Assembly (NCBI GenBank): GCA_903868245.1
Contig: CAIPUN010000113.1
Location: 1-33,233 of the forward strand
Origin: an uncultured Sphingomonadales bacterium
Lineage (GTDB): Bacteria > Pseudomonadota > Alphaproteobacteria > Sphingomonadales > Sphingomonadaceae
Direction of reading: 5' to 3'
DNA: 33,233 bases
In this document: positions 1 to 33,233 of the stretch, one piece after another
Numbering within the stretch: position 1 is the stretch's first letter
Layout: every line of letters starts with the position of its first letter
The notes under the pieces: generated by a model
Told to the model about the DNA's origin: nothing
What the model saw: the letters and a program-made list of their open reading frames with translations, nothing else
Database searches by the model: none
Program-made: the position numbers and the translations under genes

Positions 1-25
1 ATCTGGCTTTGACAGGGAATATCTG

Positions 26-1315
26 ATGGCGAATGTAACCGTAATTGGCGCACAATGGGGCGACGAAGGTAAAGGCAAGATTGTCGACTGGCTGGCGGAA
101 CGCGCCGACGCCGTCGTCCGCTTTCAAGGCGGGCATAATGCGGGCCACACTTTGGTGGTAGGCGACAATGTCTATAAATTATCGTTACTGCCGTCGGGTA
201 TTGTCACTGGCACATTGTCGATTATCGGCAATGGTGTGGTTCTCGATCCATGGGCGTTGCGCGATGAAATGGCGAAGCTGCGCGGGCAGGGCGTTAGTAT
301 TACGACTGAAAATTTTGCGTTGGCAGATAACTGCGCGTTGATCTTGCCGATTCACCGAGACTTGGATGGTTTGCGGGAAGCTGCGGCGGGTTCAGGCAAA
401 ATCGGGACCACAGGCCGCGGCATTGGCCCTGCCTACGAAGACAAGGTGGGCCGCCGTGCAATCCGCGTGTGTGACCTTGCACATCTTGATTCATTGGATG
501 CCCAGCTTGACCGCCTCTGCGCGCACCATGATGCCTTGCGCGCTGGATTTGGCGAACCGCCCGTTGATCGCGCACGCTTGATTGCGGATCTGAAAGAAAT
601 CGCACCCTTCGTCCTCGAATATGCGCAACCGGTGTGGAAGCGTTTGAACAATGTCCGTAAGGCAGGGGCACGGATATTGTTTGAAGGCGCACAGGGCGTA
701 TTGCTCGACGTTGATCATGGCACTTATCCGTTCGTAACCTCGTCCAACACAGTTTCAGGCACAGCAGCGGCCGGTTCGGGGCTTGGACCAAGTGCAGCAG
801 GCTTTGTTCTGGGTATCGTAAAGGCTTACACTACGCGGGTTGGGTCAGGGCCTTTCCCGACCGAGCTTGAGGATGAAACCGGCCAAAGACTGGGTGAACG
901 CGGCCATGAATTTGGCACCGTTACGGGACGCAAGCGCCGCTGTGGATGGTTTGACGCCGTGATTGTGCGCCAAAGCTGCGCCGTGTCGGGGGTGACCGGC
1001 ATAGCGCTGACCAAGCTCGATGTGCTCGACGGGTTTGATACGATCAAGATCTGCACTGGGTATCGTTTGAACGGCAAGGTCTATGATTATCTGCCCGCGC
1101 ATGCGGCAGAGCAAGCGGCCGTGGAGCCCATTTACGAAGAAATGCCAGGTTGGCAGGAAACAACCGCAGGCGCACGCAGCTGGGCCGACCTTCCGGCACA
1201 AGCGATCAAATATATCACGCGTGTGCAGGAATTAATCGAAACGCCCGTTGCCTTGGTATCCACGTCGCCGCAGCGCGAGGATACGATCTTGGTGCGCGAT
1301 CCCTTTGCCGATTAA
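26..1315 (+). CDS. purA: adenylosuccinate synthetase
   Basis: 429-aa ORF; N-terminal [18 protein letters not shown] and GGHNAGHT motifs are diagnostic of PurA; AGGGA upstream of ATG. Confidence 0.98.
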
Positions 1316-2613
1316 CCTGTTTTCAGCTCTTCCTTAAGCCGCAAGCTAGCGCGCCAGAAGAAGTAAGCGGGGATGAGGCCAAGCCACGCGGCGCCATAGA
1401 GCACCCATCGGACGCTTTCATCGCCTGCAAGCGGCTTGAACGCGTCTGACATCATGCCGAACAACAAGGGACCAAGGCCAAGGCCGATCAGGTTTTGACC
1501 GAAAAGCATGAACGCGGCGGCAACAGCGCGGGCCTCTGGCTTTACCAAGCCTTGCACAGTGGCGTAGGTCGGGCCGTAATAAGCCGCGTTCAATGCCGAT
1601 GGCACAAATAACAAGATAATCGCCACGCGCCAGTCGGTGGCGAAATAGCCCAAGAATAAAATGGGCGTTGCAATGACCATACCCAAGGCAGGCGTGGTCA
1701 GCAAATGTCGTTTGTCGATTTTGCCGAACTTGTCGGCCATCATGCCACCGAGCCATGTGCCGACCATGCCTGCGACACCCAAAACAATGCCAAGCAAAAG
1801 GCCGGTTTCGCCGGGGCTAATGCCATGTGAGCGGATGAATAAAATGACCGCCCAAACGCTTTTGCCGTAGGAAAGAAACGCCGTGAATGAGGCCGCAATG
1901 GCCAACAGCACAAAGGCGCGCGAGCTGTATACTTCTTTGAGCGCGTCTTTGGTGGACAAAGCATCGCGTGCCTTTTCGCCTGATAATGCGCGCGCGGCAG
2001 CCTCAGCCTTGCGTGGCTCGCGCAATATGAAGGGCAGAAAAGCCGCCAATATCAAACCGGGAATAGCAACGGCCATAAAAGCCACGCGCCAGCCATAGAT
2101 ATCGTTCAATGCGCCGCCGATGACGAGGCCTAACAAGCTGCCAATTGGAATGCCAAGGCCGTAAAAAGCAATGGCCGATGATCTTTTTTCCGGCGGAACG
2201 CTGTCGGTAATGAGCGAGTGGGCGGCAGGCGTGCAGCCAGCTTCACCCACGCCAACGCCCACACGGGCGAGCGCGAGTTGTGCGAAATTCTGCGCTAACC
2301 CGCATAAGGCCGTCATGGCGGACCAGACCGCTAAGGATATCGATATCAGGCCAACGCGGTTGGTGCTGCTGTTATCTGCATAACGCGCGATGGGGATGCC
2401 CAACAATGTATAGAAAAGCGCAAAGGCAAGGCCCGTAAGTAAGCCAATTTGGGTATCGGAAAGGTTGAGATCCCTGCTGATTGGTTCAGCAAGAATGTTA
2501 ACAATTTGTCGGTCGAGGAAGTTCAATACATAGACAACCATCAATATCCACAGCAGCAATTTGGGATTGGTAACGGTCGGTTTGGCAACCTGCGCCCTTT
2601 GGCCTTCTTCCAT
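1312..2613 (-). CDS. MFS transporter (spinster-like family)
   Basis: 433-aa ORF with about 12 hydrophobic segments, [16 protein letters not shown]-terminus and [11 protein letters not shown] motif typical of this MFS group; GAGGAG upstream of start. Confidence 0.88.
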
Positions 2614-2786
2614 GAATGTCTCCTCTTCCTCTGTCGGGTTATGAGATAAATTTAGACATTGTCAAAGCCTTGAAATGCGCGTTCGGCGGGCATTGTAAAC
2701 GGCATGTCGTGCCATGAGTGGAGATAATCAGATAAGCCGGTCAGTCTTTGATTGACTGTTGTTCGCTTCACGGGTCTTGGGGCGAG

Positions 2787-3524
2787 ATGACAACACGCGA
2801 AACGACGGCGTATATGCCTCTCCATGATTTGGACCTTAAACTGTCGTTGGGCGATCGCGTCATGGTGATGGCCTATGGCGCTGTTCAATGGCCGTGGTTG
2901 CTGCGTAGCCTTGATGGCGGGCGCAAAAAAGACAAGACTGATCTGCTTGCCTATCTCGGCTTGCCGCTGGATGCGCTACCTAATCTGGGCAGTTGGAAAG
3001 CCGACACCCATTTTTTGTGGCATATAGTTTCTGCAATCGAAGACATGCGTCCAGCGCAAGTTGTTGAACTTGGCTGCGGGGCTTCCACCTTTGTCGCTGC
3101 CCGCGCATTGCAGCTTTTTGCTGGCGGGAAAATTGTCAGCTTTGACCAACATGCGGCCTTCGTGGAAACGACACAAGGCTGGGTCCATGACAATGATATG
3201 GACGCAGACATCCGGCACGCCCCATTAGGCGCGCCGCCATCTGGCTGGCCGGGGCATTGGTATCAACTGTCTGATGTTCCCAACGAGATTGATTTGCTCA
3301 TCGTCGATGGACCGCCATGGGCTATCCACCCGCATGTGCGCGGTGCGGCCGCAAGCCTGTTCCCGCTTATCCGTCCAGGCGGTAAGGTGCTGATGGATGA
3401 CGCCGCGCGACCCGGCGAGCGTGTCGTGGCGCGGCGCTGGCGCAAAGAGCATAAGAATATGGAATTCACACTGGACAACCAAGGTGCCAAAGGCACCTTG
3501 GTTGGATACAAAAACCTTACCTAA
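2787..3524 (+). CDS. class I SAM-dependent methyltransferase-like protein
   Basis: ORF 2748..3524; VVELGCGASTFVAARAL (motif I-like) and later VDGPPWAIHP; ATG at 2787 (MTTRET) chosen over 2748 by judgement. Confidence 0.7.
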   Translation: MTTRETTAYMPLHDLDLKLSLGDRVMVMAYGAVQWPWLLRSLDGGRKKDKTDLLAYLGLPLDALPNLGSWKADTHFLWHIVSAIEDMRPAQVVELGCGASTFVAARALQLFAGGKIVSFDQHAAFVETTQGWVHDNDMDADIRHAPLGAPPSGWPGHWYQLSDVPNEIDLLIVDGPPWAIHPHVRGAAASLFPLIRPGGKVLMDDAARPGERVVARRWRKEHKNMEFTLDNQGAKGTLVGYKNLT

Positions 3525-4864
3525 ACTTTAGCCGAAGGCTTTTTGGTTACCTTTTTCTCAGCGAGATTGAGGCCGGCCTTTCCACCTGCTGCTGTATGCG
3601 CAGGGGCATGGGGTGTTTCGGTATATTCCGGCTGTTCTACCTCAAGCATCCCCTCCCATTTGGTGATGACAGAGGTTGCAACTGCGTTGCCAACGACGTT
3701 GGTCGCAGTGCGGCCCATGTCGAGGAATTGGTCAATCGCCAGGATCAGCGCGACGCCTTCCACCGGCAGGTCGAACATTGCCAATGTACCCGTGATGACT
3801 ACCAACGAAGCGCGCGGCACGGCGGCCACACCCTTGGAGGAAATCATAAGCGTAAGCAGGATAAGGATCTGCGTACCGATGGATAGGTCAATGCCATAAG
3901 CTTGCGCGATAAAGATGGTCGCGAAGCTCATATACATCATCGAACCATCCAGGTTGAAGCTGTAACCCAAGGGCAGCATGAAGCCGGAAATCCGGCGCGG
4001 GACGCCAAAACGATCTAGCTGTTCAAACAATTTTGGTAGGGCCGCTTCGCTGGATGCGGTTGAAAATGCGATCAACATAGGTTCGCGGATGTAACGGATG
4101 AGCGTCCAAATGCGTCGGCCCAGAAAGATTGCGCCGATGGACAAGAGGATTGTCCACAACAAGGCCAGCGACAGATAAAACTCCGTCACCAGTTCCAAAT
4201 AGGTAGCAAGAATTGCCAGACCGCTTTTTGAAACTACGGCCGCCAAGGCACCGAAAACGGCAACGGGCGCATAACGCATGACATAATGCGTGATCTGCAG
4301 CATCATTTCGGCAAGAGACTCTGCACCCCGCACCAAAGGCGCACCCTTTTCACCTAAGGCCGAAAGCGCGATGCCTGCGAACAAAGAGAACACCAAAATC
4401 TGCAAGATGTTGTTAGTCGCCATCGCTTCAAAAGCGTTTTTGGGGAAAATCGAAAGAATGAATTCCCAAAAGTCTAGCTTCTTGACCTCGCCAATCGTTG
4501 ATGCCGCATTGGCGACCATGTCAACTGGCGCACCGATTCCTGGTTGAAAAAAGTTCACCATCAACAAGCCAAGGCCGATCGAGATGAAGCTAGCGAAAAT
4601 AAACCATGTAATGGCGCGGAAACCGATGCGACCGAGCGCAGAGCTATCGCCCATATGCGCAATGCCAACGACGATGGTTGACAGAATAAGGGGCGCAACC
4701 AACAATTTGATTAGGTTCAGAAATATATCAGAAAGGAGTTTGAACGTCTTTGTTAGATACTCAAACTGCGTGCTGTCCTGCGCGAAATTAACATGGACTG
4801 CGTAGCCAACTGCCACGCCCAAGATCATTCCTGCCAGTATCCACAATGTAAGCCGTTTATCCAC
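3521..4864 (-). CDS. dicarboxylate/amino acid:cation symporter (DAACS family, DctA/GltP-like)
   Basis: 447-aa ORF; family-typical segments FLNLIKLLVAPLILSTIVVGI, SFNLDGSMMYMSFATIFIAQA and DQFLDMGRTATNVVGNAVA. Confidence 0.93.
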   Translation of the reverse strand: MDKRLTLWILAGMILGVAVGYAVHVNFAQDSTQFEYLTKTFKLLSDIFLNLIKLLVAPLILSTIVVGIAHMGDSSALGRIGFRAITWFIFASFISIGLGLLMVNFFQPGIGAPVDMVANAASTIGEVKKLDFWEFILSIFPKNAFEAMATNNILQILVFSLFAGIALSALGEKGAPLVRGAESLAEMMLQITHYVMRYAPVAVFGALAAVVSKSGLAILATYLELVTEFYLSLALLWTILLSIGAIFLGRRIWTLIRYIREPMLIAFSTASSEAALPKLFEQLDRFGVPRRISGFMLPLGYSFNLDGSMMYMSFATIFIAQAYGIDLSIGTQILILLTLMISSKGVAAVPRASLVVITGTLAMFDLPVEGVALILAIDQFLDMGRTATNVVGNAVATSVITKWEGMLEVEQPEYTETPHAPAHTAAGGKAGLNLAEKKVTKKPSAKV

Positions 4865-4972
4865 GCAACCCTCCGATTATGCTTTGTTTCGCGCGACGCT
4901 ACACAGGAGCAATGGTCGTCGCAACAAGTTACAGACGTGACTTGTTTAAACGTGAGAAGCGCGCCATAAGTC

Positions 4973-4989
4973 TTGTAATAAAATTACAA
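4973..4989. promoter_or_regulatory. candidate operator palindrome TTGTAAT-AAA-ATTACAA upstream of the NAD-GDH gene
   Basis: perfect 7-3-7 inverted repeat 18 bp upstream of the preferred ATG at 5008, in the dctA-like/GDH divergent region. Confidence 0.4.
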
Positions 4990-5007
4990 CGCACTTTGTC
5001 GTTGAAG

Positions 5008-8000
5008 ATGGCAGATAATCAAATGCTTGCGGGCTCGGGAGATCATTTCATGGCGGCCGCCAAAATTGTTAAAAATCGCGAAAAAATCGACAAAACTCTT
5101 TTGCAGGATATGGTTTCAGCCTTTGCCGAGACAGCTTTGCCGGGCGAAAATGAAGGTTTTGATAGCAAAGCGGCGGAGGATGCTGCGCGCTTCACCATCG
5201 AAACCGGCCTGCATCGCAAGACGGGCAGTGCGGCCATTGCACTGGATAGCTTTACCGATGCGCATGGCCGCTTGATGATGCGGATATCGTTAAATAATGA
5301 CGACATGCCTTTTTTGGTGGATTCAGTCTCTGCAGCCGTCGCCGCTTATGGCATATCGGTGAACCGCATCATTCACCCGGTGTTGAGCGTTACACGTGAT
5401 GCCACCAATATGCTGTCATCCATCAGCCGGAAACGGATTGACGGGCAGACCCGCGAATCCTTCATTTATCTGGAAACAGCCCGCGTCGATGCCAAAGAAC
5501 GCCGTCAGCTTGAGGCGCATTTGGCGGCTGTTCTCGCTGATGTTCGTGGTGCAGTGACCGATTGGCAAGACATGCTTGCTGCTTTGTCCGTAGACGCCGA
5601 CAGCCTGCCCGATAGCGAAGGCACCGCGCTTATCCGCTGGTTCCATGATAATAATATGACGATTTTGGCGCATGAGCGGATCAGCAGTGATGGCACCCGT
5701 TCCAACCGCCTTGGCTTGTCGCGTGTCAGCGACGCACTTGTGCTTTCCGAAGATAGCGTCAGCCTTGCTATCAACTGGTTTGAAGCAGGGGGTGTTGCGC
5801 CGTTGGTGCTGAAATCCAACCGTGTTTCTAATGTCCACCGCAATGTGCAATTGGACCTGATTGTTATTCCGGTACAAACCGGCGATCGGGTAACGGGTTT
5901 GGCCGTCACGGCCGGACTTTGGACCAGTGCGGCGCTTGCAACTGCTCCGGAAGCCATACCCGTGCTTAGAACGCATCTAGCGTCGTTGATGACGCGTTAT
6001 GGCTTTGACCCTTCGGGCCATGCGGGCAAGGCGATGGCCCACGCGCTCACGGCGCTACCCCACGACCTTTTGGTTGCGCTCAAGCTCGATGATCTGGAAC
6101 GCGTCACGCTGACCGCCATGTCGCTGACCGACCGACCGCGCCCTAAGCTGATTGCGCTTCGGTCGCCACTGGGACGTCATTTGTATATTTTTGTGTGGTT
6201 GCCACGCGATGATGTATCGACGGGTATCCGTAAGCAGATACAGACGATGCTTATGGATGCCACCGGTGGGTCCTTATTAGGCTGGACTATCGGTTTGGAA
6301 GACGGCGGCGTCGCTTTGCTGCGCTATACGCTCGATTTGCCGGACCGTGGACAGACAGTTGACGAAGCCAGCTTGGATGCAAAGCTTGAGCTGATGGTCC
6401 GTGGATGGGAGCCCGCGGTTGAGGCTGCATTAGCCCAGCTGACCGATGAAAAACGTGCGGCCGCCATGCTTGTGCGCTACGGTGCTGGCTTCCCGGCCAA
6501 TTACCGCAGTAGTTATTCGACCGACGAAGCTGCGCGGGACATGATTGGTTTGCTCGCCATGGAGCGTGACCACAGCAAGATCACGCGATTGTTCGAGGAA
6601 GATGGTAAGCTTCGGTTGAAAATCTACAGTTATGGCGGGGCTTTGCCGTTGAGCGATGTCGTGCCCGCACTGGAGAATTTCGGTTTTGATGTTCTGGAGG
6701 AATCGCCGACCGCATTGACGGATGGTCATTATATCCATGACTTCCATCTGGCCCTGCGTGGCGGTAATATTTCAAACTTATTAGAAAAGCGGCAAGTCGT
6801 TGAAGCAGCGTTGAGCCAAGTGTTGGATGGCTCATTTGAAAATGACGTATTCAACCAACTCGTCACCATTGGCGGGCTTACACCGCAATCTGTCATCTGG
6901 CTGCGCGCATGGTATCGCTATTTGCGCCAAACGGGCGTGACTTATGGTATGCCAACAGTGGTGTCAGCCTTGGCCAAAAACGCCAATGTGACGCGGTCCA
7001 TAATTTCCTTGTTCGATGCCTTGCATAATCCTGCAAACAAAGGAAATCGGGACAAGGAAGCCGCCAAATTTGAGAAGGCGATCACCTTTGACTTGGCGGC
7101 GGTTTCGGCGATTGACGAAGACCGCATCCTGCGTCGGTTTTTGGCGGTGGTGCTTGCAACATTGCGTACAAATGCGTTTTCCACAGCGGCGGCAGAGGCA
7201 CTGGCCTTCAAATTGGATTGCGCGAAGGTGCCTGGCCTGCCTGCGCCTTTACCTTGGCGGGAGGTGTTCGTGTATTCGCCCCGGGTGGAGGGCATCCACT
7301 TACGCGCTGGCCCCGTCGCGCGTGGCGGCTTGCGCTGGTCCGACAGGCGCGATGACTTCCGTACCGAGGTTTTGGGCCTGATGAAGGCGCAGCGCGTTAA
7401 AAACGCGGTAATCGTACCGACCGGTGCCAAAGGCGGCTTCTACCCCAAGCGCCTACCGGACATGCGGATTGATAGGGATGCATGGTTTGCTGAGGGCACA
7501 GAGGCTTATAAAATCTTTATCCGGACGTTGCTGTCGATCACCGATAACATCGTCAACGACCGGATCGTGCATCCTGACAATGTGGTCATTCACGACGGTG
7601 ACGATCCCTATTTCGTTGTCGCGGCTGACAAGGGCACGGCGACATTCTCGGATACCGCGAACGCCATCGCGCTGGAACATAATTTCTGGCTTGGCGATGC
7701 GTTTGCGAGCGGTGGTTCGGTTGGTTATGACCATAAGGCGATGGGCATTACCGCAAAGGGTGGCTGGTTATCAGTGCAGCGCCATTTTGCCGAAATGGGC
7801 ATTGATGTCCAAAAAGATCCGGTCACGGTTGCAGGCGTTGGTGACATGTCTGGTGACGTGTTCGGCAATGGCATGCTGCTTTCAAAGACGCTGAAAATTG
7901 TCGCTGCGTTTGACCATCGTCACATCTTCCTCGATCCCAATCCCAACCCGGCGACCAGTTGGAAAGAACGTCAACGCTTGTTCAATCTGCCGCGTTCCAG

Positions 8001-9699
8001 CTGGCTCGATTATGATGCCAAGCTGATTTCAAAGGGCGGCGGTGTGTTCGCCCGCACGGATAAAATCATCCAAACAACATCTGAAATCAGAAGTTTGCTT
8101 GGCATAGATGCGAAGGAAATAGAACCATCTGCATTGATGACCGCGATATTAAAAGCGCCAGTCCAGTTGATGTGGTTCGGCGGCATAGGGACCTATATCA
8201 AGGACCGGAGCGAAAGCCATTTGGACGTCGGCGACCCCGGCAATGACTTCATTCGTGTAAACGGCGCAGACGTGCAGGCGCAAGTCATTGGCGAAGGCGC
8301 GAACCTTGGCGTGACGCAGGCGGGACGCATTGGTTTTGCCTTGCGCGGTGGCCGCATCAACACCGACTTTATCGATAATAGCGCGGGCGTCGATTGTTCC
8401 GACAATGAAGTGAACATCAAAATCGCCTTAAATGCCCAAATGCGCGCAGGCAAGTTGAAGGAACCCGCCCGTAATGTCTTGCTGGCGGAGATGACCGACG
8501 CCGTGGCGCATTTGGTGTTGGAGGATAACCGTCTGCAGACGCTGGCCTTGTCTATCGCGGAAACCGGCGGCGCGGGTGATTTGCCTGCCTACGTTAGGCT
8601 TATCGAGATTTTTGAAGGCGCTGGCCGATTGGACCGTGTGGTCGAAGGGCTGGCACCCAATGAGGAATTGTTCCGGCGTGCCAGCGAAGGGCGCGGACTC
8701 ACGCGGCCTGAATTGGCGATATTGCTCTCCACAGCGAAGCTGGCAGCGCAGGATGGGGTTGAGGAAGCGCCTTTGGCGCAGGACCGGTCGATGGACGGTG
8801 AGCTTTTGGCGGCATTCCCGGACGCGATGCTCAAATCGCATAAGTCGGCGATTTTGGGACACCGGCTGCGCAAGGAAATTATCGCCACGAAATTGGCCAA
8901 CCGCATGATCAACCGGCTTGGCATGTTGCACCCATTTGAATTGGCGGAGGAAGAAGGCTGCAGTCTTGGCGATGTTGCCGCAGCCTTTGCCATAGCCGAG
9001 AGCATTTATGATCTACCGTCCTTGTGGCATGCCATGGATACAACAGCGATGTCGGAATCGACGCGGCTAATGCTATTCAATCAAGCAGCCCTAGAAGTGC
9101 GCGCGCAAATGGCCGATATAATTCGCAATGCCCTTGAAGGTCGCGATGTCGCCGCCACCACGGCGGTGTATGCGCCCGTTGTGCAAAAGCTAACAGAGGC
9201 ATTGGACGGGCTTGTGCCCCATGACGTCCGGCTACAGACCGAACGCTTTGGCGCGCGCTTGACCGAAAATGGCGCACCACGGAAAATTGCGGACCGTCTG
9301 GTGCAATTGGCACAATTGGATGGCGCTATCGGCCTGGCGGCACTTTCATCCACGCAAAAGGGCGATATCACTGCATTGACACGCGCCTTTACCACTTTGG
9401 GTGAGGCGCTGGGTCTAAGCTGGGCACAGGGAACCGCCATGCAGGTTGACCCCCAGGATCCGTGGGAGCGGCTGTTGGTTGCTGGATTGGCACGCGACTT
9501 TCAAACCATGCGCCTCGACTTTTTACGGGGACGGGCTGCGAAGAAACCGCTTGAAGATACGCAAGACTGGCTGGCGGCCAACGCGGTGCGTGTGCGGGCA
9601 TTCAAGGCGATGGTGGACCGTGCCCGCATGACGGGTGCGCCGACCCCCGCCATGTTGGCCCAAGTCGCGGGGCAGGCACGGGTATTGCTGGGGCGTTAA
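5008..9699 (+). CDS. NAD-specific glutamate dehydrogenase, large GDH180 type
   Basis: very long ORF (1606 aa from 4879) with catalytic-region segments VARGGLRWSDRRDDFRTEVLGLMKAQRVKNAVIVPTGAKGGF, GGSVGYDHKAMGITAKGGW and VGDMSGDVFGNGMLLS; start uncertain (5008 or 5050 preferred over 4879). Confidence 0.95.
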   Translation: MADNQMLAGSGDHFMAAAKIVKNREKIDKTLLQDMVSAFAETALPGENEGFDSKAAEDAARFTIETGLHRKTGSAAIALDSFTDAHGRLMMRISLNNDDMPFLVDSVSAAVAAYGISVNRIIHPVLSVTRDATNMLSSISRKRIDGQTRESFIYLETARVDAKERRQLEAHLAAVLADVRGAVTDWQDMLAALSVDADSLPDSEGTALIRWFHDNNMTILAHERISSDGTRSNRLGLSRVSDALVLSEDSVSLAINWFEAGGVAPLVLKSNRVSNVHRNVQLDLIVIPVQTGDRVTGLAVTAGLWTSAALATAPEAIPVLRTHLASLMTRYGFDPSGHAGKAMAHALTALPHDLLVALKLDDLERVTLTAMSLTDRPRPKLIALRSPLGRHLYIFVWLPRDDVSTGIRKQIQTMLMDATGGSLLGWTIGLEDGGVALLRYTLDLPDRGQTVDEASLDAKLELMVRGWEPAVEAALAQLTDEKRAAAMLVRYGAGFPANYRSSYSTDEAARDMIGLLAMERDHSKITRLFEEDGKLRLKIYSYGGALPLSDVVPALENFGFDVLEESPTALTDGHYIHDFHLALRGGNISNLLEKRQVVEAALSQVLDGSFENDVFNQLVTIGGLTPQSVIWLRAWYRYLRQTGVTYGMPTVVSALAKNANVTRSIISLFDALHNPANKGNRDKEAAKFEKAITFDLAAVSAIDEDRILRRFLAVVLATLRTNAFSTAAAEALAFKLDCAKVPGLPAPLPWREVFVYSPRVEGIHLRAGPVARGGLRWSDRRDDFRTEVLGLMKAQRVKNAVIVPTGAKGGFYPKRLPDMRIDRDAWFAEGTEAYKIFIRTLLSITDNIVNDRIVHPDNVVIHDGDDPYFVVAADKGTATFSDTANAIALEHNFWLGDAFASGGSVGYDHKAMGITAKGGWLSVQRHFAEMGIDVQKDPVTVAGVGDMSGDVFGNGMLLSKTLKIVAAFDHRHIFLDPNPNPATSWKERQRLFNLPRSSWLDYDAKLISKGGGVFARTDKIIQTTSEIRSLLGIDAKEIEPSALMTAILKAPVQLMWFGGIGTYIKDRSESHLDVGDPGNDFIRVNGADVQAQVIGEGANLGVTQAGRIGFALRGGRINTDFIDNSAGVDCSDNEVNIKIALNAQMRAGKLKEPARNVLLAEMTDAVAHLVLEDNRLQTLALSIAETGGAGDLPAYVRLIEIFEGAGRLDRVVEGLAPNEELFRRASEGRGLTRPELAILLSTAKLAAQDGVEEAPLAQDRSMDGELLAAFPDAMLKSHKSAILGHRLRKEIIATKLANRMINRLGMLHPFELAEEEGCSLGDVAAAFAIAESIYDLPSLWHAMDTTAMSESTRLMLFNQAALEVRAQMADIIRNALEGRDVAATTAVYAPVVQKLTEALDGLVPHDVRLQTERFGARLTENGAPRKIADRLVQLAQLDGAIGLAALSSTQKGDITALTRAFTTLGEALGLSWAQGTAMQVDPQDPWERLLVAGLARDFQTMRLDFLRGRAAKKPLEDTQDWLAANAVRVRAFKAMVDRARMTGAPTPAMLAQVAGQARVLLGR

Positions 9700-9730
9700 A
9701 GCGCTGGGGCGACGGGGAAAAGACGACGCG

Positions 9731-9872
9731 CGCCCCCCCAACGTCATGCTGAACTCGTTTCAGCATCCATCGTGCCACATAGACCTAAGGGTAGAGACGA
9801 GAAATGGACCCTGAAACAAGTTCTGGGTGACGATCGAGGTGTGACGGTCGAGGTGTGACGGTCGGGGGGGCG
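9731..9872. repeat. intergenic nested inverted-repeat element (142 bp)
   Basis: outer perfect 9-bp IR CGCCCCCCC (9731-9739)/GGGGGGGCG (9864-9872); inner imperfect 29-bp IR CGTCATGCTGAACTCGTTTCAGCATCCAT (9742-9770)/ATGGACCCTGAAACAAGTTCTGGGTGACG (9804-9832). Confidence 0.8.
9834..9861. repeat. 14-bp perfect tandem duplication TCGAGGTGTGACGG x2
   Basis: 9834-9847 and 9848-9861 are identical, read directly. Confidence 0.9.
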
Positions 9873-9929
9873 TTTTTGGGTGCCACTCCGCTTAACGCAT
9901 ATAGCGGTCAGCAGCTAAGCGTTAAAGCC

Positions 9930-10055
9930 TCAGCTTTTTGTCGCCAGGCCTGCCGGATTGCCCTTGGTCGAAGGATTTGATGCATTTTGCTTTTTGGGCT
10001 TTTCGGCCTTTGGTTTGCGGACTTCGCGGCTCGACTTCATTTGGCTCTTCGCCAT
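9930..10055 (-). CDS. small basic hypothetical protein (41 aa)
   Basis: MAKSQMKSSREVRKPKAEKPKKQNASNPSTKGNPAGLATKS; internal ATG of the listed 61-aa ORF preceded by AAAGGAAAATATC (Shine-Dalgarno-like); strongly Lys/Arg biased. Confidence 0.7.
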   Translation of the reverse strand: MAKSQMKSSREVRKPKAEKPKKQNASNPSTKGNPAGLATKS

Positions 10056-10145
10056 GATATTTTCCTTTGAGGGAGGCATGCGGCATTTTGGCTGGGTCCG
10101 TATGCACCGACCCATATCCTGTGAACATAAGCATGAACGCCCCGC

Positions 10146-10151
10146 ATTATA
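10146..10151 (-). promoter_or_regulatory. candidate -10 box (TATAAT) upstream of the 41-aa basic protein gene
   Basis: exact TATAAT on the minus strand, about 90 nt upstream of the ATG; no convincing -35. Confidence 0.35.
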
Positions 10152-10174
10152 AGGGCTCCGGCTCTTAGGAAGGT

Positions 10175-10768
10175 TTAGGCGACTGTCTCTATTGCCCTTT
10201 TGTAGATGCTGTTCAGCGGGCTGCGGAAAAGCTTCATCACCATCGGTTCGAAAAATGAGAGCGGGAGCGTGTCATAATTCGGATCAAAGGATGGGCAGTC
10301 ATATTTGTCTATAAACTCTTCGGTATCGGCAAACCACTCATGCCCGCGAAACTGCTCGCGCATGTCGCGGTCAAGGCCCAGATGGTGGAAGAAATTATGC
10401 CCCTGAAAAATGCCGTGATTCTGCACAATCCAAAGAATTTTTTCCGACACAAATGGTTTCAATATGGCCGCAGCAATGTCGGGATGGTTGGCGGCGCCCA
10501 GCGTATCACCAATATCGTGCAGCAAGGCCATGACCACATATTCCTCGTCCCGGCCATCGCGATGTGCACGCGTTGCCGTTTGCAGGGAATGCGTCAGCCG
10601 GTCTACGGCAAAGCCACCAAAATCCCCGTCGAGCAATTTCAGATGGTCCAAAATTCGGCGTCCGCCATCTTGCGAAAACGGGATATTGTGCCGCATGATG
10701 ATCTGCCAATCCTCTTGCGTGCTCTGCGCCATATCGTGAAAATTTGCGCGATCTTCTTGGTTATCCAT
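10175..10768 (-). CDS. HD-domain protein (predicted metal-dependent phosphohydrolase or PhnZ-like oxygenase fold)
   Basis: 197-aa ORF with His...His-Asp pattern THSLQTATRAHRDGRDEEYVVMALLHDIGD. Confidence 0.75.
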   Translation of the reverse strand: MDNQEDRANFHDMAQSTQEDWQIIMRHNIPFSQDGGRRILDHLKLLDGDFGGFAVDRLTHSLQTATRAHRDGRDEEYVVMALLHDIGDTLGAANHPDIAAAILKPFVSEKILWIVQNHGIFQGHNFFHHLGLDRDMREQFRGHEWFADTEEFIDKYDCPSFDPNYDTLPLSFFEPMVMKLFRSPLNSIYKRAIETVA

Positions 10769-10857
10769 TGGCCTATCCTCTCCCCTATGATGCTTAACAT
10801 TGTTGGCACACGAAACAAGGGCTTCATGCGCGCGCGAAATGCGGCTAGACCAAAAAT

Positions 10858-11994
10858 ATGGCGGTATTAGAGCTTACAGATAAACCTTTCTTTGCGGACA
10901 AGAACCGCGCTTTTTGGAACTTGCACTCGGCCGGTTGGGCAGGCGCGGTCATATTGCGCGCCGCATCCGGCATCGCGCAGGGGCAGCCTGTCAGCTTCTT
11001 GGTGCCAATTCTGATTTCCGCGGTGACGGGCTATTCGATCACGCTGCTTTTGTCGGTGATATACCGGTTCTTGATTGATCAGCGGCCGGTTATCACATGG
11101 AGCCTGACCTTCGTGTCTGTTTCGCTCGCGACGCTTGGCTATGCTTATTTGGACGTGTGGGTGCTGCAAACCATTCGTGATGGCGTCGATGAAACGCCCT
11201 TTGCGCAATTGTGGCTGGCGGCGATTTACATCAACTCGGTGCTGCTCGCGGCATGGTCCGCATTATATTACGCGATCAATTATTTTGTGCGCGCGGAAGA
11301 GCAAGCGGATCAGATGATGCGGCTGGAGGCACAAGCGACCAGCGCGCAACTTACAATGCTGCGTTATCAGCTTAACCCCCATTTCCTTTTCAATACATTG
11401 AATAGCATTTCGACCTTAGTTCTGTTGAAACAGACGGAACAAGCCAATGCCATGCTTTCACGGTTATCGTCATTCCTGCGCTTTACGCTGATCAACGAAG
11501 CGGCTGCGAAAGTGCCGCTGACACAGGAAATTGAGACATTAAAATTGTATCTCGATATTGAAAAAATGCGGTTTGAAGAACGGTTGCGAACAAATTTTAC
11601 TATCGAATCTTCGGTCGAAAACGCGTTGGTTCCATCTTTGTTGCTTCAGCCTCTGGTGGAAAATGCGATCAAATACGCTGTAACGCCTAAGGAAGAGGGG
11701 GCTGATATTTCGGTGACCGCGCAACTCGTCGGTCAAAGGGTGCGGATCACCGTTTCGGACACTGGCCCAGGCTTGCAGCCAGGGCAGCAAGACCAAAGCT
11801 TATCCACAGGTGTTGGCATGGCGAATACGCGGGAGCGTCTGTCGCAAGCTTATGGCGAGGACCAACGCTTTGAACATTATGTAAAAGCTGACGGAGGATT
11901 TGAGGTGTTGTTGGAACTACCTTATCAAAGCCGGATTATCGCAGGGGAAGACAATCACGCGGGGGCGCAACAGCAAGGAAAAATATCCGCATGA
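10858..11994 (+). CDS. sensor histidine kinase, LytS/YehU-type (His_kinase family)
   Basis: N-terminal hydrophobic segments, then LRYQLNPHFLFNTLNSIS (H-box), LVENAIKYA (N-box) and DTGPGL/GVGMANTRERL (G-box). Confidence 0.93.
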   Translation: MAVLELTDKPFFADKNRAFWNLHSAGWAGAVILRAASGIAQGQPVSFLVPILISAVTGYSITLLLSVIYRFLIDQRPVITWSLTFVSVSLATLGYAYLDVWVLQTIRDGVDETPFAQLWLAAIYINSVLLAAWSALYYAINYFVRAEEQADQMMRLEAQATSAQLTMLRYQLNPHFLFNTLNSISTLVLLKQTEQANAMLSRLSSFLRFTLINEAAAKVPLTQEIETLKLYLDIEKMRFEERLRTNFTIESSVENALVPSLLLQPLVENAIKYAVTPKEEGADISVTAQLVGQRVRITVSDTGPGLQPGQQDQSLSTGVGMANTRERLSQAYGEDQRFEHYVKADGGFEVLLELPYQSRIIAGEDNHAGAQQQGKISA

Positions 11995-12791
11995 GTATTC
12001 GTACAATATTGGTCGACGATGAAAAGCTGGCGATCCAAGGTCTCGAACTACGCCTTCAACCTTTTGATGATATCGAAATTGTGGCCACTTGCCACAATGG
12101 GCGGGAGGCCATTCGCAAGATCAAGACGTTAAAGCCGGACTTGGTCTTCCTCGATATTCAAATGCCAGGATTTGATGGCTTTTCGGTTGTGCAAGGCGTG
12201 ATGGACATCGACCCGCCTTTGTTCGTTTTTGTGACCGCTTATTCCGAACATGCCATTAAGGCGTTTGAGGCGCAGGCCATCGATTATCTGATGAAGCCTG
12301 TGGAGCCAGAGCGGCTTGCCGATACCATGGACCGCGTGCGCAGCCGCCTGTCCGAAAAGCGGACATCGGAAGAGCTTGATCGCCTGCGTACTGTCATCAA
12401 CGAAGTCGCGCCAGATGCGGCGGACAATTTGGGTTCCGTGGAGGATGATTTGGCATCCACCCGCTTTGAAAAGCTGATCAACGTCAAGGACCGCGGCCAA
12501 ATTTTCCGCGTTGATGTCGCGAGTATTGAACGCATTGATGCGGCGGGCGACTATATGTGCATTTACACCGCCGACAACTCGCTCATCTTGCGCGAGACGA
12601 TGAAGGATTTGGAAAAACGTCTTGATCCGCGCACCTTCCAACGTGTGCACCGTTCAACGATCGTCAATTTGGATCAGGTCCGCCAAGTGAAACCCCACAC
12701 CAATGGCGAATGCTTTTTGGTACTGGAATCGGGCGCTCAGGTGAAGGTCAGCCGATCCTACCGCGACGTCGTCGCTCGCTTCGTCCATTAA
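11991..12791 (+). CDS. LytTR-family response regulator
   Basis: REC domain (ILVDDEKLA, DLVFLDIQMPGFDG, FVTAYSEHAIKAFE, DYLMKP) and LytTR C-terminus (RVHRSTIVNLDQVRQV); ATGA overlap with the upstream kinase. Confidence 0.94.
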   Translation: MSIRTILVDDEKLAIQGLELRLQPFDDIEIVATCHNGREAIRKIKTLKPDLVFLDIQMPGFDGFSVVQGVMDIDPPLFVFVTAYSEHAIKAFEAQAIDYLMKPVEPERLADTMDRVRSRLSEKRTSEELDRLRTVINEVAPDAADNLGSVEDDLASTRFEKLINVKDRGQIFRVDVASIERIDAAGDYMCIYTADNSLILRETMKDLEKRLDPRTFQRVHRSTIVNLDQVRQVKPHTNGECFLVLESGAQVKVSRSYRDVVARFVH

Positions 12792-12794
12792 TGT

Positions 12795-12890
12795 ATGGCA
12801 ATTGAGGGAATAAGCGATCCGATACGCACAGCAGCGGCGGAATTGTCTTGGGCCCGAACGCTGGTGTTTATTGACGAAAATTTGCGTTAA
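12795..12890 (+). CDS. putative 31-aa small ORF downstream of the LytTR regulator
   Basis: ATG 3 nt after the regulator stop; MAIEGISDPIRTAAAELSWARTLVFIDENLR*; stop shares TTAA with the convergent tadA stop; below the length cutoff of the ORF track. Confidence 0.3.
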   Translation: MAIEGISDPIRTAAAELSWARTLVFIDENLR

Positions 12891-13342
12891 CGGCGCTCGG
12901 CAAAGAAATTTTTGAGCAAGGCGGCAGATTCGTCTGCGGCGATGCCGGCATATATCTCTGGCTTATGGTGCAGGGTCGATTGTTCAAACAAACGGGGGCC
13001 ATGCGCCACAGCGCCGCCTTTGGCATCATCCGCACCATAATAAAGCCGCGCAATGCGGGCATGGGCAATCGCGCCCGCACACATGGCACAGGGTTCTAGC
13101 GTCACCCAAAGGTCGCATCCGGTGAGGCGGTCATTGCCAAGATACGCCGCCGCCTCCCGAATGGCGATGATTTCGGCATGGGCGGTGGGGTCATGCTTTT
13201 CCATCGGGCGGTTGGCGCCGCGCCCGATAATGACGCCATCCTTGACGACGATTGCGCCAACGGGCACTTCGCCTTGCACAGCAGCCATCCGCGCGAGATG
13301 GAGCGCTTCATTCATCATTTCGCGGGCTTTGGTCAGGGACAT
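12887..13342 (-). CDS. tadA: tRNA adenosine(34) deaminase
   Basis: 151-aa ORF with HAEIIAIREA and LEPCAMCAGAI zinc-deaminase motifs. Confidence 0.93.
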   Translation of the reverse strand: MSLTKAREMMNEALHLARMAAVQGEVPVGAIVVKDGVIIGRGANRPMEKHDPTAHAEIIAIREAAAYLGNDRLTGCDLWVTLEPCAMCAGAIAHARIARLYYGADDAKGGAVAHGPRLFEQSTLHHKPEIYAGIAADESAALLKNFFAERR

Positions 13343-13386
13343 GATATTTTGCTAGCGCAGATTCCCGCTTTTGGCCACACATCGGC

Positions 13387-13414
13387 TTGACCTTTTCGGC
13401 GTGGAGGGTTAGGG
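13387..13414 (+). promoter_or_regulatory. weak sigma70-like promoter candidate upstream of rpmB
   Basis: TTGACC (13387-13392), 16-bp spacer, TTAGGG; -35 good, -10 poor. Confidence 0.25.
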
Positions 13415-13473
13415 GCAGCGACTTTCGCGGGTCAGTGATTCCGCATACACTTATTTTTTACAGGACATATATC

Positions 13474-13764
13474 ATGGCGCGCATCTGCGAACTCACCGGT
13501 AAAGGCCGTCTGGTCGGCAACAATGTGAGCCACGCTAACAACAAGACAAAGCGCACATTCCTGCCAAATCTGCAGAATGTTACGTTGTTGTCGGACGCAC
13601 TTGAGCAAGGCTACAAGTTCCGCGTTTCGACCCACGGTCTGCGCTCGGTTGAGCATGTTGGCGGTCTCGACAATTGGTTGTTGAAGACTTCGGACGAGAA
13701 GCTTTCGACCAATGCGCGCAAAGTGAAAAAAGAAATCGCCAAGAAGCAAAAAGCTGCGGCGTAA
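13474..13764 (+). CDS. rpmB: 50S ribosomal protein L28
   Basis: [40 protein letters not shown] upstream of ATG at 13474. Confidence 0.97.
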
Positions 13765-13802
13765 TGCTTTAGGCTGCTGACGCGGCCAATTGCGAAAGCG
13801 AA

Positions 13803-14828
13803 TCATAAGCCGGGGGCATTCGATGCCTCCGGCTTTTTGCTGTCCGGTTGATCTGGCAGACGGAATTTCATCAATATCGTCTGCTGGAGAACGGTGAAAT
13901 TATTGTCCGATATAAGCCAAAGGAACAGTTTGTTCCCTTGGTTGGTGACGGCAATCCCCTCCATATTGTCGACGCGCAATGGGGACGAAAGCGCCGCAAT
14001 GACCTCCGCCGAAATCACGCTCTCGTGACGTATGCCTTTTATGCTTTCGGGACTCAGGAGTGACACCTTGGCAGTGAATCCCGACGGAAACCGGACGGCG
14101 CGATTGAGAATGGCAATACGGCCATCGGGCAGTGCTACCGCATCGGTCACACGGTAGCCGGGGGGCGGACGGAATTGGAAGGGCGTTTTGGTTGTGGTGC
14201 TTTCAATCGGGTCGCCCGAAAATATCCATGCGCTGTGGATATCGTCTTCTAGGCTCTCGGCGATGATGATAAATCGACCATCTTGCAGGCGAAATATTGT
14301 CTCCGCCCCCTTGTTCCGGGGCAAATCCTGCATGACGCTGGGCCGAACCAATCCTGTTTGCTGGGCGAAGGATTTTGAATAGCGCCGGATCGCATGCTTG
14401 CCTTCAAAACTCACCCAATATTGGCCGCTATCGGGGTCATAAGCCAGCCCCTCACTGTCGCGGTCTTTGTAACTGACATTCGGGCCATGCAAATTGGGCA
14501 GCGGCGCGATGGTGGCGCGGTCAATCCGTCCATCGTCAGTCACCCTGAAGTGGATTACCGTCCCGGCATCGCTGATCGCCACGAAGCGATTGTCCGCTAA
14601 GGCAATAAGCGCCGAAACACCGCCGAAATTTTCGTTGCGGCTGCGCAATTCCCAAGCCGCGACAAATTCCAACATACCCACCTGCTTTTGGGCGGGGTTA
14701 TCGGTATTAAGGGCAAGCGGACGAGCGGTGATGATTTGGCTGCTGCTCGGATAAATCGTGCGGACACCACCGACCGCGAGCGCAGCCAAGGCAATGGTTA
14801 GGGTAAGACGTTTTACCTTTGCTGACAT
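13803..14828 (-). CDS. esterase-like activity of phytase family protein (predicted secreted or membrane-anchored)
   Basis: 341-aa ORF with N-terminal hydrophobic signal; ALADNRFVAISDAGTVIHF and DSEGLAYDPDSGQYWVSFEGKHAI segments typical of the family. Confidence 0.75.
   Translation of the reverse strand: MSAKVKRLTLTIALAALAVGGVRTIYPSSSQIITARPLALNTDNPAQKQVGMLEFVAAWELRSRNENFGGVSALIALADNRFVAISDAGTVIHFRVTDDGRIDRATIAPLPNLHGPNVSYKDRDSEGLAYDPDSGQYWVSFEGKHAIRRYSKSFAQQTGLVRPSVMQDLPRNKGAETIFRLQDGRFIIIAESLEDDIHSAWIFSGDPIESTTTKTPFQFRPPPGYRVTDAVALPDGRIAILNRAVRFPSGFTAKVSLLSPESIKGIRHESVISAEVIAALSSPLRVDNMEGIAVTNQGNKLFLWLISDNNFTVLQQTILMKFRLPDQPDSKKPEASNAPGL
13807..13840 (+). terminator. rho-independent terminator for rpmB
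   Basis: 13-bp stem AAGCCGGGGGCAT/ATGCCTCCGGCTT (one G-T pair), 3-nt loop TCG, followed by a T-run (CTTTTTG). Confidence 0.8.
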
Positions 14829-15057
14829 GCCACTCCTAAGCGTTCATCTTCGGATCAATAATCGATGCTCATAAGTCAATTCTTGCCAAAGCAAATCGCC
14901 TTTTTGTCTGGAACAGCCTCCGCACCTTGTTGGGCATCGAACAGACTAGGGATTCCGCTTTCGGCCTTAATCAAATCGGCACATTTTCTAATGAAGGCTG
15001 ACTTTTTCGTTACAACTGAAACTTGTCTGCTTGGGTTTTATCCTGCAAAGCGCCGCT

Positions 15058-18024
15058 ATGAATGCATCACTCGATTCTACGCGCTTGTCTATCCGACCCT
15101 TTCATCGCAAGTCAGAGAGTGAAGTGCTTGCACCATTGGTTGTGGCTGCCACGGTCGATGGGGCAATGCGGGGCGATATCGTGCGCCGTGCGCGCAGCCT
15201 GCTCGATGATTTGCGGGACGTGCAGGCCGATGGCTGGGTAAATTCTTTCCTTCAGCAATATCGCTTGGGCACCGAAGAGGGCACGGCGTTGCTGTCACTG
15301 GCGGAGGCGTTCCTGCGCGTGCCAGATCCTCAGACGGCAGACCTTCTGATCGCGGACAAGCTGACAGACGCCGATTGGAGCGATCACAAGGGGCAATCGT
15401 CCAGCATGCTGGTCAACAGTGCCACTTGGGGCTTAGTGCTTGGTAAGGCCGTCCTGGGCGATAGTACGAGCACGTTGAAGCGCCTGATCGCAAGGGCAGG
15501 CGAACCCTTTGTCCGGCAGGCTGTCGGCGCAGCGATGCGCCTGATGGGCCAAGTGTTCGTCATGGGCCGTGACATTGACGAAGCTATGAAACGCATGGAG
15601 TCGAAAGACAATCGCGGCTTTACCGCGAGCTTTGACATGCTGGGGGAAGCGGCACGAACAAAGGCGGATGCCGAACGTTATTTTCAATCCTATGCCGCCG
15701 CGGTCGCTGCTGTGGGCCGCAACCCCGAACGCGGCCATAGCGTTTCGGTCAAATTATCCGCGCTCCACCCACGTTATGAAACCGCGCAAAGCGCAAAATG
15801 CGTGCCGGAGCTTGCCGAGATGGTACGTGAACTGGCGCATTCTGCGTCTGCGCTGGGGGTCCAACTGACGGTTGATGCTGAAGAGGCGGCGCGGCTGGAG
15901 ATGAGTCTCGACATTATGGAACAGGTCGCCCGCGATCCCGCCTTATCCGGCTGGGATGGGCTTGGCATGGCGGTGCAAGCCTATTCCAAGCGCGCCCGTC
16001 CCGTGCTTGCTTGGGCCGATGCCTTAGGCCGCGATACGTCGCGCATTGTACAAGTGCGCTTGGTGAAGGGCGCTTATTGGGACAGCGAAATCAAACATGC
16101 GCAGGAACGTGGCCTGAGCGACTTTCCATTGTTCACGCGGAAAGCGGCGACCGATGTGTCCTATCTTGCTTGCGCCAAAGATATGCTCGCCGCGCGCAAC
16201 ATCCGTCCGGCGTTTGCGACTCACAATGCTTTGACGGTCGCGACGATCCTCCAATGGACCGGCAAGCAGCGCGATTTTGAATTCCAGCGGCTCCACGGCA
16301 TGGGGGAGGGGCTGTTTGACCGCCTCGTGCGGGAGGAAGGCTATAATTGCCGCACTTATGCGCCCGTCGGTGGGCACCGTGACTTGCTCGCCTATCTTGT
16401 CCGCCGCTTGTTGGAAAATGGCGCCAACAGCAGCTTTGTGCATCAATTGGCGGACCAATCGATCAGCGAAGACGAATTATTGGCCGATCCGGTGGACAAA
16501 ATCATGGCCGTTGGTGGCACTAGCCATCCCGCCATTGCCGCGCCTGCAGATCTTTTTCAGCCAGAGCGCCGTAACAGCAGCGGCATCGATCTGGATGACG
16601 CGATGATATTGCAAGAAACCGCTGCCGAGATCGCCGTGCCATTGAACGTGAACGATGACGCAAGCGTTGGTCCGACCGATGCTGTGACAGCTGCGCTTGC
16701 GGCCTATCCTACATGGTCAGGCACATCCGTCGAAGCGCGCGCCGATTGCCTGGATCGTCTGGCAGACCTGTTAGAAGAAAACCGCAGCCGGTTAATGACG
16801 ATAGCGGTGCAAGAGGCCCGTAAAACGATTCCCGACGCGCTCTCTGAAGTGCGTGAGGCGATTGATTTTTGTCGGTATTACGCCGCGCGGGCGCGCACCG
16901 ACTTGGTCCCGATGGAACTGCCGGGGCCAACAGGTGAACGCAATGTCCTGCGCCATGAAGGCCGCGGCGTTTGGATTGCGATTGCCCCGTGGAATTTCCC
17001 ATTGGCAATTTTCTTGGGGCAGGTCGCTGCTGCCTTGGTTGCTGGCAATACGGTCGTGGCGAAGCCCGCGCCCCAGACGCCCGCCATCGGCAGGTTCGCA
17101 GTGGCACTGGCGCATGCGGCTGGCGTGCCTAAGGGCGCGTTGCAGATCGTGACGGGCGCAGGCGATGTGGGCGCGGCGCTTACCGCGGACACACGCATAG
17201 CGGGCGTGGTGTTTACCGGCTCCGTGCCTACCGCGAAGGCCATTGCGCGCAATTTGCTCGCCGATGATGACCGACCCTTAGTGCCTTTGATCGCCGAAAC
17301 GGGCGGCTTAAACGCGATGATAGTCGATTCAACGGCCTTGTCCGAACAAGTTGTCCGCGATGTTATCGTGTCGGGTTTCCAATCCGCTGGCCAACGCTGT
17401 TCGGCCTTGCGGCTTTTGTTGTTGCAAGAAGATATTGCGGAGCACACGCTGGACATGCTGCGCGGCGCGATGGATACGTTAAATGTCGGTGATCCTGCTG
17501 ATACAGCCACGGATATTGGGCCAGTGATTGATCAGACGGCCTATGATTTCTTGATGGCATATCGTGCCAGTGTGAAAGACCGGATCATGCACGAAATACC
17601 TGTTCCAGCCGATGGCCTGTTCGTGCCGCCGACGGTCATCCGGCTGGACGACATAAGCGATCTAAACCGCGAATATTTTGGTCCATTGGTGCATGTGGCA
17701 ACCTGGAAAGCGGGCACGTTAGAAGCAACCATTGCCCAAGTTAACGCCAAGGGTTTTGGCTTAACGATGGGGCTACACAGCCGTATTGCAGGCAGCAGCC
17801 TATTGGTCGAACAATTGGCGTGCGTAGGCAACCTCTATATCAACCGTTCGATGATTGGCGCGGTCGTTGGCAGCCAACCCTTTGGGGGCGAAGGCTTATC
17901 CGGCACGGGTCCCAAGGCAGGCGGGCCGCATTATTTGTATCGTTTCTGCGCAGAACGCACGACGAGCACTGATACGACAAGCGCGGGCGGCAACGCCTCG
18001 TTGTTGTCATTGGATGATAGTTAG
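15058..18024 (+). CDS. putA: bifunctional proline dehydrogenase / L-glutamate gamma-semialdehyde dehydrogenase
   Basis: ORF 15031..18024; PRODH region (SVKLSALHPRYE, RLVKGAYWDSEIKHAQERGL) and ALDH region (IAPWNFPLAIFLGQVAAAL, ETGGLNAMIVDSTALSEQVV, GQRCSALRLL). Confidence 0.95.
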   Translation: MNASLDSTRLSIRPFHRKSESEVLAPLVVAATVDGAMRGDIVRRARSLLDDLRDVQADGWVNSFLQQYRLGTEEGTALLSLAEAFLRVPDPQTADLLIADKLTDADWSDHKGQSSSMLVNSATWGLVLGKAVLGDSTSTLKRLIARAGEPFVRQAVGAAMRLMGQVFVMGRDIDEAMKRMESKDNRGFTASFDMLGEAARTKADAERYFQSYAAAVAAVGRNPERGHSVSVKLSALHPRYETAQSAKCVPELAEMVRELAHSASALGVQLTVDAEEAARLEMSLDIMEQVARDPALSGWDGLGMAVQAYSKRARPVLAWADALGRDTSRIVQVRLVKGAYWDSEIKHAQERGLSDFPLFTRKAATDVSYLACAKDMLAARNIRPAFATHNALTVATILQWTGKQRDFEFQRLHGMGEGLFDRLVREEGYNCRTYAPVGGHRDLLAYLVRRLLENGANSSFVHQLADQSISEDELLADPVDKIMAVGGTSHPAIAAPADLFQPERRNSSGIDLDDAMILQETAAEIAVPLNVNDDASVGPTDAVTAALAAYPTWSGTSVEARADCLDRLADLLEENRSRLMTIAVQEARKTIPDALSEVREAIDFCRYYAARARTDLVPMELPGPTGERNVLRHEGRGVWIAIAPWNFPLAIFLGQVAAALVAGNTVVAKPAPQTPAIGRFAVALAHAAGVPKGALQIVTGAGDVGAALTADTRIAGVVFTGSVPTAKAIARNLLADDDRPLVPLIAETGGLNAMIVDSTALSEQVVRDVIVSGFQSAGQRCSALRLLLLQEDIAEHTLDMLRGAMDTLNVGDPADTATDIGPVIDQTAYDFLMAYRASVKDRIMHEIPVPADGLFVPPTVIRLDDISDLNREYFGPLVHVATWKAGTLEATIAQVNAKGFGLTMGLHSRIAGSSLLVEQLACVGNLYINRSMIGAVVGSQPFGGEGLSGTGPKAGGPHYLYRFCAERTTSTDTTSAGGNASLLSLDDS

Positions 18025-18082
18025 GTCCTTACCCTAAACATCGCGCTTGCTTGGGTATCGTTGTTGGTGGCAAAGGAGCAAT

Positions 18083-18265
18083 ATGTCCGGAACAGAAAAC
18101 AATCAGCCCCGCCTCGCTGGCGGCATCTTCATTGCCTTTGGGCTATTAATCGGCGCCGTTGTTGGCGTTGCGATGGATCAACCGTCTGCGGGAACAGTTA
18201 TCGGCATGGCCATCGGCACCGTTATTGCGGTGGTGATCTGGATCATGGATCGCAAGCGTCGTTAA
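18083..18265 (+). CDS. small membrane protein (60 aa)
   Basis: AAAGGAG upstream of ATG at 18083; two hydrophobic segments; C-terminal basic tail MDRKRR. Confidence 0.75.
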   Translation: MSGTENNQPRLAGGIFIAFGLLIGAVVGVAMDQPSAGTVIGMAIGTVIAVVIWIMDRKRR

Positions 18266-18278
18266 GGGAGCGAGTAAA

Positions 18279-19601
18279 ATGTGGAAGCATGTGCGCAATA
18301 TCGTTTTGATCGTCATTGTTCTGGCGCTTGCTGGCATTTGGTACATTACGCGGCCGGATGTTGCTAAGCTTCCACTTGATGCAGTTACCGGTGCGTCGCC
18401 CGAAATTACCGCGCCCCGCCCGGAGATTTTTCCGACCATCAAAGTGGCCGACGTAGATCGCTGGCAAGCTGGTGAGGCGCCCGTTGCTGCGCCGGGCCTC
18501 ATTGTCGAACGCTTTGCCGAAGGCCTCGATCATCCCCGCAATTTATATATGCTGCCCAATGGTGATATTCTGGTCGCCGAAACAAACTCGCCGCCGCGTG
18601 ACCTTGGCGGCGTTGAAGGCTTTGTGATGAAATGGCTGATGGGCAAGGCGGGTGCCGGTGTTCCTTCGGCTAACCGCATCACCTTGCTGCGTGATGCCGA
18701 TGGTGATGGCAAGGCGGAACTGAAAACACCATTTCTGACAGGGCTGAATTCGCCGTTCGGCATGGTACTGATTGGTGAGAAGCTCTATGTCGCCAACACC
18801 GATGGTTTGGTCGTTTTTCCATATAAAACGGGCGATACGAAAATTACCGCCAAGGGTAAGGAACTGACAAAGTTCAACGCCATGGCTCCTAACAACCATT
18901 GGACGCGCAACCTTGCGGCGTCGCCAGATGGTAAGAAAATCTACATCGCGGTGGGGTCAAACAGCAACATTGGCGAGCATGGCATGGAGACCGAAAATGG
19001 CCGTGCCATGGTGCTGGAGTATGACATCGCGAAGGACAAGAAAATTCCTTACGCCATTGGCATGCGCAATCCCGTCGGTCTTGATTGGGACAAAAAGGGT
19101 CGTTTGTGGACTGTCGTGAACGAACGCGACATGCTGGGTTCCGATATGGTGCCGGATTATCTGGCGCTCGTTGAATTTGGCGCCGATTATGGTTGGCCGC
19201 AACATTATTGGGGCGGATTTACCGATGCCCGTGTGTCGCCGCCAAAGCCAGCAAAGCGGGAATATGAACGCCGCCCGGATTACGCCCTTGGTGCGCATAC
19301 AGCGCCGCTTGGCTTGGCTTTTGGCTATAACGGAAAGCTGGGTGCTCGCCTGACCGAAGGGGCATTTGTTGCGCGCCATGGTTCATGGAACCGCAAGCCT
19401 GTGTCGGGATATGACGTGATCTTCGTTCCCTTTGCCAAGGGCGAACCCTCTGGCAAGCCCATCAATATCCTAACGGGCTTTTTGGACAAGGATGGCAATG
19501 CGCAGGGGCGCCCAACGATGCTTGCCATGGCAAAGGATGGATCGCTTTTAGTCAGCGATGACGTCGGCAATATCATTTGGCGGGTACGGGCGAAGAATTA
19601 G
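18279..19601 (+). CDS. PQQ-dependent sugar dehydrogenase-like (L-sorbosone dehydrogenase family) protein
   Basis: 440-aa ORF with N-terminal membrane segment; GLDHPRNLYMLPNGDILVAETN, AIGMRNPVGLDWD and ADYGWPQHYWGG motifs. Confidence 0.85.
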   Translation: MWKHVRNIVLIVIVLALAGIWYITRPDVAKLPLDAVTGASPEITAPRPEIFPTIKVADVDRWQAGEAPVAAPGLIVERFAEGLDHPRNLYMLPNGDILVAETNSPPRDLGGVEGFVMKWLMGKAGAGVPSANRITLLRDADGDGKAELKTPFLTGLNSPFGMVLIGEKLYVANTDGLVVFPYKTGDTKITAKGKELTKFNAMAPNNHWTRNLAASPDGKKIYIAVGSNSNIGEHGMETENGRAMVLEYDIAKDKKIPYAIGMRNPVGLDWDKKGRLWTVVNERDMLGSDMVPDYLALVEFGADYGWPQHYWGGFTDARVSPPKPAKREYERRPDYALGAHTAPLGLAFGYNGKLGARLTEGAFVARHGSWNRKPVSGYDVIFVPFAKGEPSGKPINILTGFLDKDGNAQGRPTMLAMAKDGSLLVSDDVGNIIWRVRAKN

Positions 19602-19863
19602 GGTCAGGACCACTTAAATCCACCTTCGCGGCGTCAAAATGGCAAAGATATCGAAGCAAAATGTCCGCCGCAGGCAGTCATTCTGCCTGCAAGGGCATTT
19701 TATTTCGAGATCGAAGCCATTTTGGCGTCCTTTGGATTTGACCCATTTTGTCCATTGCCACGTTGGCAAGCTTGGACTTAGAACCACTAAGCCCTGCGCT
19801 TACCGCCTTGCACTGAACAAAATGGCCTCAAACCGCGAAGGTGGATTTAAGTGGTCCTGACCC
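19601..19863. repeat. structured intergenic inverted-repeat element (MITE/REP-like candidate)
   Basis: perfect 31-bp terminal IR GGGTCAGGACCACTTAAATCCACCTTCGCGG (19601-19631)/CCGCGAAGGTGGATTTAAGTGGTCCTGACCC (19833-19863); internal hairpin A (12-bp arm 19632-19643/19716-19727, apex GCAGGCAG-TCATT-CTGCCTGC 19670-19690) and hairpin B (19737-19753/19815-19832). Confidence 0.9.
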
Positions 19864-19876
19864 TCGGGTCCTGACC

Positions 19877-20692
19877 CTAAATCTTCCGTCCCGCGCGGCC
19901 GGCAAGCTCCACGGTATAATGCCATGCAATCCGGCCTGAGCGGCCGCCGCGCCCTTGGGCAAAACCCAGCGCATCTGCTTCGTCCCAGTCCAAGTCGAAA
20001 TGGCTGGCGTAGCTGCTGACCATGTGCAGATACGCGTCCTGATCAGGATATTGGAAGCCCATTTTAAGGCCAAATCGGTCAGCTAAGGCAAGACTGTCGT
20101 CGATGGAATCGCGTGTGTTCATGGCGTCGGCCTGTTCCTTGCCGTCGCGCTCAACGATGTTTCGGCGGTTGGATGTAACGCAAAGCCGGACATTGTTCGG
20201 ACGCGCCTCCACACCGCCCTCAAGCAATGACCGCAATAAACGCGCATTTTGGTCGTGCGGCTCGAACGAGATATCGTCTATAAATAACAAATAACGCCGA
20301 CCCGACGCGCCCAATTCTTCAAACAACGCTGGTAGGCTCGTTAAATGACTTGAGGCGGCTTCGACCAACGCAATGAAGAAACCGTCTTCCTGCAGTGCAG
20401 CCACCACAGATTTAACCAAGGCCGATTTGCCCATGCCGCGGGCGCCCCATAACAGGACATCATGCGCGGCTGCACCCGAGGCGTGTCGCCGGCAATTTTC
20501 ATATAGATCCGACTTTTGCCGGTCGACCCCAACGATGAGGTCAATCGGTAATGGCTGGAAATCATGCACCGCTGCCAAGGCCGTTCCGTTCCAATGATAT
20601 GCAGGCGACGACGATAGATTGATTGGCGGCGCTGGCGGGGGTGACAGCCGCTCCAGCGCTTCGGCGATACGTTTGAGCGTCTGCTCGTTCAA
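19877..20692 (-). CDS. DUF815-like AAA+ ATP-binding protein
   Basis: 271-aa ORF with Walker A GARGMGKSALVKS and Walker B-like YLLFIDDISFE; TTG start overlapping the upstream TGA stop. Confidence 0.88.
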   Translation of the reverse strand: MNEQTLKRIAEALERLSPPPAPPINLSSSPAYHWNGTALAAVHDFQPLPIDLIVGVDRQKSDLYENCRRHASGAAAHDVLLWGARGMGKSALVKSVVAALQEDGFFIALVEAASSHLTSLPALFEELGASGRRYLLFIDDISFEPHDQNARLLRSLLEGGVEARPNNVRLCVTSNRRNIVERDGKEQADAMNTRDSIDDSLALADRFGLKMGFQYPDQDAYLHMVSSYASHFDLDWDEADALGFAQGRGGRSGRIAWHYTVELAGRAGRKI

Positions 20693-22425
20693 GCAGCCAG
20701 TTCCTCCGCATCAAGGGCGTAGAGCAATTCCGCCCCTGCCATCGATGTGCCTTTATGGGCGATAGCCTCTGGCACCATGACGTCCAGATAATAACGGCAG
20801 GCAGCGACCTTGCTGCGCAAAAATGCGCTGGTGTCGCCATTGGCGATGTCGGCTTGCGCAGCGCGCAGCTGCTTTAACATCAACCAACCCGACGTCACGA
20901 CCGCCATCATGTTGGTATAGGCGTAGCTGCCTGCCAAACGGTCATCAACGTCCGCGCCGCGCATATATTCGGTCACTTCAGCGGTAGCCGCGCACAGCGC
21001 AGACAGGCCGGAATGACCCGCCGCGTCCGCCGAAATCGAGGCAAGATGATTGCGGATGACGTCGCCGCCTTGCATCGCCAGCTTGCGGCCAACCAAGTCT
21101 GCGGCTTGAATACCATTGGTGCCTTCGTAAATCGCTGCGATGCGGATATCGCGATAATATTGGGCTGCGCCGGTTTCTTCGACAAAGCCCATGCCGCCAT
21201 GCACTTGAATGCCAAGCGAGGCGATTTCGCTGCCCATGTCGGTGCCATAGGTTTTGGCCAGAGGCGTGAGGAGATCGACCATTTCCTGCGCGCCGGCCTC
21301 GCCCAGTGTGGCGCGGTCAACATAGCCGGAGGCGAGATATAATAAAGCGCGGATTGCTTGCGTCCCAGCCTTCATCCGCATCAACATGCGGCGGACATCG
21401 GGATGCTCAACAATTGCTACGGGTTCGCGTGATGGTCCGCTCGCCTTGGCTGATTGCACCCGCTCGCGCGCGAACCAGATCGCCTTTTGCGTCGCGGCCT
21501 CGGCAATTTGCACACCTTGCAGGCCGACATTAAGCCGTGCGTTGTTCATCATTGTGAACATCGCGCGCATGCCACCAAATTCGGGGCCAATAAGTTCGCC
21601 GATGCAATCGCCCTCTTCGCCAAAAGCGAGGACGCAGGTAGGCGAAGCGTTAAGGCCCATCTTATGTTCGATCGATACGACCTTGATATCATTGGCTTTG
21701 CCGATGCTGCCGTCTGTAGCAACCTGATATTTGGGCACGAGAAACAGCGAAATGCCCTTTGTCCCGGCGGGGCCATCTGGGGTGCGGGCGAGGACCAGAT
21801 GGACGATATTCTCCGCCATGTCATGGTCGCCAAAGCTGATATAAATTTTCGTGCCTTTAATCTGATAAGTGCCATCGCCGCGGGGGGTTGCGGTTGACTT
21901 CAGCGCGCCGACGTCTGAACCGGCCTGCGGTTCAGTCAGGTTCATCGTGCCTGAATAGGCGCCCGTTGACAGCTTGGGCAGAAACAATTCTTTCTGCCGG
22001 TCAGTGCCATGATGGTTTATCGCTTCAATCGCGCCCACCGACAAAATGGGGCAGAGTGCAAAGGCCATATTTGCGCCGCCAAGCGAATCCAGCGCGACTG
22101 TCGCCAGCGAAAAAGGCAGACCCTGGCCACCAAATTCCGCAGGCGCATTGATCGCGCCCCAACCATTTGCGACATAAGATTTATACGCGGCGACAAATCC
22201 ATCGGGCATCACCACTTTGCCATCCATTAATCGCGCACCAACGGTATCGCCAATGCGGTTCAGTGGTGCAAATTCCCCTTCGGCAAAGGCGCCAATGCCC
22301 TCAAGTATGGCCTGCACCATATCGGGCGTCGCATCGGCGAAACGCGCATGCTGCGCCAGCGCATCGATGCCGACGATATGCTTGAGGACAAATTTCTGTT
22401 CTGCGACAGGTGCTGAAAACGCCAT
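20689..22425 (-). CDS. acyl-CoA dehydrogenase (large type with extra C-terminal domain, DmdC-like architecture)
   Basis: 578-aa ORF; MNLTEPQAGSDVGALKSTATP, ISFGDHDMAENIVHLVLAR, QVHGGMGFVEETGAAQYYRDIRIAAIYEGTNGIQAADL. Confidence 0.92.
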   Translation of the reverse strand: MAFSAPVAEQKFVLKHIVGIDALAQHARFADATPDMVQAILEGIGAFAEGEFAPLNRIGDTVGARLMDGKVVMPDGFVAAYKSYVANGWGAINAPAEFGGQGLPFSLATVALDSLGGANMAFALCPILSVGAIEAINHHGTDRQKELFLPKLSTGAYSGTMNLTEPQAGSDVGALKSTATPRGDGTYQIKGTKIYISFGDHDMAENIVHLVLARTPDGPAGTKGISLFLVPKYQVATDGSIGKANDIKVVSIEHKMGLNASPTCVLAFGEEGDCIGELIGPEFGGMRAMFTMMNNARLNVGLQGVQIAEAATQKAIWFARERVQSAKASGPSREPVAIVEHPDVRRMLMRMKAGTQAIRALLYLASGYVDRATLGEAGAQEMVDLLTPLAKTYGTDMGSEIASLGIQVHGGMGFVEETGAAQYYRDIRIAAIYEGTNGIQAADLVGRKLAMQGGDVIRNHLASISADAAGHSGLSALCAATAEVTEYMRGADVDDRLAGSYAYTNMMAVVTSGWLMLKQLRAAQADIANGDTSAFLRSKVAACRYYLDVMVPEAIAHKGTSMAGAELLYALDAEELAA

Positions 22426-22476
22426 GTTGAATAAAAATTCCTGTTAAAGCGGGTCTGCATCCGCCTATAGCCGTTA

Positions 22477-23433
22477 ATGATGTTTGGCTCAAATACCTTG
22501 GGGAATGGCTGGGTTGTACCCGCTGATGACGCTTCGATTGCGGCGGCGGCGCAGCTTCTTCACGCCGGACAGATTGTCGCGATTCCCACAGAGACGGTGT
22601 ACGGCCTTGCCGCAGACGCGCAAAATGCAGAAGCCGTCGCGCATATTTATGCGGCAAAGGGGCGGCCGGATTTTAATCCCCTTATCGTGCATGTTCGTGA
22701 TCGGAAAGCCGCAGAAAAGCTTGGCCTGTTCAACGCTACTGCGCAGGTACTGGCCGACGCGTTCTGGCCGGGGCCGTTGACGCTGGTTTTGCCGCTAAAG
22801 CAGGGCGCTCCCGTCGCCCGCGCGGTGACGGCAGGGCTGCCCACCATCGCCATTCGCTGCCCGAACCATCCGGTGATTCAGGCATTGCTCCTAAAAAGCG
22901 ATTTAAGCCTCGCTGCGCCCTCTGCAAACCGGAGTGGGGCAATCAGCCCGACACGGGCGGATCACGTCTTAAAAGGGCTTGGCGGGGCTGTGCCGATGAT
23001 TTTAGACGGGGGACCATGTTCTGCAGGTTTGGAATCGACGATTGTTGCCGTGCGCGATGACGGTTGGCAGGTGTTGAGGCCGGGGCCAGTCAGTGCCACG
23101 CTAATTGAGCAGACGCTCGGATACCCGCCTTTATCTGTGCCCATGAGCGCGATTGAGGCACCGGGGCAAATGGCTAGCCATTATGCGCCATCCAAGCCCG
23201 TCCGCCTGAACGTCACGGTCCCAGAAAAGGGCGAATATCTTATTGGTTTTGGCGCAATTGCGGGCGACGTCAATCTTTCGGCAACGGGCGATTTGGCGCA
23301 GGCCGCAGCGAATTTGTTTGAGGCATTGCACAATGCGGATGCGAGTTTGGCCACTGCTATCGCGGTCGCGCCCATTCCGCATGAGGACATAGGCATCGCT
23401 ATCAACGACCGGCTATCGAGAGCGGCTGCTTGA
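22477..23433 (+). CDS. L-threonylcarbamoyladenylate synthase (Sua5/YciO/YrdC family, long form)
   Basis: 318-aa ORF; IVAIPTETVYGLAADA, FNPLIVHV, PSANRSGAISPT and MASHYAPSKPV linker/Sua5-domain motif. Confidence 0.93.
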   Translation: MMFGSNTLGNGWVVPADDASIAAAAQLLHAGQIVAIPTETVYGLAADAQNAEAVAHIYAAKGRPDFNPLIVHVRDRKAAEKLGLFNATAQVLADAFWPGPLTLVLPLKQGAPVARAVTAGLPTIAIRCPNHPVIQALLLKSDLSLAAPSANRSGAISPTRADHVLKGLGGAVPMILDGGPCSAGLESTIVAVRDDGWQVLRPGPVSATLIEQTLGYPPLSVPMSAIEAPGQMASHYAPSKPVRLNVTVPEKGEYLIGFGAIAGDVNLSATGDLAQAAANLFEALHNADASLATAIAVAPIPHEDIGIAINDRLSRAAA

Positions 23434-23566
23434 TGGGGATTGCTGTGCCGGTGTTATCCATTTCTGCACCGATCAAACTGTAAAATAAGTTGCATATTAA
23501 AACGCTATTTCATCCTTTGGATTATTCAACTATCATGTGCAATGGAACCGCGCAGGGGAGGGCCGT

Positions 23567-24622
23567 TTGCCAGTATCTTCAAAATTTCTGACCGGCCTAT
23601 CGTTGCTCATTGCGCTTGCTGGCTGCAGCGACAGTGCAAGCGAGACCAAAGTCGCGCCCAAGGCTGCCTTACCCGTTGAAATATTCATCGTCGGAAATCA
23701 GAGCGCAGAGCGGGAAATAAACGCCGTTGGTACGGTCCGTTATCGCCGCGAAACACCATTAGGTTTTACAACTGCGGGCAAGGTCGCTGTCGTACGTTTT
23801 GAAGAAGGCGACGTTGTAAAGCGCGGCGCGTTGTTGGCTGCGCTCGATACGACAAATGTGGGTGCGGATATGAGTGTCGCGACTGCCGAGCGTGATCGTG
23901 TTAGGGCAGAATTTGACCGTGTCCGCGCGCTTTACGCCGATGGTTGGATAACCAAAGCGCGGTTTGAGGCGGCTGAAGCGACTTTAAAAGGCGCAGAGGC
24001 GCGCGTGCGACAGGCCGGTTTTGCTAGCAGCACGGCGCAGCTTTATGCCCCATCAAGCGGCGTTGTGTTGATGCGTAATGTGCAGGCGGGGCAAGTCATC
24101 GCCGCCGGAACGCCCGTGCTTATGTTGGGTGAGGCGGATGAGGGCTTTGTCTTCCGCGTTCCAATAGTGGACCGCGACGCTTCGAAATTGCGCGTGGGCA
24201 TGGCCGCAGACATTTCGATTGAATCCGCAGGTGAAGCACCGCTGACGGCAACGATATCGGAAATTGACGGTCGCGCAAATGCCGGGACTGGCGCGTTTTC
24301 TGTGCAGTTTCGGCTTCCCAATCTACCGACATTGCGGTCGGGGCAAATCGGAACCGCGATCATTACCTTGCCAGGGTCAGAGGCTGGGGAGCAATTACAA
24401 ATTCCGGCAAGTGCTTTGTTCGGCGTGCGTACCGGTGAAGGTCTTGTCTATGTCGTGGATGCTAAGAATCGCATTGAAATCCGCAATGTCATTATACAGC
24501 GGGTCACCGACAAATTTGTGCTTGTATCTGGCGGCATACGGCCGGGCGACAAGATCGTGACATCCGGTTTGGAAAAACTGCGCACCGGGTCTGCCGTTCG
24601 TATCGTTAAGGGATTGCGCTAG
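23567..24622 (+). CDS. RND efflux periplasmic adaptor (membrane fusion) lipoprotein
   Basis: ORF 23537..24622; likely TTG start at 23567 followed by signal with lipobox LAGC; GKVAVVRFEEGDVVKRGALLAALD biotinyl-lipoyl-like segment. Confidence 0.85.
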   Translation: MPVSSKFLTGLSLLIALAGCSDSASETKVAPKAALPVEIFIVGNQSAEREINAVGTVRYRRETPLGFTTAGKVAVVRFEEGDVVKRGALLAALDTTNVGADMSVATAERDRVRAEFDRVRALYADGWITKARFEAAEATLKGAEARVRQAGFASSTAQLYAPSSGVVLMRNVQAGQVIAAGTPVLMLGEADEGFVFRVPIVDRDASKLRVGMAADISIESAGEAPLTATISEIDGRANAGTGAFSVQFRLPNLPTLRSGQIGTAIITLPGSEAGEQLQIPASALFGVRTGEGLVYVVDAKNRIEIRNVIIQRVTDKFVLVSGGIRPGDKIVTSGLEKLRTGSAVRIVKGLR

Positions 24623-24625
24623 ACC

Positions 24626-27600
24626 ATGCATATCGCGGAGTTGGCAATTCGGAGATGGCAGCTTACGCTTGTGCTATTCACGCTGCTCTGCGCGTTAGGT
24701 TTTTCTGCATTTCAGCAAGTTCCGCGGGCGGTTGACCCGCATTTTTCGATGCCTGTTGTGTCAATTGTGGCAGCGCAGCCAGGGGCAGATGCGGCCGAGA
24801 TTGAACAAACCATCACGAAGCCGATTGAAGAATTGGTTCAGGGTCTTGAGGACGTCCAAAGTGTCGTATCTTCTAGCAGTGACGGTAATGCGGTAATCCG
24901 GGCCGAGTTCGACTGGTCTGGCGATCCAGATCAATATTTCAATGACACCGTGCGCGAAGTTACGGCCATCCGTAATCAGCTTCCAGCAGATCTTCAGGCG
25001 CTGCAGTTCGAAAAAATCCGCACGACAAATGCGTCCATTCTCCAAATTGCACTGCTGAGCGATAGTGCGAGCTGGTACCGGATGGAGAAATATGCCCGCG
25101 ATGTCAGCGAAGCCTTGGGACGGTATAAGGAAGTCCGTCAGGCAGAAATATATGGCCTACCACAAACGGAAATCAGCGTTGCAATCAATTCGGGCAGGCT
25201 TGCCGAACTGCGTTTACCTGCCAGCGTTGTGGTAGATGCGATCCGTGTTGGCGGCGCGGATGTGCCCGCCGGGGCGGTCATCAGCGGTGCGCGCAGATTC
25301 AATGTGGAAACAGGCGGCGCGTTTCGCGATATAGATAAAATTCGCAATCTTCCCATCCGGACCAACGACGGATCGATAATCCGTGTCGGAGATGTCGCCG
25401 ATGTGAAAATCAGTGCGGCGGAACAGCGCACGAAGGTCAGCCACAACGGCAAGCGTGCCGTCTTCATTAGCGCCAATCAAAAACAGGGTACCGATGCGAC
25501 CAAATTGCGGAACCAGTTGGTCGCAGAGCTTGCAAGGCAACAGGAGTTATTGCCGCCCGACATAACGGCCGTGATTCAATTTGATCAAAGCAAGGATATT
25601 CGGAAACGCTTGAACGAGCTAGCGCGCGACTTTGCAATTGCCCTGTTTCTCGTGCTGATCACCTTGTTGCCCTTGGGGTGGCGGGCGTCGATTATCGTAA
25701 TGATTTCCATCCCTCTCTCGATTGCATCGGGTTTGCTCGCTATATCGGCTTATGGCTTCAATCTTAGCCAATTGGTGGTTGCAGGTTTCATCCTAACATT
25801 GGGCTTATTGGTCGATGACTCGATTGTTGTGGTCGAAAATATCGCCCGGCATTTACGCATGGGGAAAAGCCGAAGCGAAGCGGCGATCGATGGTACCAAA
25901 GAGATTACAATGGCGGTGTTGGGGTCGACCGGCGTATTGGTCTTCGCCTTTTTGCCCTTATTCTTTTTGCCCGAAGGTGCAGGCAAATTCACGCAAAGCT
26001 TCATCGGGACCATTGTCGCGACGATCACAGCGTCGATGATTGTATCGCTGACCATCGTACCGTTTCTGGCGAGCCGAATATTGAAACGCGATGAGACGGA
26101 GGAGGGTAGTCCGTTATTGCAATGGTTGATGCGCAAGATTGACCGTTTTTACCACCCGATGCTCCATTGGGCGCTGGATCGACCTCGCCGATCCGTATGG
26201 GGCGCTTTGATCGTTACAACTGCTGCATTCGCGCTTGTGCCGGTACTTGGATTCAGCCTGTTTCCAAATGCCGATACATCTTATTTCCGCGTTACGGTCG
26301 AGGCCGAGCAGGGCGCGAGCGTTGCTGAAACGGGCCGCATTGTCGCCCAAGTGTCTGCGATATTGAAAACCGAACCTGCGATCAAAGTGCGTGCAGAAAA
26401 TGTCGGTAGCTACAATCCGCCGGTTTTCTACAATGTATTTCAACGCGGAGAAAACCCGACCCATGGAGAAATTCTTGCCATCATGGACAATTGGCAAGGC
26501 GCAAAATCGCGGGCGATGGTGGACAGGTTGCGCACACAATTGGACCAGATCTCGGGCGCGCGTATCAAGCTGGTGCTGTTTCAGAATGGAGCGCCCATCA
26601 ACGCACCTGTCGAATTTCGCGTTTATGGCCCGGATCAGGACGAACTAAAACGTCTCGCCGGACAAATGGAGCAAATTTTACGCGAAACTCCTGGCACTAG
26701 AGACATTAACAACCCCGTTGCATTCGATAAGGTCGATTTGGACGTCCGCGTTGATGATGCCAAAGCGGCGCTGCTGGATGTACCTGCGGGCGCCGCGCGC
26801 CGCGCGATAAGGCTTGCACTCAGTGGCGAGCGCGCCGGTACCTATCGTGACACGGAAGGGGACAGCTACCCGGTTGTAGTCCGCTTGCCGCTTGCAGAGA
26901 CGCAGCCGGTTTCGGCGCTGGAATCGATTTATGTGTCGAACCGTAGTGGGCAAGCGGTGCAATTGGCGGAGATTTCAAACCCGACTCTAGAATCCACGCC
27001 TGCCGCCATTTATCGATATAATCTACAGCGCTATGTTGGCGTCACGGCCCAGATCACCAATGATGCTGTCGTGTCCAAGGTGAATGTGGATGCGAAAAAG
27101 CGTATGGAACAGATTCCGCTCGAGCCAGGCTATTCCATCGCGGTTGGCGGTGAGGCAGAGAAAATCAATGATACCTTCGCGGGCTTCGGCCCAGTGGTGG
27201 TGGTGGCCTTGTTTAGCATATTCGCCATTTTGGTGGCGGAATTTGGCCGATTTAAAGAAGCTTTGGTCGTCGCTGGGGTTATTCCTTTGGGCACCTTTGG
27301 CGGCCTTATCGCATTGCTGGTCACGGGAAATAATCTGTCCTTCCTTGCGATCATTGGATTTATTGCGCTGGTCGGGATCGAGATTAAAAACTCCATATTG
27401 TTGGTCGACTTCACCACACAGTTGCGACAGCGCGGCCTTGGCTTGCGTGAGGCGATTGAGAAAGCTGGCGAAGTGCGCTTCCTACCCGTTTTGCTGACGT
27501 CCGTGACTGCCATTGGCGGCCTTATGCCACTCGCCTTATTCGGCGGTAGCCTGTATGGGCCCTTGGCAATCGTGTTGATTGGGGGCTTGATTTCGTCCAC

Positions 27601-27688
27601 TTTCCTATCTCGTATTGTTACGCCTGCAATGTACCTGCTGGTGGTGCGCGGGGATGCGGCGAAGGCCGCAAATGCTGCCCAAGTTTAA
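24626..27688 (+). CDS. RND efflux transporter permease
   Basis: 1020-aa ORF immediately after the adaptor; large hydrophobic blocks, GFILTLGLLVDDSIVVVENIARHLRMG and FIALVGIEIKNSILLVDFTTQLR motifs. Confidence 0.95.
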   Translation: MHIAELAIRRWQLTLVLFTLLCALGFSAFQQVPRAVDPHFSMPVVSIVAAQPGADAAEIEQTITKPIEELVQGLEDVQSVVSSSSDGNAVIRAEFDWSGDPDQYFNDTVREVTAIRNQLPADLQALQFEKIRTTNASILQIALLSDSASWYRMEKYARDVSEALGRYKEVRQAEIYGLPQTEISVAINSGRLAELRLPASVVVDAIRVGGADVPAGAVISGARRFNVETGGAFRDIDKIRNLPIRTNDGSIIRVGDVADVKISAAEQRTKVSHNGKRAVFISANQKQGTDATKLRNQLVAELARQQELLPPDITAVIQFDQSKDIRKRLNELARDFAIALFLVLITLLPLGWRASIIVMISIPLSIASGLLAISAYGFNLSQLVVAGFILTLGLLVDDSIVVVENIARHLRMGKSRSEAAIDGTKEITMAVLGSTGVLVFAFLPLFFLPEGAGKFTQSFIGTIVATITASMIVSLTIVPFLASRILKRDETEEGSPLLQWLMRKIDRFYHPMLHWALDRPRRSVWGALIVTTAAFALVPVLGFSLFPNADTSYFRVTVEAEQGASVAETGRIVAQVSAILKTEPAIKVRAENVGSYNPPVFYNVFQRGENPTHGEILAIMDNWQGAKSRAMVDRLRTQLDQISGARIKLVLFQNGAPINAPVEFRVYGPDQDELKRLAGQMEQILRETPGTRDINNPVAFDKVDLDVRVDDAKAALLDVPAGAARRAIRLALSGERAGTYRDTEGDSYPVVVRLPLAETQPVSALESIYVSNRSGQAVQLAEISNPTLESTPAAIYRYNLQRYVGVTAQITNDAVVSKVNVDAKKRMEQIPLEPGYSIAVGGEAEKINDTFAGFGPVVVVALFSIFAILVAEFGRFKEALVVAGVIPLGTFGGLIALLVTGNNLSFLAIIGFIALVGIEIKNSILLVDFTTQLRQRGLGLREAIEKAGEVRFLPVLLTSVTAIGGLMPLALFGGSLYGPLAIVLIGGLISSTFLSRIVTPAMYLLVVRGDAAKAANAAQV

Positions 27689-27698
27689 GGATAAGTTC

Positions 27699-28238
27699 AT
27701 GCCCCAAGAAGAAGCCATTTTTGCCGGAGGTTGTTTCTGGTGCACCGAAGCCGTCTTTGGCCAATTGAACGGCGTCAGCGGCGTCGTTAGCGGCTATATT
27801 GGTGGCCACATGGTCGATCCGACTTACAAAGACGTGTGCAGCGGAAATACGGGACATGCCGAGGCAATACGCATCGTATTCGATACTGATGTCATAAGCT
27901 ATGCCGATTTGCTCGAAATATTCTTTGCAACGCATGATCCGACGCAGCTTAATCGGCAGGGCAATGACATTGGCACCCAATATCGTTCGGCAATCTTCCC
28001 CTTGTCCGACGAACAGCGCGCAAATGCCGAAGCAGGCATTGAAAAGGCCGCCGGCGATTGGCCCGCACCTATTGTGACGACAATCGAAGGGCCCGCAACT
28101 TGGTATCCCGCCGAAGACTATCACCAAGAATATTGGGATGGCGAAGGGCAGCGTAACCCTTATTGCCTCGCGGTCATTCCGCCAAAATTGGCGAAGTTGA
28201 AAAAAGGATTTGCCGCACGGATTGCCAACTCTGCATAG
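27699..28238 (+). CDS. msrA: peptide-methionine (S)-S-oxide reductase
   Basis: MPQEEAIFAGGCFWCTEAVFGQLNGVSGVVSGYIGG; catalytic GCFWC; start set at 27699, shortening the listed ORF. Confidence 0.96.
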   Translation: MPQEEAIFAGGCFWCTEAVFGQLNGVSGVVSGYIGGHMVDPTYKDVCSGNTGHAEAIRIVFDTDVISYADLLEIFFATHDPTQLNRQGNDIGTQYRSAIFPLSDEQRANAEAGIEKAAGDWPAPIVTTIEGPATWYPAEDYHQEYWDGEGQRNPYCLAVIPPKLAKLKKGFAARIANSA

Positions 28239-28269
28239 ACTTTGTTGCTTCACGCGTTAATCAGATATC

Positions 28270-29139
28270 ATGACACATAAACCCGTTCGTAAAGCTGTTT
28301 TTCCTGTCGCTGGATTGGGAACCCGTTTCCTGCCCGCTACGAAAGCCATTCCCAAAGAAATGCTGCCGATTGTCGACAGCCCGCTCATCCAATATGCGGT
28401 GAATGAGGCGCGCGAGGCCGGCATAGAGCAGATGATTTTCGTCACCGGTCGCGGCAAAAGCGTCATTGAGGATCATTTCGACATCGCGTTTGAGCTTGAG
28501 CATACCATGACCTCACGTGGGAAAGACGTATCAGTTCTGGCGAATACACGGCTTAGTCCTGGTAATTGTGTATATGTTCGGCAGCAGGAGCCCTTGGGCC
28601 TTGGCCACGCCATCTGGTGCGCGCGCGATATCATTGGCGATGAGCCATTTGCCATCTTCCTGCCCGATGAATTTATGCATGGATCGCCGGGATGTATGAA
28701 GCAGATGGCTGATGCGTATCACCAGATTGGCGGGAACATTATCAGCGTGCTTGAAGTGCCGCCTAATGATGTATCAAGCTATGGTGTGATTGCGCCCGGC
28801 GCAGCGAGCGGCGCGGTGACCGAAGTATTGGGCTTAGTTGAAAAGCCAAAGGTTGAGGATGCGCCATCGAACTTAATCGTGTCTGGGCGCTATATCCTTC
28901 AGCCGGAGGTTATGCGCATACTTGAAGGACAGGAGAAAGGCGCAGGTGGCGAAATCCAGCTAACTGACGCCATGGCGCAGATGATTGGTAGGCAGCCCTT
29001 TAACGCCGTAACATTTAACGGCAACCGTTATGACTGCGGGTCAAAAGTGGGATATATTGAAGCAAATTTAGCACTAGCACTGCAGCGACCAGACATGGCA
29101 GAGCAGGTAAGAGCGATTGCATTGAATTTGCTGAAGTAA
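28270..29139 (+). CDS. galU: UTP--glucose-1-phosphate uridylyltransferase
   Basis: 289-aa ORF; KAVFPVAGLGTRFLPATKAIPKEMLPIVDSPLIQYAVNEA. Confidence 0.97.
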   Translation: MTHKPVRKAVFPVAGLGTRFLPATKAIPKEMLPIVDSPLIQYAVNEAREAGIEQMIFVTGRGKSVIEDHFDIAFELEHTMTSRGKDVSVLANTRLSPGNCVYVRQQEPLGLGHAIWCARDIIGDEPFAIFLPDEFMHGSPGCMKQMADAYHQIGGNIISVLEVPPNDVSSYGVIAPGAASGAVTEVLGLVEKPKVEDAPSNLIVSGRYILQPEVMRILEGQEKGAGGEIQLTDAMAQMIGRQPFNAVTFNGNRYDCGSKVGYIEANLALALQRPDMAEQVRAIALNLLK

Positions 29140-29161
29140 ATTGTTTCTGGAAGGATGTATT

Positions 29162-29488
29162 GTGGGACGGAATGTGCGTTTGGTATTGGCGATTGCGCCC
29201 ATGATCTTGTTGCAAGGGTGCGCCGCGTCCGTAGTCACAGGTGTTGTCACAGATGTTGTTGGGGCACCTGTGAAAATTGTGTCCAAGACCGCTGACATTC
29301 TTACTACCAGCCAGTCTGAATCTGATGAGAAACGTGGGCGCGAGATGCGCAAGCATGAAGAGAAGTTAGGAAAACTCTCCCGGCAGCTGAAAAAAGCTGA
29401 AAAGCGCTGCGCTGATGGCGACAGAGATGCCTGCAAAAAAGCCAGAAACATTCGCGATGAAATCGAGGATGAGCGGCGCGGCTTATAA
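29162..29488 (+). CDS. small predicted lipoprotein with charged C-terminal region
   Basis: GTG at 29162 preceded by GGAAGGA; signal with lipobox LLQGC; Lys/Glu/Arg-rich predicted coiled C-terminus. Confidence 0.7.
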   Translation: MGRNVRLVLAIAPMILLQGCAASVVTGVVTDVVGAPVKIVSKTADILTTSQSESDEKRGREMRKHEEKLGKLSRQLKKAEKRCADGDRDACKKARNIRDEIEDERRGL

Positions 29489-29537
29489 TTACGCCGCTTT
29501 TCCGCTAGCCTGTAAGAAGTATCGACAAACGGCTGAA

Positions 29538-29562
29538 GCGTAATCCGTTTTGCGGATTATGC
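29538..29562. other. intergenic hairpin
   Basis: GCGTAATCCG / CGGATTATGC (one G-T pair) with loop TTTTG; no following T-run. Confidence 0.45.
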
Positions 29563-29720
29563 GAGGCAAACTCTTTAACGTGACCGCTTCATCTACGCAG
29601 GGACATGCATTGGGCATCCAAAGGCAGTTTGTGAACCCTTAGCGCGGCTTGAAACTGACATTGTTGGGTTAATTTTAGGTCTCTACACCAACATTATTGC
29701 CAGCAAAGCGAGCCAACAAA

Positions 29721-29756
29721 AAACCCGCCGGAATTGCGTCCGGCGGGTTTTTGTTT
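29721..29756 (-). terminator. rho-independent (possibly bidirectional) terminator downstream of rpoC
   Basis: perfect 12-bp stem AAACCCGCCGGA/TCCGGCGGGTTT, 6-nt loop; A/T-runs on both sides so it can function on either strand. Confidence 0.88.
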
Positions 29757-29772
29757 GTCTTAAAAGCGAAGT

Positions 29773-33233
<3,461 letters not shown>

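Follow-up and report, generated by a model that had tools for sequence, protein, structure and literature searches.

The 263-bp element between two convergent genes in the window (the whole analyzed stretch, 33,233 nucleotides of a 1.97-Mb Sphingorhabdus MAG) is very probably, at about 0.92, a non-autonomous mobile element (MITE) on whose ends an IS5-family, IS427-type transposase acts in trans, inserting it at YTAR with duplication of the TA. The family is multicopy, its insertions duplicate TA, empty sites are found, and its ends are common to IS5/IS427 elements of the genus; mobilization in trans by a transposase of these elements is the most likely explanation suggested by these sequences. 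The first-pass annotation of the locus had proposed a non-autonomous mobile element, either a MITE or a unit moved by a RAYT/Y1 transposase, or else a terminator or RNA. The MITE reading is retained here, and the RAYT/Y1 mover and the terminator or RNA are not. The TA on the left side of the element and a 12-bp palindrome directly to its right had been overlooked.

Structure and distribution of the element

The element (Table 1) is bordered by a perfect inverted repeat of 31 bp, 32 bp if one flanking base is counted, lying exactly where it had been placed before; the computed chance expectation of such a repeat in 263 bp is ca. 1e-14. Both ends are themselves imperfectly palindromic (GGGTC-AG-GACC). 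The ORF list contains no frame of at least 80 aa confined to the element, in agreement with the earlier opinion that it encodes no convincing protein, and it is thus short, non-coding, and flanked by terminal inverted repeats, as MITEs are.

Table 1. Features of the element and its surroundings (window coordinates)
Feature	Position	Strand	Basis
Glucose/sorbosone dehydrogenase-like gene; stop codon made of TA and the first G of the element	18279..19601	+	
Left TA target copy; makes up, with G19601, the stop codon (TAG) of the upstream gene	19599..19600	.	
MITE, full-length form, 263 bp	19601..19863	+	sequence; further copies in the MAG and in congeners
Left terminal inverted repeat, IS5/IS427-like end GGGTCAGGACC..TTAAATCCACC	19601..19631	+	
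Hairpin A, module missing partly or wholly in the 203- and 177-bp forms	19632..19727	+	alignment, fold, covariation
Hairpin B, module missing in the 159-bp form	19734..19834	+	alignment, fold, covariation
Right terminal inverted repeat	19833..19863	-	
TC separating the element from the scar, probably a mutated TA	19864..19865	.	sequence; TA at this place in L117 and L178
12-bp palindromic scar GGGTCCTGACCC, left by a further MITE copy	19866..19877	.	
Right TA target copy; makes up, with base 19877, the stop codon (TAG) of the minus-strand gene	19878..19879	.	
DUF815 ATPase gene; stop codon made of TA and the first G of the scar	19877..20692	-	

The RNA fold of the element has an MFE of -150.6 kcal/mol (z = -15) and the DNA fold a z of -15.5, and none of 200 shuffles folded as well. 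Both folds contain two internal hairpins, A and B, joined in a three-way junction, which supports the structure predicted in the first-pass annotation. Of the two mini-hairpins predicted along with it, CTTAG/CTAAG is present in both folds and TTGCCA/TGGCAA appears in the DNA fold but not in the RNA fold.

Besides the window copy, the MAG carries a full copy on contig C100 (89%), a partial one cut off by the end of contig C55, and one shortened by deletion to 80 bp on C64. The search of the host and related genomes, advised earlier, covered 60 sampled relatives and revealed the family in 25 of 36 congeners and in none of the 24 from outside the genus. When 84,980 species were scanned with a 29-bp end, 71 stretches matched, all labelled Sphingorhabdus or Sphingomonadaceae/Sphingomonadales MAGs. 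In the genome richest in copies, G026, which is apparently that of isolate WA123a, exact TAGGGTCAGGACC ends number 183, and the reversed pattern does not occur. In total, 113 distinct insertions were collected, so the family is dispersed and multicopy, with target duplications and empty sites described below. Literature searches for a MITE of Sphingomonadaceae or Sphingorhabdus found nothing relevant; the non-coding family is new, and the kind of element is already well known. A diverged subfamily (G015, G021, G031; e.g., L201-L212, L222) shows 75-80% identity and another hairpin B loop, several of its matches being limited to the core (query 37-249), with ends diverged or different. In one copy (L083, 2815-3077) the inner part of hairpin B is inverted, as if flipped between the arms.

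The copies have discrete lengths, mainly 263, 203, 177, 159, and 80 bp, because hairpin modules are lost: according to the alignment, the 203-bp form lacks the top of hairpin A, the 177-bp form most of A, the 159-bp form B, and the 80-bp form both. At one orthologous locus, forms of 80, 159, 192, and 264 bp are found in different genomes.

Target site, stop codons, and scars

The target of the element is YTAR, the TA of which is duplicated on insertion. TA is present on both sides in 83 of the 113 distinct insertions, and pyrimidines make up 94% of the bases preceding TA. The first-pass annotation had recommended looking for empty sites, and an orthologous one was found for the window locus itself: L082 reads GAAGGATTAAATCTTCC and the window GAAGAATTA-(263 bp)-TC-(GGGTCCTGACCC)-TAAATCTTCC. 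Empty sites with a single TA also occur at other loci (L108, L064, L182, L115, and the slightly diverged L189).

In L082 the TAA stops of the convergent genes overlap in TTAA, whereas in the window both stops are TAG; each of the two proteins ends in nearly the same residues in L082 and in the window. Since the element begins with a G beside the duplicated TA, both genes gained a TAG stop, and thus the insertion split two overlapping stop codons, yet both genes are intact. In a joined-flank analysis, coding interiors were avoided by insertions, and stop codons received 41% of the non-coding insertions but make up 18% of the YTAR sites in non-coding DNA (p = 6e-6), percentages that are approximate because the gene calls were simple ORFs. 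Purifying selection is enough to account for both the enrichment at stop codons and the avoidance of coding sequences.

The TA-flanked 12-bp palindrome occurs 49 times genus-wide, against no occurrence of the reversed pattern. At five loci the element (full or 80-bp) and the palindrome occupy the same position in sister genomes (L170/L012; L062/L011 and L246; L125/L243; L213/L092; L175/decayed L117 and L191). Its sequence is the leftover expected from a deletion between direct 4-bp GGTC or GACC repeats of both ends, and the palindromes beside the element and at sister loci are regarded as MITE deletion scars. They most likely formed by slippage between the short GGTC/GACC repeats within each end; alternatively, they may be footprints made by the transposase. 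A scar with TTAG beside it offers a YTAR site once more, which would explain the element-plus-scar tandems in the window, L117, and L178.

Partner IS elements and other candidate movers

The partner elements were reached through a chance neighbour in L051, followed by a protein search of the genus genomes, 16 of 45 of which contain IS5-family elements (E <= 1e-8; the weaker of these matches represent other IS5 types). Uninterrupted copies are 839-910 bp long, and those with readable ends start with TA followed by GGSTCAGGACYYATTAAAT. The MITE shares its ends with these autonomous elements, at best 23 of 26 bases (the right end of G022 L135 against a variant MITE end), sharing being limited to the terminal ca. 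20-26 bp; random 24-mers reach 15/24 identity at ca. 2e-4. The transposase, with Pfam domains PF13340, PF01609, and PF13586, is encoded in two frames with an A6G/G6 slip site at ca. 397-418, so that the partner elements have the features of the IS427 group (ca. 830-870 bp, a two-frame IS5 DDE transposase, a slip site). Insertion at the TA of YTAR, another feature of the group, is represented here by the YTAR statistics and empty sites of the MITE; TA stands at both ends of the listed partner elements as well, but it was included in the search pattern and hence is no independent evidence.

IS427-group elements of Paracoccus are 832-865 bp long and in most cases have a DR of 2 bp and two ORFs that overlap (PMC3281130), and IS711 duplicates the TA of YTAR (PMC2266754); the length, two-frame layout, and TA flanks of the partner elements fit both. 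They resemble IS1248, ISPaes, and ISPpa of Paracoccus and IS711/IS6501 of Brucella in size, in the two-frame transposase with a slip site, in the 2-bp TA duplication, and in ends of ca. 15-25 bp, from all of which the window element differs in having no transposase gene and an unrelated interior. Since the MITE ends match those of IS5/IS427 elements and have the same TA flanks, an IS5/IS427 transposase, not RAYT/Y1, is the most likely mover.

In the proposed course of events, an IS427-type transposase would recognize the MITE ends in trans, and insertion at YTAR would duplicate TA. The window copy would have entered TTAA, the overlap of two convergent TAA stops, both being rebuilt as TAG. Afterwards the copies would degrade as hairpin A, hairpin B, or both are lost, until nothing but the 12-bp palindrome is left. 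No PF13340 (IS5) transposase is detectable in the window's own genome, and with its source missing there, the window copy is probably stranded. Two observations speak against this explanation: the MITE and the IS elements have no more than their termini in common, and PF13340 is also absent from most of the tested MITE-bearing genomes, including near-complete S. wooponensis, and from most MITE-rich ones; the copy-rich G026 has 14 matches.

Several other arrangements were observed among the IS elements. Four genomes (G012, G022, G028, G002) contain full IS5/IS427 elements and no MITE match. In G002 (L139 681-2934, G002:C78) an IS5/IS427-type element is apparently broken by a 358-aa frame resembling an IS110-type transposase. 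Another IS5-family element of G026 (L156 1044-1891, G026:C1:45696), with ends TAGGCCACAGACTCATTATG/TAGGTCACATACTCAT and eight equal-score matches in that genome, adjoins a MITE copy, the TA being common to both.

The earlier proposal of a REP/REPIN unit moved by a Y1/RAYT-like tyrosine transposase agrees with the imperfect palindromes at the MITE ends, and the element resembles REPINs in its two inverted palindromic units, intergenic position, and many copies. Moreover, RAYT loci in G025 (L053) and G029 (L052) have similar-looking TAGGGACAGTCCC palindromes. This origin is nevertheless very unlikely and was rejected: the recommended search for the transposase found no Y1_Tnp (PF01797) in the own genome and found it in only four of 45 genus genomes, none of them copy-rich; TA is duplicated, whereas REPINs make no target duplication; the GTAG tag is absent; the RAYT-locus palindromes differ in sequence; and the ends match IS5/IS427. 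The RAYT-type genes bordered by these palindromes (L053 74-860, 215 aa, and L052) form a REP-like system of their own within the genus.

TA duplication is also a property of IS630/Tc1-mariner elements, two of which, of the IS630 type, are present in copy-rich G026. Their ends, CTAGAGCGGCGCACTG.. and TATACCAACCTGC.., do not match those of the MITE in a direct comparison, and such elements were found in only one of 16 genomes searched, which makes descent of the MITE from them extremely improbable, and it was likewise rejected. One IS630-type element, with five transposase matches in G026, has inserted into a MITE copy, at a TA of hairpin B (L133 1388-2559, G026:C12).

Conservation of the helices and significance

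All helices of the element are maintained through compensatory changes. Across 73 full copies, 97% of base-pair cells are kept, and the slid controls keep 33-44%. Both sides have changed in 44 of 105 pairs, with 291 double-change cells against 29-53 in the controls (L208, misoriented in alignment A1, is excluded from the count). Taking the scored pairs from the fold of one family member gives the true register an advantage, but such a bias does not explain the difference in double changes.

Preservation of pairing on this scale, together with the enrichment at stop codons, could mean that an element mobile by origin has hairpins now maintained because they serve the host or act as RNA (as a terminator, in mRNA 3' protection, or as a small RNA). 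We consider this unlikely: there is no Rfam match up to E = 1, an intrinsic-terminator T-run is absent from the element, hairpins are frequently deleted, and the enrichment is equally expected if other insertions are harmful. In our reading of the covariation table, the rare single-side changes yield G-U and A-C about equally, which points to upkeep at the DNA level. The structured bidirectional terminator or RNA of the first-pass annotation is thus neither required nor demonstrated, though the helices are kept. A tentative and rather doubtful reading is that the branched structure was selected as an aid to movement or survival of the element, e.g., by folding as single-stranded DNA while the DNA is replicated or by capping the 3' ends of the mRNAs on either side, and that the G-first end combined with YTAR makes stop codons safe landing sites sparing convergent genes.

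Small palindromic repeats tied to a TA-duplicating IS (IS711, YTAR) are known in another alphaproteobacterium, Brucella, as Bru-RS1 and Bru-RS2, reported as insertion hot spots; they are another repeat family, likened here by description. The pneumococcal RUP, a MITE of IS630-Spn1, is also non-coding, uses a TA target, and has ends common to the IS presumed to act in trans, but it is 107 bp long and belongs to IS630 instead of IS5.

The present data name a likely mobilizer for a repeat family widespread in a single aquatic genus and provide a natural series at orthologous sites, from the full element through hairpin-deleted forms to the 12-bp scar. They also indicate that a G-first element with a TA target can enter stop codons, including a pair that overlaps, and leave the protein unaltered.
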